Of a stretch of 64,000 nucleotides of DNA, positions 1 to 64,000 are shown piece by piece. Origin of the DNA: Acetobacter pasteurianus subsp. pasteurianus LMG 1262 = NBRC 106471 (GTDB taxonomy: Bacteria > Pseudomonadota > Alphaproteobacteria > Acetobacterales > Acetobacteraceae); NCBI RefSeq assembly GCF_000285275.1, contig NZ_CADO01000004.1, positions 1-64,000 on the forward strand. The letters are read 5' to 3'. Numbering within the stretch: the first letter of the stretch is position 1; each line of letters begins with the position of its first letter. Under the pieces are notes generated by a model. It saw nothing but the letters and a program-made list of their open reading frames with translations. It ran no database searches and was not told the DNA's origin. The translations under genes were made by a program, and so were the position numbers.

Positions 1-51
1 ACAAAACTCGGAATCGTCGGACAGGAACAGTTCGCTGACGGTAAGTTATAA
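1..51 (+). CDS. 3' end of an unidentified gene
   Basis: The first 16 codons of the window are open in frame 1 and end at TAA (49-51), giving the tail TKLGIVGQEQFADGKL. Codon choice looks like that of the neighbouring genes, so this is probably the C-terminus of a gene that starts before the window. The family cannot be recognised from 16 residues. Confidence 0.4.
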   Translation, partial: TKLGIVGQEQFADGKL

Positions 52-61
52 GGGGAGGAGT

Positions 62-89
62 TTGACCTGCTGGTGTGTCCGAGTATCTG
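62..89 (+). promoter_or_regulatory. possible sigma-70 promoter for hpxW
   Basis: TTGACC (62-67) and TATCTG (84-89) are separated by 16 bases and lie about 50 bases upstream of the hpxW ATG. The -35 matches the consensus well and the -10 only partly. No terminator hairpin was seen between the partial gene and this site, so read-through from upstream is also possible. Confidence 0.3.
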
Positions 90-136
90 ATACGTAGTAT
101 TATCTTATTCCCATTCATGAAAAGCGGTTGTTTGTC

Positions 137-1729
137 ATGCAGCATACATTCCAGTCGGGACGCGGGATGGTGACATCACCGCATCATCTGGCCAGCCAGA
201 GCGGCCTTTCCATACTGAAACAGGGCGGCACAGCCTTGGAGGCTGTTGTGGCAATGGCCTCTACCTTATGTGCTGTTTACCCACATATGACCGGTATTGG
301 AGGCGATGCTTTCTGGCTGGTTTCCTACCCAGATGGCCGGGTAGAAGTTATAGAAGCCTGTGGTGCCGGTGCTTTACAAAGTTCCATAGAGGCATACCGG
401 AACGCGGGCCACACCACTGTGCCATGGCGTGGGGGCTGGGCCGCCAACACAATGGCTGGCACAGTATCTGGCTGGCAGCTTGCTTTGCAGCAGAGTGCAT
501 CTATTAAAAATTCCCTTCCAATAAATGCGCTTTTGGAAGATGCCATTTGGTATGCAGAAAATGGCTATGTTGTTTCAGAAAGTGAAGCAGCACTTCTGGC
601 TTCCAAGCAAAATGAGCTTTTGCAAAATAAGGATTTTGCGCAGTCTTATGCGCCAGATGGCAAATTGTTTCAGCATGGCATGGTGCGTAAGAACCCGGCA
701 TTAGGGCATACGCTACGCCAACTGGTCCAATATGGACTGCAAAGCTTTTATACAGGTGCTACCGCGCAAGACCTTTTGCAGGATCTACAACGAATAGACA
801 GCCCCTTAAGCTCTGAAGATTTTTCATCACATGAAGCTATCTTCAAAAAACCGCTTTCTGCAAAGCTAAAGCATGCTCAGGTTTACAATGCGCCACCTCC
901 AACGCAGGGTGTAGCGTCTTTGGCTATTCTACAGCTATTTGAAAAACTGGGCGTGCAGGAAGGCGAGGGGTTTGCCCACATACATGGGCTGGTAGAAGCG
1001 ACAAAACAGGCTTTTCTGTTCCGCAATGCGCATGTGGGTGACCCGCGATGGATGACAGAAGATGCTCAGACTTTTCTAGACAATGAAAAACTTTGTTCCG
1101 AACTGGCGCACAAAATTGACATGAGGCATGCTGCTCCATGGCCTCAGCCCTCACAGGCTGGAGATACAACATGGATGGGGGCTATTGATTCCTCTGGCGT
1201 TGCCGTCAGCATGATACAGAGCCTGTATTTTGAGTTTGGATCTGGCGTTTTTCTGCCGCAAACGGGTATTCTGTGGCAAAATCGCGGGGCTTCCTTCCAA
1301 CTGGAGGAAGGCGCATGGAATGCCTTTGTGCCGGGGCGCAAGCCTTTCCATACCCTTAACCCAGCTCTCGCGCATTTTGATGATGGCCGGGTAATGGTTT
1401 ACGGCACAATGGGGGGCGAGGGCCAACCCCAAACACAAGCCGCAATTTTTACAAGATATGCACAATTTGGCACCCCCTTGCAGCAGGCTGTTACCGCTCC
1501 GCGTTGGCTTTTGGGCCGCACATGGGGTAGTGAAAGCCAATCCTTAAAAGTGGAAAGCAATATGGATGCGGGCGTGGTCGCCAAACTGGAAAAAGCAGGT
1601 CACCCAGTAGAACGTGTTGCACCTTTTTCCGATATGATGGGGCATGCCGGCGCCATTGTGCAGCATGCCAATGGTGTTCTGGAAGGTGCGGCTGACCCAC
1701 GTAGTGATGGATGTGTGGCGGCTTTTTAA
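137..1729 (+). CDS. hpxW: oxamate amidohydrolase, Ggt family (HpxW-like)
   Basis: Member of the gamma-glutamyltransferase Ntn-hydrolase family, about 530 residues, without a clear signal peptide. The GDTTWMGAID segment supplies the conserved Thr pair (Thr344/Thr345) expected at the autocatalytic cleavage site that frees the nucleophilic Thr of the small subunit. In Klebsiella the Ggt-like HpxW hydrolyses oxamate to oxalate and ammonia, the last step of the oxalurate branch of urate breakdown. Here the gene flanks a purine-degradation island that also encodes HpxX, HpxY and HpxZ, so the HpxW role is preferred over glutathione hydrolysis. The ATG at 137 is favoured over an in-frame TTG at 128. 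The 3' end overlaps that of convergent guaD by four bases. Family assignment is firm; substrate is inferred from context. Confidence 0.8.
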   Translation: MQHTFQSGRGMVTSPHHLASQSGLSILKQGGTALEAVVAMASTLCAVYPHMTGIGGDAFWLVSYPDGRVEVIEACGAGALQSSIEAYRNAGHTTVPWRGGWAANTMAGTVSGWQLALQQSASIKNSLPINALLEDAIWYAENGYVVSESEAALLASKQNELLQNKDFAQSYAPDGKLFQHGMVRKNPALGHTLRQLVQYGLQSFYTGATAQDLLQDLQRIDSPLSSEDFSSHEAIFKKPLSAKLKHAQVYNAPPPTQGVASLAILQLFEKLGVQEGEGFAHIHGLVEATKQAFLFRNAHVGDPRWMTEDAQTFLDNEKLCSELAHKIDMRHAAPWPQPSQAGDTTWMGAIDSSGVAVSMIQSLYFEFGSGVFLPQTGILWQNRGASFQLEEGAWNAFVPGRKPFHTLNPALAHFDDGRVMVYGTMGGEGQPQTQAAIFTRYAQFGTPLQQAVTAPRWLLGRTWGSESQSLKVESNMDAGVVAKLEKAGHPVERVAPFSDMMGHAGAIVQHANGVLEGAADPRSDGCVAAF

Positions 1730-3048
1730 GGCCGCTTGTATACAGCTTTTCCATTCACCCATGTTGCTTTTACGCTGCGGTCATCCCCCAAGATCATCAA
1801 CGGGAACAGCATGTCTTGCGCTGTCTGGCAGTGGGCAGTTCTTTGCGCAAGCAGAGGTGTGGCAGCCGGATCCAATATACAAAGATCCGCCTCCATACCG
1901 GATGCAATGCGGCCGATTTTTGTATCCAGTTTAAGAGCTTCTGCCGCCCCAGCCGTTGCAAGCCAGAAAGCCTGAATGGCTTGCAACCGTTCTGCTCCAG
2001 CCATGAGAGAAACTTTATAGGCTTCTCCCATTGTGCCGAGCATAGACAGAGTTGTGCCAGCACCAACATCTGTCCCCAGCCCGACATGAACGGGTCGATC
2101 TGACCGAACAGCATCAAACAGCTTAAATAAGCCGCTACCCAGGAACAGATTGGATGTGGGACAATGCGCAAGCGTGCATCCGGCATGATGGCAGTGCTGA
2201 AAATCTGTTTCCTGCAAATAAATGCCATGTCCAAAAATGGAACGCGCACCAACCAGACCAGCTTGTGCATACACATCCAGATACGAAGCAGAGTCCGGAA
2301 ACAAGCTGGAAACGGCTTTCATTTCATCCATATTTTCCGCCAGATGTGTTTGCATAAACACATCGGGGTGGCGCGTAAGCAGATCCCCCGCCATTTCCAG
2401 CTGTTCTGGCGTGCTGGTAATGGCAAAGCGCGGTGTTACCGCATAAAGTTGGCGGCCTTTATTGTGCCAGCGCTGAATTAAAGCGGTTGAATCATCATAC
2501 CCAGTTTTGGCGGTATCACGCAGGTTGTCTGGTGCATTGCGATCCATAAGCATCTTGCCTGCAATCATACGGGTTCCACGTTTTTCTGATTGTCTGAAAA
2601 ACGCATCTACCGATTGTGCATGCACAGTGCAGTATACAGCAGCCGTAGTTGTTCCATTCCGCAAAAGCTCGTCCAGAAATGCGCTGGCAACAGCTTCTGC
2701 GTAGGCGGAATTGTCAAACTTGGCTTCTGTTGGAAAAATGTACTGCTCCAACCACGGCAAAAGCTGCTGCCCCCACGAAGCGATAGCTGGCATTTGCGGA
2801 TAATGGACGTGCGTATCAATAAACCCGGCGGAAATAATGCTATCCGGGTAATGCGTAACCGGAACAGTTTTATCCAGCTTGGGAGCAAGGGCCGCATAAG
2901 GCCCACAGTCCGTTATGCGGCCAGCTTCCATTATAATCAGGCCGTCTTGTTCAATGCTCAAACTTTCTTCTGGAGCCACCATAAAAGGGTTGCCCTTGAA
3001 AGTGATATAGCAACCCCGAATAGCCGTTTTTGCTGAAGAGACTGGCAT
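1726..3048 (-). CDS. guaD: guanine deaminase
   Basis: Amidohydrolase-superfamily enzyme of about 440 residues that deaminates guanine to xanthine in the cytoplasm. Visible metal-site motifs are IDTHVHYPQ (HxH), THLAENMDE, IFGHGIYL and GLGTDVGAGT (final Asp), with the DTHVHYPQ form typical of GuaD. ATG at 3048 is chosen because it lies four bases after the stop of the upstream lysR gene; an in-frame TTG at 3081 would overlap lysR by 29 bases. It is co-directional with lysR and probably co-transcribed. It supplies xanthine to the xdhABC products encoded in the same island. Confidence 0.92.
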   Translation of the reverse strand: MPVSSAKTAIRGCYITFKGNPFMVAPEESLSIEQDGLIIMEAGRITDCGPYAALAPKLDKTVPVTHYPDSIISAGFIDTHVHYPQMPAIASWGQQLLPWLEQYIFPTEAKFDNSAYAEAVASAFLDELLRNGTTTAAVYCTVHAQSVDAFFRQSEKRGTRMIAGKMLMDRNAPDNLRDTAKTGYDDSTALIQRWHNKGRQLYAVTPRFAITSTPEQLEMAGDLLTRHPDVFMQTHLAENMDEMKAVSSLFPDSASYLDVYAQAGLVGARSIFGHGIYLQETDFQHCHHAGCTLAHCPTSNLFLGSGLFKLFDAVRSDRPVHVGLGTDVGAGTTLSMLGTMGEAYKVSLMAGAERLQAIQAFWLATAGAAEALKLDTKIGRIASGMEADLCILDPAATPLLAQRTAHCQTAQDMLFPLMILGDDRSVKATWVNGKAVYKRP

Positions 3049-3052
3049 GATT

Positions 3053-3955
3053 TTATAGCTGTTCCAGAAAGAAATTTTCAATTTCGCTAATAATAAACCG
3101 TGCTGCCGTAGAAAGCTGGCGAGAACGATCTACACACAAAGCCAAGGACAGTGGCGTAAGTTTTTTATGGACAATAGGGGTGAAAGCAAGCTGCTTTTTT
3201 TGCACCTCATCATAAGCATCCAGATAACTTAAAATCCCTATTCCCGTACCTTCCAGCACCAGAGATTTGATCATCTGGATATTATCTGCGCGTGCAACAG
3301 CGGCTATTTCTATCCCTGTTTCTGCTTCCAAAAGCCCGATGGGCCGCCAAAGCGCAAGAGGAGGCGAGGGCACAATAACCGGGTATTCCGCTGCCACACT
3401 AAAGCGTGCCTCGCTCAACGCCGCAACAGGATGAGAGGGCAGAGAAATAAACCCTAACGGGATTTCCTTATGTGCCCGCACGGTCAATTCCCGCATGTGG
3501 CTTGGGTTGAACATTAGGGCAAAATCTGCGTGCCCCTTTACCAGAAGCTCTCCCATATTCTGGCTTTTGCGCACATGCACACTCACCAGAATACCTGGAT
3601 GACTTTCACGCAACCGCCCCAGAAGAACCGGCAGAAAACCTTTAGTGAGCGCATCCGGGATAAGAATATCCGCTGTGCCCTGCCGCAGGCCTTTAAGGTT
3701 ATCAAGCTGGATTTTAAGCGTATTTAAATCGCGCGACCAATGGCGGCAGGATGTTAGCAATAACTCTCCGGCGGTTGTCAGACGCAGGCCTGTTGGCAGG
3801 CGCTCAAACAACAGCGTGCCCAGCAATTTTTCACCCTGAAGGATCTGCCTATCAATAGCAGAAGCGGCAATATGCAGTTCGTCCGAAGCCTTACGGATTG
3901 AGCCATGCTGAGCAACAGCCATGAAGTAACGAAGAAAACGGGAAAAAACTGGCAT
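3053..3955 (-). CDS. LysR-family transcriptional regulator
   Basis: Protein of 300 residues with an N-terminal winged helix-turn-helix (GSIRKASDELHIAASAIDRQ, residues about 18-37) and a C-terminal periplasmic-binding-like effector domain. It is transcribed away from the hpyO-puuE-uraD-uraH-permease-xdh operon and is followed by guaD, so it is the obvious candidate regulator of the purine island. LysR proteins usually bind a small molecule made or consumed by the divergent pathway; a purine intermediate such as urate or xanthine would fit, but this is inference. Confidence 0.9.
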   Translation of the reverse strand: MPVFSRFLRYFMAVAQHGSIRKASDELHIAASAIDRQILQGEKLLGTLLFERLPTGLRLTTAGELLLTSCRHWSRDLNTLKIQLDNLKGLRQGTADILIPDALTKGFLPVLLGRLRESHPGILVSVHVRKSQNMGELLVKGHADFALMFNPSHMRELTVRAHKEIPLGFISLPSHPVAALSEARFSVAAEYPVIVPSPPLALWRPIGLLEAETGIEIAAVARADNIQMIKSLVLEGTGIGILSYLDAYDEVQKKQLAFTPIVHKKLTPLSLALCVDRSRQLSTAARFIISEIENFFLEQL

Positions 3956-4111
3956 TTGCTTTTGCTCTCATTTTGCGAACGCACCATGCTGAATTATGTC
4001 ATATACAAGAACGATGCGAATGTGAAACATTATGCTTGATTTTATCGTCGTTGTCAGGGGCATGAATCAGATTGTTTTCGGGCAACGCATATTTCGGACT
4101 GATATGCAGGC
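3956..4111. promoter_or_regulatory. divergent lysR/hpyO promoter region
   Basis: This 156-bp AT-rich gap separates the lysR gene from the first gene of the urate operon on the other strand. Divergent LysR-regulated promoters usually lie in such a gap. I could not single out one convincing T-N11-A operator or -35/-10 pair, so only the region is marked. Confidence 0.45.
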
Positions 4112-5530
4112 ATGGAACAGCTTAATAAACGTGTGCGTGATGATCTCGCAAAAATTCAGTATGCAACAGGCAATTGGTGCATTCCCCACAAGCATGATGG
4201 CGAAGATGTTCTGGATGTTGCTATTATTGGCGGCGGGCAGGGTGGCCTGGCCACCTGCTTTGGGCTGAAGCGGCGCGGCATTACAAACACCTGTATTTTT
4301 GATACCGCCCCCAAAGGGGGAGAAGGCCCGTGGATTACGTTTGCACGTATGCTCACACTGCGTACGCCCAAATATGTTACCGGCCCGGACCTGGGCATCC
4401 CCAGCCTGACACCTCAATCCTGGTACGAAGCCCGCTACGGCGCCGCAGCATGGCACACGCTGGATAAAATCTCCCGTCAGGATTGGCAGACTTATCTGGA
4501 TTGGGTGCGTGATGTACTGGAGCTGCCCGTAAAAAATGAACACGAACTGATAGATATTGATTGGCAGGACAACCTGCTGAAACTGACTTTTTCATGCGCC
4601 GGCGGCGTGAAAAAACAGGTTTGGGCACGCAAAATTGTGCTGGCAACAGGTATTGAAGGCGGTGGCGCATGGCATGTGCCAGACTTCATTACCAAAGCGC
4701 TGCCAAAAACACGTTATGCCCATACGTGCGAGCAGATTGATTTTGAAAAGCTGCGTGGCAAACGCATTGGCGTTCTTGGTGCCGGAGCCTCGGCTTTTGA
4801 TAACGCTGCAACAGCTTTGGAACATGGCGCCAAGCAGGTTGACCTATGCTTGCGCCGCAAAAAAATTCCATCTGTAAATCCCTATCGCTGGATGGAAAAT
4901 GCAGGGTTCCTCAGCTATTTTTCAGAACTGGATGATCTGGTGCGCTGGCGCTTCATGCGGCGGATTTATGATCTCAACCAGCCGCCCCCGCAGGATACGT
5001 TCTGGCGCTGCCGGAGCCATAAAAACTTTGCCTTCCACACGGGCACTCCGTGGCTTTCTGTGAAGGAAGAAGGGAAGGAAGTGGTTGTAACCACACCTCA
5101 TGGTGAAATGCGGTTTGACTTCCTGATTATTGGCACCGGTTTTGTAATTGATCTGGCCCAGCGGCCGGAAATGGCCAAACTGGCACCGCATATTGCCCTC
5201 TGGCGGGATTGCTTTGCCCCACCGGAAGATGAGCAGAGCACACTTCTGGGCAGCCACCCTTATCTGGGTGAACGCTTCCAGTTTCTGCCGCGCAATGCGT
5301 CTGATCCGCTGGCTCCCATGCTTGCGGCTATCCATAACTTTACATTTTCCGCCACACCCAGCATGGGGCTTTCCGGCTCCTCTATCAGTGCCATGCGCTT
5401 TGGGGTGGAAAAACTAACCTTTGGCATTGGGCGTGATCTGTTTGTGCAGGACGGTGAAAAACATCTGCAAAGCCTGCTGGATTACAACGTAGATGAATTG
5501 GTTAGTCTGGAACCTCCTCAGTGTGTTTGA
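4112..5530 (+). CDS. hpyO: flavoprotein monooxygenase, probable urate hydroxylase (HpyO-type)
   Basis: A 472-residue flavoprotein with two dinucleotide-binding motifs: an FAD site near the N-terminus (AIIGGGQGGLA, residues about 37-47) and an NAD(P) site in the middle (IGVLGAGASAFD, about 219-230), the arrangement of class B flavin monooxygenases. It begins an operon that continues with puuE, uraD, uraH, a nucleobase permease and xdhAB. No uricase (Uox), PuuD or HpxO-like gene is present, yet every other step from xanthine to allantoate is. HpyO, described from Xanthomonas as a flavin urate hydroxylase not homologous to HpxO, fits both family and context. The family is clear; urate as substrate is a context-based inference. 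Confidence 0.72.
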   Translation: MEQLNKRVRDDLAKIQYATGNWCIPHKHDGEDVLDVAIIGGGQGGLATCFGLKRRGITNTCIFDTAPKGGEGPWITFARMLTLRTPKYVTGPDLGIPSLTPQSWYEARYGAAAWHTLDKISRQDWQTYLDWVRDVLELPVKNEHELIDIDWQDNLLKLTFSCAGGVKKQVWARKIVLATGIEGGGAWHVPDFITKALPKTRYAHTCEQIDFEKLRGKRIGVLGAGASAFDNAATALEHGAKQVDLCLRRKKIPSVNPYRWMENAGFLSYFSELDDLVRWRFMRRIYDLNQPPPQDTFWRCRSHKNFAFHTGTPWLSVKEEGKEVVVTTPHGEMRFDFLIIGTGFVIDLAQRPEMAKLAPHIALWRDCFAPPEDEQSTLLGSHPYLGERFQFLPRNASDPLAPMLAAIHNFTFSATPSMGLSGSSISAMRFGVEKLTFGIGRDLFVQDGEKHLQSLLDYNVDELVSLEPPQCV

Positions 5531-5557
5531 TGATGTGTTCTGGAAGGTAGGAAAATA

Positions 5558-6451
5558 ATGCAGAATTACCCGCGCGATATGGTAGGATACGGCGCTTGCC
5601 CGCCGGATCCTCACTGGCCAAATGCGGCCCGTATAGCCGTGCAGTTTGTGGTGAATTACGAAGAAGGTGCCGAAAACTCTATCCTGCACGGAGACAAAGG
5701 ATCCGAGGCCTTTCTTTCGGAAATGATCGGCACAACATCTATCGTAGGCGAACGCTGCATGCAGATGGAAAGTCTGTATGAATATGGCAGCCGCGCGGGG
5801 TTCTGGCGCTTACACAGGTTGTTTGAAAAAGCAGGCATAAAGCCCACCGTATTTGGTGTGGCAACAGCCATGGCGCGTAACCCCGCAGCCGTTGCCGCCA
5901 TGCAGAAAAGCGGGTGGGAAATTGCCTCCCATGGCCTGCGCTGGATTGATTATCAGCATATTCCCGAAGATGTTGAGCGCGAGCATATTCGGCAGGCCAT
6001 AGCGCTGCATACGCAGGTTACGGGGGAACGCCCCTTAGGCTGGTATCAAGGGCGCACAAGCCCCAACACAGCACGCCTTGTGGCTGAAGAAGGCGGCTTT
6101 GTTTACGATGCAGATTCCTACGCAGATGACCTTCCGTATTATGATAGAACACACGGCAAGCTGCAGCTGATTGTGCCTTACACGCTGGACGTAAACGATA
6201 TGAAGTTTGCGGCCCTGAACGGCTTTACGGAAGGTGAGCAGTTTTTCCGCTATCTGAGAGACTGCTTTGACATGCTGTATCAGGAAGGCGGACGCATGAT
6301 GTCCGTTGGCCTGCATTGCCGTCTGGCAGGCAAACCTGCGCGGGCATTGGCCGTTGCCAAGTTCATACAGCACATCCAGCAATATGAAGATGTGTGGACA
6401 CCAACCCGCCTGGAAATTGCCCGGCATTGGCAAAAGGTGCACCCAGCATGA
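5558..6451 (+). CDS. puuE: allantoinase, polysaccharide-deacetylase fold (PuuE)
   Basis: A 297-residue NodB-fold protein related to polysaccharide deacetylases. PuuE enzymes are allantoinases that open (S)-allantoin to allantoate and are unrelated to the amidohydrolase AllB. The segment YEYGSRAGFWRLHRLF and the GWEIASHGLRW motif are characteristic. A good ribosome-binding site (GGAAGGTAGGA) precedes ATG 5558. The stop overlaps the uraD start in ATGA, so the two genes are translationally coupled. Confidence 0.9.
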   Translation: MQNYPRDMVGYGACPPDPHWPNAARIAVQFVVNYEEGAENSILHGDKGSEAFLSEMIGTTSIVGERCMQMESLYEYGSRAGFWRLHRLFEKAGIKPTVFGVATAMARNPAAVAAMQKSGWEIASHGLRWIDYQHIPEDVEREHIRQAIALHTQVTGERPLGWYQGRTSPNTARLVAEEGGFVYDADSYADDLPYYDRTHGKLQLIVPYTLDVNDMKFAALNGFTEGEQFFRYLRDCFDMLYQEGGRMMSVGLHCRLAGKPARALAVAKFIQHIQQYEDVWTPTRLEIARHWQKVHPA

Positions 6452-6957
6452 TGCGCTTGCAGGATGTAAACACGCTTTCTCCCCAACAGTTTGTTGAAAC
6501 ATTTGGGGGCATTTACGAGCATTCTCCATGGGTGGCAGAAGTGGCTGCAAAACAGCGCCCCTTTGCCTCCATGCAGCAGATGAAGCAGGCTTTTTCTCAA
6601 GCTGTGCAGCAGGCTCCAGAAAGCCAGAAACTGGCTTTGGTGCGCGCTCACCCGGAACTCGGCCACCGCATGGGCGTAGACCCGGACCTAAGCGCTGAAT
6701 CAACGCAGGAGCAGGGAAGTGCCGGGTTAGATCGGCTCTCTCCCGCAGAATACAAGCAACTGCGTGATCTGAATGATGCGTACCAAAAAAAGTTTGGCAT
6801 GCCGTTTGTTATTTGTGTTCGGCAAGCTACCAAAGCCGTTATTCTGGAAGCCATGGAACAACGTCTGAAAAGCTCTTTTACGGAAGAGCTTGCAGAAGCA
6901 CTAAAGCAGATTGATGCAATAGCGGCCCTGAGATTGCAGGATAAGGTGCAGGCATGA
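6448..6957 (+). CDS. uraD: OHCU decarboxylase
   Basis: A protein of 169 residues that decarboxylates 2-oxo-4-hydroxy-4-carboxy-5-ureidoimidazoline to (S)-allantoin. The family motifs RAHPELGHRM and FGMPFVICVRQ are present. The start at 6448 overlaps the puuE stop in ATGA; a longer in-frame reading from 6394 lies inside puuE and is not supported. Its own stop overlaps the uraH start in ATGA at 6954-6957. Confidence 0.93.
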   Translation: MMRLQDVNTLSPQQFVETFGGIYEHSPWVAEVAAKQRPFASMQQMKQAFSQAVQQAPESQKLALVRAHPELGHRMGVDPDLSAESTQEQGSAGLDRLSPAEYKQLRDLNDAYQKKFGMPFVICVRQATKAVILEAMEQRLKSSFTEELAEALKQIDAIAALRLQDKVQA

Positions 6958-7286
6958 GCTCTCTTTCCACACATGTGCTCAATACAGTTTCCGGTCGCCC
7001 GGCCAGCGCTGTGCAGATCCGCCTTTTTGCGGGCGATACCCTTATGTTTACAGGGCTAACAAATGCCGATGGCCGTTGCGCGGAGCTCAGAAGTCTTGAA
7101 CTCAAACCCGGAAAGTATCGGCTGGAATTTGAAATAGGCGCCTATTTCCAGCAACAGGGCATGAACCTGCCAGAACCTCTTTTTCTGGATGTTGTGCCAA
7201 TTGTTTTTGGGTTGGGTGAGGCCATGCACGCCCATGTGCCGCTGCTTGCCGCGCCTTATGGTTATTCCACTTACAGGGGAAGCTGA
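6954..7286 (+). CDS. uraH: 5-hydroxyisourate hydrolase
   Basis: A 110-residue transthyretin-like protein. The N-terminal LSTHVLNTVSGRPA motif and the C-terminal YRGS tetrapeptide are the diagnostic marks of HIU hydrolases as opposed to true transthyretins. It converts the unstable product of urate oxidation to OHCU, the substrate of the adjacent UraD. No signal peptide is seen, so it acts in the cytoplasm. The permease gene starts three bases after its stop. Confidence 0.94.
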   Translation: MSSLSTHVLNTVSGRPASAVQIRLFAGDTLMFTGLTNADGRCAELRSLELKPGKYRLEFEIGAYFQQQGMNLPEPLFLDVVPIVFGLGEAMHAHVPLLAAPYGYSTYRGS

Positions 7287-7289
7287 AAG

Positions 7290-8750
7290 ATGAAAGCTGC
7301 CAGAAATGTTCCGCAAGCGGTTCATCCTGTAGATGAATTCCTGCCTTTCTGGCAGTTGGGTGTTTATGGGTTGCAGCATGTGCTCACATTCTATGCTGCA
7401 TCCGTTATTGTGCCCATTCTGCTTGCCAGTGCTCTTGGGCTTTCGCACGACGCCTTGGAACACCTTATTGAAGCCGATCTTTTTACCTGCGGCATTGCCT
7501 CCCTTATTCAGGCCGTAGGTATTGGCCCGCTTGGGGTCAAACTGCCGCTTTTGCAGGGGGTTACGTTTGTTTCCGTTACCCCCATGATCGCCATTGGCAC
7601 GGCTGCCGGGGGCGGGATTGATGGGCTGCATCAGATTTTTGGTGCAGTTATTGTGGCGGGAATTTTTTCCTACTTTGTGGCACCATTTTTCTCGCGCCTG
7701 ATCCGCTTTTTCCCACCTGTTGTAACTGGGTCTGTCATTCTGGTTATCGGGCTGGCTCTCCTGCCAGTTGCGGCCAATGATATTGTTAATGGCCAAGGCA
7801 CGGGCGCCATGCAAAACCCTGTCAGCCTGCGTAATGTTGCGTATGGCTTGGGCACGCTGCTGTGCATTCTGGCTGTTCAGCGTTTCTTCAAAGGTTTTAT
7901 TGGCACCATTGCTGTGCTGGTTGGGCTGATTATGGGCACACTGGTGGCATGGATTTTGGGAGACGCGCATTTTGGAGATGTATCGTCCGCGCCATTACTA
8001 ACTATTGTGCGCCCGCTTTATTTTGGCATGCCAAGCTTTCATATCGTGCCCATTCTCTCACTGATCATCGTGATGATGATTTCCATGCTGGAAACAACGG
8101 GCGATGTGTTTGCCACCGGCGCGATTGTGGAAAAAAAGATCACTCCGCGTGATATCACCCGTGCCATTCGGGCAGATGGGGCCGCTACAATGCTGGGGGG
8201 TATTTTTAACTCCTTTCCCTATACCTGTTTTGCTGAAAACGTGGGCCTTGTGCGGCTTACGGGCGTAAAAAGCCGGTGGGTTGTGGCCGCCGCAGCTCTT
8301 ATCATGATGGTTATGGGCTGCCTGCCCAAACTGGCTGTGCTTATGGCCTGTGTGCCTCTGCCTGTTCTGGGTGGGGCAGCTTTGGCCATGTTTGCCGCCG
8401 TAGCCGTAGTGGGCATTCAAACTTTGGCGCAGGTCGATTTTGATAACCAGAATAACGGCATTATTGTTGGCACCAGTGTTGGCTTGGGCATGCTTGCTAC
8501 GGCGCAGCCCCATATTGCAGACCACTTTCCGGCATGGGCCCAGATCATCTTTGGCAGCGGCATCACGCTAGGGGCCATGTCCGCCATTATCCTGCATCTT
8601 ATCTTCAACCACGGCACGCATGATGCGGTTGTGGAAGACATAGAAGCCGCCCCACAGCCAGCAACCACTCACCCGGAAATGTGGAAGAATGTTGTTGTGA
8701 TCTCGGAAGACAAACTGGGCTCTCGGCCTCCCAAATCCCTCTCCAGATAA
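7290..8750 (+). CDS. nucleobase:cation symporter-2, urate/xanthine permease
   Basis: A 486-residue inner-membrane protein of the NCS2/NAT family, with about 12-14 hydrophobic segments. The NAT signature is visible as FAENVGLVRLTGVKSR and the QHVLTFYAASVIVPI segment of TM1 is typical of the UacT/PucJ/PucK urate and xanthine carriers. Its place between uraH and xdhA points to uptake of urate or xanthine. Which of the two is preferred cannot be read from sequence. Confidence 0.88.
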   Translation: MKAARNVPQAVHPVDEFLPFWQLGVYGLQHVLTFYAASVIVPILLASALGLSHDALEHLIEADLFTCGIASLIQAVGIGPLGVKLPLLQGVTFVSVTPMIAIGTAAGGGIDGLHQIFGAVIVAGIFSYFVAPFFSRLIRFFPPVVTGSVILVIGLALLPVAANDIVNGQGTGAMQNPVSLRNVAYGLGTLLCILAVQRFFKGFIGTIAVLVGLIMGTLVAWILGDAHFGDVSSAPLLTIVRPLYFGMPSFHIVPILSLIIVMMISMLETTGDVFATGAIVEKKITPRDITRAIRADGAATMLGGIFNSFPYTCFAENVGLVRLTGVKSRWVVAAAALIMMVMGCLPKLAVLMACVPLPVLGGAALAMFAAVAVVGIQTLAQVDFDNQNNGIIVGTSVGLGMLATAQPHIADHFPAWAQIIFGSGITLGAMSAIILHLIFNHGTHDAVVEDIEAAPQPATTHPEMWKNVVVISEDKLGSRPPKSLSR

Positions 8751-8786
8751 ATCCTGACCACATAATTCTTCTACAGAGACCAAAAA

Positions 8787-10268
8787 ATGCGACACCATAT
8801 AAGGTTTTATCTGGGTCAGACTTTGCACGAAGTGTCTGATCTTTCTCCCACTCACACGGTATTGGACTGGCTGCGTGACCAGAAAGGGCTAACCGGCACC
8901 AAGGAAGGCTGCAATGAAGGAGACTGCGGGGCCTGCACCGTTATGGTTGTGCGCCTTGAAAATGGCCAACTGACATGGCGCAGCGTAAACGCCTGTATCC
9001 AGTTTTTGTGGATGCTGGACGGTGCACAGCTTTTTACCGTTGAGCATTTACAAAACCCCGATAGCTCCCTGCACCCGGTGCAGCAGGCCATGGTGGATCT
9101 GCACGGCTCTCAATGCGGGTTTTGTACGCCGGGTTTTGTCATGTCCATGGTGGCTTATGTGCAAAATGGCGGGGGGGATGACCCTAAAGCCATCAATACG
9201 GCTCTGGCTGGCAATTTGTGCCGCTGCACAGGATATGCCCCCATTATACGCGCCATGCAGCAGGCGCGCCGCATTATGGTGCAGCAGGGCAACCGTTTTG
9301 ATGTAGAAAAACAGGACATAATCCTGCGCCTTTCTGCCTTACAGGACGGCAGCAGTGTAGATATTCAAAACACCCATGGCCGCATCACTCTGCCTGCCAA
9401 TTCCGATGTGCTTGCCGCCGTTTATCAGGAAAACCCCAAGGCCACACTTGTTGCAGGCGCTACAGATGTTGGCCTGTGGGTTACCAAGCATTTGCGAGAT
9501 CTGCCACATGTTATTGCCGTAAGATCCGCCAAGGATCTGCATAAACTGGAACAACGTGATGGCGGTTTGTGGATAGGCGCAGCCGTAACATACACACAGG
9601 CTCTGCCTGCCTTGGCAACACATCTGCCAGATGCGCTGGAAACCATAAAACGCATTGGTTCTACGCAGGTAAGAAACGCAGCTACTGTTTGCGGCAACAT
9701 TGGCAATGCCTCACCCATTGGGGATGGGCCACCCTTGTTTATAGCCGCCGGTGCCGTGCTGCATTTGCGCCAAGGCGATACACGGCGGCAGCTTCCGCTG
9801 GAACACTACTTTGTAGAATACGGAAAACAGGACCGGCAGCCTGCTGAATTTATAGAAGGTATTTTTATACCGAACCAATCTGCGCAAACAGTTATGCGGG
9901 CTTACAAGGTTTCCAAACGGTTTGATCAGGATATTTCCGCCATTATGGCGGCGTTTGCAGTTTCCATAAATGCTGATGGAGAGATAACAGAAGCGCGTCT
10001 GGTTTTTGGCGGAATGGCGGGCATTCCCTGCCGCGCCAAAATGGCAGAAAAGGCTTTAGTTGGCCAAAAGTGGGATATGGCGGCGTTAGAAGCCGCACGT
10101 AAAGCCATACAGGATGACTTTACGCCCCTAACGGATATGCGCGGCAGTGCGTGGTATCGCTCCACAGTATCCGCCAACCTGTTAACGCGCTTTTTTGAAG
10201 AAACAGCTCCTCAAGGAAGCGCTCAACCTATCTGTCTGGAAGGTTGGAGGGAGATTTCCCATGCTTAA
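8787..10268 (+). CDS. xdhA: xanthine dehydrogenase small subunit (FeS/FAD)
   Basis: A 493-residue subunit with an N-terminal plant-type [2Fe-2S] domain (CNEGDCGACTV), a second [2Fe-2S] helical domain (CGFCTPGF and LCRCTGY), then an FAD domain of the molybdopterin dehydrogenase type (about residues 200-480, with VAGATDVGLWV and GSTQVRNAATVCGN). It passes electrons from the molybdenum subunit to NAD. The 3' end overlaps the xdhB start by eight bases. Confidence 0.95.
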   Translation: MRHHIRFYLGQTLHEVSDLSPTHTVLDWLRDQKGLTGTKEGCNEGDCGACTVMVVRLENGQLTWRSVNACIQFLWMLDGAQLFTVEHLQNPDSSLHPVQQAMVDLHGSQCGFCTPGFVMSMVAYVQNGGGDDPKAINTALAGNLCRCTGYAPIIRAMQQARRIMVQQGNRFDVEKQDIILRLSALQDGSSVDIQNTHGRITLPANSDVLAAVYQENPKATLVAGATDVGLWVTKHLRDLPHVIAVRSAKDLHKLEQRDGGLWIGAAVTYTQALPALATHLPDALETIKRIGSTQVRNAATVCGNIGNASPIGDGPPLFIAAGAVLHLRQGDTRRQLPLEHYFVEYGKQDRQPAEFIEGIFIPNQSAQTVMRAYKVSKRFDQDISAIMAAFAVSINADGEITEARLVFGGMAGIPCRAKMAEKALVGQKWDMAALEAARKAIQDDFTPLTDMRGSAWYRSTVSANLLTRFFEETAPQGSAQPICLEGWREISHA

Positions 10269-12606
10269 AAAGCATATCAACGCACCCACAACAGTTCCCG
10301 GTGGCGCAACACAAAGCCTGAAGCACGAAAGTGGGCGTCTGCACGTTTCCGGCAAGGCAACGTATATTGATGATATTCCCACACCCGCAAATGTTGTGCA
10401 TGTGGTGCCCGGGTTAAGCACCAAGGCCCATGCTCGTATAGTTTCTATGGATCTGGAGCCCGTTAAGAATTTTCCCGGCGTTTTGTGCGTGCTTACTGCC
10501 CAAGATGTGCTGGGAGAAAACCAGATCAGCCCCGTAGGCGCGGGGGATGAACCTCTTTTAGCTACAGATGAGGTTTTTTATTACGGCCAACCCATTTTTG
10601 CCGTTGTGGCTGAAACACGTCTGGCAGCCCGCAAAGCCGCACGCCAAGCCAAGATTGTTTATGAAGACCTGCCAACAGTTCTTTGTGTTGAAGAAGCCCG
10701 CCAAAAAGGCGGAGACATGGTGTGCCGTCCGCTCGAAATGGTACGCGGCAACGCTGAAAATGCCCTAGAAAACGCTCCCAAACGGCTTTCCGGGCGTATT
10801 ACGGTTGGAGGGCAGGAACAGTTTTATCTGGAAGGGCAAGCCGCACTCGCTACGCCGGGTGAAGAAGGGGAGATGCGTATATGCTCCTCCACACAGCACC
10901 CTACAGAAACCCAGCACATGGTGGCGCATATTCTTGACCGCCCCAGCAACCTGGTAACAGTGGAAGTACGCCGTATGGGCGGCGGCTTTGGGGGCAAGGA
11001 AACACAGGCAAATGCTCCCGCCTGCCTGGCAGCCTTGGCCGCAGAAATAACCCAGCGCCCAGCAAAATGTCGCCTTGATCGTGATGACGATATGATCATG
11101 ACAGGCAAGCGGCATGACTTTGTGATTGATTATGATGTTGGCTTTGATGCGCAAGGGCATATTCAGGGTGTAGATATGCTGCTGGCCGCACGGTGCGGAT
11201 GGTCTGCTGATTTATCTGGCCCGGTAACGGATAGAGCGCTGTTTCATGCAGATAACGCCTATTACTACCCGGATGTGCGGCTGCGCTCAGAACCCTTTCG
11301 CACCAATACGCAGTCCAACACAGCTTTCCGGGGGTTTGGTGGCCCCCAAGGCATTGCTGCTGCCGAACGGGTTATAGAAGAAATTGCCTTTGCCACAGGG
11401 ATGGACCCGCTGGATGTGCGTTTGCGCAACACTTACGGCAGGCAAGACAAAAACATCACACCGTATTTCATGACCGTGGAAGATTCCATTTCCCGGGAAA
11501 TCATGGAACAGCTTGCTGAGGAATGCGATTACCGTAAACGCCGTGAGGAACTCCGTGCCTTTAACCGCAGCAGTAAATACATCCGCCGTGGCATAGCCCT
11601 TACGCCCGTTAAATTTGGTATTTCCTTTACTGCCACGCATTTCAACCAGGCAGGCGCTCTGGTGCATGTCTATACGGATGGTTCCGTGCAGGTGAACCAC
11701 GGCGGCACGGAAATGGGGCAGGGGCTGCATACCAAAATGGTGCAAATTGCCATGCGGGAATTTGGCCTACCCGAAAACCGCGTGCGCATTACCGCTACAA
11801 CCACAGGCAAGGTGCCCAACACATCTGCTACAGCGGCATCCAGCGGGGCAGATCTAAACGGCATGGCTGTGCTGGATGCCATCAGCAAAATTAAGGAACG
11901 GCTCATCAGCTTTGCCGCCACACATTGGCAGGTACCAGAAAGCACCGTGCATTTTGGAGCCAATGGCGTGCAGGTGGGGGACAACTGTATTCCGTTCGTG
12001 GATGTGGTGAAGGCCGCCTATATGGCCCGTGTTTCGCTTTCCTCATCCGGTTTTTACAAAACACCCAAAATTTCGTGGGATCCAAAAACCGGTCGCGGTC
12101 GCCCATTTTATTATTTTGCCTATGGGGCCGCCTGCGCAGAAGTTGCGGTTGACCTACTGACTGGTGAAAACCGTATGGAGCGCGTGGATATCCTGCACGA
12201 TGCCGGGCAATCTCTAAACCCAATTCTGGATATTGGCCAAATTGAAGGGGGCTTCATACAAGGGGCAGGGTGGCTGACAATGGAAGAGCTGGTGTGGGAC
12301 CAAACAGGCCGGCTGCGCACACATGCCCCCAGCACCTATAAGATTCCAGCCTGCTCGGACCGGCCACCGATTTTTAATGTGAAGCTGCTTGAGAACTCCC
12401 CCAACCAGGAAGAAACCATCTTTCGTTCCAAAGCTGTGGGGGAACCACCTTTTGTGCACGGGCTGGCGGTATTGCATGCTATCTCGGACGCCATAGCGAG
12501 CATTGCGGACTACCGCATCTGCCCTCAGCTAGATGCGCCTGCCACACCAGAGCAGATTTTACGCACAGTGGAACGGCTTAAAAAACAAAAGGACATGCCT
12601 CACTAA
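10261..12606 (+). CDS. xdhB: xanthine dehydrogenase large subunit (Mo-cofactor)
   Basis: A 781-residue molybdopterin-binding subunit that oxidises hypoxanthine and xanthine to urate. The conserved GGGFGGKETQAN and AFRGFGGPQG motifs, the EMGQGLHTKM segment and the C-terminal KAVGEPPFVHG (with the catalytic Glu) are all present. ATG 10261 is preferred; an in-frame upstream codon at 10195 lies well inside xdhA. Confidence 0.95.
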   Translation: MLKKHINAPTTVPGGATQSLKHESGRLHVSGKATYIDDIPTPANVVHVVPGLSTKAHARIVSMDLEPVKNFPGVLCVLTAQDVLGENQISPVGAGDEPLLATDEVFYYGQPIFAVVAETRLAARKAARQAKIVYEDLPTVLCVEEARQKGGDMVCRPLEMVRGNAENALENAPKRLSGRITVGGQEQFYLEGQAALATPGEEGEMRICSSTQHPTETQHMVAHILDRPSNLVTVEVRRMGGGFGGKETQANAPACLAALAAEITQRPAKCRLDRDDDMIMTGKRHDFVIDYDVGFDAQGHIQGVDMLLAARCGWSADLSGPVTDRALFHADNAYYYPDVRLRSEPFRTNTQSNTAFRGFGGPQGIAAAERVIEEIAFATGMDPLDVRLRNTYGRQDKNITPYFMTVEDSISREIMEQLAEECDYRKRREELRAFNRSSKYIRRGIALTPVKFGISFTATHFNQAGALVHVYTDGSVQVNHGGTEMGQGLHTKMVQIAMREFGLPENRVRITATTTGKVPNTSATAASSGADLNGMAVLDAISKIKERLISFAATHWQVPESTVHFGANGVQVGDNCIPFVDVVKAAYMARVSLSSSGFYKTPKISWDPKTGRGRPFYYFAYGAACAEVAVDLLTGENRMERVDILHDAGQSLNPILDIGQIEGGFIQGAGWLTMEELVWDQTGRLRTHAPSTYKIPACSDRPPIFNVKLLENSPNQEETIFRSKAVGEPPFVHGLAVLHAISDAIASIADYRICPQLDAPATPEQILRTVERLKKQKDMPH

Positions 12607-12619
12607 TACGGAGCTGATC

Positions 12620-13435
12620 ATGCGAGAGGTTGCAAGGGTTCTTCAACACTGGCACCGTCACCCAGAACAGCTCATTCTTGTGCGTGTTACGGAAGCCAAA
12701 GGCTCCACCCCGCGCGAAACAGGTGCCTTCATGCTGGTGGGCACCTCTTTGCTGGCCGGAACAGTGGGTGGAGGCGCATTGGAGCATGAATGCGTAGCAC
12801 AGGCACGCCAGATGCTGTGCCAGCATGAAAAGCTGCGTGAACATGAATTTATTCTGGGTGGGCAAAATACCAACCAATGCTGTGGAGGCTGGGCACGTGT
12901 GCGGCTGGAGCGTATAACACCAGACATTGTGCGCGAACTGGAAAACAACATACGGCAAGAACTGGAAGCACGCCCGGTGCTACTTATGTTTGGGGCTGGC
13001 CATGTTGGCCGTGCCTTGGCTTATGCGTTGGCACCGTTACCCCTAAGGTTGATCTGGATAGACCCCAGAAAACAGGAATTTGGCGCTGTTCCTGCAGGCG
13101 TAGAAACACGCATAACAGACCAATGGGAACCAATATTGCACGCCGCACCAGCCAAAGCTGGCGTGCTGGTGCTTACACCCAGCCATACGTTGGATGCGTT
13201 AATTATAGAATCTGCTCTTTTGCGGGATGATCTCTCTTACGTGGGGCTTATTGGCTCTGCCACCAAACGCAGGCGGTTTGAACACAGTTTCCGCCAGCTT
13301 GGTATGGAAGAACAGCGCTTACAGTCCCTCATCTGCCCCATAGGAGAGCGCGGAATCAGGGATAAAAGGCCAGAAGTTATTGCTGCTCTGGTTGCGGCGG
13401 AAGTGGTGGAGCATGTGCTCCACCCATCCCTATAA
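12620..13435 (+). CDS. xdhC: xanthine dehydrogenase accessory protein XdhC
   Basis: A 271-residue protein with an N-terminal XdhC/CoxI domain and a C-terminal Rossmann domain (LMFGAGHVGRALAYAL). XdhC binds molybdenum cofactor, promotes its sulfuration and inserts it into XdhB. The start at 12620 is 13 bases after xdhB. The gene is convergent with hpxY, only four bases separating the two stops. Confidence 0.93.
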   Translation: MREVARVLQHWHRHPEQLILVRVTEAKGSTPRETGAFMLVGTSLLAGTVGGGALEHECVAQARQMLCQHEKLREHEFILGGQNTNQCCGGWARVRLERITPDIVRELENNIRQELEARPVLLMFGAGHVGRALAYALAPLPLRLIWIDPRKQEFGAVPAGVETRITDQWEPILHAAPAKAGVLVLTPSHTLDALIIESALLRDDLSYVGLIGSATKRRRFEHSFRQLGMEEQRLQSLICPIGERGIRDKRPEVIAALVAAEVVEHVLHPSL

Positions 13436-13439
13436 CTTT

Positions 13440-14795
13440 TTAAGCCATTTCCTTTTCTGGCAGGGGCACGCACCCTGCCAAGCCGCTTTTCTTCAGCGCC
13501 CGCGCAACACTAAACAGCGCGGCTTCCTGCCCCGGAGCAGCAACAAGCTGTAAACCAAGCGGCAAAGAGCCTGTATTTTTCAACGGCAAGCACAATACAG
13601 GCAAACCCGGCAGGCTAAGCGGTTGCGTAAACAGGCCCAGATTAGCTCTGGCAGATACAGGTTTACCGTCTACCATAATGGTTGGCGCATCCAGCAGAGG
13701 TGCTTCCCCCATAACAGCAGGCGCTATGAGAACATCTGTTTTCTGGAAAAGTTCGTGGATTTTCGTACGGAACCAGTTTCTAAAACGCTGAGCCTGCAAA
13801 TAGGTGGATGATGGCAACAAGGCTCCGGCAATCAGGCGGTCCCGCGTGGCAGGGTCATACTCTTCTGCCTGTTTGCGCAGGCGGGGCAAGTGCAGGTTTC
13901 CGCCTTCTGCCGCAGTTATCAAGAAAGATGCCGCACGTGCGCTTGCCACTTCTGGCAACTCAACCGTGCTGGTGGTTTGCAGGCTGGCACAAACACGGTC
14001 CAGCGCAGCCACAAGCTCAGGCGCCAGATTGGATGCAAACCATCCCCCTAATCTGGAAACCCGCAGCGTATCGGTTGCCGGTTCTGGCGCTGGTGTGCTG
14101 CCATCCATCACGTAAAATGTTGTAATCAGATCATCCAGAGAGGATGCAAAACTGCCCACCACATCCAAACTGGCAGAAAACGGATAGGCACCGGCGCGGG
14201 GCAGGCGGCCAAAAGTGGGCTTTATTCCCCACACACCGCATAATGATGCCGGAATGCGAATAGACCCATTGGTATCGGACCCAAGGGCAAAAGGCAGAAA
14301 ACCCGCAGCAACCGCCGCAGCAGACCCACCGGAAGACCCACCAGCCATACGGGCCAGATCATGCGGGTTATGGGTGGTGCCATAATGCGCATTTACGGTT
14401 GCAAACCCGTAAGCAAATTCATCCATGTTCAATGTTGCTACGGGAATGGCCCCGGCAGCTTTAAGCCGCTGTACAATGGCGGCATCTTTTTGCGCAGGTG
14501 GCATATTGCGCAGGACAATAGAGCCAGCCGTGGTCACATGGCCTGCAATATCAAACAGGTCCTTCACACCAAACGGCACACCCGCCAAAGGGGGCAAAGT
14601 TTGGCCCGCCTGCCGCATGGCATCTATTTTTTGTGCCTGCAGCAAAGCCTCATCTGCAAAAAGATGCGTAACACTCTGGATGCCATGATCCTGTGTACGC
14701 AACGTATTTAATGTTTCCTGAATGGTGGAAACTGCACTTTTTTTACCAGAGCGAATAGCCTCCGCAATGGCATGCGCGCTGGAAAAACGGGTCAT
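13440..14795 (-). CDS. hpxY: AtzE/HpxY-type amidase, oxalurate amidohydrolase
   Basis: Amidase-signature enzyme of 451 residues. The Ser-cisSer-Lys triad can be placed: Lys in GVPFGVKDLFD, the cis-Ser in MAGGSSGGSAAAVAAG and the nucleophile in GSDTNGSIRIPASLCG. It is closest in character to AtzE, the 1-carboxybiuret hydrolase, and to Klebsiella HpxY. Like those, it is coupled to a tiny AtzG/HpxX-like partner just upstream (four-base ATGA-type overlap). In this island the expected reaction is hydrolysis of oxalurate to oxamate; this is inferred from context and from the Hpx pathway. Confidence 0.82.
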   Translation of the reverse strand: MTRFSSAHAIAEAIRSGKKSAVSTIQETLNTLRTQDHGIQSVTHLFADEALLQAQKIDAMRQAGQTLPPLAGVPFGVKDLFDIAGHVTTAGSIVLRNMPPAQKDAAIVQRLKAAGAIPVATLNMDEFAYGFATVNAHYGTTHNPHDLARMAGGSSGGSAAAVAAGFLPFALGSDTNGSIRIPASLCGVWGIKPTFGRLPRAGAYPFSASLDVVGSFASSLDDLITTFYVMDGSTPAPEPATDTLRVSRLGGWFASNLAPELVAALDRVCASLQTTSTVELPEVASARAASFLITAAEGGNLHLPRLRKQAEEYDPATRDRLIAGALLPSSTYLQAQRFRNWFRTKIHELFQKTDVLIAPAVMGEAPLLDAPTIMVDGKPVSARANLGLFTQPLSLPGLPVLCLPLKNTGSLPLGLQLVAAPGQEAALFSVARALKKSGLAGCVPLPEKEMA

Positions 14796-14980
14796 GGAAT
14801 ATACTCGTATGCTGGTTCACACGTATCGGGCAGGGTGTGCTGTTCAACCAGTTTGGCATAGTGCGTCAAAAGGGCGGAATTGCTGATAACCCCCGGCAGA
14901 CATGTGGGAGAAAGATCAAGCCCTATGGTTGTAGCGCGTGCGCGCACAAGATTTTCCTGATCAGAGGAAGGGGCGGTCAT
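14792..14980 (-). CDS. hpxX: AtzG/HpxX-like small subunit (DUF4089)
   Basis: A 62-residue protein of the DUF4089 type. AtzG, its studied relative, forms a complex with the AtzE amidase and stabilises it. The stop overlaps the start of hpxY by four bases, matching the arrangement of atzG-atzE, so a stoichiometric complex is likely. The Pro/Tyr-ending C-terminus (EPAYEYIP) is typical of the group. Confidence 0.8.
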   Translation of the reverse strand: MTAPSSDQENLVRARATTIGLDLSPTCLPGVISNSALLTHYAKLVEQHTLPDTCEPAYEYIP

Positions 14981-14992
14981 GGGCCTATTTCC

Positions 14993-15397
14993 TTATAAAG
15001 CAGGTCTTTCGGTTTCTGGACGTGCCGCCATAAGCGACACATGGGCTGCCAGAATTTTCCATCCATTGTCAGTCCGGATCCATGTCTGCATCTGGCGGCC
15101 TATGCGGTCCGAGCCTTCACGCTGGAATTCCAGACTGACAACAGCACTTTCATTACCAATGGCGGTAATGGTGCGCCGCAGGTTACGGCGTGGGGGGCTT
15201 CCTCCTTTTCTGGAGCGGCGAAACGCAGCTATTTCTTCCGCCCCATACAGGTTTTCCCCCACGCCGTAGCGCACCACTTCCGGGCCACTCCAGAACAGAT
15301 CATCCAGAACTTGCACATCATTTTCGGCCAGAGCGCGTTCATAAAGGTCTGAACATGCCTCAACCTGCCGAAGTGTTTCTGGATTATTCAGTTCCAT
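14993..15397 (-). CDS. hpxZ: HpxZ/AtzH-like NTF2-fold protein (DUF3225)
   Basis: A 134-residue NTF2/SnoaL-like protein: aromatic and acidic N-terminal helix (YERALAENDVQVLDDLFW) followed by curved-sheet strands ending in GWKILAAHVS. AtzH was shown to have small-amide hydrolase activity despite this fold, and HpxZ is required with HpxXY in the Klebsiella oxalurate pathway. The gene is 12 bases upstream of hpxX in the same operon. Confidence 0.82.
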   Translation of the reverse strand: MELNNPETLRQVEACSDLYERALAENDVQVLDDLFWSGPEVVRYGVGENLYGAEEIAAFRRSRKGGSPPRRNLRRTITAIGNESAVVSLEFQREGSDRIGRQMQTWIRTDNGWKILAAHVSLMAARPETERPAL

Positions 15398-15414
15398 TAT
15401 GCTTCTCCCAACGG

Positions 15415-16656
15415 TTACGGCCAGGATGCCATAGCGGCATCTACAGCAGCGCCACGCGGGGGCTTAAACCCTTCAGCAGCCAAAGCTGCTTCCAATGCGC
15501 CCAATGTCAGCAACACTTTGTGTTTAACGGCATTGTAGCCCATGGTGCCAATGCGCCAGATTTTGCCCGTAAGCGGGCCAAAAGCCGTGCCAATTTCAAT
15601 GCCAAAATCATCACGCATACGCATGCGCACTTTGTCTCCATCCACACTGGCTGGAATCCATACGCCGGTTACGTTCGCCATACGGTGTGCATCATCACCA
15701 AAAATGGTCAGCCCCATTGCGCGTAGGCCCGCAATAAGCGCCGTGCTGGCCGTTTTGTGGCGGGCAAAGCGGTTTTCCAGCCCTTCTTCCAGCACAATAC
15801 AGGCGGCCTCTCTGGCGCCGTACAGCATGGTTGTTGCTTCGGTATGGTGGTTCAGCCGCTTTTCAGACCAGTAATCCATCACCATAGCCAGATCGAAGTA
15901 GTTGGATGGAATACGCGGGCGCTGCCCATCTGTAAGGCTTGCACTGCGGATACCGGCTTCTACATGACGGCGGGCCATAATGTGCTCGGCAGCCCGATCC
16001 GAAATGGTAATGGGGGCAGAACCCGGCGGCCCGCCCATGCATTTCTGCAAACCACCGGAGATCACATCAATGCCCCATTGGTCTGTGCAAACCGGCACGC
16101 CACCCAATGTGGCCGTAACATCTACATAGGAAAGAACATCGTATTTTTTACACAATGCCCCCACGCCATCCAAAGGCTGCGCCATTGTGGTGGAGGTATC
16201 TCCATGAATACAGGCCAGAACCTGCGGCTTATGTTCCTGCAATGCCGCTTCTATCTGCTCTAATGAGGCCACTTCACCCCACGGCAGATCAAGCGTGCAG
16301 ATTTCTGCCCCTATGCGCTCGGCAATTTCTGAAAGCAGCAAACCAAAGCGGCCAGCACGCACAATAAGCATTTTTGCGCCCGGTTCCACCAAGGAAACAA
16401 GAGCCGCTTCAATACCGGCCCGGGCCGTGCCATCTACCAGAAATGTCCACTGGTTCTCTGTCATGAATACCTGACGGTACAGCGCCATGGTTTCATTCAT
16501 ATATTCCGTCATTTCCGGGTCAAACTGCCCCAGCATATCGGCAGACATGGCGCGCAAAACACGTGGGTGAGCGTTAATGGGGCCGGGGCCCATCAGAAAC
16601 CGTTGGGGCGGATCAATCTGTTTGAACATTGGTGAAATCATACGGGTTTGCTCCAT
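15415..16656 (-). CDS. hpxJ: (S)-ureidoglycine--glyoxylate aminotransferase
   Basis: A class V PLP aminotransferase of about 413 residues, of the PucG/alanine-glyoxylate aminotransferase type. The N-terminal LMGPGPINAHPRVL motif and the PLP-lysine segment SGGLQKCMGGPPG are visible. PucG and HpxJ transfer the amino group of ureidoglycine to glyoxylate or another oxo acid, giving oxalurate. No ureidoglycine aminohydrolase or ureidoglycolate lyase gene lies in the window, which supports this route. ATG 16656 is chosen, two bases after the stop of the upstream gene; a longer in-frame start would overlap it. Confidence 0.87.
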   Translation of the reverse strand: MEQTRMISPMFKQIDPPQRFLMGPGPINAHPRVLRAMSADMLGQFDPEMTEYMNETMALYRQVFMTENQWTFLVDGTARAGIEAALVSLVEPGAKMLIVRAGRFGLLLSEIAERIGAEICTLDLPWGEVASLEQIEAALQEHKPQVLACIHGDTSTTMAQPLDGVGALCKKYDVLSYVDVTATLGGVPVCTDQWGIDVISGGLQKCMGGPPGSAPITISDRAAEHIMARRHVEAGIRSASLTDGQRPRIPSNYFDLAMVMDYWSEKRLNHHTEATTMLYGAREAACIVLEEGLENRFARHKTASTALIAGLRAMGLTIFGDDAHRMANVTGVWIPASVDGDKVRMRMRDDFGIEIGTAFGPLTGKIWRIGTMGYNAVKHKVLLTLGALEAALAAEGFKPPRGAAVDAAMASWP

Positions 16657-16658
16657 GA

Positions 16659-17984
16659 TTAAGCGGCTTTTTCTGATGGAATATTCTGGATGAAATCGCA
16701 CATGACACGTAAAGCCGTTTCTACATCCTCATCCTGCACAGCTTCGGCAGGGTTGTGGCTTATGCCTTTTTCACAGCGCATAAACAGCATGCATACAGGG
16801 GTAAGGGCAGCCATGATCATGGCATCATGCCCAGCCCCACTTACCAGCTTATAAGCCGGTTGCCCCGTGACGGCTTGAATGGATGCAGCCAGAACGTTGC
16901 TAAGTTGCGGGTTACACGGTGTGGCGGAAAGATCGTGCTGAAGTGCAAGTTCCATTTCCACGCCGCGTTTTTGGCTGATCTCGTGCAGGGCTTGGGTTAT
17001 TGTTTCTGCTGCTTTGTTGCGCACATTTTCCGTGCCAGCACGCACATCAATACTAAACTCTACCCAGCCCGGCACGATATTGGGCGCACCGGGCTTTACG
17101 CTCATTTGCCCAACGGTTGCCACCAGATCATCCGGGCCTGACTGCGCAATTTTTTCTATGCAGGAAATGGCTTCTGCCGCGGCGGCCAGGGCATCCTGGC
17201 GCAAATGCATGGGCAATGTGCCCGCATGCCCGGCCATGCCTTTCATTGTCACCTTAAACCGATATTGCGCGGCAATGGATGTGACCAAGCCTACTGCATG
17301 ATCCTTACTTTCCAGAACAGGGCCTTGCTCTATATGCGCTTCAAAATACGCCAGAACCTGAGAGGGCTTATAGCTGGCCTCCAGATAGTGTGCAGGGTCT
17401 AGCCCACTTTCTAGGAGTGCCTGCCGGATGCTAGTGCCTTGGGCATCCAGCACGTTTGGCAACGTATCCAAAGAACCAGCCACAGCGCGGGATGTCAGCA
17501 TGGAAACTGGAAAGCGGGACCCTTCTTCATCCCCAAACCCAATTACCTCTATGGCAAAGGGAAAACGCTTTTGCTGTGCATGAAAGCTGGCAACAGCCTC
17601 TATGCCCAGAATAACGCCTAATGTGCCATCGTACCTGCCAGCATTTTTCACACTATCAAGATGAGAGCCAATGAGCAGGGCAGGGGCGTTGGGGGTAAGA
17701 CCTTCATATCGGCCAATCAGATTACCTGCGGCGTCTATCCGGCAGTGCATGCCGGCTTCTTCCATCCATTCACGCACCTGCTTTACTGTCGCGGTATAGG
17801 CGGGGGAAAGATAGGAGCGGAACAGACCATCCGGTGTGTCTGAAAAAGGAGGGTACGCTAAAAAGTCACACCGTTGCACTGCCCTTTTCCCGGACGCATC
17901 AACAACACACAAAACATTGGGCTGGGTTTGCATACGGGCCTCTAGGGTTAGGAGGTCAATCAAAAACGCTACATCTCGCACCAT
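16659..17984 (-). CDS. hpxK: allantoate amidohydrolase (M20 family)
   Basis: M20-type zinc hydrolase of about 441 residues. Metal ligands can be read in GSHLDSVKNAGRYDGTLG (His, Asp), GFGDEEGSRF (Glu pair), HIEQGPVL and SGAGHDAMIM. The HIEQGPVLE motif marks the carbamoyl-amino-acid/allantoate branch. In this operon it would convert allantoate to (S)-ureidoglycine, the substrate of the next gene product. Beta-ureidopropionase or ureidoglycolate hydrolase activity cannot be ruled out by sequence alone. A second start at 17936, after a better Shine-Dalgarno (AGAGG), would remove 16 residues. Confidence 0.87.
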   Translation of the reverse strand: MVRDVAFLIDLLTLEARMQTQPNVLCVVDASGKRAVQRCDFLAYPPFSDTPDGLFRSYLSPAYTATVKQVREWMEEAGMHCRIDAAGNLIGRYEGLTPNAPALLIGSHLDSVKNAGRYDGTLGVILGIEAVASFHAQQKRFPFAIEVIGFGDEEGSRFPVSMLTSRAVAGSLDTLPNVLDAQGTSIRQALLESGLDPAHYLEASYKPSQVLAYFEAHIEQGPVLESKDHAVGLVTSIAAQYRFKVTMKGMAGHAGTLPMHLRQDALAAAAEAISCIEKIAQSGPDDLVATVGQMSVKPGAPNIVPGWVEFSIDVRAGTENVRNKAAETITQALHEISQKRGVEMELALQHDLSATPCNPQLSNVLAASIQAVTGQPAYKLVSGAGHDAMIMAALTPVCMLFMRCEKGISHNPAEAVQDEDVETALRVMCDFIQNIPSEKAA

Positions 17985-18313
17985 ATCAAGGGCGAAACAA
18001 ACTATACGCAGGTTTTTTCCGTTCTCTCAAAAGCAAAAAAAGCAATGTTGCATTGCCAAATTCAGATCAGGCGGTGCTCTTAAAACGGCAACAAGAAAAT
18101 GCCTTTTTTGTTTTTGTGCGTTCACTTATAAGCCTATATATATCGATATCGTATCGTTTTATCGCCCGCTGCCCGGAGCCTTAATCTCATGTCGGAAGCT
18201 TACTCAAAGATCTCTGCCGATTTCCAAATTACGGCTCTTACACAGGCCAATTTGAAGAAAAAGGCCTTCTGTTCCTGCATCGTTGTTAAGCTTCCCTGCT
18301 GAGGAATTTTCTC
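17985..18313. promoter_or_regulatory. divergent hpxK / TonB-receptor control region
   Basis: A 329-bp gene-free gap between two divergent transcripts. It contains an AT-rich stretch at 18127-18160 with iterated TATCG units, including the perfect palindromes ATATCGATAT (18140-18149) and CGATATCG (18144-18151), which look like an operator. A GAGGAA ribosome-binding site precedes the receptor ATG. No riboswitch or small gene could be supported. Confidence 0.45.
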
Positions 18314-20653
18314 ATGTCCTTTCGGATTATTGCGCCAGCCCGCCCGGTTCTGTCCCGACTGACATACCGGCAACACCTTGCAACGTTGTCCTGCCTTGTC
18401 AGTGCTGTTGGGTTTTGCGCCAGCCTTTCTACGGCGGAAGCGCAAACGGCCACGGCAGCCAAAAAATCATCCCAGCTCACTCGGGCATCTGCAACATCGC
18501 CCGCTGCACATGTGCGCCCGCGCTCCACAAAAGCGATTGAGGCACACGGGACAGAAGAAGTTTCGGTGGGCTCCACACGCCGCAAACGCAATGGCGGCGG
18601 CGGCATGATGCGGCTTGAAACAGCCCCCCATGCGGTGCAGACGGTCACCAAAGAATACATTGATATGCGCAGCCCCGTTTCCACATCTCTGGATCTGGTT
18701 AAAAACCTGCCGAGTGTGAACGTGACCACCCCGGATACATCGGGCATGCAGGGCGGGCAGGTGCAGACACGCGGCCTGACAGACCGTGACATGGCCATTA
18801 TGGTGGATGGCATTTCTGCCGGGCAGGCAAAATATCTGGCTGAAATTATTGATTCAGAAAACGTGGATGAAGTCAGCATCACACCCGGCAGTGCGGCGCG
18901 TGATATGCCCGTTATGTCTGCTGCTGGCGGGGTGATGAACTCCAAAACCCATATCGCGTCCCACAAGTTTGGCGGTATGACAGATTTTTCCTACGGCACC
19001 AACAATCTCTCGCGCGAATTTATTCGCCTTGATTCTGGTGACATCGGCAATAGCGGTATCCGGGGCTACTTCTCCTTTTCAAACACGCATGCACGCAGCT
19101 GGATGGGGTCTGGCATTAACGAGCGTAAGCATATTGATTTTGGCGCACGCAAGGATTGGGAAAACGGGTCTAACGCCAACCTGTTTATCTCATGGAACTC
19201 TGCTGACTGGACAATTGATAACTACCCTACAGAAGACCAGTTCATGCTGTACAAGCACACGGAGCAAGGTTGGGATCGCTCATCCCATCCGGGTAACGCA
19301 AACTACTGGAAGAACAACGCTGACCACTGGAACCAGATCTTCCTGAGTGCGCCTATCCACACCGTTATTACAGACAAGCTGTCCTTCGATCTGCACCCAT
19401 ACCTCACCTATGGGCAGGGCTGGAGCGCCAAGCCTAATGGTGCGGAAGCCAACTCTGCGGGTGATATGCAGAACACAATCGGCTACTTTCAGGAACATGG
19501 TGACCGCGTAGTGGGTGCCACGGCATCACTCGGCTACGATATTGACAAACACAACCATCTGACCTTCGGTTACTGGTACAACAACAGCCAATCAGACCGC
19601 AGCTACCCCACCAGCTTTGCCATGCCCGCAGGCGGTGCACCCAGCCCGAACTGGTCTCAGTATCGCATTGATAAAGGTGATCGGCAGGTTGCGGGGTATG
19701 AAATCCACTCGCTGTTTATTCAGGACACAGCCAAGTATCTGCATGACAAACTGCTGATTAACGGTGGCTTTAAGTTTGTTATGTCCAACGCATGGAACAA
19801 GGATTACTACGGCAGGCAGGGGCGCAACAGCACGGCACCATTGCCGCAGCTTTCCATCAGCTACAACATCAATGATCAGAACCAGATCTATGTAAACGCG
19901 GAAGGGGATTACCGTCAGCCAACAGAAAACGATATGGGCTGGCTGTACACGGATGTGCCGATCCTGAAGAACCAGTATTCCATCAAGGAAGAACTGGGGT
20001 ACCGTTACCACAACCGCTACATGATGATGGATCTGTCATTCTTCAACTACAACGTCACCAACCGTGTGGTTGACCAGTATTTGGGCATGAACAACTACCG
20101 TCCATTCTCCATCGGCAGCCAGACCATGCGCGGGCTGGACTTCATGATCGCCGGGCGTGAGATCCACGGTTTCAGCCCTTATGCTTCTGTGGAGTATCTG
20201 CACGCCACGCAGGACAGCAACGTGTTCGACCCGTACCAGAACATCATGCTGCATTCCAAGGGTACGCAGGCCATTATGGCACCACGGGTTATGGCCAACT
20301 TTGGTCTGACCTATAAGTATAAAGGCTTCTTTGCCAACGGCTCCGTGCATTACACCGGCCCGCAATCCGTCAGTGTGGCTGGGGATCAGAGAATACCGGG
20401 TTACGTGACCAACAGCCTGACGGTTGGGTATCACTTCAAGCCATTTGGCTTTGTAAAGTCCCCCACTTTCCGGTTGAACTTCACCAACCTTACGGGTTCC
20501 ATTGTGCGCACGGGTGCCATGGGCGCTGTTTACAGCAAGCATGATGCCGGCACGGTTTATAGCGGTAGCTCCGCAGCTTACACAGGTTACGGCAATACCT
20601 TCATGGTGGAACCGCGCTTCTCCATGACAGGCACAATCTCTACCTCTTTCTAA
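18314..20653 (+). CDS. TonB-dependent outer-membrane receptor
   Basis: A 779-residue outer-membrane receptor. It has a signal peptide (about residues 1-43, ending in AEA), a plug domain (roughly 95-210, with VKNLPSVNVTTP and QVQTRGLTDRDMAIMVDGI) and a long beta-barrel ending in the canonical C-terminal Phe (TISTSF). The ligand is not evident. Iron siderophores are the usual guess, but the gene lies between purine-degradation genes, divergent from hpxK, so a purine-related ligand is possible. A terminator hairpin follows directly. Confidence 0.9.
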   Translation: MSFRIIAPARPVLSRLTYRQHLATLSCLVSAVGFCASLSTAEAQTATAAKKSSQLTRASATSPAAHVRPRSTKAIEAHGTEEVSVGSTRRKRNGGGGMMRLETAPHAVQTVTKEYIDMRSPVSTSLDLVKNLPSVNVTTPDTSGMQGGQVQTRGLTDRDMAIMVDGISAGQAKYLAEIIDSENVDEVSITPGSAARDMPVMSAAGGVMNSKTHIASHKFGGMTDFSYGTNNLSREFIRLDSGDIGNSGIRGYFSFSNTHARSWMGSGINERKHIDFGARKDWENGSNANLFISWNSADWTIDNYPTEDQFMLYKHTEQGWDRSSHPGNANYWKNNADHWNQIFLSAPIHTVITDKLSFDLHPYLTYGQGWSAKPNGAEANSAGDMQNTIGYFQEHGDRVVGATASLGYDIDKHNHLTFGYWYNNSQSDRSYPTSFAMPAGGAPSPNWSQYRIDKGDRQVAGYEIHSLFIQDTAKYLHDKLLINGGFKFVMSNAWNKDYYGRQGRNSTAPLPQLSISYNINDQNQIYVNAEGDYRQPTENDMGWLYTDVPILKNQYSIKEELGYRYHNRYMMMDLSFFNYNVTNRVVDQYLGMNNYRPFSIGSQTMRGLDFMIAGREIHGFSPYASVEYLHATQDSNVFDPYQNIMLHSKGTQAIMAPRVMANFGLTYKYKGFFANGSVHYTGPQSVSVAGDQRIPGYVTNSLTVGYHFKPFGFVKSPTFRLNFTNLTGSIVRTGAMGAVYSKHDAGTVYSGSSAAYTGYGNTFMVEPRFSMTGTISTSF

Positions 20654-20675
20654 TACCGTCCTGAACCAACTTAAC

Positions 20676-20715
20676 GCCCCTCTCTTTGATACAAAGGGAG
20701 GGGCTAGGTGTTTTT
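20676..20715 (+). terminator. hairpin terminator overlapping the next ribosome-binding site
   Basis: Inverted repeat GCCCCTCTCTTT (20676-20687) and AAAGGGAGGGGC (20693-20704), 12 bp with one G-U pair and a five-base loop, followed by a short T run at 20711-20715. It would end the receptor transcript. The 3' arm is purine-rich and lies just ahead of the deaminase start at 20716; a second candidate ribosome-binding site, AGGTG (20706-20710), falls outside the stem. Confidence 0.7.
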
Positions 20716-22005
20716 ATGATGTCACGTAGATACTTGCTGAAAAATGCCCTGTGCCTCGTCACGATGGATGATGCCAGGCAAGAGCTGAAAAACGGGTGGA
20801 TCGTGACAGAAGGGCGGCAGATTGTCGCCCTTGGTGGTATGGAGGACCCGCATCCTCCTGCGGATGAAGTGCTGGATATGTCCGGCCATGTGGTTATGCC
20901 CGGTATGGTGAATACTCACCACCACATGTACCAGTCCTTAACACGGGTTATTCCGCAGGCTCAGGACGCCTCCCTGTTTCAATGGCTGCAAACACTTTAC
21001 CCCATTTGGGCACGCCTTACGCCAGAAATGATAAAGGCCTCCACGCACACGGCCATGGCGGAACTGCTGATGTCTGGTTGCACCACAACCAGTGATCATC
21101 TTTACCTTTTCCCCAACGGCTGCCGCCTTGATGATGAAATTGAGGCTGGGCTTGAAATGGGTATGCGCTTTCATGCCTGCCGCGGCAGCATGAGTGTTGG
21201 AGAAAGCGCAGGGGGGCTGCCGCCGGATAGTTTGGTAGAAAAAGAACCCGACATCCTACGTGATACGCTGCGCGTGATTGAAACGTATCATGACCCGGAA
21301 CCTCTGGCGATGCTAACCGTAGGCGGCGCACCGTGTTCTCCTTTTTCTGTCAGCCCTGAGCTTATGCGTGATATGGCAGAGTTGGCGCGCAATACGGGCA
21401 CCCGGCTGCATACACATCTGGCCGAAAACCAGCATGACGTGGCTTACAGCAAGGAACGCTTTGGCCAGACACCCGCAGAATATGCAGAAGATGTTGGCTG
21501 GGTTGGTGCCGATGTATGGCATGCCCATTGCGTTAAACTAGACACCGCAGGCATGGCCCGCTTTGGCCAAACGGGCACGGGAATAGCCCATTGCCCCTGT
21601 TCCAACATGCGCTTGGCCTCTGGCATTGCTCCTGTTGGGGCCATGCAGCAGCACGGTATTCCTGTTGGGCTAGGGGTTGATGGCTCTGCCTCTAATGATG
21701 GTGCAAGCATTCTGGCAGAAGCACGGCAAGCCATGCTGGTTTCCCGCCTGTTATCTGCGCAGGATGAACAAGCCATGATGCTCAAAGCGCGTGATGTATT
21801 GGCTTTAGCTACGCGCGGAGGAGCCAGAGTTCTGGGCCGCACAGATATTGGCCAGTTAACGGTAGGAAAAGCGGCCGATATTATTGCGTTTGATATGCGC
21901 AAGCTGGAATATACTGGCGCATTAAGTGATCCGGTAGCGGCCTTGGTGTTTTGTACCCCATCTTCCGTTGCCTTTAATATGGTGAACGGCAAGGTGCTGA
22001 TATAG
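20716..22005 (+). CDS. 8-oxoguanine deaminase-like amidohydrolase
   Basis: Amidohydrolase-superfamily protein of 429 residues. Metal and catalytic motifs are NTHHHMYQSL (HxH), HTHLAENQHD, WHAHCVKLD and GVDGSASND. It belongs with the cytosine/8-oxoguanine/atrazine chlorohydrolase group (ATZ/TRZ), and resembles the 8-oxoguanine deaminases that convert 8-oxoguanine to urate. Such a product would feed straight into the urate pathway next door. The double ATG (20716, 20719) leaves the exact start open by one residue. Substrate assignment is inferred; other aminated heterocycles are possible. Confidence 0.78.
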   Translation: MMSRRYLLKNALCLVTMDDARQELKNGWIVTEGRQIVALGGMEDPHPPADEVLDMSGHVVMPGMVNTHHHMYQSLTRVIPQAQDASLFQWLQTLYPIWARLTPEMIKASTHTAMAELLMSGCTTTSDHLYLFPNGCRLDDEIEAGLEMGMRFHACRGSMSVGESAGGLPPDSLVEKEPDILRDTLRVIETYHDPEPLAMLTVGGAPCSPFSVSPELMRDMAELARNTGTRLHTHLAENQHDVAYSKERFGQTPAEYAEDVGWVGADVWHAHCVKLDTAGMARFGQTGTGIAHCPCSNMRLASGIAPVGAMQQHGIPVGLGVDGSASNDGASILAEARQAMLVSRLLSAQDEQAMMLKARDVLALATRGGARVLGRTDIGQLTVGKAADIIAFDMRKLEYTGALSDPVAALVFCTPSSVAFNMVNGKVLI

Positions 22006-22073
22006 GACGGCCATTTTACAAAGCTGGATGTGGGTATGGTTATAGAACAGCATAACCGTCTGGCACAAAAACT

Positions 22074-22102
22074 GTATGAGGGAAGTTAACCTTCCCCCAT
22101 AC
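22074..22102. terminator. bidirectional terminator hairpin
   Basis: Inverted repeat GTATGAGGGAAG (22074-22085) and CTTCCCCCATAC (22091-22102) with one mismatch and a five-base loop. It lies between the convergent deaminase and dioxygenase genes, just before the dioxygenase stop. There is no strong T run on either side. Confidence 0.5.
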
Positions 22103-22109
22103 GCACCCA

Positions 22110-23120
22110 TTACTTGTGCTTTTGCACAAAGTTGGCATGTAGGCGCTGGTAGATGTAGTCTTCCGCTGTAATTGGCGGGTATTTACCTTCTGGCCCTTCA
22201 ATAACAGCCTCCCGGTTTGCCTGACAGAAAAAGGGAACAGACAAACGCGGGCCAAGATATTCGCCCGGTTGCGGCATACGCACACGGTGGAGGGTGGATT
22301 TTAGCTTATCATCGCTCCAACGCATCAGCATATCACCAATATTGCAGGTGACAGCACCGGCCACAGGGGTGACTTCTGTCCATGCATTGGATGAAATTTC
22401 GTTACCTGGGCAAAGCTGTAGGCCACCTTCACCTTCACGCAGATGCAGGAGTGTCAGACAATCAAAGTCTGAATGTGCACCAGCACGCCATTGCTTGAAA
22501 TCTTCCGGTTTGGCGTTTTCCATGCTCATGTAATGGATAAGACGCAAGGTGCACTGATACCCCGGAGAAGATCTTTTACAGCACTCTGCAAAGAAATCTT
22601 TTTCAAACCCAAGTTTTTCTGCAAAACAGGAAAGTATTTTCATGGCAAGCTGCCAGTTATCTTCCTCAAATTGCAAAAGCTTTGCCTGAAAGCCGGGAAG
22701 AACCTGCTCATCCGGCCACAGATTATCCATTTCCGGCAAAGTAATCTGGTAAGATTCCTTGTTATCCGGCGTGCCGGTGGAAGGTCTTACTTGAGAGCAA
22801 TATTCCCAGCCTGCATTCACGGTGGGCTTCTTTTTAAAAACTTCCTTTTCAGACATAGGAAGAGCAAAAAACCTTTTTGCTTCCGCAAAAGCGTTATCAA
22901 TATCTTCTAACGAAATTCCGTGATTGATAACCTGAAAAAACCCATCCTGAGTTGCGGCATTCCACAGATCATCTGCAATCTGGGCACGCCTGTTCTCATA
23001 GTCTGAAAAATCAATAACAGGGATAGAACGGACAGAGGTTGTACCCATGCTGCCTATAGTGGCCTCACGCTTGAGCTCTTCCATAGGGTAATCTGGGGTG
23101 GTTTTGGTATTCAGGGTCAT
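22110..23120 (-). CDS. 2-oxoglutarate/Fe(II) dioxygenase, isopenicillin N synthase family
   Basis: A 336-residue member of the isopenicillin N synthase-like dioxygenases. With ATG 23120 as start, the facial triad is His216-x-Asp218 (GAHSDFDCLT) and His278 (STLHRVRMP), and the 2-oxoglutarate-binding Arg is Arg292 in RLSVPFF. The N-terminal half carries the family IPVIDFSDY and FFQVINHGI motifs. Downstream starts at 23084 or 23048 are also possible. The substrate is unknown; the setting next to purine-type deaminases and an ABC importer suggests oxidation of a modified nucleobase or related heterocycle. An intergenic gap of 232 bp separates it from the ABC permease gene. Confidence 0.82.
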   Translation of the reverse strand: MTLNTKTTPDYPMEELKREATIGSMGTTSVRSIPVIDFSDYENRRAQIADDLWNAATQDGFFQVINHGISLEDIDNAFAEAKRFFALPMSEKEVFKKKPTVNAGWEYCSQVRPSTGTPDNKESYQITLPEMDNLWPDEQVLPGFQAKLLQFEEDNWQLAMKILSCFAEKLGFEKDFFAECCKRSSPGYQCTLRLIHYMSMENAKPEDFKQWRAGAHSDFDCLTLLHLREGEGGLQLCPGNEISSNAWTEVTPVAGAVTCNIGDMLMRWSDDKLKSTLHRVRMPQPGEYLGPRLSVPFFCQANREAVIEGPEGKYPPITAEDYIYQRLHANFVQKHK

Positions 23121-23352
23121 GGCGTTTCTCACACAAATTGCAAACTGGCCCATAGGGCGTAGCAGTTGGTGCAAACCAGCATGTGGGAAAGCATGTTTTT
23201 TAGCGGCCAAAGCTTCCCCCATGCTGAATCAGACCAACATGGTGGAGCAATGCCCAGAATATTTCTATTCCGACCGCTTCTACTCACTTGTTGTAGTATA
23301 GATCTTGATGTTTCGATAAGTCAACAAAATGATGTTGGCAAATACTCTATTT

Positions 23353-24120
23353 TTAGTGCTCAACACGGTTATGCAAAACAAGCTTTCTAATACTACTTGT
23401 GGCCATATAAAGGGCAAGGCCGGTAAGGGTGATCATGAACAGCGCAGCAAACATGCGTGGAATATCCATCTGGAATCCAGCCTGCAAAATCTCGTAGGCC
23501 AAACCGGCGCTATTGCCACCTGTGCCAGCCACAAACTCGGCCACCACAGCACCGACAAGAGCCAAACCGCTGGAAATTTGCAAGCCTGCCATAAACATGG
23601 GCAAAGCGCTGGGTATTTGCAGGCGCAAAAGCGTTTTGAGGCGCGAGGCTTTATGCATACGGAAAAACGCCTCCAGCCCCGGATCAACACTTTTAAGGCC
23701 TTGTAAAGTGTTGGAAATAATAGGAAAAATAGCAATCAGCGTGGCGCAGATAACAAGTGCCAGCAGCGTTGTTTTCACTAAAATGATAATCAATGGAGCA
23801 AGTGCCACCACAGGCGTGACCTGCATGAGCACCACATAGGGCATCAGGCTGCGTTCAATAAGCGGATGTTGCACCAGCACAAAAGCAACCAGAACACCCA
23901 GAACTACAGATACACATAACGCCGCTAATGTAACGGTAAGCGTACTGTACAACGCATGCCCCAGTGTATCGATATTGCTGAACAGAGAACGTGCAATATC
24001 AGAAGGGGCAGGCATAAGATAAGGCGGAATGTGCCAAAAATAACAAATACCCTGCCACAACAGCAAAAACAGAATGCCTACAGCAAGGGGGGCAAAAATG
24101 GATATCAGGCGGGCAGGCAT
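23353..24120 (-). CDS. ABC transporter permease (SsuC/ThiX-like)
   Basis: A 255-residue inner-membrane permease of the BPD-transport type, about six transmembrane segments, with a recognisable coupling-helix region (FRMHKASRLKTLLRLQIPSALP). It begins three bases after the ATPase stop, so both are co-translated. Members of this family serve sulfonate, thiamine-precursor, riboflavin and nitrate importers. Confidence 0.9.
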   Translation of the reverse strand: MPARLISIFAPLAVGILFLLLWQGICYFWHIPPYLMPAPSDIARSLFSNIDTLGHALYSTLTVTLAALCVSVVLGVLVAFVLVQHPLIERSLMPYVVLMQVTPVVALAPLIIILVKTTLLALVICATLIAIFPIISNTLQGLKSVDPGLEAFFRMHKASRLKTLLRLQIPSALPMFMAGLQISSGLALVGAVVAEFVAGTGGNSAGLAYEILQAGFQMDIPRMFAALFMITLTGLALYMATSSIRKLVLHNRVEH

Positions 24121-24123
24121 AAG

Positions 24124-24915
24124 TTAGGCCACCTCTGCAAGAAGGGAAGACTGAGATGCCTGAATAAGCAGTTTGCTTAAATCCTGGCATATCGTGGCAA
24201 ATGTATCGCTGAGGCGAAATTCCTCATTTCTGGGGATACTTGGGTCTATTTCATATTCGGCAAATATCCGGCCCGGATGCGCTGCCATAACCATCACACG
24301 GGTAGAAAGAAAAGCGGCCTCGTACAAAGAATGTGTTACAAACAACAGGGTAAGATCATCCTTGGCGCATAAGGTGGCTATATCTTCATCCAGCCGGTTG
24401 CGCGTTAATTCATCCAAAGCGCCAAAGGGTTCATCCATTAAAAGCAGGTTAGGGCGCGTGACCAATGCCCGCGCAATGGAAACACGCATCTTCATCCCGC
24501 CCGAAAGCTGGGCAGGAAAGCGATCTGCCGCATGGGCCAAGCTTACAATTTCCAGCGCCTGCTGCACGCGTGGCGCTGACACATCAGGAGAAATACCCTC
24601 CAGATCTAACGGCAAACGCACATTTTTGCGTACGGTGCTCCACGGCATAAGTGTGGGTTCCTGAAACACAAAGGACAGGCGACGATTTTCCTTGCCGACT
24701 TCTGCAAAACCTTTGTTCCACCAGGTCAAATACCCGGAGGAAGGTTGATGTAAGTTGGCAATCAGCTTCAGCAGCGTGCTTTTGCCGCACCCAGAAGGGC
24801 CAATCAGGCCAATACGTTCCTTGGGGTGAATATCCAAGGTAATAGGCGCCAGCCCCTGAACACCGTTTGGAAAGGTTTTTTCAGCAGACTGAATGCTGAT
24901 AACGGTTTCTTGCAT
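24124..24915 (-). CDS. ABC transporter ATP-binding protein
   Basis: A 263-residue ATPase with Walker A GPSGCGKSTLL (residues about 37-47), signature QLSGGMKMRVSIARAL and Walker B NLLLMDEPFGALDE. It belongs to the SsuB/TauB/ThiZ group that powers NMT1/THI5-type importers. It lies between a DUF2165 gene and the permease gene; the matching solute-binding protein is encoded divergently at 25652. Confidence 0.92.
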   Translation of the reverse strand: MQETVISIQSAEKTFPNGVQGLAPITLDIHPKERIGLIGPSGCGKSTLLKLIANLHQPSSGYLTWWNKGFAEVGKENRRLSFVFQEPTLMPWSTVRKNVRLPLDLEGISPDVSAPRVQQALEIVSLAHAADRFPAQLSGGMKMRVSIARALVTRPNLLLMDEPFGALDELTRNRLDEDIATLCAKDDLTLLFVTHSLYEAAFLSTRVMVMAAHPGRIFAEYEIDPSIPRNEEFRLSDTFATICQDLSKLLIQASQSSLLAEVA

Positions 24916-24951
24916 GATCCATCCAAACTTTGCAGAAGAAGAGGCAGGAGA

Positions 24952-25467
24952 TTATTCGGGCTGCTGCACGTAAATGCACACAGCCAGCATGGTCAGAAAA
25001 AAGCGGAATGCAGGTTGCTGGCCGTTCCATGCCTGTGATTGCCACATTAGAAACCATTCGGCCCCCACCACAGAAAAACCAAAAAACCAGATCAGAAACC
25101 CCAAAGCCGTAGCTGCGGGCACAAACTTTTTTGCGGTTTTAAAGGCATCTTCCGGAGCCCAAAGGCGCGCACTCATCTGGTAAGCTGCAATGGCAAAAAG
25201 CAGACCGGTTAAGGCTTCCCCCAGAATAATCAGGCCGTAAAACAGGTGCCACAGAACAGGTTGGGGTATGGCCCGCCACATCAGGCTGTTGCCGCGGAAT
25301 GTTGTATCCATGCTGAGAACATGGCGCACAAACTGAAAGTTTGAGTTGTAATCAGTTACGTTATTCAGCGCGACAATCAGGCCAAACGTACCCAATGCTC
25401 CCACCATGACGGTTTTAGCCAACCGAGAAATAGCAACTGGGGAAGAAAAAGCAGAGAGACGCGGCAT
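24952..25467 (-). CDS. DUF2165 small integral membrane protein
   Basis: A 171-residue protein with four hydrophobic segments, of the DUF2165 family of predicted small integral membrane proteins, whose function is unknown. ATG 25467 has a good ribosome-binding site (GCAGGA); an ATG five codons upstream is less likely. It is the first gene of the transcript containing the ATPase and permease, 36 bases upstream of the ATPase gene, so it may be an accessory part of that importer. Confidence 0.8.
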   Translation of the reverse strand: MPRLSAFSSPVAISRLAKTVMVGALGTFGLIVALNNVTDYNSNFQFVRHVLSMDTTFRGNSLMWRAIPQPVLWHLFYGLIILGEALTGLLFAIAAYQMSARLWAPEDAFKTAKKFVPAATALGFLIWFFGFSVVGAEWFLMWQSQAWNGQQPAFRFFLTMLAVCIYVQQPE

Positions 25468-25482
25468 ATAACATTCCTGCAT

Positions 25483-25651
25483 AGAAATGATTTATGCAGT
25501 TTAGGCCATTCAATCCTGCGAAGATCAAGGGGTAAATCGTTACAAAAAAAGCAATGAAGCGTGCTCTATTTTACAGCTTCCCAAATGCGCACGTTCTGTA
25601 TGAACATACCGAATACGAAATAAACAGATCATGCCAGTGCAGGAATTCGGG
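25483..25651. promoter_or_regulatory. divergent promoter region of the ABC importer genes
   Basis: A 169-bp AT-rich gap between the divergent DUF2165-ATPase-permease transcript and the binding-protein-amidohydrolase transcript. One shared regulator could act here. I compared it by eye with riboswitch-like layouts and found nothing that could be named. Confidence 0.35.
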
Positions 25652-26644
25652 ATGTCTCTTACACGTCGAACATTGCTTTCAGCTGCTGCGGCATCGTCTG
25701 TTGCAGCATTTACGCCGTTTAAACGTGCACAGGCGGCAACACCGGTCAGGCTGTTGCTGTCATGGTTTGCGCAGGCAGAAGTAGGCGGGTTTTATCAGGC
25801 TCTGGCTAAAGGGTTTTATGCGCAGGAAGGGCTGGATGTACACATAGATATGGGCGGCCCGCAGGTAAACACCATGCAGATACTGGCGGCTAGCCGCGCA
25901 GATTTTGTAACAGGTTACGATTTTCAAACCCTGCGCGGCATACAGGGCGGCATGCCGCTGCTTACCGTCATGTCTTCTTTCCAGCATGATCTGCAAGGGT
26001 TGATGACGCACGATAACATTACAGATCTGACCCAGTTACGTAATCATCCCATTCTCATTTCCAGCCCGGCCCATGCGTCCTATTGGGGGTGGTTGTGCAA
26101 GAAGTTTGGTTACAGCCCAGCGCAAGCAAAACCCTATACCTTTAATCTGCAACCGTTTTTTCTGGACCCCGAAATGGCGGTACAGGCTTATGCATCCTCT
26201 GAACCCTACGAGGCCCAACAGCGCAATGTGCCTGTAAAGTTCTTTCCATTTGCAGATCTGGGCTACCCACCATACGGCACTCCAGTGCTGACCACGCATG
26301 AATTTGCAGACAAAAATGATGCCACCACGCAAGCCTTCGTGCGCGCTTCCCTATTAGGCTGGCAGGATTACATGCGTGATCCAGAACCCGGTAACGCCCT
26401 GATACGCAAAGCCAACCCACGCATGACAGAAGGGCAGATTATGTTTGGTCATAGTGCCATGGCCAAAGCCAACGTGGTGGAAGGCGGAGATACAAAAACA
26501 CTAGGGTTAGGCTGTATGACAGAAGCCCGCTGGCAGGCAACCTATCAGTTCATGGTGGATAATGATCTGCTGGATAAAACCGTAAACTGGCAATCCGCCT
26601 TTACAACCAAATTTACAGACCGCGCCAAGGTGATGCCCGCATGA
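25652..26644 (+). CDS. NMT1/THI5-like ABC substrate-binding protein, Tat signal
   Basis: A 330-residue periplasmic binding protein of the SsuA/THI5/NMT1 superfamily. The N-terminus (SLTRRTLLSAAAASSVAAF) is a likely twin-arginine signal with an ALA-type cleavage site near RAQA. Mature motifs LLSWFAQAEVGGFYQALAKG and YAQEGLDVHI resemble thiamine- and riboflavin-precursor-binding relatives, which suggests a flat heteroaromatic ligand. ATG 25652 is preferred over one at 25631, which lacks a ribosome-binding site and would place extra residues ahead of the signal. The stop overlaps the amidohydrolase start in ATGA. Confidence 0.88.
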   Translation: MSLTRRTLLSAAAASSVAAFTPFKRAQAATPVRLLLSWFAQAEVGGFYQALAKGFYAQEGLDVHIDMGGPQVNTMQILAASRADFVTGYDFQTLRGIQGGMPLLTVMSSFQHDLQGLMTHDNITDLTQLRNHPILISSPAHASYWGWLCKKFGYSPAQAKPYTFNLQPFFLDPEMAVQAYASSEPYEAQQRNVPVKFFPFADLGYPPYGTPVLTTHEFADKNDATTQAFVRASLLGWQDYMRDPEPGNALIRKANPRMTEGQIMFGHSAMAKANVVEGGDTKTLGLGCMTEARWQATYQFMVDNDLLDKTVNWQSAFTTKFTDRAKVMPA

Positions 26645-28011
26645 ACGATCTGGTTATTCGCAATGCATCTGGCATTCTCACCGGTCTGAAAAGGCTGCAG
26701 GAACGGCGTACAGGAGATATCCGCATACGGGCAGGGCGTATTGTCAGCATTGGGCACATTCCCGAACAGGCGGGGGATACTGTGCTGGATGCAAAAGGCG
26801 GGGTGATTACACCGGGTTTGGTTTCTACCCATCACCATCTTTTTCAGAGCATGCTCAAGGGGATTCCATCAGCCATTAACGCGCCGCTTGAAAAATGGCT
26901 ACGCCTGGTGCCCAATACATACTGGCGCTATCTGGATGAAGATACGCTGCAAACTGCCGCCCAGGTTGGCATGGTGGAGCTTTTGCTATCTGGCTGCACA
27001 ACGGTGGTGGATCATCACTATCTGTTCGCCCGCAGCTATCAGTATGATCCTGCCGCTGTGCTGTTTGAAACCGCAGAAAAGCTGGGGATGCGGCTGGTGC
27101 TTGCCCGTGGCGGCACTACGCGAACCCGTAAGTTCGATACGGACGAAATTGTTCCAGCCCCTACAGAAACGCTGGATGAAATGCTCAAGCGTGTGAGCGA
27201 TCTGGTCAGCCGCTATCATGATCCGGCACCAGACAGCAGCAGACGCATTGCCATAGCGCCCAACACCCCAACATGGGGCGTAACGCCGGATGAACTGCGC
27301 GCCCTTGCGGAAGGCGCACGTAGCATGGGCATTGGCCTGCACACACATCTTTCAGAAACAGAAAATTACGTCAAATACTGCAACGAAGTGTACGGCATGC
27401 GCCCAGTTCAGTTCGTGGGGGAGCATGGCTGGCTGGGGCCGGATGTCTGGTTTGCCCATTTGGTACACCTTGATGCCAGCGAAATAGCACTTCTGGCCCA
27501 AACCCAAACAGGCATGGCCCATTGCCCGCAAAGCAACGGGCGGCTGGGTTCTGGCATAGCGCCTGCACCGGCGTTGGAACAGGCTGGGGGGCGTGTTTCT
27601 CTGGCGGTAGATGGTGCGGCCTCAAACGAGGCTTGCGATATGGGCGCAGAAATGCACACCGCATGGCTGTTGCACCGCTTTGTGCATGGCGCAGATGCCG
27701 TACGTTGCGAGGATATTGTACGCTGGAGTTCGCACGAAGGAGCGCGCATTCTGGGGCTACCAGACATAGGATCCGTTGCAGAGGGCATGGTGGCAGATCT
27801 GGTTGTGCATGATATCAACCATCCGCGTCATGCCGGGTTGGCAGATCCGCTGATAGCCCCAGTCGCCTCTGGCGCTGCATGCGTTCGGCACGTGCTCAAA
27901 GCAGGTAAGCCTGTTGTGTATGATGGCGTGGTAAAAGGTATTGATGTGCCAGAACTCATGCAGCATTCGCGCCAAGTTGTAAAACGTCTGGCGCAAGCTG
28001 TATCTGCGTAA
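26641..28011 (+). CDS. amidohydrolase, 8-oxoguanine deaminase-like
   Basis: A 456-residue amidohydrolase related to the protein encoded at 20716 but clearly diverged. Metal-site motifs are STHHHLFQSM, HTHLSETENYV, WFAHLVHLD and AVDGAASNEA. It has an 8-oxoguanine deaminase or ATZ/TRZ-type fold. Its start overlaps the binding-protein stop in ATGA, so the enzyme is made together with the importer and probably acts on the imported compound or a first product of it. Confidence 0.8.
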   Translation: MNDLVIRNASGILTGLKRLQERRTGDIRIRAGRIVSIGHIPEQAGDTVLDAKGGVITPGLVSTHHHLFQSMLKGIPSAINAPLEKWLRLVPNTYWRYLDEDTLQTAAQVGMVELLLSGCTTVVDHHYLFARSYQYDPAAVLFETAEKLGMRLVLARGGTTRTRKFDTDEIVPAPTETLDEMLKRVSDLVSRYHDPAPDSSRRIAIAPNTPTWGVTPDELRALAEGARSMGIGLHTHLSETENYVKYCNEVYGMRPVQFVGEHGWLGPDVWFAHLVHLDASEIALLAQTQTGMAHCPQSNGRLGSGIAPAPALEQAGGRVSLAVDGAASNEACDMGAEMHTAWLLHRFVHGADAVRCEDIVRWSSHEGARILGLPDIGSVAEGMVADLVVHDINHPRHAGLADPLIAPVASGAACVRHVLKAGKPVVYDGVVKGIDVPELMQHSRQVVKRLAQAVSA

Positions 28012-28021
28012 ATAGAAAGGT

Positions 28022-28055
28022 GTTTTAAAAACTGCTGCTATTAGGTTTTTAAAAC
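28022..28055. terminator. AT-rich inverted repeat between convergent genes
   Basis: Perfect 11-bp inverted repeat GTTTTAAAAAC (28022-28032) and GTTTTTAAAAC (28045-28055), loop 12 bases. It begins 10 bases after the amidohydrolase stop, and its right arm lies inside the last codons of the PhzF-like gene. It may serve as a bidirectional terminator, although its stem is not GC-rich. Confidence 0.4.
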
Positions 28056-28916
28056 GCCACCCACTGCCGTTACACATTGGCCGCCAATGGTTATTTGCCC
28101 ATCGCCTGCGTGAATATGCACCGCAATGCGGCCAGCCCGCCCAAGGCAATGCCCTTGTGTAGCCGTGTAATCACTGCGCCCTTTGGGAAGAAGGCCAAGT
28201 TTCTGGCGGAATACGGCCACACTGGCATTTCCGCTGCCACAAACAGGATCTTCCTGCACACCTTGAGAGCAAGCAAAAGAGCGCACTTCTATTTGCGCAT
28301 CATCTGTTTCATGCGGCCCAAAAACTGTAATGCCGGTTGCACCAAGGCTGTGCTCAAATGCCGCAGAGCGCCCGAAATCCGGGCGCAGGGCCAGCACCTT
28401 GGGCGCGCTGGAAAGCTGCGCAACAATCCAGACAACCCCCATATCTACAATCATGGGGGTAATTTTACGCTCAACTGTTGCGCCCAGAATACCTTCCAGC
28501 CTTTCAATCTGGGCTGGGTTTAACGGGGTAAGCTTTGCTGGTGGCACGGCAAAAGAAAGCGTTCTGTTTGCGCCATCTCCCTCTACAGCCAGTTCTACAA
28601 GCCCAACGCCACATTCCTGCACCAGCACACCATTGCGAGGCACAGCGCGCCCGGCTTCCAGAGCGGCATGCGCGCTGCCAAGGGTAGGGTGCCCCGCAAA
28701 CGGAAGCTCGTGCTTAGGGGTAAATATACGTAACCTGTAATCGGCCTGCGGGTTTGTGGGGGGCAGCAGAAATGTGGTTTCAGACAGATTTGTCCAGCTC
28801 GCAATGGCCTGCATGGTTTTGGTATCCAGCCCATCCGCATCCAGCACAACAGCTACCGGGTTACCCAGCAGAGGCGTTTTTGTAAAAACATCTACAACTT
28901 TGTACGCACGTTTCAT
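28041..28916 (-). CDS. PhzF-family isomerase/epimerase-like protein
   Basis: A 291-residue protein with the two-domain diaminopimelate-epimerase fold of PhzF. The N-terminal VDVFTKTPLLGNPVAVVLDA, the central HELPFAGHPTLGSAH and the C-terminal VCGSGNASVAVF motifs are conserved. PhzF isomerises an aminohydroxybenzoate intermediate in phenazine synthesis, but most family members are of unknown role, and no other phenazine genes are here. It follows the ketopantoate-reductase-like gene by seven bases. Confidence 0.85.
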   Translation of the reverse strand: MKRAYKVVDVFTKTPLLGNPVAVVLDADGLDTKTMQAIASWTNLSETTFLLPPTNPQADYRLRIFTPKHELPFAGHPTLGSAHAALEAGRAVPRNGVLVQECGVGLVELAVEGDGANRTLSFAVPPAKLTPLNPAQIERLEGILGATVERKITPMIVDMGVVWIVAQLSSAPKVLALRPDFGRSAAFEHSLGATGITVFGPHETDDAQIEVRSFACSQGVQEDPVCGSGNASVAVFRQKLGLLPKGRSDYTATQGHCLGRAGRIAVHIHAGDGQITIGGQCVTAVGGVLKT

Positions 28917-28923
28917 GATGCTG

Positions 28924-29847
28924 TTATGCCTTTCCGAAATCTGCGGGGTGGATAGAAGATAACAGAGATAAAATCAGATAGTTCAGTGGAACATCAATCC
29001 CATGTTTTTCTGCCGCTTTTACAACGTAACCGGTTAAAGCTTCATATTCCAACTCTCGCCCGGCTTGGCGATCCTGCAACATGGATGTGGCACTCTCTGC
29101 CGGTATGGTTTGCAGCCATAAAAGAATATCCTCTACATGCTGCGCAGTCAGTTTTGCACCTTCGGCTTGCCCAACCTTTACGGCTTCGGCCATAATCTGC
29201 CGTGCGACGGCCTGAATGGTGCCATTCTGCATCACACCCGTACGACGGCCTGTAAGCGTGGTAATGGGGTTGGCCGTAATGTTTGCCAGCAATTTCAACC
29301 ACAGCGCAGTGGTGATATCTGCTGTTGTCTGAACCCGCATATTTCCTTTTTGCAGAACATCCGCAAAATATTGAGCTGCCGCACCATCTGGCAGGCATAA
29401 ATCCTGCGCGCCAATACGCTTTAACGTAACCTTGCCGGGGGCAACGCGTTGCGCGTTGAAGTAAACAATAGCTGGCAGAATATTGGCCTGTAGCGCGTAA
29501 GCTACCACACGCTCTTTTTGCCCAAGCCCGTTTTGCGCAATCAGAAGAGTGACGCTAGCCCGGTTAAACGCCCGCAACCAAACGGATACATCTTGGGTTT
29601 GATGAGATTTCACTGCCAGAATAGCGGCATCACAAGGGCCAATATCTGCCGGTGTGGCTGCATGCCGAATGGGGTATGTATTCGTATCTGTTCCTTCGGT
29701 TTCTTCAATTTGAGGAAACTGGGTCCGCGCTCCACACACCACAACCTGCCATCCGGCACCTGCAAAAGCTGCCCCCAGGCAAAGCCCAACGGAACCCGCC
29801 CCGATAAGAGCAATAGTTTTGGTATTTGAAAAAAGCTGTGTGCTCAT
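28924..29847 (-). CDS. ketopantoate reductase family protein
   Basis: A 307-residue NADPH-dependent reductase of the ketopantoate reductase (PanE/ApbA) family. The N-terminal IALIGAGSVGLCLGAAF Rossmann motif and the C-terminal substrate-binding helical domain are present. It could make pantoate for CoA synthesis, but its pairing with the PhzF-like gene and distance from other pan genes suggest a different 2-oxo acid substrate; panE is therefore not assigned. Confidence 0.83.
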   Translation of the reverse strand: MSTQLFSNTKTIALIGAGSVGLCLGAAFAGAGWQVVVCGARTQFPQIEETEGTDTNTYPIRHAATPADIGPCDAAILAVKSHQTQDVSVWLRAFNRASVTLLIAQNGLGQKERVVAYALQANILPAIVYFNAQRVAPGKVTLKRIGAQDLCLPDGAAAQYFADVLQKGNMRVQTTADITTALWLKLLANITANPITTLTGRRTGVMQNGTIQAVARQIMAEAVKVGQAEGAKLTAQHVEDILLWLQTIPAESATSMLQDRQAGRELEYEALTGYVVKAAEKHGIDVPLNYLILSLLSSIHPADFGKA

Positions 29848-30072
29848 TTTTATAAAAACTATGCTGCTTGGAGTGATGCCTAAAAATGCTCCATAACATA
29901 CGTGGCGCTAAAATTAAGCGTATCTGCTGTAAGCAGATCGAACTTGGAAAAAATATATTAACTATTTTAATTCGTTAAATTATCGGATTACATAATTTTT
30001 GTTGTTTTATAGGTTCTCTCAATCTACTCGTTCTATAAATGAGATCACCTAGATGTACGGAAACAAATATTT
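29848..30072. promoter_or_regulatory. divergent promoter region with dyad
   Basis: An AT-rich gap between the ketopantoate-reductase-like gene and the permease. It contains a perfect dyad ATCTGCT-GTA-AGCAGAT (29922-29938) and a second inverted pair TTAAC/GTTAA inside an AT-rich stretch near 29958-29978. Both are plausible operators; no regulator gene lies next to them. Confidence 0.45.
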
Positions 30073-31377
30073 ATGCAGCCCCCAGATACGCGCACATTAA
30101 ACGCCGGAACCGATACGCTTTCTCCCCAACAATGGAAAGAAGCCACCCGGTTTGATGGCACAGATATCGGCTGGATTGTCATGAGCATTGGCATGGCCAT
30201 TGGTGCGGGCATTGTGTTTCTGCCCGTTCAGGTAGGGCTGATGGGCGTATGGGTTTTTCTGCTGTCCGCTGTTGTTGGCTACCCGGGTATGTATCTGTTT
30301 CAGCGGTTGTTTATCAACACATTGGCCTCTGCGCGCGTAAGCCAGACTTACCCGGATATGATCTCCAGCTATCTGGGCCGGGGCTGGGGCACTTTGCTGG
30401 GTGCGCTGTATTTTGTCATGCTGGTTATATGGATGTTTGTATATGCCACCGCCATTACGCGAGATAGCGCATCTTACCTGCACAGCTTTGGCATAACGCA
30501 ACATCTGCTTTCCAATTATGCGTGGTATCCTCTTATTCTACTAACCGTTCTGGTAGCTTTGGCATCTCGCGGGGAAAAGCTGCTGTTCCGCATGTCTTCC
30601 TTCATGGTCATTACCAAGCTGCTGATTGTGGCGGCCATGGGTGTTTTCATGATCCCACGCTGGAACACCGCTAATCTTGGCGCATTACCGCCTGTTGGCA
30701 CACTGATAACAAAAGCGGTTATCACGCTGCCTTTTACGCTTACGTCCATTTTGTTTATTCAAACCCTTAGCCCTATGGTCATTTCCTACCGGGCGCGGGA
30801 AAAATCCCCAGAAGTGGCGCGTTTCAAGGCCTTGCGCGCCATGAACATTGCTTTTGCAATTCTGTTTGTAACGGTCTTTTTCTACGCCATTTCCTTTACC
30901 CTGGCCATGAAGCCGAGTGACGCCATTGCCGCGTATCAGCAGAACATTTCTGCTTTGGCCATTATCGCGCAGGTGTTTCCGGCAAGTTCCATTAGCCTGA
31001 TTGGCGTTATTCTGAACCTTTTTGCCGTTATGACAGCATTTTTTGGGGTGTACCTTGGCTTTAGAGAAGCCAGCGTAGGTATTTTCAGTTCCATGCTTGG
31101 GCATTGGGTTAAACCCGGACATTTGCACCGCAACTGGGTTCAATACGGCGTTATGGTGTTTGCCATTCTGCTTTCATGGGGCGCGGTGGTTGCCAACTTG
31201 CCGGTGTTGTCTTTTACAACATTCAGCAGCCCGATTTTTGGTATTATTGGCTGCCTGTTACCTGTTTGGTTGGTAATTAAAACGCCAGATCTGCGCAAAT
31301 ATCGCAAACCCAGCCTAATATTTATTACCCTGATAGGCATTCTGTTGTGCATCTCACCCTTTTTGGCGTGGATGTAA
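30073..31377 (+). CDS. HAAAP-family amino acid permease
   Basis: A 434-residue inner-membrane protein with about 11 transmembrane segments, of the hydroxy/aromatic amino acid permease family (SdaC, TdcC, YhaO, YhjV relatives). The first helix, GMAIGAGIVFLPVQVGLMGV, contains the typical GAGI substrate-binding kink. Serine or threonine and proton symport is the known activity in the family; the actual substrate is not certain. It stands alone, followed by a terminator hairpin. Confidence 0.85.
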   Translation: MQPPDTRTLNAGTDTLSPQQWKEATRFDGTDIGWIVMSIGMAIGAGIVFLPVQVGLMGVWVFLLSAVVGYPGMYLFQRLFINTLASARVSQTYPDMISSYLGRGWGTLLGALYFVMLVIWMFVYATAITRDSASYLHSFGITQHLLSNYAWYPLILLTVLVALASRGEKLLFRMSSFMVITKLLIVAAMGVFMIPRWNTANLGALPPVGTLITKAVITLPFTLTSILFIQTLSPMVISYRAREKSPEVARFKALRAMNIAFAILFVTVFFYAISFTLAMKPSDAIAAYQQNISALAIIAQVFPASSISLIGVILNLFAVMTAFFGVYLGFREASVGIFSSMLGHWVKPGHLHRNWVQYGVMVFAILLSWGAVVANLPVLSFTTFSSPIFGIIGCLLPVWLVIKTPDLRKYRKPSLIFITLIGILLCISPFLAWM

Positions 31378-31396
31378 AAAACACAGCCTAACAAAC

Positions 31397-31428
31397 CAGA
31401 GGGCGCATGTTTGAAAATACGCCCTCTG
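31397..31428. terminator. bidirectional terminator hairpin
   Basis: Inverted repeat CAGAGGGCG (31397-31405) and CGCCCTCTG (31420-31428) with a 14-base AT-rich loop, between the convergent permease and phnA genes. There is no strong T run. Confidence 0.55.
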
Positions 31429-31437
31429 TGTAAGGGA

Positions 31438-31779
31438 TCAGGATTTTTTCACAAATTCCGATTTCAGGTTCATCGCACCAAAACCAGCGATCTTACAGGC
31501 AATGTTGTGGCCATCGCCCGCATCCACCAGCCGAATGTTCTTGACCTTGGTGCCGCCTTTAACAGCCTGTGAAGAGCCTTTAATTTTCAGGTCTTTCAGC
31601 ACCGTTACCGTATCACCATCAGCAAGCTGGTTTCCGTTGGCATCCCGCACAACAGATGAATCTTCCGCTCCGGCAGTATCCGCTTGGGTTTCTTCATTCC
31701 ATTCATGGGCACATTCCGGGCAAACCCATAAATTTCCATCATGATAGGGATACTCGGAACCACAAGAAGGGCACTTCAT
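31438..31779 (-). CDS. yjdM: PhnA/YjdM zinc-ribbon protein
   Basis: A 113-residue protein with an N-terminal zinc ribbon ([21 protein letters not shown], two CxxC pairs) and a C-terminal SH3-like PhnA domain ([16 protein letters not shown], then [16 protein letters not shown]). Once named alkylphosphonate uptake protein PhnA, it is not part of the C-P lyase system and its role is unknown. No phosphonate genes are near. Confidence 0.92.
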
Positions 31780-31909
31780 TTTCTCATCCTTTAATTTCTC
31801 CGTCTGAAATCCTGAACCTGAAGGGCAGGGCAGAAGGCGTTTTTGATAAATACCATTTATGATGGAGAACGCGAAATACCATGATGTTTATGTTTGAGGG
31901 AAATTGTGA

Positions 31910-33109
<1,200 letters not shown>

Positions 33110-33124
33110 TGTGTCGGCCTGCGC

Positions 33125-35176
33125 TTACTGATTGTCTGGTTTTTCTGGCTGATCAGTATGTTGAGCCGGCTTTTCTGATGATGGCGCGCTGTGCGGGGCA
33201 TCCTGCGCAGGCGCATCGTCATCATCGCCATCATCATCCTTGTTGAATTGCTCCATATTGAGGGAGGACAGCGGCACACCCCGCAAAGGAGAACGCTCTT
33301 CCACCGGAATTTCCGGGCCTTTGGCATCCCACGCATCAATCGGTGGCAAGGGCTGCTGAGAAGGCTGATCCGCCAGCGGGTTGTTATCCAGGACCTGCCG
33401 CGTATTTTGCGGGTAGCGGTTCATAAAGCCCACCAAGGTGCCATTCGTCCAACCAAAGCCAATCTGCATGGGGTATTCCCCACCACCTTTACCACCTGTA
33501 GGGCTGATCTCGGTGGCGGAAACATCGTATTTTTCCAGCAACACACCGCTGCGTTCAAAGGTGCCAATCACACGGGCCATCCATCGGCGTGCAATATCGG
33601 CCGCAAATTCATGATGCCCGTATTGTTCCAGCCCTTTAACGGCCATCCATTCCAACGGCGCCCAGCCATTTGGGGCATCCCACTGCTGGCCTGTTGGGTG
33701 CTCGGTTGCCGTTAGGCCACCTATATGCAGCAAGCGTGTTTTAAGCGTTTCGGCCACTGCATCAGCCTGATTAACACTGGCCTGATGCAGAAACAGCGGC
33801 ATGGACGTAGCAATGGAAAGAATGTCCGTCTGCCGCCCGGTGCGCCAGTTGTAATCAAAATAGGCGCCCTGTTTTTCGTTCCACAAAAACCGGTTGATGC
33901 CAGAACGCAAAATTTCTGCCTGCTGCGCGTAGTAGGCCGCCTTATCTTCCTGACCATTTAGCGCGTAAGCATGAGAGAGTGTCTGATCCAAGTGTACCAT
34001 CAGACAGTTCAGCTCAATGGTCAGCAGCGAGGTGGTCTGGATTGTTGTCAGCGTTTTGCCATCAGCCAGCCAGCGGGATGAAAAATCCCACCCGCTTTCT
34101 GCTGCGGCGCGCAAGTCACGCCAGACTTCACCAGAGGGGCGGCTTGTTTCCTGCGCTGTGGCCATATCCTGCGGCCAGCTTTCATCACGCGGGGCGCTGC
34201 GTGTATCCCAATGGCGGAACATCAGGGTGCCATCTTGTAGGCGCACCACATGGTGCCGTGCCATACCCGGCGGCAGATTGGCTGCACCTAATGTCCAGTA
34301 ATCATATTCCTTCTGCAGTTCAGGCAGGAAGGAGGTATAGGCAATCTGCCCATCGTGGCTGGCGAGCAAATCCAGCATAAGGGAAAAGAACGGCAGCCCA
34401 GAACGGCTGAGGTAATAGGTGCGGTTGCCGTTGGGCATATGCCCGTACGTGTTGATAAGCGATGCAATATCGCGCACCATATCACGCATGAGGTCCACAT
34501 GATCATCCTCATACAGGCCGATCATGGTGAAGTAGCTGTCCCAGTAATATATCTCTGCAAACCGCCCACCGGGAACAATATATTTATAGGGCAGGGGCAG
34601 CAGGGTAGACCATGACATAGCCACGTCCGGGTCTCGCGTAAGCACATCCCACATGCCGGAAATATAATCCCGCACGCTTTCATCGGGCTTGCGCGTATAG
34701 GCGGCAGACCGCAGGGCCGGGATGGTAAAATGGTCTGTTACAAAGTCTTTGAGGTTAAAGCCCGGCTTGTCTTTTTCCTGCTTCCAGAGCGCCACCAGAT
34801 CTGTAGGAGAGCGATCGGGCACAATGTCTGAAACCACTTTGGGGTCTGTAAACATGCGTGTTTGATGGATGGCCGCAAAAAGCCCATCAAACGCAATGGA
34901 AGGGGGACGGATATCCTGTTCCACCACTGCTGGCGTGTCACTCTTGCTTTTGGCCATAACTTCTGGCGCTTTCGGCCCCTCCGGCTTTGGGGCTTCTGGC
35001 TGCACGCTCCCCGGCGGTAAAGGCACCAGACTGAGCAATGGTTGCGCGCCTTCGGCATCCGCAGCGGCAGGTGTATCCTGCGCATACGCCACTGGCGCTG
35101 CGGTGAGGAGGGCAAGAAGCGCCACACTACATACAGGAAGAGTGCGCTTATAAAGAGAACCAGTAAAACAGGGCAT
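33125..35176 (-). CDS. treA: periplasmic trehalase (GH37) with acidic tail
   Basis: A 683-residue glycoside hydrolase family 37 enzyme that splits trehalose into two glucose molecules. It has a signal peptide (to about residue 32, APVAYAQ) so it is exported to the periplasm. Both trehalase signatures are present: PGGRFAEIYYWDSYF and QWDAPNGWAPLEW. After the catalytic domain a low-complexity tail of about 60-80 residues, rich in Pro, Asp and Glu with a run DDDGDDDD, extends the protein beyond the usual length. The gene follows the ABC-F gene on the same strand by 65 bases. Confidence 0.92.
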   Translation of the reverse strand: MPCFTGSLYKRTLPVCSVALLALLTAAPVAYAQDTPAAADAEGAQPLLSLVPLPPGSVQPEAPKPEGPKAPEVMAKSKSDTPAVVEQDIRPPSIAFDGLFAAIHQTRMFTDPKVVSDIVPDRSPTDLVALWKQEKDKPGFNLKDFVTDHFTIPALRSAAYTRKPDESVRDYISGMWDVLTRDPDVAMSWSTLLPLPYKYIVPGGRFAEIYYWDSYFTMIGLYEDDHVDLMRDMVRDIASLINTYGHMPNGNRTYYLSRSGLPFFSLMLDLLASHDGQIAYTSFLPELQKEYDYWTLGAANLPPGMARHHVVRLQDGTLMFRHWDTRSAPRDESWPQDMATAQETSRPSGEVWRDLRAAAESGWDFSSRWLADGKTLTTIQTTSLLTIELNCLMVHLDQTLSHAYALNGQEDKAAYYAQQAEILRSGINRFLWNEKQGAYFDYNWRTGRQTDILSIATSMPLFLHQASVNQADAVAETLKTRLLHIGGLTATEHPTGQQWDAPNGWAPLEWMAVKGLEQYGHHEFAADIARRWMARVIGTFERSGVLLEKYDVSATEISPTGGKGGGEYPMQIGFGWTNGTLVGFMNRYPQNTRQVLDNNPLADQPSQQPLPPIDAWDAKGPEIPVEERSPLRGVPLSSLNMEQFNKDDDGDDDDAPAQDAPHSAPSSEKPAQHTDQPEKPDNQ

Positions 35177-35241
35177 ACCAAAACATAGGCACTGCCACTG
35201 CCTGCCTGCAAGTCGAAGATGGTTGAAAAATACGCCAGCCC

Positions 35242-37050
35242 TTAGTCTGCCTGCAGGGCCTCGCGCTTCATTTCCAGTTCCAACCAGCGTTCTTCAGATT
35301 CAGCCAGCTTGGTTTCCACCTTTTGCAAATCGGCCGAAATTTTTTCAAACTGCGCCGGATTTTTTCCGTACAGATCTGGGTCTGCCAGTTTTTCACGCAG
35401 GGTTGTGGCCTGCGCTTCCAGCTTTTCCATTTCCTTGGGCAGATTATCCAGCGCGAACTGGTCCTTATAACTCAGCTTTTTGGATGGACCGCGTGCTGGA
35501 GCTGCATCCTTGGGTTTGGCAGGTTCATTTTCCACCACGGCAGCAGTTGTAAGGGGTTTCTGGTTCCGTTGGGCCAGCATATCACTGTAGCCACCGGCAT
35601 ATTCTATCCAGTTGCCATCTCCCTCCGTTGCCAGAACAGATGTGGCCACCCGATCCAGAAAATCACGATCATGGCTTACAAGCAGCACTGTGCCTTCATA
35701 ACTGGCCAGCATATCCTGCAAGATATCCAGTGTTTCCAAGTCCAGATCGTTCGTCGGTTCGTCCAGCACCAGCAGGTTGGAGGGTTTGGCCAAAGCGCAG
35801 GCCAACATCAAACGCCCGCGTTCCCCGCCAGAAAGGGCACTTACCGGGGTGCGCGCCTGTTCGGGCCGAAAGAGAAAGTCTTTCATATACCCAATAACGT
35901 GGCGCTTTTCCGTGCCAACCTGCACCATGTCGCCGCCGCCTTCGGTCAGGGTATCAGCCAAGGTACGTTCCGGGTTCAGGCTCCGGCGCTGCTGGTCCAG
36001 CGTAACCATGTTGAGGGAAGGGCCGAGTGAGATTGTGCCACTATCGGGTTGATCCAGCCCTGTAAGCATACGCAGCAATGTGGTTTTGCCTGCACCGTTG
36101 GCACCCACAATACCCAGCCGGTCTCCACGCAGGATACGCAGGTCCAGATGGCGGACCACCTGTTTTTCACCCCAAGCCTTGCTGATATCTTCGGCCACAG
36201 CCACCAGCTTGCTGGATGTTGCGGCAGCCTGCGTGTTTAGGGTGAGGGTGCCGGGGGCGCGAATGGCCTCCTTACGGGCTGTGCGCAAATCTGCCAGTTC
36301 TCGCACACGGCGCACGTTACGTTTACGGCGTGCCGTAACACCATAACGCATCCAGTCTTCTTCCCGCGCAATCTGCCGGTCCAGCTTGTGCGCATCGCGC
36401 TCTTCCTGTTCCAGAACCTCTTCACGCCAGACTTCAAACCGTCCAAAGCCTTCATCAAGCCTGCGGGTTACGCCCCGATCCAGCCACACGACAGACCGTG
36501 AAAGAGTGGAAAGCAGCCGTCTATCATGGCTGATAATCACCATGGCACAGCCAAGGCTCAGCAGTTCGCGCTCCAGCCATTCAATGGTGGGCATGTCCAG
36601 ATGGTTTGTAGGTTCATCCAGCAGCAGCACATCTGGGGCAGCCGCCAACACCCCGGCAATGGCGCAGCGCCGGCCTTCACCACCGGATAGGTTTTGCGTG
36701 TTTTCCTTGCCTGTCAGCCCCAGCGCATCCAGCAATGGCGCAGCACGCCATGCCATATCCGGGTCTCCAATCTGGTCCACCACGTAATCTGCCGTTGTGG
36801 CATAGGCCGTTAAATCCGGCTCCTGCGGCAGATAGCGCAGGGAGGCACCGGGCTGCACAAAAACAGAACCTGAATCCGGCTGAATAACGCCAGCCGCAAT
36901 TTTAAGGAGAGTGGACTTACCCGATCCGTTTCTGCCCACAAGGCACAGGCGTTCACCCCGCCCAACGGCAAAGCCCGCGCCATCCAGAAGTGGGTTCCCC
37001 CCCAGTGTAAGAGTGATGTCCTGAAGGTGGAGTAAAGGAGGATGCGCCAT
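35242..37050 (-). CDS. ABC-F family ATPase (Uup-like)
   Basis: A 602-residue soluble protein with two fused ABC domains and no membrane segments. Walker A motifs GRNGSGKSTLL and GANGAGKTTLL, and signatures LSGGEGRR and LSGGERGRL are visible. A charged C-terminal coiled-coil domain (about 520-600) follows, as in Uup. ABC-F proteins act on ribosomes; Uup affects transposon excision and ribosome assembly. Antibiotic resistance is not implied. Confidence 0.9.
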   Translation of the reverse strand: MAHPPLLHLQDITLTLGGNPLLDGAGFAVGRGERLCLVGRNGSGKSTLLKIAAGVIQPDSGSVFVQPGASLRYLPQEPDLTAYATTADYVVDQIGDPDMAWRAAPLLDALGLTGKENTQNLSGGEGRRCAIAGVLAAAPDVLLLDEPTNHLDMPTIEWLERELLSLGCAMVIISHDRRLLSTLSRSVVWLDRGVTRRLDEGFGRFEVWREEVLEQEERDAHKLDRQIAREEDWMRYGVTARRKRNVRRVRELADLRTARKEAIRAPGTLTLNTQAAATSSKLVAVAEDISKAWGEKQVVRHLDLRILRGDRLGIVGANGAGKTTLLRMLTGLDQPDSGTISLGPSLNMVTLDQQRRSLNPERTLADTLTEGGGDMVQVGTEKRHVIGYMKDFLFRPEQARTPVSALSGGERGRLMLACALAKPSNLLVLDEPTNDLDLETLDILQDMLASYEGTVLLVSHDRDFLDRVATSVLATEGDGNWIEYAGGYSDMLAQRNQKPLTTAAVVENEPAKPKDAAPARGPSKKLSYKDQFALDNLPKEMEKLEAQATTLREKLADPDLYGKNPAQFEKISADLQKVETKLAESEERWLELEMKREALQAD

Positions 37051-37099
37051 GCTTAGAAAAGATAATCCGAGTTATGAAAGAGCAATGAAGGCCCGTTAG

Positions 37100-37876
37100 T
37101 TACACAGCCTGTGTACGTGCGCTACTAACGGCCTGATACGTGGCTACGGCAAGCGTGAGGGGGTCAAACGGCTTGGTAATTACAAAACTGGGTTCCATGG
37201 TTTCCCCAGTCAGCAACCGTTCGGGGTACGCTGTTACGTAAATAACCGGCACATTGAAGGAGGAGGTAATTTCTGCCACCGCCTGTATGCCATCTCCGCC
37301 CGGCCCAAGGTTAATATCTGCCAGAATAAGCCCCGGCTTGGTTTCTCTGGCCAATTTTACTGCATCGGCCTGTGTATGGGCTATGCCTGCAACCTGATGC
37401 CCGCATTGCAGCACAAGCTGTTCGATATCCATGGCAATAATGGGTTCATCTTCAATAATCAGCACGGATGTCTGCACATTCTTGTGCAGGCGGCCCTGTG
37501 CGTCTTCCAGTTCCTGCTCTGCCTGTTTGGTGGATACGCCTGTAATGCGTGCGGCCATTTCAACCGGCACTTCCTCCAGCGTGATCAGCAGCAAAAGCTG
37601 GCGCTGTGTTACAGAAAGCCCTGCAACATCATATTCCGCAGCAAACCCTGCAACATCATATTCCGCAGCAAACCCTTTACGAGAAAATAGCCCTGAAATT
37701 GCCTCATAGAGCTGATAAAGGGGTGTAAAGCCTTCCTTCAGCCGTTGCGCAGAAAGGCCGCGCAGGCTTTCGGCCACCAGCAGATCACCTTCTGGTTGGC
37801 TGCCTGTCAGCGCCCGCGCGTAACGTCTGCCATAAGGGAGGGCCCGGATCAGGCCGTCACGCAGCGACTCTGACAT
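37100..37876 (-). CDS. phyR: PhyR general stress response regulator
   Basis: A 258-residue protein with an N-terminal sigma-like domain (about 1-135) and a C-terminal receiver domain (about 136-258). In the receiver, LIIEDEPIIAMD gives the acidic pocket and LILADINLGPGGDG the phosphoacceptor Asp near 187. Phosphorylated PhyR binds NepR through its sigma-like domain and so frees EcfG. Residues 69-77 are exactly repeated at 78-86 (FAAEYDVAG twice), between the sigma2-like and sigma4-like parts, caused by a 27-bp duplication. It is divergent from ecfG. Confidence 0.93.
   Translation of the reverse strand: MSESLRDGLIRALPYGRRYARALTGSQPEGDLLVAESLRGLSAQRLKEGFTPLYQLYEAISGLFSRKGFAAEYDVAGFAAEYDVAGLSVTQRQLLLLITLEEVPVEMAARITGVSTKQAEQELEDAQGRLHKNVQTSVLIIEDEPIIAMDIEQLVLQCGHQVAGIAHTQADAVKLARETKPGLILADINLGPGGDGIQAVAEITSSFNVPVIYVTAYPERLLTGETMEPSFVITKPFDPLTLAVATYQAVSSARTQAV
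37619..37672. repeat. 27-bp in-frame tandem duplication inside phyR
   Basis: Two identical, directly adjacent 27-bp units at 37619-37645 and 37646-37672, sharing CCCTGCAACATCATATTCCG at their starts, with three further matching bases after. They encode the repeated FAAEYDVAG in PhyR. Confidence 0.97.
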
Positions 37877-37964
37877 GGCAAGTCTCCTTCATAATGGGTC
37901 ATGACAAAAACATGCGAGAACGCGATGATGCACGCGCACCGGCTTTCCGGAAAGGGGATTTATC

Positions 37965-38510
37965 CTGACTCGCACTCCACATTCCACCCATGTTGCCACG
38001 CGGCGCACGTTTCGCACAGAACTTCTTGCAATTATCCCTGCATTACGTGGGTTTGCACGCTTTCTGGCGCGTGATTCCGCCATTGCCGATGATCTGGTGC
38101 AGGATACAATTGTGCGTGCTCTGGACAAGGCAGATGACTTTACACCCGGCACAAACCTACGGGCGTGGTGCTTTGCCATTTTGCGCAATCTTTTTTTGGA
38201 GCAGCACCGCCGCGGGCGCAGAGAGCGCATTGCGCTGGAAGATTACGGCCACCAGCCTGCCTCCACAGCCGAATCGTCTCCGCACACGCAAACCGAAATG
38301 CAGGAGCTTGAAAGCCTGTTGTGGCAGATATCTCCACTTCTGCGGGAGGCTCTGGTGCTTGTTGGCGCGCAGGAGCTGACATACGCAGAAGCCGCGGAAA
38401 TATGTGAGGTGGAAGTGGGCACCATGAAGGCCCGTGTTTCGCGCGCACGGGCCGCGCTCAAGAAAGTCATGGCCACGCAGGATAAACAAAACGGCCCGGA
38501 AGGCTCGTAA
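37965..38510 (+). CDS. ecfG: EcfG-type general stress sigma factor, CTG start
   Basis: A sigma-70 family ECF protein of about 181 residues. Region 2 reads FRTELLAIIPALRGFARFLA, then ADDLVQDTIVRALDKAD; region 4 has LREALVLVGAQELTYAEAAE and GTMKARVSRARAAL. This is the EcfG family held by NepR. There is no ATG, GTG or TTG in frame before region 2: the frame opens after a TGA at 37926 and the first usable codon is CTG at 37965, preceded by the ribosome-binding site AAAGGGGA with six-base spacing. It would give MTRTPHSTHVATRRTFR. Starting at the first standard codon (GTG 38097) would remove most of region 2. Confidence 0.83.
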   Translation: MTRTPHSTHVATRRTFRTELLAIIPALRGFARFLARDSAIADDLVQDTIVRALDKADDFTPGTNLRAWCFAILRNLFLEQHRRGRRERIALEDYGHQPASTAESSPHTQTEMQELESLLWQISPLLREALVLVGAQELTYAEAAEICEVEVGTMKARVSRARAALKKVMATQDKQNGPEGS

Positions 38511-38616
38511 ATCTGGCGCTCTCGTTTTCGTGAACACTCGCTTGTTTTTGAATGTAACCTTTCCACTCCGCCGAACATTGAAGGGGTAAGAGATCCACAA
38601 GGCGGAGAACACAAAA

Positions 38617-39210
38617 ATGACAGCCTCTTTCCATGATCAGGTTATCGCTATCCTCCCCAAACTGCGCGTGCAGGCATTAGCGCTCACCCGCAATCGTTCT
38701 GTGGCCGAAGATCTTGTGCAGGATACTGTGTGCAATGCTCTGGCGGCGCAGGACAGTTTTGTCATGGGCACCAATTTTGCCGCATGGATGCACCGTATTC
38801 TGCGTAACCGTTTTATCTCTGACCTCCGCAAAAAGCGCGAAGTCGGGAACATTGATGATACGCCTCAATCCCTGTTGTCAGTGAGTGGACGACATGAGGA
38901 CAGGCTGGCCCTGAAAGAACTGGATGCAGCGCTTGCACGGCTGCCAGACGACCAGCGGGAAGCTCTGGTGTTGGGGGTTCTGGAGGGGATGAGCTATCAA
39001 GAGTTAGCAGACGTTGCCGGATGCGCTGTGGGTACAGCAAAAAGCCGGGTCTTTCGGGCACGCCGACAGCTGGAAGTCTGGCTGATGGGGGAAGAAGAAG
39101 GCGGTGTTTCTGGCAAAGCAGGCGCAGAAACCACCACCAGAGCTTCTTCCACTCGACGGAAAACCCGCACGGCCCGTAACACAACGCGTAACGCACAGCA
39201 GACGGCATAA
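38617..39210 (+). CDS. second ECF sigma factor
   Basis: A 197-residue ECF sigma factor. Region 2 contains LALTRNRSVAEDLVQDTVCNAL and region 4 has LPDDQREALVLGVLEGMSYQ, then AKSRVFRARRQLE. It belongs in the same broad EcfG-like group as the preceding gene. The last 50 residues are a basic, Thr/Arg-rich tail not part of the sigma fold. It lies between ecfG and nepR, so it may be another NepR client, or a paralogue with its own role. It is 106 bases downstream of ecfG. Confidence 0.9.
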   Translation: MTASFHDQVIAILPKLRVQALALTRNRSVAEDLVQDTVCNALAAQDSFVMGTNFAAWMHRILRNRFISDLRKKREVGNIDDTPQSLLSVSGRHEDRLALKELDAALARLPDDQREALVLGVLEGMSYQELADVAGCAVGTAKSRVFRARRQLEVWLMGEEEGGVSGKAGAETTTRASSTRRKTRTARNTTRNAQQTA

Positions 39211-39323
39211 ACGCAATGGCGTACGATACTGATGTTAGGGACCCAAAGCCCGCAGAGTCGTGCAAACACAGCACTCAACAGGCCATGCCCGGATGGATGG
39301 CATGGCAGAAACCGGAGTTCAGG

Positions 39324-39497
39324 ATGGGAAAAAGGAGAGACGACGCCCACTCCCGAAAGCCGAAAAAAAAGCGGGATAAAGCTTTTGACCTATGGCTGAA
39401 GCGTGGCCTGCACCAGATGTTCGATAACGTTGTGAATGAACCCGTGCCTGAAGAACTGCTTAAGCTTATTCAGGAAGATCGAGAAAAACAGGATTAA
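39324..39497 (+). CDS. nepR: NepR anti-sigma factor
   Basis: A protein of about 57 residues with the NepR core AFDLWLKRGLHQMFDNVVNE and PVPEELLKLIQ. NepR sequesters EcfG until phosphorylated PhyR displaces it. ATG 39324 has a good ribosome-binding site (GGAG, six-base spacing) and gives the usual NepR length; an in-frame ATG at 39216, five bases after the sigma-factor stop, would add a 36-residue non-conserved leader. Confidence 0.9.
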   Translation: MGKRRDDAHSRKPKKKRDKAFDLWLKRGLHQMFDNVVNEPVPEELLKLIQEDREKQD

Positions 39498-39502
39498 GCA
39501 CT

Positions 39503-41280
39503 TTGCATATTAGTGGGCGAGGGGAAGGCCCTGCAAACCGGGTAGCGGCCTCCCTTCTGTCTGGTTTGGGGCGCATTTTCAGCACGACAAGCGCACGCAT
39601 GCGGCTGCTGATCTGCCTTTCGGCTGTTCCTGTTATTGCTATTGGTGCCGTACTGGCTCTGCACAATTACCGCGAGGTTACCCTTGGCAGCGCACAGCGT
39701 GCTGGCAACGCCATTATGCGGCTGGACCTGCAATTCCGCCACGATACAGACAGATTACGGAGCGCCCTAGAAACCATAGGCCATATGGATCTGACGCCCG
39801 ATCAGATCGTGCACGCCCTCCGGCTTATGGAAACCATTAGTGGGCAGCGCTACTGCTTTCTTTCTGTGCTGGATGATGAAGGCAAACCCATACAATCCGT
39901 TTCCCCCCAAGGGCGGGGATGTGCGGAGGTAGGGGCGCTTTCTACACCAACGGATGTGCATTCCACATTACTCGAAGCTGTGCAGACCAGCGGCGGACCG
40001 GGGGAAGGTGGTGCTTTTTTGCGCATTACCGTGCCCGCAGGTTTTTTGGCTCTTCCTGAAGCACATGGCTATCTGATGGGTATTCTCCAGATATCCCGGC
40101 AAAGGGCGTACTTGGTAGCGCCTCCGGCTGGCAGGTTTTTGCAGAAGATGACAACCCCATACAGGCATGGCTGCTCATGCATAATGGACAGTTGTTGCCT
40201 GTATGTTCAGATTGCGGGTGGCAATCTCCACCACCTTCCATCGTGCATGAACTCAAGAACGCGCTGGAAAACAGCGAGCGCAGCATTATCACACTCCCCA
40301 CCGGGCTGGGGGGCTATGCTTTGGGCGCCATTGCGGGGGGAGCAGATATTCTGGTGTCCACCCAGCGCACATCCATGGAATCTGACGCCCTGCATACCAT
40401 GATCCTGCAAATTGTAGGGCTGGTGTTGCTGCTGGTTATCGGGCTGGTTGCCGTTACCTTGGCGGCCAATATTGTGTTGATAGGCCCATTACGCCGCCTC
40501 ACATACTCTGTACAGAAATGGCAAATGGAAGGGATTTTTGATGCACGCATCACCCGTTCCATGCCGCTTGAACTCCAGCGCCTTGGGCAGGCTTTTACGC
40601 GTGCAACACGCCGCCTTTCCCGCCATGAAGCGCGGCTTAAAAAAGCAATGGCACATCAGCAACTGTTGATGAAGGAAGTGCACCACCGCGTTAAGAACAA
40701 TCTCCAGATTGTAGCCTCCTTGCTCAACTTGCAGGCTAACCAGATTGAACACCCGGAGGTGCGGGCAGAATTTGCCCTCGCGCGTGATAGAATTCGCGCA
40801 CTAGCAACACTGCATCGGACACTTTACGCAGAAGATGCCCTGAACAGCCTGAACATGGCTGTCTTTCTGCAAGAGCTTTGTGAGCAAACGCTTCACATCG
40901 CCGGAGAATCTGAATTCGGGCGTATGACGTTGGATGTGGTTTCAGACAGTTTTTGGATGGACCCCGATCAGGCTGTGCCTCTCGCCCTTATTGTTACAGA
41001 AATTATCACCAACTCCATTAAATATGCTTTCCCTGATGGGCAGAAAGGCACCATTTTTGTGCGCCTGCATCGTAGCCACGGGCAGCTTACCCTTCAGGTT
41101 GGAGATAACGGGGTGGGGTGTGCGTGGGAAGATCCGCCTGTACATCAAGGCATTGGCCTTAAACTCATTCACGCATTTGCGCGCCAGCTTAAAGCAACGC
41201 TTACGTATAAAGGGGAAGGCGGCGTGCAATATACGTTGGTAATGCGCCTGCCAGAAACCCCGCCAGAACCCAGAAAATAA
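39503..41280 (+). pseudogene. HisKA_2-type sensor histidine kinase, frameshifted
   Basis: Two overlapping reading frames together encode one membrane sensor kinase of about 590 residues. The first (39503-40402) has TM1 (RLLICLSAVPVIAIGAVLAL) and an extracytoplasmic sensor; the second (open from 40060, conserved to 41280) continues the sensor, then TM2, a HAMP-like linker, the HisKA_2 dimerisation/phosphoacceptor box MKEVHHRVKNNLQIVASLLN and an HATPase domain (ITNSIKYAFPDGQ, VGDNGVG). Restoring one base in the AAAGGG run at 40101-40106 joins the frames as GILQISRQKGVLGSASGWQV. HWE/HisKA_2 kinases in this place usually control PhyR. The start TTG 39503 is uncertain; an ATG at 39599 is the alternative. 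Without a fix the kinase domain would be separated from the sensor. Confidence 0.85.
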
Positions 41281-41372
41281 GGCAAAAAATGTACGCTATG
41301 CCCAGATTGCAGCAGGGGATGGCTTTCTAAACTGTTTGCGTCTTGCGCCTGTCGGTATAAACGCCTTGTGTT

Positions 41373-43094
41373 ATGAGCAACGAGAAAGCAGCAATCCGCA
41401 ACTGGACACGGACACAATCGCGTCTGGGGCGTCAGGCAGCGCGATCAGTGGTTGGAGCCGGGCTGCTCTCCAGTCTTGTCGGTATAGGGCAAGTCTGGTG
41501 TGTGGCCGTTGTGCTGGGGCATGCCCTGGTAAACTGGAAAATGGCAGAAGCCGCAGGCCCTATGCCTGTATGGCCTTTTCTGGCTTTTCCTGTTCTGGCC
41601 ATTCTACGCGCTTTGGTTATGGTTCAGGCCGATACAGGTGCCGCACGTGCAGGCATTGCCGCACGCCGCCGGTTGCGTGGTGAGGTTCTGGCCTCCGTTC
41701 TTACAGGTGGGCCAGCACTGTTGCGCCGCGTGCATAGTGGCGTGCTGGCTTCCACCATAGTGGATAGGGTGGAAGCGCTGGACGGCTTTTTTGGCCGCTG
41801 GATCCCGGCCTCTATTCTGTGGATTGCCGCACCTGTTGCCATTCTTATTCCCATAGCCTTTGTGCAGCCTCATGCTGCATTGGTTCTGGGCCTATGCGGT
41901 ATAGCCGTGCCTTTCGGGCAAGCGCTGTTCGGCATTGGGGCGGCTGTAGCCTCCCGCAATCAGTTTCTGGCCATGACACGCCTGCAGGCCCGTTTTCTTG
42001 ATCGCGTTAAAGGCATTGCCACCATTGTGCTGGCAGGCCGTGCGGAAGATGAAACACGCAAGCTGGGCGATGCTGCAGAAGAACTGCGCCAGCGCACCAT
42101 GAAAGTGCTGCGGGTTGCGTTCCTGTCTTCCGCTTCCATCGACTGCGCCATGGTTGTTGCTCTTATTGCCATTGCCATTATGGATGGCAGGCAGGCTCTG
42201 GCCTTACAGGCGGAGGGGAGTGCACCGGCATTGGTGCATGCCGTTACAGCGGGGCTGTTTGTTCTGCTGGCTGTGCCCGAATTTTTTGCGCCTCTGCGTG
42301 GCTTGGCTCTTGCTTATCAGGACAGGGCACACGCCCAAGGGGCCGCAACGGCTGTTCTGGAACTGCCTGAAGCTCAGGAACGCCCTGCGCCGGAGGGGGC
42401 GCGCACCGTCAACGCCAATGGTGTGATGGTATCCTTTGATGATGTCAGCTTTTCGTGGGATCCAGCACGTGGTCTGGCGCTAGACCATGTCAGTTTTACC
42501 GTGCCCGCAGGTGAAACCCTGATTCTGGCAGGGGCATCTGGCTCTGGCAAATCCACTATCATGGAATTGCTGCTGGGCTTCATTCAGCCCGATACAGGAC
42601 GCGTGCTGTTTAACGGCGCACCGCTGGATAGCATTGTGCCAGACGCACTGGCCCGCATGGTTTCATGGATTGGGCAAAAGCCCGTTCTGTTTGCTGGCAC
42701 GCTGCGCGAGAACATTCTGTTTGCAAAGCCCGATGCCAGTGATACCGAACTTCAGGCTGCGCTAAAATCTGCTGCGGTTGACCAGTTTTTGCCCAGCCTG
42801 CCCGAAGGGTTGGAAACCCGGATTGGGGAAGGTGGATTTGGCCTTTCCGGCGGGCAGGCACAGCGTATTGCCATTGCGCGCGCTTACCTGAAAAATGCCC
42901 CGGTGCTGCTGTTGGATGAACCCACAGCGCATCTGGACCCGGCAACAGAAAAAAGCGTGTTTGAAAGCCTGCAACGCTTGGCCGTAGGGCGCACCGTTAT
43001 TCTGGCAACCCATTCTGCCGCCGTGCACATGTTTAAAGGCCGCCGCATAGATCTGGCCGGTGGCCGCGTTATCAGCCGACAGGGAGCCGCCTGA
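41373..43094 (+). CDS. cydD: thiol reductant ABC exporter subunit CydD
   Basis: A 573-residue half-transporter: N-terminal membrane domain of six helices (about 1-320) and a C-terminal ABC domain with Walker A GASGSGKST, signature LSGGQAQRI and Walker B VLLLDEPTAHLD. With CydC it forms the heterodimer that exports glutathione and cysteine and is needed for maturing cytochrome bd oxidase. The cydC start follows two bases after its stop. Confidence 0.92.
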   Translation: MSNEKAAIRNWTRTQSRLGRQAARSVVGAGLLSSLVGIGQVWCVAVVLGHALVNWKMAEAAGPMPVWPFLAFPVLAILRALVMVQADTGAARAGIAARRRLRGEVLASVLTGGPALLRRVHSGVLASTIVDRVEALDGFFGRWIPASILWIAAPVAILIPIAFVQPHAALVLGLCGIAVPFGQALFGIGAAVASRNQFLAMTRLQARFLDRVKGIATIVLAGRAEDETRKLGDAAEELRQRTMKVLRVAFLSSASIDCAMVVALIAIAIMDGRQALALQAEGSAPALVHAVTAGLFVLLAVPEFFAPLRGLALAYQDRAHAQGAATAVLELPEAQERPAPEGARTVNANGVMVSFDDVSFSWDPARGLALDHVSFTVPAGETLILAGASGSGKSTIMELLLGFIQPDTGRVLFNGAPLDSIVPDALARMVSWIGQKPVLFAGTLRENILFAKPDASDTELQAALKSAAVDQFLPSLPEGLETRIGEGGFGLSGGQAQRIAIARAYLKNAPVLLLDEPTAHLDPATEKSVFESLQRLAVGRTVILATHSAAVHMFKGRRIDLAGGRVISRQGAA

Positions 43095-43096
43095 GC

Positions 43097-44791
43097 ATGA
43101 CCTCTCTGCCTAACCCACGCCCCACAGGGGAACTGACAGACTGGCAAGCCATCCGCACCGTTTTTGCGCTCTGGCGCAAACAGGGTGTGCGCCTTGCGGG
43201 CGGCATTGTTCTGGCTCTGCTGGCCTTGGCTTTTGGGCTGGCGCTCATGCAAACATCCGGGCTGCGTCTGGCCGGTTGCGTTATGGGTGAAATTGTTATT
43301 GCCACAGCCGCCTTGCGCTGGATTGGTGCAGGCCGCGTGATCCTGCGGTATGCAGAACGCCTGTTTGCGCATGATGCCATGTTCCGCGCGCTGGCTGATT
43401 TGCGTGTGTGGTTTTTCCGCTCCCTCGCGCAGGGTGCTGCTGCCGGGCTGGGCTTCCGTCGGGCTGGGGATATGCTTTCCCGTCTTGTATCAGACATTGG
43501 CACGCTGGATGGCCTGTACCTGCGCATTGTGATGCCGCTTATCTGCGCCTGTGTCACATTCCCTGCACTCGTTATTATTGCGGGCCATGCCAGTGTGATA
43601 TTGGGCCTTGTAGTAGGCCTGCTGTTTGCCTGCTCTGCCTTTGTGGTGCCGTGGATGATTGCACGCTCCAGCCGCGCATCAGCCAGCCAGATCGTGCATC
43701 ATCTGGCGCATCTGCGCATTACTGTGCTGGATCTGGTAGGTGGCCTGCGTGAAATCCGCGCTTTTGGTGCAGAAGGCCGTATGCTGGCACGTGTGCAGGC
43801 AGCAGATGCTGCTCTCCTGCAAGATCAGCTTCGTCTGGCACGCCGGGCGGCTCTTGCAAACGCCATGGCCTTTCTGGCCGGGCAGATTGCCGTATTTGCC
43901 GTGCTGCTAAGCATTGGCGGGCTGTTTGCAGAACACATTCCTGCGCTTGAAGGTGTGGGCATTCTGTTCCTGACCGTTGCCGCTTTTGAAAGTGCCGCAG
44001 CACTTACCCGTGCCGGGCTACAGGCTGGCGCAATGGGGGCCGCAGCACGCCGCGTGGTGGAAGTGGCTGAACAACCATCCGCCATCACCGTTCCTGCGTC
44101 TGAACAGACAGATGCACCGCTAGACACGCATATTCATGTAGAAGGCGTAAAATTCCGCTGGGCTGCAAATCGCCCATGGGTGTTTGATGGCCTTACTCTG
44201 GACATTCCCGCAGGTGCCCGTGTGGCTATTCTGGGGCCATCTGGCGTGGGCAAATCCAGCCTTGCGGCTCTGCTGCTCAAAGCCGCCACGCCAGAAGCAG
44301 GCACCATTACACTGGGCGGAGAAGATATTTCCCGCATCAAGGCGGACTCTTTGCGCCAGCGTATTGCGTGGCTTTCCCAAGCCACTCATCTGTTTGATGA
44401 TACCATCCGCGCCAACCTTCTATTGGGCCGCCCGGACGCCACGGAAGAAGACCTGTGGCAGGCGTTGGAAGAAGCCGCCATTGCAGATGTTGTGCGTACC
44501 CTGCCCGAAGGGCTGGATACGTGGCTGGGTGAAGGTGGCGTGCGGCTATCTGGCGGGCAGGGGCGGCGTATTGCACTGGCCCGCACATTGCTCACGCAAG
44601 CGCCTATCATGATTTTGGATGAACCTGCCACCGGGTTGGATGCCCAGACCGAGCAAGACTTCCTACGCACGCTCAACACCGTTACAGAAGGGCGCACAGT
44701 TATCCTTATTGCACACCGCCTGACTGGTGTGGAAAAGCTGGACCGCATCTGGCGGCTTTCTGCCGGTGTTGCCAAAGCCGCCGTTGCGTAA
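43097..44791 (+). CDS. cydC: thiol reductant ABC exporter subunit CydC
   Basis: A 564-residue half-transporter, the partner of CydD, with membrane helices over about residues 1-320 and an ABC domain with GPSGVGKSSLA, RLSGGQGRRIALA and MILDEPATGLD. The cydAB genes of the oxidase, often next to cydDC, are not found in the window. Both transporters are consistent in size with the family. Confidence 0.92.
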   Translation: MTSLPNPRPTGELTDWQAIRTVFALWRKQGVRLAGGIVLALLALAFGLALMQTSGLRLAGCVMGEIVIATAALRWIGAGRVILRYAERLFAHDAMFRALADLRVWFFRSLAQGAAAGLGFRRAGDMLSRLVSDIGTLDGLYLRIVMPLICACVTFPALVIIAGHASVILGLVVGLLFACSAFVVPWMIARSSRASASQIVHHLAHLRITVLDLVGGLREIRAFGAEGRMLARVQAADAALLQDQLRLARRAALANAMAFLAGQIAVFAVLLSIGGLFAEHIPALEGVGILFLTVAAFESAAALTRAGLQAGAMGAAARRVVEVAEQPSAITVPASEQTDAPLDTHIHVEGVKFRWAANRPWVFDGLTLDIPAGARVAILGPSGVGKSSLAALLLKAATPEAGTITLGGEDISRIKADSLRQRIAWLSQATHLFDDTIRANLLLGRPDATEEDLWQALEEAAIADVVRTLPEGLDTWLGEGGVRLSGGQGRRIALARTLLTQAPIMILDEPATGLDAQTEQDFLRTLNTVTEGRTVILIAHRLTGVEKLDRIWRLSAGVAKAAVA

Positions 44792-44869
44792 GCAAATCTA
44801 TGTTGACGTAACGGCCCCGGCAGGGCACCAGTTAGGAAATAATTACATATCTTGATTAGGACATTTTAT

Positions 44870-45247
44870 ATGCGCCGCTTGCTTCCTGTTGCTGGTCTCT
44901 GCCTTTTGGCTGCCTGTGCTGGCAATGCACCACGCAAATACGTGGTTTTCTTCTCCGCTGGCTCAACAGAGCTGGATGACAATGCTCGCAATGTTCTGTT
45001 GCAGGTAGCAGAAAAATCCAAAAGACATCCTTCCCGCATTGTCAAAGTGGAAGGTTACGCACATGCAGGGCAGGACCTTTCTGCCGATGCGCTTCTGGCC
45101 ATCCAGCGCGCCAAAGCCGTAGCCCAGCAGCTGAGTGAAGATGGCGTGGCGGGTGATCATATCGTCCAGACCCCACGCGCACCTTCCAGCAGCGAAGGCA
45201 TGCAGGTTGGCTCCCGCCGCGTGGAGATCGAACTGGCCAACCCCTGA
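44870..45247 (+). CDS. small OmpA-like lipoprotein
   Basis: A protein of 125 residues. A lipoprotein signal (LCLLAAC, Cys near residue 16) is followed by a compact OmpA-C-like domain: VVFFSAGSTELDDNARNVL, then IVKVEGYAHAG, and the C-terminal GSRRVEIELA motif. Such domains bind peptidoglycan, so the protein may link outer membrane and wall. ATG 44870 is preferred over a TTG at 44852. It ends four bases before recQ. Confidence 0.83.
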   Translation: MRRLLPVAGLCLLAACAGNAPRKYVVFFSAGSTELDDNARNVLLQVAEKSKRHPSRIVKVEGYAHAGQDLSADALLAIQRAKAVAQQLSEDGVAGDHIVQTPRAPSSSEGMQVGSRRVEIELANP

Positions 45248-45251
45248 TAGA

Positions 45252-47132
45252 ATGATAGAAACCGGCTCCATATCCACGCCCTCTCAGTTTTCACATAGCA
45301 GGCTGGAACGGGATCGGTTTGCTGGAAAGCCGCCTCAGGAAGTCCTGCAGGCGGTTTTTGGCTTTCCCGGTTTCCGCAGTCTTCAGGCGCAAGCTGTTGA
45401 ATGCGTTATGGAAGGCAGAGATACACTGGTGCTTATGCCAACCGGCGGCGGCAAAAGTGTATGCTACCAAATACCCGCCCTGTGCCGCGAAGGCATGGGG
45501 CTGGTTATTTCCCCCCTTATTGCCCTTATGGATGATCAGGTTGCGGGCCTGCGCCAACTTGGCATCAATGCCGCGGCCCTCCATTCTGAACTAGAAGGGG
45601 ATGAAGCGGCCAAAATCCGCTCAGATCTAGCAAATGGGCGCATAGATCTGCTGTATATCTCTCCCGAACGCCTGCTTTCATCCGGCACGCTGGATCGGCT
45701 GGTGCGCATACCGCTTTCGGTTATTGCTATTGATGAAGCCCATTGTATTTCGGCATGGGGGCATGAGTTCCGGCCAGAATACCGCGCGCTTACGGCATTG
45801 CCACGCCATTTTCCGCATGTGCCACGCATTGCCCTTACTGCCACAGCAGATGAACGCACGCGGGAAGATATTCTGGCGGCACTGGATATGCCGCATGCCG
45901 AAGTGCTGGTTTCCAGCTTTCATCGGCCTAATCTCAACATTTCTGTACAGCCCAAAGCGTCTGAAACGCGCCAGCTTATTACAGCGCTGGAGCGGCATAA
46001 GGATGCCGCCAGTATTGTATATTGCGGCAGCCGTGCCCGTACGGAGCGCATGGCCGCTTCTCTGCGTGAACGTGGGTGGCCTGCTTTGGCTTACCATGCA
46101 GGGCTTTCCCCTATAGAAAAACGTGCTGCATTGCTGCGTTTTCGTTCTGGTGAGCCCCTTGTTATTGTGGCCACAATTGCCTTTGGCATGGGCATAGACA
46201 GGCCAGACGTACGCGCCGTTGTGCATTTGGATATGCCAGCCTCGCCCGAAGCCTATTACCAGCAAATTGGCCGGGCCGGGCGCGATGGCCTGCCGTCTGA
46301 CACACTCCTGCTTTACGGCGGGGAGGACATGGCCCGCGCCCGCTACTGGCTAGATCAATCTGCCGCACCAGAAAGCGAAAAGCGGATTATGCGCAGCCGG
46401 TTGGAAGCCATGATAGCGCTGACCGAAACCACTGGCTGCCGCACCCGCGCCTTACTGCATTGTTTTGGTGAGGAACTGGCCGAACCCTGTGGCCATTGTG
46501 ATAACTGCCTGCACCCTGTGCTGACATTCAATGGCACCGAAGCAGCCCGTAAGCTGCTTTCTGCCGTGTATCGCACAGGGCAATGTTTTGGCGCACTGCA
46601 TGTTATCGGTGTACTGCGCGGAAAAACCACAGAAGCCATTACCCGTAATGGCCATGACAAACTGACCGTATGGGGCATTGGCAAGGATAAAAGCGAGCAA
46701 TTCTGGCGCGGCGTGGTGCGCCAGCTTATAGCCCGTGGCGCCTTGCGCACAGAAGGCCAGTACGGTGGCCTGATTTTAAACCAGAATGTAGCCCGGCCCA
46801 TTTTACGTGGTGAGGAAGAAGTTCACTTACGGGCAGACCCTGTAGTGGAAACAAACAGCCGGTTATCAGACCGCAGCAGCCAAAGCGCAGGCATTGCCCT
46901 TACAGAAGACAGCAAAGCCCTGTTTGATGCGCTGCGCCAATGGCGCCGGGAAGAAGCGCAGGAGCAGGAGATTCCGCCTTACGTTATCTTCCATGATTCC
47001 GTGCTGCGCGATATCGCCATGGAAAAACCCTCAGACCTGGATGAACTGGGCGATATCAAAGGGGTAGGGCGCTCCAAGCTGGAACGGTACGGAGAAGCCG
47101 TGCTGGAGGTTCTTGAAACAGCGCAGGCATGA
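45252..47132 (+). CDS. recQ: ATP-dependent DNA helicase RecQ
   Basis: A 626-residue superfamily 2 helicase that unwinds DNA 3' to 5' in repair and recombination. Walker A MPTGGGKSVCYQIPAL, the DEAH box AIDEAHCISAWGHEFR, the helicase C motif QQIGRAGRDG, the zinc-binding Cys cluster CFGEELAEPCGHCDNC and a C-terminal HRDC domain (DELGDIKGVGRSKLERYG) are present in order. ATG 45252 is preferred; upstream in-frame codons lie inside the lipoprotein gene. Its stop overlaps glpR in ATGA. Confidence 0.93.
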   Translation: MIETGSISTPSQFSHSRLERDRFAGKPPQEVLQAVFGFPGFRSLQAQAVECVMEGRDTLVLMPTGGGKSVCYQIPALCREGMGLVISPLIALMDDQVAGLRQLGINAAALHSELEGDEAAKIRSDLANGRIDLLYISPERLLSSGTLDRLVRIPLSVIAIDEAHCISAWGHEFRPEYRALTALPRHFPHVPRIALTATADERTREDILAALDMPHAEVLVSSFHRPNLNISVQPKASETRQLITALERHKDAASIVYCGSRARTERMAASLRERGWPALAYHAGLSPIEKRAALLRFRSGEPLVIVATIAFGMGIDRPDVRAVVHLDMPASPEAYYQQIGRAGRDGLPSDTLLLYGGEDMARARYWLDQSAAPESEKRIMRSRLEAMIALTETTGCRTRALLHCFGEELAEPCGHCDNCLHPVLTFNGTEAARKLLSAVYRTGQCFGALHVIGVLRGKTTEAITRNGHDKLTVWGIGKDKSEQFWRGVVRQLIARGALRTEGQYGGLILNQNVARPILRGEEEVHLRADPVVETNSRLSDRSSQSAGIALTEDSKALFDALRQWRREEAQEQEIPPYVIFHDSVLRDIAMEKPSDLDELGDIKGVGRSKLERYGEAVLEVLETAQA

Positions 47133-47899
47133 CACAGGCAGTGCAACAACGTCGGTTTCGTATTCTCAAGCTGGTGCAGCAACATGGCTACGCCACCAGT
47201 GAAGATCTGGCGCGTGAGCTCAATGTTACGGTGCAAACCGTGCGGCGAGACGTCAACACCATGGCTGCACAGGGGCTTCTTGCCCGCCATCATGGTGGAG
47301 CCAGCTCTCTTTCACCCTCAGAAAACATTTCCTATTCCGATCGGCAAATTCTGAACCTGCGCGAAAAGGAAGCCATTGGGCGCAATGCCGCACAGGCTAT
47401 TCCCAACGGTGCTTCGCTTTTCATCAACATTGGCACAACGACAGAGGCCTTTGCCCAGTCTCTCCGCACCCACAAGGCGCTGCGGGTTATTACCAACAAT
47501 ATCCATGTGGCCACGCTTTTGGCTCCTGCGCCGGAATGCAGCCTGATTATTACGGGTGGGCATGTGCGCCTGCGTGATGGCGGCATAGTCGGCCCCACAG
47601 CCGCCGCCATGATTGAGCAATACCGGGCAGATTTTGGCGTAATCGGCATTAGCGGCATAGATGAAGACGGCACATTACTGGATTTTGATGCCGATGAAAT
47701 TAACGCGGCACAAGCTATCCTACGTAATGCGCGCACTGTTTTTTTGTTGGCAGACCATACCAAATTCCGCCGCAGACCCATGGCACGGGTAGGGCATATT
47801 ACGCAGGTTAACGCGTTTTATACCGATCAACCACCACCAGCGAACATTCGCGCCCTGCTGAAAGAGCACGATGTAAAGCTGCATATTGCCCAGCCATGA
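47129..47899 (+). CDS. glpR: DeoR-family glycerol-3-phosphate regulator GlpR
   Basis: A 256-residue DeoR-type repressor: N-terminal winged helix (YATSEDLARELNVTVQTVRR) and a C-terminal sugar-phosphate-sensing domain (FINIGTTTEAFAQSL, VGPTAAAMIEQYRADFGVIG). Its position just before glpD-glpF-glpK identifies it as GlpR, whose ligand is glycerol-3-phosphate. The start overlaps the recQ stop, an unusual coupling. Confidence 0.9.
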   Translation: MTQAVQQRRFRILKLVQQHGYATSEDLARELNVTVQTVRRDVNTMAAQGLLARHHGGASSLSPSENISYSDRQILNLREKEAIGRNAAQAIPNGASLFINIGTTTEAFAQSLRTHKALRVITNNIHVATLLAPAPECSLIITGGHVRLRDGGIVGPTAAAMIEQYRADFGVIGISGIDEDGTLLDFDADEINAAQAILRNARTVFLLADHTKFRRRPMARVGHITQVNAFYTDQPPPANIRALLKEHDVKLHIAQP

Positions 47900-47984
47900 T
47901 CGTTCTTTTTCGTAAAGGAAAGCAGGAAAGGCCGTTAAAAACCGCCATCTGGCCATATTGACGCCATTCTTCTTGCGTTTTCTT

Positions 47985-47996
47985 TTCGAATACGAA
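47985..47996. promoter_or_regulatory. probable GlpR operator upstream of glpD
   Basis: Palindromic TTCGAATACGAA (47985-47996) with AT-rich flanks (TTTTCGAATACGAATAAA), 44 bases before the glpD ATG. Its TTCG-N4-CGAA arrangement fits a DeoR-type operator. A TTGACG element at 47958 lies upstream of it. Confidence 0.5.
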
Positions 47997-48039
47997 TAAA
48001 AGACAGAAGTTTGCGTTCTGACCGAAACCGGAAGAAACC

Positions 48040-49560
48040 ATGACCACACCTACTGCATCTCCCGCCCGCATTTATGATCTGCTCATTGTTGGAGGAGGGG
48101 TAAACGGCGCAGGCATCGCACGAGATGCTGTTGGCCGTGGCGCCTCTGTTCTGCTGGTGGAGCAGGATGACCTTGCCAGCTACACATCATCTTCCAGCAC
48201 AAAGCTGATCCACGGCGGGCTGCGTTATCTGGAATATTACGAATTCCGCCTGGTGCGCGAAGCCCTGATGGAACGCGAACGCCTGTTGAAGATGGCCCCG
48301 CATATCATGTGGCCGCTCCGGTTCGTGCTGCCACACTCCAAGCTGGTCCGTCCGGCATGGATGCTCAAGGCTGGTCTGTTCCTTTACGATCACCTTGCTT
48401 CCAACATGACACTGCCGAAGTCTCGCGGCATTGATTTCCGTACGCATTCATCCGGTGCGGCGCTGAAGCCCGAATACACCAAAGGCTTTGTGTATTCCGA
48501 TGGTTGGGTGCAAGACAGCCGCCTTGTGGTGCTGAACGCCATGGATGCCGCCGAACGCGGTGCAGATGTGCGCACACGCACACGCCTGATTGCCGCCAGC
48601 CGCGCCAACGGCGTATGGGAAGCCACGCTGGAAGACCGCGCAACTGGCAAAACCACAACCGTACGCGCCAAGGCGCTGGTAAACGCTGCTGGCCCATGGG
48701 TTGCACGCCTGCTGGCCGATACGCTGAAGATCCCGAACTCCAAATCCGTTCGTTTGGTTAAGGGTAGCCACATTATTGTGCCGCGCGTATATGAAGGCCC
48801 GCAGGCTTACATCTTCCAGAACCCGGATAAGCGTATTGTGTTCGCCATTCCGTATGAACAGAAGTTCACACTGATCGGCACCACCGATATTCCGTGGAAG
48901 CAGGAACCGGGCAAAGTGGAAATTGCGCCCGATGAAGTGAGCTACCTGTGTGAAAGCGTAAACCGCTATCTGAACGTGCAGGTCAAAGAAAGCGATGTGG
49001 TGTGGAGCTACGCTGGCCTGCGTCCGCTGTATGATGATGCCTCTGCCAATGCTTCTGCCGTAACGCGTGATTACGTGCTGGATCTGGATACGCAGGATGG
49101 TGCGCCGCTGCTTTCCATCTTTGGTGGCAAGATCACCACTTACCGTAAGCTTGCCGAACACGCGCTGGAAAAACTGGCACCTGTTCTGCCCGCAGTAGGT
49201 GGCCAGAGCTGGACTGCACAGGAAGTTCTGCCCGGTGGTGATTTGGGTGACGGTGGGTTTGATCAGGCTCTGGCACGCCTGCGCCGCACAGCACCGTGGC
49301 TACCGGAAGGTCTTGCATGGCGCCTGATGCGCAATTATGGCAGCCGGACCTACGAAATTATTGGTGAAGCCAATAGCATGCAGGATATGGGTGAAGTGCT
49401 GGGCGGTGACCTGACATCGCGTGAAGTGGATTATCTGATTTCTCGTGAATGGGCACGCACGGCAGAAGATGTTCTGTGGCGCCGCAGCAAGCTGGGTCTG
49501 CATCTGAATGATGCAGAAAAAGCCAATGTTGAAGCATATGTCGGGAAGAAACTTGCCTGA
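48040..49560 (+). CDS. glpD: glycerol-3-phosphate dehydrogenase (aerobic)
   Basis: A 506-residue FAD enzyme at the inner membrane that oxidises glycerol-3-phosphate to dihydroxyacetone phosphate and passes electrons to quinone. The FAD motif LLIVGGGVNGAGIARDAVGR and the STKLIHGGLRYLEYYEFRLV segment are diagnostic of GlpD. A good ribosome-binding site (GGAAGAA) precedes ATG 48040. Codon use is notably biased, as in highly expressed genes. Confidence 0.95.
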   Translation: MTTPTASPARIYDLLIVGGGVNGAGIARDAVGRGASVLLVEQDDLASYTSSSSTKLIHGGLRYLEYYEFRLVREALMERERLLKMAPHIMWPLRFVLPHSKLVRPAWMLKAGLFLYDHLASNMTLPKSRGIDFRTHSSGAALKPEYTKGFVYSDGWVQDSRLVVLNAMDAAERGADVRTRTRLIAASRANGVWEATLEDRATGKTTTVRAKALVNAAGPWVARLLADTLKIPNSKSVRLVKGSHIIVPRVYEGPQAYIFQNPDKRIVFAIPYEQKFTLIGTTDIPWKQEPGKVEIAPDEVSYLCESVNRYLNVQVKESDVVWSYAGLRPLYDDASANASAVTRDYVLDLDTQDGAPLLSIFGGKITTYRKLAEHALEKLAPVLPAVGGQSWTAQEVLPGGDLGDGGFDQALARLRRTAPWLPEGLAWRLMRNYGSRTYEIIGEANSMQDMGEVLGGDLTSREVDYLISREWARTAEDVLWRRSKLGLHLNDAEKANVEAYVGKKLA

Positions 49561-49617
49561 TATCTGAGAACCATAGATACGTCCTTTCCAACAACAAAAA
49601 TAATAATGAGGAAGGTC

Positions 49618-50436
49618 ATGGAAAAAACAGGAAAAGCCCTGCTTGGGGAAATGATAGCCGAATGTCTGGCTGTTATGATTATTGTGACTATTGGGGATTC
49701 AGTGGCAGCAATGTTCTCGCTGTATGATCCCAGCCCCTACAAGCAGGCTTACTGGGGTGTTGCCATTACATGGGGGCTGGCCGTTACGCTGGCCATCTAT
49801 GTAACTGGCTCTGTATCTGGCACGCATGCCAACCCGGCCGTTACGCTGGCCTTGGCATGCTACCGTGGATTTTCCTGGAAAAAAGTTGTGCCTTACTGGG
49901 TAGCACAAATTGGCGGCGGCTTTTTAGGTGCCTCGCTTGTGTACGCCCTGTATGGCTCTGTTATCCAGCATTACGCGCTCGCCCATCATCTGGACTGGGT
50001 GAATGATAGCGCAGCTTCTGGCGTTTTCTTTACCCATCCCGGTGATTTTGTAACCCCACTTCATGCCATGATGAATGAGGTTATCCTGACCGCCATTTTG
50101 GTGCTGGGTATTTTTGCCATTACCTGTGAATACAATACCGTGGCCCCACAAGCCAATTCTGGCGCGCTGATTATTGGCCTGCTGGTGGCTATTCTGGGCG
50201 CATCTTCCGGCTTTTTGGAAGGCTGGGCCCTTAACCCTGCGCGTGATCTTGGGCCGCGCATTTTCTGTTTTGTTGCAGGATGGGGACGTGCCGCGTTTCC
50301 TTCCCCCGGCAATTATTGGTGGATGCCTATTGCTGGCCCCATGGTGGGCGGTTTAGTGGGTGCCACACTTTACCAGACACTTCTCCGCCCATTTATGCCC
50401 GCACGGGCACGGGTGACCACGACGGCGGCAGACTGA
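49618..50436 (+). CDS. glpF: glycerol facilitator (aquaglyceroporin)
   Basis: A 272-residue aquaporin-family channel with six helices and two NPA loops: THANPAVTLA and WALNPARDLGPR. The Asp following the second NPA (NPARD) marks the glycerol-conducting subgroup. ATG 49618 sits right after GAGGAAGG; an ATG at 49606 lies upstream of that site. Confidence 0.93.
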   Translation: MEKTGKALLGEMIAECLAVMIIVTIGDSVAAMFSLYDPSPYKQAYWGVAITWGLAVTLAIYVTGSVSGTHANPAVTLALACYRGFSWKKVVPYWVAQIGGGFLGASLVYALYGSVIQHYALAHHLDWVNDSAASGVFFTHPGDFVTPLHAMMNEVILTAILVLGIFAITCEYNTVAPQANSGALIIGLLVAILGASSGFLEGWALNPARDLGPRIFCFVAGWGRAAFPSPGNYWWMPIAGPMVGGLVGATLYQTLLRPFMPARARVTTTAAD

Positions 50437-50463
50437 CCGCAACACGCAGAAGGATACTCCTTA

Positions 50464-51963
50464 ATGAGTAAGCAAGACTGTGTCCTGGCTATTGATCAGG
50501 GAACGACATCAACACGCAGCATTGTCTTTGATCGTGATGCGCAGGAACTCGCTGCCGCCAGAGAGGAGTTTGCACAGCATTACCCCAAGGCCGGCTGGGT
50601 AGAACACTGCCCGGAAGATATCTGGAAAGATGTTGTAAGCACCGCGCGCGCAGCGCTGGAAAAATCTGGCGCAGCAGACCGGGTTGCAGGCATTGGCATT
50701 ACCAACCAGCGCGAAACCATTGTGGTGTGGGAACGCGCTACCGGCAAGCCTATCCATCGCGCTATTGTCTGGCAGGATCGGCGCACGGCCAATGTGTGTC
50801 AGAAACTGCGGGATGAAGGCGCAGAAACACTGGTGCGCGAACGCACCGGCCTTTTGATTGACCCATATTTTTCTGCCACCAAGCTTGCATGGCTGCTGGA
50901 TAACGTTCCTCAGGCCCGCGAACGTGCTGAAAAGGGTGAACTTGCTTTTGGCACCATTGATTCCTTCATTCTGTGGCGACTGACAGGCGGCAAGGTGCAC
51001 GCAACGGATGTAACCAACGCATCCCGCACCATGCTGTTTGATATCCACCGCCAACAGTGGGATGAAGACCTTCTGCGTCTTTTCCGCGTACCTGCAGCAC
51101 TTCTGCCAGAAGTGAAGGATAGTAGCTGCATTTATGGTGAAACCGTGCCGGAACTGTTTGGTCGGCCTATCCCTATTGCAGGTATAGCGGGGGACCAGCA
51201 GGCCGCTGTGGTGGGGCAGGCATGTTTTACGCCCGGCATGGCCAAGGCCACCTACGGCACAGGCTGCTTTTTGCTGCTGAATACAGGGGATAAACCCGTA
51301 ACATCACGCAACCGCATGCTCACCACTATTGCCTATCGTATCAATGGCAAAACCACCTATGCGCTGGAAGGCTCCATTTTTGTGGCCGGTGCGGCCATCA
51401 AATGGCTGCGCGATGGGCTGCATCTGATTACCCATGCCTCTCAAACCGATGATATGGCTACGCGCGTACCAGACAGCCACGGTGTTTACATGGTACCTGG
51501 CTTTGTAGGCCTTGGCGCCCCACATTGGGACCCGGATGCACGTGGGCTTATCTGCGGCCTTACGCTGGATTCAAGTGCTGCGCATATTGCCCGCGCTGCT
51601 CTGGAATCCGTGGCATATCAGACGCTCGATCTGGTAACCGCCATGATGCAGGATGGCGGTGGCACCACAGATAGCATTCGCGTAGATGGCGGCATGTCTG
51701 CCAATGACTGGTACTGCCAGTTTCTTGCAGACATGCTGCAGGCCAAGGTGGAACGCCCGCGCAACGTGGAAACCACTGCTCTGGGCGCAGGCTTTCTGGC
51801 AGGCATTGCAACAGGTGTGTGGGATAGTGAGCAGACTGTAGCTTCCGAATGGGCTCGGGGCTCTCTGTTTGAACCGAAAATGGAAAATGAACAGCGCCGC
51901 ACCATGATTGCCGGATGGCATCAGGCTGTTAAGCGCACCCTCAGCACCTATACGGGCGGCTGA
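50464..51963 (+). CDS. glpK: glycerol kinase
   Basis: A 499-residue FGGY-family kinase that phosphorylates glycerol to sn-glycerol-3-phosphate. The ATP-binding [13 protein letters not shown] motif, the [13 protein letters not shown] segment and the C-terminal FGGY signature region ([18 protein letters not shown]) are present. With GlpF and GlpD it makes a complete uptake pathway. A hairpin follows the stop. Confidence 0.95.
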
Positions 51964-51972
51964 AACCACAAT

Positions 51973-52001
51973 TTCTGGCAGGAAGCACTTTCCTGCCAGA
52001 A
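51973..52001. terminator. perfect hairpin after glpK
   Basis: Perfect 12-bp inverted repeat TTCTGGCAGGAA (51973-51984) and TTCCTGCCAGAA (51990-52001) with a GCACT loop, between convergent glpK and the PCuAC-like gene. There is only a short T tract, so it may work as a bidirectional terminator or an RNA stability element. Confidence 0.65.
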
Positions 52002-52026
52002 TGGCGCTTTACTAAATCAGACGTGA

Positions 52027-52545
52027 TCAGTCTGGCTTATGGTCACTTTCTGCATCTGTGCCTGCATCCTGCACAGGGATAGAAACAGTTTTTGAAGACC
52101 CACCCATAAATGTGAATGTAAACGGCACGTTCTGATTGGCATGCACGTTATTGGAAAGGCCAAAGCAAAGCAGGTGATACCCACCCGGTGGAAACACCAG
52201 TGTAGAATTGCCGGGTAGGGCAAGGTGGGTAAACAGCACTCGGGTGCCGCCTGTGCTTTCCTGATCGGCATGATGGCCCACCAGCTTCTGGCAAACGGGA
52301 GACGTTACGCCCGTGAGCAGATGCGCTGTTTCACTGGAATTGGACAGGGCAAAATAAACCGTTGCCGGCTCTCCTTCCGATGCCAGATGCAGGGATGTAT
52401 CAAATATGGTAATATCTTTTTGAGCATCCGCCTGCTCGGGCAGAACGGGCAGAGGAGGCTGATTATCGGCCCAAGCCTGCGGTGCGGCGTAGGCTGAGCA
52501 AGAAAGAGCTGCACAGAACAGAACAGCAAAATGGCTGCGTTTCAT
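52027..52545 (-). CDS. PCuAC-like periplasmic copper chaperone homologue
   Basis: A 172-residue exported protein with a signal peptide (ending around AYAAPQAWA) and a PCuAC-like cupredoxin domain (VYFALSNSSETAHLLTGVTS, then PPGGYHLLCFGL). Family members deliver copper to cytochrome oxidase through a His/Met site. In this protein the Met residues expected near those positions are replaced (HLLCFGL, VYFALSN), and only a His pair (VGHHAD) remains near the expected HxM. Copper binding is therefore doubtful or altered. Confidence 0.75.
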   Translation of the reverse strand: MKRSHFAVLFCAALSCSAYAAPQAWADNQPPLPVLPEQADAQKDITIFDTSLHLASEGEPATVYFALSNSSETAHLLTGVTSPVCQKLVGHHADQESTGGTRVLFTHLALPGNSTLVFPPGGYHLLCFGLSNNVHANQNVPFTFTFMGGSSKTVSIPVQDAGTDAESDHKPD

Positions 52546-52683
52546 AGTTTCTCCATCCAGATGGACCGCCACATGGTATGGACGAAACGGCCCAAAAGAA
52601 ATAAGTGGTGCCTTTACATACGCGCTCTTTTAACAACAGAAAACGCCAGCCAGAAATGCGCCTGAGGGAAGGTTGATACCACC

Positions 52684-53160
52684 ATGCGTTGCCCTTTTTG
52701 CGGGAACCCAGATAGTCAGGTCAAGGACAGTCGCCCCAATGAGGAAGGACTGGCCATTCGGCGGCGGCGTGCATGCCTGTCCTGCGGGCAGCGTTTTACC
52801 ACGGTAGAACGCGTGCAACTGCGCGAACTGGTTGTGGTGAAAAATGATGGCCGGCGCGCGCCCTTTGACCGGGAAAAAATTGCACGCTCCATCCGCATTG
52901 CCCTGCGCAAACGCCCTGTTTCCGAAGAACAGATCGAGCAGATTGTAACCGGCATTGTGCGCCAGCTTGAGGGAAATGGGGAAACCGAGGTGACATCCAC
53001 CCGCATAGGTGAATTGGCAATGGATGCCCTTAAGGAAGTGGATGGCGTTGGATATGTGCGGTTTGCAAGCGTGTACCGCGATTTTACAGAAGCCAAGGAT
53101 TTTTCGGAAATCCTGAACCTTATGGAAACAGGTGGCGCCCCAGCCCCCGGAAAAGACTAG
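52684..53160 (+). CDS. nrdR: transcriptional repressor NrdR
   Basis: A 158-residue regulator of ribonucleotide reductase genes. An N-terminal zinc ribbon (CPFCG and CLSCGQRF) is followed by an ATP-cone domain ([18 protein letters not shown]). NrdR binds NrdR boxes when dATP is bound. It heads the nrdR-nusB-thiL order common in alphaproteobacteria. Confidence 0.95.
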
Positions 53161-53225
53161 ACCTTAGAACAGAAAAACGCCATGAAACCCGGCTTTGCAA
53201 CAGACTGGCCGGGCAGGAGGGATGG

Positions 53226-53750
53226 ATGACAGAACTACAGGATGAACCCCGTTTGAAAGGGGCACAACGGCCCCGCACGGCTGCACGCGTTGCCGCTGTG
53301 CAGGCCCTGTTCCAGATTGACCAGAATGGAGACCGCCCAGAAAACGTTATTGAGCAGTTTCTGGTCCATCGGTTTGGTACAACATTGGATGGCGCAAGCT
53401 ATGAAGATGGCTGCATTCCAGAAGCCGATACACAGCTTTTCAGCCATATCGTGCGGCTGGTCACCTCCATGCGCACGCAGGTTACGCAGGAAGTTGAAAA
53501 AACACTTCCGGAAACATGGCCCATTGCGCGGCTGGACCCCGTATTGCGCGCATTGCTTCTGGCTGCCGCAGCAGAAGCCACAGAAGGCGATGCGCCTGCT
53601 CCCGTGCTGATCAATGAATACATGGACGTAGCCCATGCATTCTTCTCTGGTGACGAACCGCGCCTTGTGAACGGCGTTCTGGATACGCTCTTCAAACGTC
53701 TGGCGGCTGAACGGAACCATGATACAGAACAAACCCAGCAGCCAGACTGA
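53226..53750 (+). CDS. nusB: transcription antitermination factor NusB
   Basis: A 174-residue all-helical protein of the NusB family with the typical N-terminal RTAARVAAVQALFQID and the C-terminal INEYMDVAHAFFSGDEPRLV and VNGVLDTL segments. NusB pairs with NusE (S10) on boxA RNA for rRNA antitermination. The end overlaps the thiL start by 32 bases. The ribosome-binding site is GGCAGGAGGG. Confidence 0.93.
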   Translation: MTELQDEPRLKGAQRPRTAARVAAVQALFQIDQNGDRPENVIEQFLVHRFGTTLDGASYEDGCIPEADTQLFSHIVRLVTSMRTQVTQEVEKTLPETWPIARLDPVLRALLLAAAAEATEGDAPAPVLINEYMDVAHAFFSGDEPRLVNGVLDTLFKRLAAERNHDTEQTQQPD

Positions 53751-54708
53751 TCTGCCGCAGGAATTTGCGTTTATCCGGCAACATTTTTCTGCTCTGGCTG
53801 GCGCCGCTGCCCTTGAATTGAGGGATGATGCCGCTGTTTTCACACCGCCAGAAGGGCGGGAGTTGGTGATTGCAGCGGATGGCATGGTGGAAAATGTTCA
53901 TTTTCTGCCAGATGATCCACCAGAAACCATTGGCCGCAAGCTGCTCCGCTGCAATCTGTCTGATCTGGCAGCCATGGGCAGCCGCCCGGAAGGTTGGCTA
54001 CTAACGTTTGCGCGGCCGCCCCATATTACCGAACAATGGGTGGCGCAGTTCTGCAAGGGGCTGAAAGCGGATCAGGAGCAATTCGGGCTTCAGTTGCTGG
54101 GGGGCGATACAACCTCCACCCGTGGCCCGCTGGTGTTGTCCCTGACCATTCTTGGCTCTGTATTGCCGGGGCAGGCCATCCGCCGACAAGGCGCACAGGC
54201 TGGTGATGGATTATGGGTTACGGGCACCATTGGTGATGGCGCGCTGGGCTTACGCGCTCTTCAGGGTGAAATAGCTGATCCATCCGGATATCTGGCGCAG
54301 CGTTACCGTCTGCCGCACCCCCGCATTGGCTTGCCCTTATACGGCCTTGCCTCTGCTGCCATGGATATTTCAGACGGCTTACTACAGGATGCTGGGCATC
54401 TTGCACGGGAAAATGCGTTGCATGTGACCATCCATGCAGATGCTGTGCCTCTATCAGACGCAGCCCGCCAAACCGGCCCCAAATGGCTGGAAACCTGCCT
54501 AACCGGCGGCGATGATTATGAGATCTTATTTGCCGTTCCCGCTCAGCACGAAGCCGCGCTGCTCAGCAAAGGCACGTTAGATACTGTCTGTGGCCCTGTA
54601 AAAGTCACCCGTATAGGGGGATTTACGCAGGCATCTACAGGCGTAACGGTTCTGGATAGTGCAGGCAAAAACCTGCAATTCCGTTCCCACGGGTGGAGCC
54701 ACCTTTAG
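53719..54708 (+). CDS. thiL: thiamine-phosphate kinase
   Basis: A 329-residue ATP-dependent kinase converting thiamine monophosphate to thiamine diphosphate. The metal-binding LRDDAAVF motif, the SDLAAMGSRP segment and the GGDDYEILFAV motif are typical of ThiL. The start lies inside nusB, implying translational coupling, which is a usual arrangement for these genes. Confidence 0.93.
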   Translation: MIQNKPSSQTDLPQEFAFIRQHFSALAGAAALELRDDAAVFTPPEGRELVIAADGMVENVHFLPDDPPETIGRKLLRCNLSDLAAMGSRPEGWLLTFARPPHITEQWVAQFCKGLKADQEQFGLQLLGGDTTSTRGPLVLSLTILGSVLPGQAIRRQGAQAGDGLWVTGTIGDGALGLRALQGEIADPSGYLAQRYRLPHPRIGLPLYGLASAAMDISDGLLQDAGHLARENALHVTIHADAVPLSDAARQTGPKWLETCLTGGDDYEILFAVPAQHEAALLSKGTLDTVCGPVKVTRIGGFTQASTGVTVLDSAGKNLQFRSHGWSHL

Positions 54709-54732
54709 GCGCTCCACCCGCCAGAGAGCGGT

Positions 54733-55881
54733 TTAGTCCGTTAAAAGTTTTTCGTACATCCGGTGCCGTTTGTACGGCGTGGGAGAAATGCGCTCAATCA
54801 GCTTGCGCAGGCCTTCATGCGTTTCCAGCACCCAACCAAGCTCAATGCTGCGATAAGGCAGCACGTGGCCGCGCTTCATCAGCTCATCAATAATCAGGGC
54901 TGGCAGCATGGCGCGCAGGGCGGTGCCAAGATATTTCCTGCGCACACCCAGCAGCACCACACGTGCAGACCGGAAATCATGACTGACCACGCGTGAGGCC
55001 AGCTTGAGCCAGCCAAGCGGAGAGGGTGCACCACCCAGATCACCACTGATATCAAACATGTTGGGAATAACCAGCGCAATGGCTGCGGGTTCTCCGGCCA
55101 CTTCAGCCAGCACGTACTGTTCTGGCCGCAAGATAGGCTTAAGCGCCTTGAGCAGGCTTTTCACCTCATCCTGCGTAAGGGGAATATTCCCCCATGTATC
55201 AGACCATGCATCATTATAGATCTCACGCAGGATTTCGGCGTCTTCATTCACCTTGTCCTTACGCAGCCCGCGCATGGTAATAGCCCCCAGACGCTGCCGG
55301 ATATTGGCCGGTATCTGGTTTGCGCGTTCGGCAGAAGGACTGGTTTCCATCCGGTAGGACAATAGGTCCACAGCACGCTTAAACCCGGCGGCCTCAACTG
55401 CGGGGCCAAGAATTTTGGGGTGCCACGGTATGCCTATCATGGGGGGCTCATCCTGCCCTTCCACCATAATCCCGGATTCACCATTGCTATTCAGTGTCCA
55501 CGGGCCACGTATGCGCTTAACTTTGCGCAGCTTCAGCCATTGTGTGGCGGCCTCAAGCAATGGGGCCACACACTCCGGCTCCAGCGTATCCAGCGCGCCA
55601 AAAAAACCCGTACGTGGGCCTGGCTGCTTAAGAGCCAAGGCATCTATCTGGGCAGATATACGCCCAATGGGCTTTCCATTCCGCCACGCCAGAAAATAAC
55701 AAGCAAAGCCGTGCTCAAAAAATGGTGCATGCGTGGGTGAAAAAATATCCCGCTGCTCCATATCTAAAGGAGGCACATAACTCGGCAAGCCATCGTAAAG
55801 AAGGCGTGGAAGTTTTATAAAGAGAGAAAGCTGGCGTGAACCCGAAACAGGTGTAACCGTAATCTGAGTGGGGGAAGACAT
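54733..55881 (-). CDS. uncharacterised GNAT-like protein
   Basis: A protein of 382 residues that I cannot assign to a characterised family. It has an N-terminal YVPPLDMEQRDIFSP segment and a middle FFLAWRNGKPIGRI-type strand as in GNAT acetyltransferases, and its C-terminal half again reads like a GNAT fold (VLAEVAGEPAAIALVIPN). It resembles the YghO-like group of double-GNAT proteins. ATG 55881 is used; an upstream in-frame extension would run into the divergent gene. No biochemical role is inferred. Confidence 0.65.
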   Translation of the reverse strand: MSSPTQITVTPVSGSRQLSLFIKLPRLLYDGLPSYVPPLDMEQRDIFSPTHAPFFEHGFACYFLAWRNGKPIGRISAQIDALALKQPGPRTGFFGALDTLEPECVAPLLEAATQWLKLRKVKRIRGPWTLNSNGESGIMVEGQDEPPMIGIPWHPKILGPAVEAAGFKRAVDLLSYRMETSPSAERANQIPANIRQRLGAITMRGLRKDKVNEDAEILREIYNDAWSDTWGNIPLTQDEVKSLLKALKPILRPEQYVLAEVAGEPAAIALVIPNMFDISGDLGGAPSPLGWLKLASRVVSHDFRSARVVLLGVRRKYLGTALRAMLPALIIDELMKRGHVLPYRSIELGWVLETHEGLRKLIERISPTPYKRHRMYEKLLTD

Positions 55882-55954
55882 TGCCACTCCGTTGTGTGAA
55901 AGCCAAAAGCCAGTGGGTGATGCCTTATTACGCAGCATTGGGAAAGGGAAAAGT

Positions 55955-56755
55955 GTGAAAGTTGTTGCGAACGGAAAACACACCGCACGCTCTGTTCTGC
56001 TTACTGGGGCCACCGGCGGAATTGGAATGGAACTGGCCAAACGTTATGCACGGCCGGGCCGGACCCTGATATTATGGGGCAGAAACCCCGAACGCCTGAC
56101 AGAAATTGCCACCACGTGTTGTGCACGCGGTTCTGCTGTTTTTACCCGCCAGATTGATCTGTGTGATGGTGAGGCCGCTCTGGCAGCGTTTGAGGCCGAT
56201 TATGCTGACCATAAGCCTGATCTGGTGATTCTGGGGGCTGGGCTATCTGACATACAGCCATTGGACAGCATGACAGAAGACCCGCAAAAGGTATTACAGC
56301 TTGCGCAGGTGAACTATGCCACGCCCGTAGCCTTGGCCACAGCCGCTGCCCAGAATATGATCCCCAATGGAGGCGGCCATATTGCCCTTATCGGCTCCGT
56401 TGCAGGGTTTTACGAACTACCGTGCTCTCCGGCCTATAGCAGCTCTAAATGTGGGTTGGATTTCTTCGCGCGCGCGGCAGGTCTGGCGTGGGAAGATAAA
56501 GGTGTGGGCCTCACGCTGATTGTGCCGGGCTTTATAGACACCCCCATGAGCCGCAGACTGGAAGGGCCGCGTCCATTTTTGGTTTCAGCCAAAAGTGCTG
56601 CGCGCCGCATTATCCGGGCCATTACAAAAAAAAGAAAAGTTTATATTTTCCCGTGGCCGTTTCGGGTGCTTCGGGTTCTTGAGCGGCTGCTGCCTCAATG
56701 CCTGCGTGAACGCATTTTACGCAGCCTGATTGTCGGCCAGAAAGAGCGACAATAA
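55955..56755 (+). CDS. short-chain dehydrogenase/reductase
   Basis: A 266-residue SDR oxidoreductase with the nucleotide site LLTGATGGIGMELAKRYA, an NAxG-like ILGAGLSD and the catalytic Tyr-Lys pair in PAYSSSKCGLDFF. The GTG at 55955 follows GGAAAGGG and is the likely start; a longer GTG-initiated reading from 55868 would overlap the divergent gene. C-terminal basic and hydrophobic residues may bring it to the membrane. The substrate is unknown; a lipid or sugar role is possible. Confidence 0.8.
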   Translation: MKVVANGKHTARSVLLTGATGGIGMELAKRYARPGRTLILWGRNPERLTEIATTCCARGSAVFTRQIDLCDGEAALAAFEADYADHKPDLVILGAGLSDIQPLDSMTEDPQKVLQLAQVNYATPVALATAAAQNMIPNGGGHIALIGSVAGFYELPCSPAYSSSKCGLDFFARAAGLAWEDKGVGLTLIVPGFIDTPMSRRLEGPRPFLVSAKSAARRIIRAITKKRKVYIFPWPFRVLRVLERLLPQCLRERILRSLIVGQKERQ

Positions 56756-56822
56756 GTTTTTTCCTGAGAGCTTGTGCTGCTTTAAATAAAGTGACGCACA
56801 AGCTTGATGGGGCAGAAAAAGC

Positions 56823-57155
56823 CTAATTATCTCCACCCGGAAGCCTGCCTTTTCCAACCCATAGGATGAGGGGAGGCAGGAAAAAATAAAATGCCATGAT
56901 GAAAATAAGATCTCGCACCAGATAAGCCAGATCAATATGCAGGCCGAAATGGCAAATCAGGTTGGCCAACCCTAGCATAAAACAGACACATAAAAACGCA
57001 CCCGCGCTGGCATAAATGGTCCGGCCAGCGTTTATCTGCTCTACTTTTTCCAGAAAAACATCGGCAAATTTTTTCTGCACAAGCCAAGCCCTTTCTTGCG
57101 AAATGTTTATACCCGGCACGGCAAACCGGAGCCCTAGATATGTGGGCAGCAGCAC
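56823..57155 (-). CDS. small two-helix membrane protein, hypothetical
   Basis: A 110-residue protein with two hydrophobic segments (about 50-65 and 78-100: LCVCFMLGLANLICHF and IFIMAFYFFLPPLILWV) and a soluble N-terminal part. No known domain is recognised. It is coded on the opposite strand from the SDR and ends 67 bases after it. Coding is plausible from the hydrophobic pattern, but not proved. Confidence 0.5.
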   Translation of the reverse strand: MLLPTYLGLRFAVPGINISQERAWLVQKKFADVFLEKVEQINAGRTIYASAGAFLCVCFMLGLANLICHFGLHIDLAYLVRDLIFIMAFYFFLPPLILWVGKGRLPGGDN

Positions 57156-57185
57156 CTTTTACAGATTCGCTGCCCGCAGTATCTT

Positions 57186-57446
57186 TTATTCCGCAAAATT
57201 TGGAAGCGTGATGTTCTGATCTTTTGCCACCTTCTGAATGGCAACCTTGGTCAGGCCCAGCAGATTGGCTGTATCAACAAAGGCAGCATCGGCACTTGCA
57301 CCTGGCGTTGGGGGCAGGGTGACCGTTACAGAAAATTCAATATTCTGGTCCTGCTTTGTAAAGCACAGCTTTGCCTTGGTGCTTCCGTCTTTCTGCACCT
57401 TAACGGAACGCAGAACACCATTCTGTGCTGTTGTGTCATTACTCAC
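57186..57446 (-). CDS. hypothetical protein, 86 residues
   Basis: Short protein of 86 residues with a central KVQKDGSTKAKLCFTKQDQN segment and no recognised domain, signal peptide or membrane helix. GTG 57446 is proposed as start because AAAGGA lies nine bases upstream; an in-frame extension to 57569 would give a Cys/Trp-rich leader that looks unlike coding sequence. It is 30 bases upstream of the small membrane protein gene and may be co-transcribed with it. Confidence 0.6.
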   Translation of the reverse strand: MSNDTTAQNGVLRSVKVQKDGSTKAKLCFTKQDQNIEFSVTVTLPPTPGASADAAFVDTANLLGLTKVAIQKVAKDQNITLPNFAE

Positions 57447-57914
57447 GAGAGTATTCCTTTGCAAAATTATGACAGCGGGAATGTGAACGCAGCAGCCGCA
57501 AGAGGCAACGCTTCTGCCTGCACCCCAGACCACCCAAAATATGCAGACTACCCAAGGATTTCCGAACAAAGATCATGACTCTAACCATGTCAGCTTATGG
57601 CCAGTTCTGGTACCAATACCGCCGTAGGAAGGCTGTACATCCATTATGGATGAGTAGAGACTTTGATCTGAGCGGCCTCTCACTCAGACAAACGGGCAGA
57701 GAACGTTTTTTCCGAATCTGCCAGCTTGTAGAGCTGATTATAGGAATTTGCACAATGAATTGCTGCGTTTGTTAACACCAATACCCAAAACCCAGCACGA
57801 CACTCACCAAACTTTTTGCTTTGATAAGGGCTACACGGGGCATACGAACAAGAGCTGACAACCGCAGTTTTCTGCGGAAAATGTCAAGCATTCTCTTTTA
57901 GATTCGTAGGGAGA
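57447..57914. other. gene-poor stretch before tRNA-Cys
   Basis: About 470 bases without a convincing gene. A 66-codon reading frame at 57575-57775 has no ribosome-binding site or recognisable protein character. The segment probably carries the promoter of the 86-residue hypothetical gene and the downstream end of the tRNA transcript. Confidence 0.5.
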
Positions 57915-57988
57915 TGGAGGTCTGGGCGGGAATCGAACCCACATTCGCGGATTTGCAGTCCGCTGCATCACCATTCTGCCACCAGACC
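57915..57988 (-). tRNA. tRNA-Cys(GCA)
   Basis: On the minus strand the sequence begins GGTCTGG and ends CCAGACC-T-CCA, forming a perfect 7-bp acceptor stem with encoded CCA. The anticodon arm GCGGACTGCAAATCCGC carries GCA, and GGTTCGATTCC supplies the T loop. Total length is 74 bases including CCA. Confidence 0.97.
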
Positions 57989-58204
57989 ATCGGGTGATGG
58001 GGTGCCTTATCTCCTGTTCTGGCGCATTGGTCAAGCCGTTGTGTTGTGCGAATTTTAAATCAGTGTGTCACAAAATGTTTTGCCCTTGATCTGGCAGGAA
58101 CCGCAAAGGGCATAAACCTTAACCGCAAGGGATGGGAAAACGTGACATTTCAGGCCGCAAGACAGCAGAATTCCTACCCGATGCCGTATCCAAAAGATAA
58201 AGAT

Positions 58205-58858
58205 ATGGAAACAGCACGTAACCTAATGGTGGACGATCAGCTTCGCCCTTCAGAAATTACAAACCTCTCATTACTGTCGGTCATGCGGGAATTGCCCCGT
58301 GAATGTTGTGTTATGCCCGACCAGCACTCTGTTGCTTATGCAGATATCACGCTCCCTCTGGGGCAGGGGCGTGTTTTGCCACAACCGTTGCTTACAGCAC
58401 GCCTCGTGCAGGCCGTTATGCCGGCAGAAAAGGCGCGGGTTCTTGTTGTGGGGGCAGCCACCGGATACACGGCTGCACTTTTTGCTGCTCTTGGCGCCAA
58501 TGTTACTGCGCTTGAATCAAATACACGTCTGGCCGAACAGGGGCAGCTCTTTTGCCAGCAAGAAGCCCTTAGCGTTTCATGGGTCATCGCCCCTCTCAAC
58601 GAGGGAGCAGCAGGCAATGCACCTTATGATGTTATTTATTTTGATGGTGCCATTCTGCGTTTCCCTGCCTTTTGTGCCGCACAACTTGCTGCGTCCGGCA
58701 CTATGGCTGGCGTAATGGCCTCTCCCAACAAATTGGCAAAAGCCTTTATCGCCATGAGAGAGCCTAAAAGTGCATCCAGTTTTATTGTCACTAACCTTTT
58801 TGAAACACAGCTTCCCTTACTGCCAGATCTTGCCGCACCCATTACTTTTGAATTTTAG
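58205..58858 (+). CDS. protein-L-isoaspartate O-methyltransferase family
   Basis: A 217-residue methyltransferase of the PCMT family. The N-terminal ARNLMVDDQLRPSEI motif and the SAM-binding VLVVGAATGYTAALFAALG motif are conserved, with PYDVIYFDGA following. PCMT repairs isoaspartyl residues, but the branch found before tolC in alphaproteobacteria lacks a proven substrate. Start at ATG 58205 or 58181 is possible; the in-frame extension to 58046 has no protein character. Confidence 0.83.
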   Translation: METARNLMVDDQLRPSEITNLSLLSVMRELPRECCVMPDQHSVAYADITLPLGQGRVLPQPLLTARLVQAVMPAEKARVLVVGAATGYTAALFAALGANVTALESNTRLAEQGQLFCQQEALSVSWVIAPLNEGAAGNAPYDVIYFDGAILRFPAFCAAQLAASGTMAGVMASPNKLAKAFIAMREPKSASSFIVTNLFETQLPLLPDLAAPITFEF

Positions 58859-58895
58859 AAATAAACTTTTAGAAAGATATTCTGCCGCACCTGAT

Positions 58896-58907
58896 TACAA
58901 ATTTGTA
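58896..58907. promoter_or_regulatory. palindrome ahead of tolC
   Basis: Perfect 12-bp palindrome TACAAATTTGTA, 71 bases before the tolC ATG and in the intergenic gap after the methyltransferase. It could be a regulator-binding site. No adjacent regulator gene exists. Confidence 0.3.
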
Positions 58908-58978
58908 GAAATAGGTTCAGTATCGTGGCATGAGCAGTGCCTTAAGCGGCAATACGGTAACTGAATCAGGAGTATCAG

Positions 58979-60418
58979 ATGCGGCGTATTTGCGGAGCAG
59001 GGGTAGGTATGGCTGTTTTGCTATGCAGTTCCACTGCATGGGGACAGAAATACGATGGCAGCGGTTCGCCAACCTTTGTGCCACATACGTTGCAGGAAGC
59101 GCTTGCCGCAGCCTATCTGACAAACCCAACCCTTCAGGAAGCGCGCGCCACCTTACGTGCTACAGATGAGCAGGTGCCAACCGCCTTGGCAGGCTGGCGG
59201 CCCACTGTAACTGGCACGGTAGGACTTTCTTATTATAAGGGCTCAAACGATTATCAAGGGGAAGCAGATCAACCATCTTCTGGATATCTCCGCAAATATA
59301 ATACTCCAGGTTATGCGGCTGGCGTAAGCGTTAACCAGCCTTTGTATACGGGTGGCAAAACAACAGCCTCCACACATCAGGCTGTCAACAAGGTTATGGC
59401 AGCCCGTGCACATCTGATTTCCGCTGAACAGCAAGTGTTCAAGCAGGTTGTGAATGCATATGTGTCGGTTATCGAAGATGAACAGCTTTTACAGTTGAAC
59501 ATCAACAACGAACGCGTGCTTCAACAACAGCTTCGCGCAACGAATGAACGCTTCCGTGTAGGGGAAATTACCCGCACAGACGTTGCGCAGGCTGAATCTG
59601 CCTATGCAACAGCCAAGGCTACCCGCCAGCAATCTGAAGGCACACTTCAAACTGCGCAGGCCACATATATGCAAATTGTGGGCATGGCACCGCCACCTAA
59701 TCTGGTGCCGCCGCAGCCGCTGGTATTGCCTGTTAAAAATGAACAGATGGCAGCAGCATTAGCCGTTAAAAACAACCCGGATGTTATCAACGCACTTTTT
59801 ACTGAATCTTCTCAAAAAGATGCCGTAGCTGTGGCAATGGCAGCCATTATGCCCAAAGTTTCCGCCACTTTGGCCTATCAGCGCTCTGTTAACCAAAGCC
59901 TGAACAACCAGATTGACGAAAACAAATACGCCATCATCAACTTCAATATCCCGGTTTATCAGGGTGGCTCAGAATATTCAGCCGTGCGGCAAGCCAAGCA
60001 GCAGGCGCAAGCAGCACACCGTGAAGTTGATGTGCAGCGCAGAACAGCCGCGCAGGATGCTGTTTCAAACTGGCAGAAACTGGTCGCCTATCAGGCCGCA
60101 ATCAACAGTAACCGCGCCGCTATTCAGGCAGGCACCGTGGCCTTGGATGGGGTGGAACGGCAAGCTATTGTCGGCACCAGCACAACGCTAGAAGTCTTGC
60201 AGCAACAGCAAACTCTGTTACAGGCACAGGTGGCCCTTGTACAAAGCCTGAGCAATATGGTGCTGACTTCGTACAACGTTGCAGCCGCCATTGGCCGCCT
60301 GACGGCAGCCGATCTCAAGTTGAATGTTCCTCTTTATGATGACAAAGCTTACTATAACGCTGTAAAAGACCGTCTATGGGGGCTGAACGATTATGCGGTC
60401 AGCCAGCCAGGACGCTAA
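58979..60418 (+). CDS. tolC: TolC-family outer-membrane efflux protein
   Basis: A 479-residue outer-membrane channel with a signal peptide (to about residue 22) and two TolC repeats of long coiled-coil helices with intervening strands, including the typical NPTLQEARATLRATDEQV segment and VNQPLYTGGKT motif. It is the outer-membrane exit for tripartite efflux and type I secretion. Ribosome-binding site CAGGAG precedes ATG 58979. Its inner-membrane partners are not in the window. Confidence 0.92.
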   Translation: MRRICGAGVGMAVLLCSSTAWGQKYDGSGSPTFVPHTLQEALAAAYLTNPTLQEARATLRATDEQVPTALAGWRPTVTGTVGLSYYKGSNDYQGEADQPSSGYLRKYNTPGYAAGVSVNQPLYTGGKTTASTHQAVNKVMAARAHLISAEQQVFKQVVNAYVSVIEDEQLLQLNINNERVLQQQLRATNERFRVGEITRTDVAQAESAYATAKATRQQSEGTLQTAQATYMQIVGMAPPPNLVPPQPLVLPVKNEQMAAALAVKNNPDVINALFTESSQKDAVAVAMAAIMPKVSATLAYQRSVNQSLNNQIDENKYAIINFNIPVYQGGSEYSAVRQAKQQAQAAHREVDVQRRTAAQDAVSNWQKLVAYQAAINSNRAAIQAGTVALDGVERQAIVGTSTTLEVLQQQQTLLQAQVALVQSLSNMVLTSYNVAAAIGRLTAADLKLNVPLYDDKAYYNAVKDRLWGLNDYAVSQPGR

Positions 60419-60454
60419 AAGCTGAACAGCAAGGGTAAGGGCAGGGGTTATTGT

Positions 60455-61096
60455 ATGGCATCGTCACAGGATCCATCTGAAGGTACAGGTAAATCAGTAG
60501 CAGATGTGCTGTCTTCTATCCGGCAGACCCTGCATGATGAGCATCTGGCAGCCATGGCTCCCCCTTCTTCAGACACAGACTCCGCTGAGGGTGATGAAGA
60601 CGATGATATGCTGGTTCTTTCACCTTCCATGATGGAAGGACTTGTGCAGGAAACACAGCCGGATCATCACGCCAGCCAGCCCGACAATTCGGCTCATCAT
60701 CCAGTCAATATGGGAGAAGACGCGGCTCTTGTGCAGTCATCACCTATCGCTCATGATGACGGTATCCTATCCGTAACTGATCTGAGACAGATCCCGCTAA
60801 CTGAAAAGGCAGAACACGATATGTCTGGTCCTCTCCCAATCCCCCTGAATGACGAAACCATGTCAGATACATCAAATTCATTCGCTGTTCTGCAGAAAAC
60901 CCTGCAGGATAAGTATCTAAGAGAGCATGAGGAGAGAAAAGTGGCTATTTCACATGAAGGGTCTCTGACTGTTGAAGATATCGTGCGCCAGGAAGTGCGC
61001 GTGTTCCTTAAAAAGTGGCTGGATGCACATCTTGCAGGCATCGTGCAGGCTGCTGTCCGTAAGGAAGTGGAACGTCTGACGCAGCGCGGTCTGTAA
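60455..61096 (+). CDS. PopZ-like DUF2497 protein
   Basis: A 213-residue acidic protein of the DUF2497/PopZ type. The N-terminal SVADVLSSIRQTLHDE helix and the C-terminal helix-rich oligomerisation region (VEDIVRQEVRVFLKKWLDAH, then GIVQAAVRKEVERL) match PopZ-like proteins; the middle is low-complexity, acidic and Ser/Pro-rich, as expected for a condensate-forming protein. PopZ anchors the chromosome and polarity factors at the pole. The symbol is withheld because the sequence is short of full identity. It follows tolC by 36 bases, and a hairpin terminator follows. Confidence 0.8.
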   Translation: MASSQDPSEGTGKSVADVLSSIRQTLHDEHLAAMAPPSSDTDSAEGDEDDDMLVLSPSMMEGLVQETQPDHHASQPDNSAHHPVNMGEDAALVQSSPIAHDDGILSVTDLRQIPLTEKAEHDMSGPLPIPLNDETMSDTSNSFAVLQKTLQDKYLREHEERKVAISHEGSLTVEDIVRQEVRVFLKKWLDAHLAGIVQAAVRKEVERLTQRGL

Positions 61097-61184
61097 TACC
61101 GGAAAACAGACACGCCGTTACTGGGTGAACGCACACATTTCAGTAACGGGTGCGCTGCTTAAAACCGGATGATTGCTCTGCAAA

Positions 61185-61216
61185 GGCGGAGGCAGTACAT
61201 GCCTGCCGCCTTTTTT
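61185..61216 (+). terminator. hairpin terminator before valS
   Basis: GGCGGAGGCA and TGCCTGCCGCC form a stem with one bulge and a GTACA loop (61185-61210), directly followed by six T residues (61211-61216). It has all marks of a rho-independent terminator. It lies 22 bases ahead of the valS ATG, so it ends transcription from tolC-popZ or acts as an attenuator for valS. Confidence 0.8.
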
Positions 61217-61237
61217 ACGTTGTGTGGTGGAATACAT

Positions 61238-63931
61238 ATGCTGAACAAGTCTTTTGAGCCGGCCCAGATAGAAACACGCCTGTACGAATTATGGGAAAGC
61301 AGAAAGGCATTTTCTGCACAGCCCAACAGCGGCAAAAAGCCGTTCACCATTATGATTCCACCGCCGAATGTTACCGGCACCCTGCACATGGGCCATGCCC
61401 TGACCATGACATTGCAGGACACTCTTATCCGCTGGAAGCGCATGCAGGGGTTTGATACCCTGTGGCAGCCCGGTACAGACCACGCAGGCATTGCCACCCA
61501 GATGGTGGTGGAACGCACCTTGGCCACCGAAGGCAAAACCCGTCAGGAAATGGGCCGCGATGCGTTTATCGAACGCGTGTGGGAATGGAAAGAGCAGTCC
61601 GGCGGCGGCATTACCAAACAGCTGCGCCGCCTTGGGGCGTCGCTCGATTGGCCGCGTGAACGCTTCACGATGGATGAAGGCCTTTCCCGCGCGGTGCGGG
61701 AAGTATTTGTAACTCTTTACAACGAAGGGCTGATTTATCGTGACCGCCGGTTGGTGAACTGGGACCCGGTTTTCCGCTCCGCCATTTCCGATCTGGAAGT
61801 GGAAAGCAAGGATGTTGCCGGTAACCTGTGGTATATCCGCTACCCAGTTGAAGGTGCCGGGGATGCAACAATTACGGTTGCCACCACGCGACCAGAAACC
61901 ATGCTGGGTGATACTGCGGTAGCTGTTCACCCAGAAGATGAACGCTATAAAAACCTGATTGGCAAATCCGTTCGCCTGCCACTCACCGGCCGTCTGATCC
62001 CGATTGTTGCGGATGAACATTCGGACCCGGAAAAAGGCACGGGTGCGGTTAAAATTACCCCTGCGCACGATTTTAACGACTTCGAAGTCGGCCGCCGCCA
62101 CAACCTGCCCATGATCTCTGTTCTGGACGATCAGGCCCGTGTTGTGCTGGACGAAATTGAGCAGGACCTGAGCGCTGTTGAAGGGTTGGCCGACCCAGCC
62201 TTTGTGCGCAGCCTGTCTGGCCTTTCCCGCGAGGAAGCACGCAAAACCATTGTTGCCCGTCTGGAAGAAGATGGCTGGCTGGAAAAAATCGAACCCCATC
62301 GCCACCAGGTACCACATGCTGAACGTGGCGGTGCGGTTATTGAACCACGCCTGACCACACAGTGGTATTGCGATGCCGGTAAGCTTTCTGGCCCAGCAGT
62401 GGAGGCCATTACATCTGGCCGCGCCAGCTTTATTCCCAAACAGTGGGAAAACACCTTCTTTGCATGGATGCGTGATATCCAGCCTTGGTGCATTTCGCGC
62501 CAGCTTTGGTGGGGCCACCGTATTCCGGCATGGTACGGGCCGGATGAACACGTGTTTGTGGCGCATGATGACGCCGATGCACAGGCACAGGCCAACGCCC
62601 ATTACGGCAAGCCCGTAGAACTGCGGCGTGATGAAGACGTGCTGGATACGTGGTTTTCTTCCGCTCTGTGGCCGTTTTCCACACTTGGCTGGCCAGATAA
62701 AACACCAGAACTCGCCCGCTATTACCCCACTGATGTGCTGGTAACAGGCTTTGATATTATCTTCTTCTGGGTTGCCCGGATGATGATGATGGGCCAGCAC
62801 TTCATGCACGATGTGCCGTTCCGCAACATCTTCATTCATGGCCTTGTGCGCGATGAGCACGGGCAGAAGATGTCTAAAAGCAAAGGCAACGGTATTGATC
62901 CGCTGGAACTGATTGATCAGTACGGTGCAGACGCCATGCGCTTTACCATTTGCGCGCTTACCGGCATTGGCCGAGATGTCAAACTGGGCCGCAAACGGGT
63001 GGAAGACTACCGCGCGTTCATCACCAAGCTCTGGAACGCTGCACGCTTCTGCGAAATGAACGGCGTTAAACCTGTAGAAGGGTTTGACCCAGCAACCGTG
63101 AAATCTCCGCTAGGGCGGTGGATTATCGCGGAAGCTGCTGCTGCCATTACGGAAGCAACACGGGCGCTGGATTCCTACCGTTTTGATGAATACGCGCTCA
63201 GCTGCTACCGCTTTGTATGGAACCGCTTCTGTGACTGGTTCCTGGAATTTGCAAAGCCCGTATTCAACTCCACAGATGAAGCCGAAGCAGCCGAAATTCG
63301 CGCGGTAGCAGCTTATGTTCTGGGTGTTATCCTGCGTCTGCTGCAACCTGTTATTCCGTTTGTAACGGATACGCTGTGGCATTCCTTTGGATATGGGGAA
63401 GAAGGCAGCCTTATTTCTGCAAGCTGGCCAGAACCTGTTGTACCTGCCGGAGCAGAAGCCGCTCAGGCAGAGTGCGATCAGATTATCCGCCTGATTACGG
63501 AAATCCGCACGGTGCGCGCTGAAATGAACGTGCCGCCAGCACAGAAGGCCCCGGTCTTTTTGAAAGACGCCTTGCCGCAAACATTGGAGCACGCGCAGCG
63601 TTGGCAGGAAGCCATTGGCCGTATGGCGCGCGTTTCGGAAGTTGCACCGTTGCAGGGGGATATTCCGCATGGTTCTGCGCAGGCTGTGGTGGATGAGGCA
63701 ACCCTTATTATCCCGCTGGCAGGGCTGATTGATCTGGATGCCGAACGTGCGCGCCTGAAAAAGGAACTGGGCAAGGCGGAAGATGAAGTTGCCAAAACCG
63801 AAAAGAAACTTGGCAACGAAAACTTCGTCACGCGCGCCAAACCAGAAGTGGTGCAGGAAATGCGGGAGCGCCTGGAAGCACAGCAGGGTGAATGTGTGCG
63901 CCTGAAGGCCGCTCTGTCTCGTATCGGGTAA
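61238..63931 (+). CDS. valS: valyl-tRNA synthetase
   Basis: An 897-residue class I synthetase that attaches valine to tRNA-Val and edits Thr. The HIGH-type motif (NVTGTLHMGHAL), editing (CP1) domain, KMSKS (GQKMSKSKGNGIDP), anticodon-binding domain and C-terminal coiled coil (ERARLKKELGKAEDEVAKTE) are all present. ATG 61238 is preferred; an earlier in-frame ATG at 61169 would place the terminator hairpin inside the coding region. Confidence 0.96.
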   Translation: MLNKSFEPAQIETRLYELWESRKAFSAQPNSGKKPFTIMIPPPNVTGTLHMGHALTMTLQDTLIRWKRMQGFDTLWQPGTDHAGIATQMVVERTLATEGKTRQEMGRDAFIERVWEWKEQSGGGITKQLRRLGASLDWPRERFTMDEGLSRAVREVFVTLYNEGLIYRDRRLVNWDPVFRSAISDLEVESKDVAGNLWYIRYPVEGAGDATITVATTRPETMLGDTAVAVHPEDERYKNLIGKSVRLPLTGRLIPIVADEHSDPEKGTGAVKITPAHDFNDFEVGRRHNLPMISVLDDQARVVLDEIEQDLSAVEGLADPAFVRSLSGLSREEARKTIVARLEEDGWLEKIEPHRHQVPHAERGGAVIEPRLTTQWYCDAGKLSGPAVEAITSGRASFIPKQWENTFFAWMRDIQPWCISRQLWWGHRIPAWYGPDEHVFVAHDDADAQAQANAHYGKPVELRRDEDVLDTWFSSALWPFSTLGWPDKTPELARYYPTDVLVTGFDIIFFWVARMMMMGQHFMHDVPFRNIFIHGLVRDEHGQKMSKSKGNGIDPLELIDQYGADAMRFTICALTGIGRDVKLGRKRVEDYRAFITKLWNAARFCEMNGVKPVEGFDPATVKSPLGRWIIAEAAAAITEATRALDSYRFDEYALSCYRFVWNRFCDWFLEFAKPVFNSTDEAEAAEIRAVAAYVLGVILRLLQPVIPFVTDTLWHSFGYGEEGSLISASWPEPVVPAGAEAAQAECDQIIRLITEIRTVRAEMNVPPAQKAPVFLKDALPQTLEHAQRWQEAIGRMARVSEVAPLQGDIPHGSAQAVVDEATLIIPLAGLIDLDAERARLKKELGKAEDEVAKTEKKLGNENFVTRAKPEVVQEMRERLEAQQGECVRLKAALSRIG

Positions 63932-63949
63932 CAACCGCGCGAGACGATA

Positions 63950-63983
63950 TAGCCTGCTGGCTTAATTGCTGGCAGGCTATTTT
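63950..63983 (+). terminator. terminator after valS
   Basis: Inverted repeat TAGCCTGCT (63950-63958) and GGCAGGCTA (63971-63979), a 9-bp stem with one wobble, then a TTTT tract (63980-63983), 19 bases after the valS stop. A typical short rho-independent terminator. Confidence 0.7.
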
Positions 63984-64000
63984 GCCCACATAGGAAAGGA

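Follow-up and report, generated by a model that had tools for sequence, protein, structure and literature searches.

We analysed a window of 64 kb, the first part of a 110-kb contig, from an Acetobacter draft genome of 2.98 Mb in 141 contigs. The genome belongs to an Acetobacter close to A. pomorum; A. pomorum LHT 2458 is among its relatives, and the closest relative, G027, shares ~94% identity along the contig, i.e., it differs by ~6%. As at known PhyR loci, phyR is divergent from an ECF sigma factor gene and nepR lies nearby, together with a gene for a HWE/HisKA_2 sensor kinase (Table 1). A general stress response locus of the same layout is described in passages of PMC8103513. No breaks are visible in phyR, nepR and the two ECF sigma factor genes; the frame of the kinase gene is broken.

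Table 1. Features of the phyR locus, in window positions.
Feature	Coordinates	Strand	Evidence
phyR, 258 residues, PhyR-family anti-anti-sigma response regulator	37100..37876	-	NF006623; PhyR_sigma2 and Response_reg; PDB PhyR relatives
27-bp copy in phyR, first by + strand position and second as translated	37619..37645	-	Identical to next 27 bp; Tandem Repeats Finder array
Second 27-bp copy, plus four more matching bases to 37676	37646..37672	-	One copy in 29/29 aligned relatives
ecf1, ECF sigma factor divergent from phyR, probable CTG start	37965..38510	+	Sigma70_r2 and r4_2; CTG after AAGRGG-like element in 30/30 Acetobacter loci
ecf2, ECF sigma factor (EcfG-like)	38617..39210	+	Sigma70_r2 and r4_2
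nepR, anti-sigma factor	39216..39497	+	Pfam NepR 26.9 bits, cut-off 25.7
Sensor histidine kinase gene (HisKA_2/HWE), frame broken	39503..41280	+	Two frames in window, one frame in 4/4 close relatives
One-base frameshift site, near codon 204 of 592	40111..40113	+	Alignments to relatives; split matches

With the NCBIfam NepR model the nepR product scored 33 bits, under the cut-off of 100. Matches to an EcfG promoter consensus numbered 0 in the window, with 1.16 expected by chance. Ahead of the ecf1 sigma frame (window 37,950–37,970), all 30 Acetobacter loci (L001–L030) have a CTG preceded by the element AAGGGG or AAGAGG, and this CTG is the probable start codon of ecf1. An in-frame ATG, GTG or TTG upstream is missing from 18 of these loci and present in 12 (L018–L029). 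CTG near the ecf1 start also occurs in some other acetic acid bacteria, and an ATG is found nearby in many other Alphaproteobacteria. The TGA of a short upstream frame, MRERDDARAPAFRKGDLS (window 37,912–37,968), overlaps the ecf1 CTG (CTGA). The CTGA is kept in 29 of the 30 loci, L013 having CTGG instead, and the short frame is not conserved outside close relatives.

In family model, domains and predicted fold, the window PhyR is the same as alphaproteobacterial PhyR (NF006623/PRK09191; PDB 3n0r, 4g97, 5uxw, 9by5 and 9cb6). It passed the NF006623 model over residues 5–255 with 302.2–302.7 bits (cut-off 240); the one-copy protein of genome G003 scored lower, at 288.7 bits. Pfam placed PhyR_sigma2 at the N terminus and the receiver domain (Response_reg) at the C terminus, and the sigma4 half had no Pfam match at E 0.001. 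The columns of E142, D143, D187, T215 and K235 are invariant in a 48-row PhyR alignment; we take these to be the conserved receiver residues. Near-full-length PhyR was found in 45 of the 49 Acetobacter genomes searched, including that of the window, and not in G038, G039, G040 and G046. The phyR alignment comprised 30 of the 45 loci, namely the window and 29 other Acetobacter (other species); the remaining 15, with match lengths of 663–723 bp vs 774 bp for the window, lie outside it. No second phyR was found in the window's genome, where the two other matches (E near 1e-4) cover the receiver region.

Within phyR, the initial annotation had noted an exact 27-bp tandem duplication that inserts nine residues between the two sigma-like halves of the protein. 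We found the same: the copies are identical and in frame, and GFAAEYDVA occupies residues 68–76 and again 77–85. The period-27 run totals 58 bp. Tandem Repeats Finder placed an array at 37,612–37,676 (period 27, score 116), one of two in the window, the other scoring 43, and detected no array with a score of at least 50 in the 40 kb of contig beyond the window (~104 kb scanned overall). By our arithmetic, the chance expectation of an exact adjacent 27-base repeat in 64 kb is near 64,000 × 4^-27, so a chance repeat was rejected on length. The second copy occurs in none of the 29 other aligned Acetobacter, all of which carry a single unit, and an ancestral shared repeat was therefore rejected as well. 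The PhyR of G027 is 100% identical to that of the window outside the gap. In the assembly, the duplication is thus genuine, and of the genomes compared this one alone carries it. As a type of change it is ordinary: a tandem duplication, in frame, within a known protein.

The identity of the copies had been read as a sign of recent origin, an argument that carries little weight. Divergence on the window's branch is ~3% (half of the ~6% difference to G027), and a duplication as old as the split from G027 would be expected to show only ~1.6 differences between its copies, with a chance of ~0.2 of showing none (our arithmetic); identical copies therefore say little about age. Absence from relatives is a better limit on the age of the duplication than copy identity. 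The single unit of G027 and A. pomorum has CCCT (+ strand) on either side, at a distance of 27 bp, which is sufficient for slipped pairing, and we infer that a single in-frame duplication event probably took this route at the 4-bp direct repeat.

Exact repeats can contract by slippage, too, and loss of one copy in this way is plausible. Such behavior would suit a contingency (phase-variable) element, in which shifts in copy number tune PhyR. Passages of PMC4686929 relate that Azuma et al. 2009 reported hyper-mutable tandem repeats in substrains of A. pasteurianus IFO 3283, and the window's repeat resembles those in being a tandem repeat within an Acetobacter gene. Unlike them, it has two copies only, and no change of copy number between cells or strains was observed. 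All 29 aligned relatives have a single copy, so that the window's two are the only departure in copy number seen, and a gain or loss of 27 bp preserves the frame and would not switch the gene off. We regard a contingency element as very improbable.

The duplication sits in the linker joining the sigma2-like and sigma4-like halves of PhyR. We measured this linker in 90 loci, starting where the sigma2 side ends and stopping at a conserved Arg of sigma4. The loci comprised 30 from Acetobacter, the best 30 of 57 class-wide matches (289 genomes) and the best 30 of 122 family-wide matches (200 genomes), with the window's own genome and G003 each present twice. Linker length ranged from 27 to 49 residues, with widely differing sequences, in a sample that is biased because the class-wide and family-wide loci are the best-scoring ones. 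In the Acetobacter set, 29 of 30 linkers have 29 or 30 residues and that of the window has 39. All 30 class-wide loci have 40–49 residues; in the family-wide set, 15 of 30 loci have 27–35, 14 have 40–45, and the window itself has 39. No measured linker other than the window's has 36–39 residues, so its length lies between two classes, one short and one long. The window PhyR differs from known PhyR in its nine extra residues from an exact tandem duplication, and otherwise belongs to the short-linker class. In another family member (L129, genome G524), the same PhyR linker contains FNDREFNDRE, encoded by a 15-bp repeat with one mismatch, which suggests that duplication may have lengthened the linker elsewhere.

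AlphaFold2 returned a mean pLDDT of 86.4 and a pTM of 0.84 for the window PhyR (48 rows), and 87.3 and 0.85 for the one-copy PhyR of G027 (47 rows). The flanking helices are kept, spanning residues 52–65 and 89–100 in the two-copy model and 52–66 and 80–91 in the one-copy model. The extra residues form a low-confidence loop in the two-copy model, where residues 79–81 fall below 50 and the loop block 71–80 has a mean confidence of 54, vs 67 in the one-copy model. Over almost the whole chain, the window model matches six PhyR crystal structures (Z 28.3–31.8). The fold of the two-copy PhyR is thus predicted to be kept. As models of PhyR without NepR, these predictions bear on folding and not on NepR binding. 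According to passages of PMC12148442, the linker segment is a disordered loop in PhyR structures, with alpha4 as a part of it, and alpha4 takes part in NepR binding; an effect of the duplication on NepR affinity is therefore possible. The initial annotation had placed the insertion in the part of PhyR that must bind NepR and considered that it could change or abolish signaling. With a linker so variable in length and sequence and a predicted fold that is kept, the view that the insertion hits an unchangeable part is not supported, and an abolition of NepR binding finds no support in linker anatomy; a change in NepR affinity, through alpha4, may still hold.

The neighboring kinase gene is short of one base ~2.4 kb from the phyR duplication. 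By its position the kinase is PhyK-like. Like HWE/HisKA_2 kinases encoded next to ecfG-nepR, it has HisKA_2 and ATPase domains and sits after nepR; unlike those, its frame breaks before the kinase domains. These domains (HisKA_2 and HATPase) are kept in a second open frame of 406 residues, so a shortened kinase that may still act is conceivable. The HisKA_2 and HWE models each match only this kinase in the genome, other kinase families being outside the search. HisKA_2 matches were found in 46 of 49 Acetobacter genomes; for 44 of these, the open frame that holds the main match has 595–664 residues, and the exceptions are the window (406) and G022 (414). The kinase gene of G022 (L071) carries an independent frameshift, located in a run of seven G no more than a few bases from the same codon; it is either real or a sequencing error. 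At the site in the window there are nearby substitutions and no long homopolymer; with the substitutions, the shift does not look like a homopolymer miscount. Since the only HisKA_2/HWE kinase found is frameshifted, PhyR has probably lost its stress input or receives it in altered form, and the general stress response is, from the sequence, probably impaired at the kinase. The frameshift is more likely than the PhyR duplication to weaken this response. Literature matches for A. pasteurianus with PhyR, or with frameshift and histidine kinase, look unrelated.

Changes found only in the window among five genomes were counted as synonymous to other: 5 to 0 in phyR, 3 to 1 in ecf1, 7 to 2 in ecf2, 0 to 0 in nepR, and in the kinase gene 10 to 1 before the shift and 21 to 2 after it. 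The changes found only in G027 were 6 to 0 before the kinase shift site and 15 to 0 after it. Most of the window-only changes being synonymous, selection held the pathway genes until recently, or still does.

Across 110 kb, the contig differs from G027 by 30 gap openings in two long alignments. From 91 mechanically called G027 genes of at least 150 residues, 83 were compared, the other 8 having no match (outside the shared stretch), and 11 of the 83 were flagged. Seven of the 11 have an in-frame stop in the window's contig: four of these stops, at residues 4–14, are probably over-long ORF calls, and two (residues 130 and 407) fall in frames that resemble antisense ORFs. The seventh stop, at window 22,003, is a possible nonsense codon: it falls at residue 440 in a gene of 467 residues whose frame is open in G027. 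The other four flagged genes are the kinase, one of 269 residues whose N-terminal part is divergent, one of 191 residues that differs from G027 over the first 17, and one truncated by the end of the contig. The kinase is the sole clear mid-gene frameshift among the 83 genes. The reverse check, with 83 genes of the window's contig, flagged 6 in G027, which thus has flaws of its own. A genome generally rich in indels, which was not seen across these 110 kb, was rejected. Near position 80,969 of the contig (L050 near 16,969), a small minus-strand open frame shows a 36-bp length difference to G027, a multiple of three.

These counts bear on whether one or both lesions are errors of the draft assembly. 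The genome is a draft in 141 contigs, analysed here without sequencing reads, and the two-copy allele is present in only one of the 30 aligned genomes. However, 30 gap openings over 110 kb and few broken genes do not point to an error-ridden assembly, no other strong tandem array turned up in the ~104 kb scanned, and the frameshift site differs by substitutions as well, with no long homopolymer in the window. An assembly error is distinctly unlikely.

At a rough probability of 0.6, we favor a slippage duplication that lengthened a tolerated PhyR linker, in a pathway more likely limited by the broken kinase. The flexible sigma2–sigma4 linker, most likely a tolerant one, would have grown from 30 to 39 residues, and the two-copy PhyR would still fold and still bind NepR, its affinity being altered modestly if at all; the frameshifted gene of the only HisKA_2/HWE kinase found would be the likelier limit. 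The linker range of 27–49 residues, the family-model score, the kept fold, the 5 to 0 excess of synonymous changes and the L129 repeat argue for this, and the empty range of 36–39 residues, the lower loop confidence, the inclusion of alpha4 and the biased locus sample argue against it.

Alternatively, the duplication could disable or clearly weaken PhyR and, together with the kinase frameshift, mark a stress response being lost in this strain, by relaxed selection or through a benefit in culture. Two unusual lesions within 2.5 kb, in neighboring genes of one pathway, suggest a link, although two events are not proof, and the kinase stands out as the only clear mid-gene frameshift of the comparison. 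Loss does occur in the genus: near-full-length PhyR, HisKA_2 kinase, NepR and EcfG matches are all absent from G038, G039 and G046, and G040 keeps EcfG, NepR and the kinase without a near-full-length PhyR. Yet the insertion is in frame and in a linker of variable length, and the largely synonymous window-only changes in phyR and the kinase gene mean that any decay of the pathway would be recent; the kinase ratios are slightly worse than those of G027, on numbers too few to decide. We hold ongoing loss to be unlikely, while giving it serious weight. Quite improbable, in our estimate, is that the linker duplication represents a second-site adaptation to the kinase break, in which the doubled segment around alpha4 would let unphosphorylated PhyR capture NepR and the response run without its sensor.

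This genome may fail to represent strains in which the general stress response works. That several Acetobacter genomes have lost the system would matter for stress handling in these fermentation bacteria. If the second-site adaptation were true, the window would hold a natural kinase-independent PhyR. The duplication and the broken kinase together form a small natural experiment on whether PhyR needs its kinase and whether linker length sets its hold on NepR.
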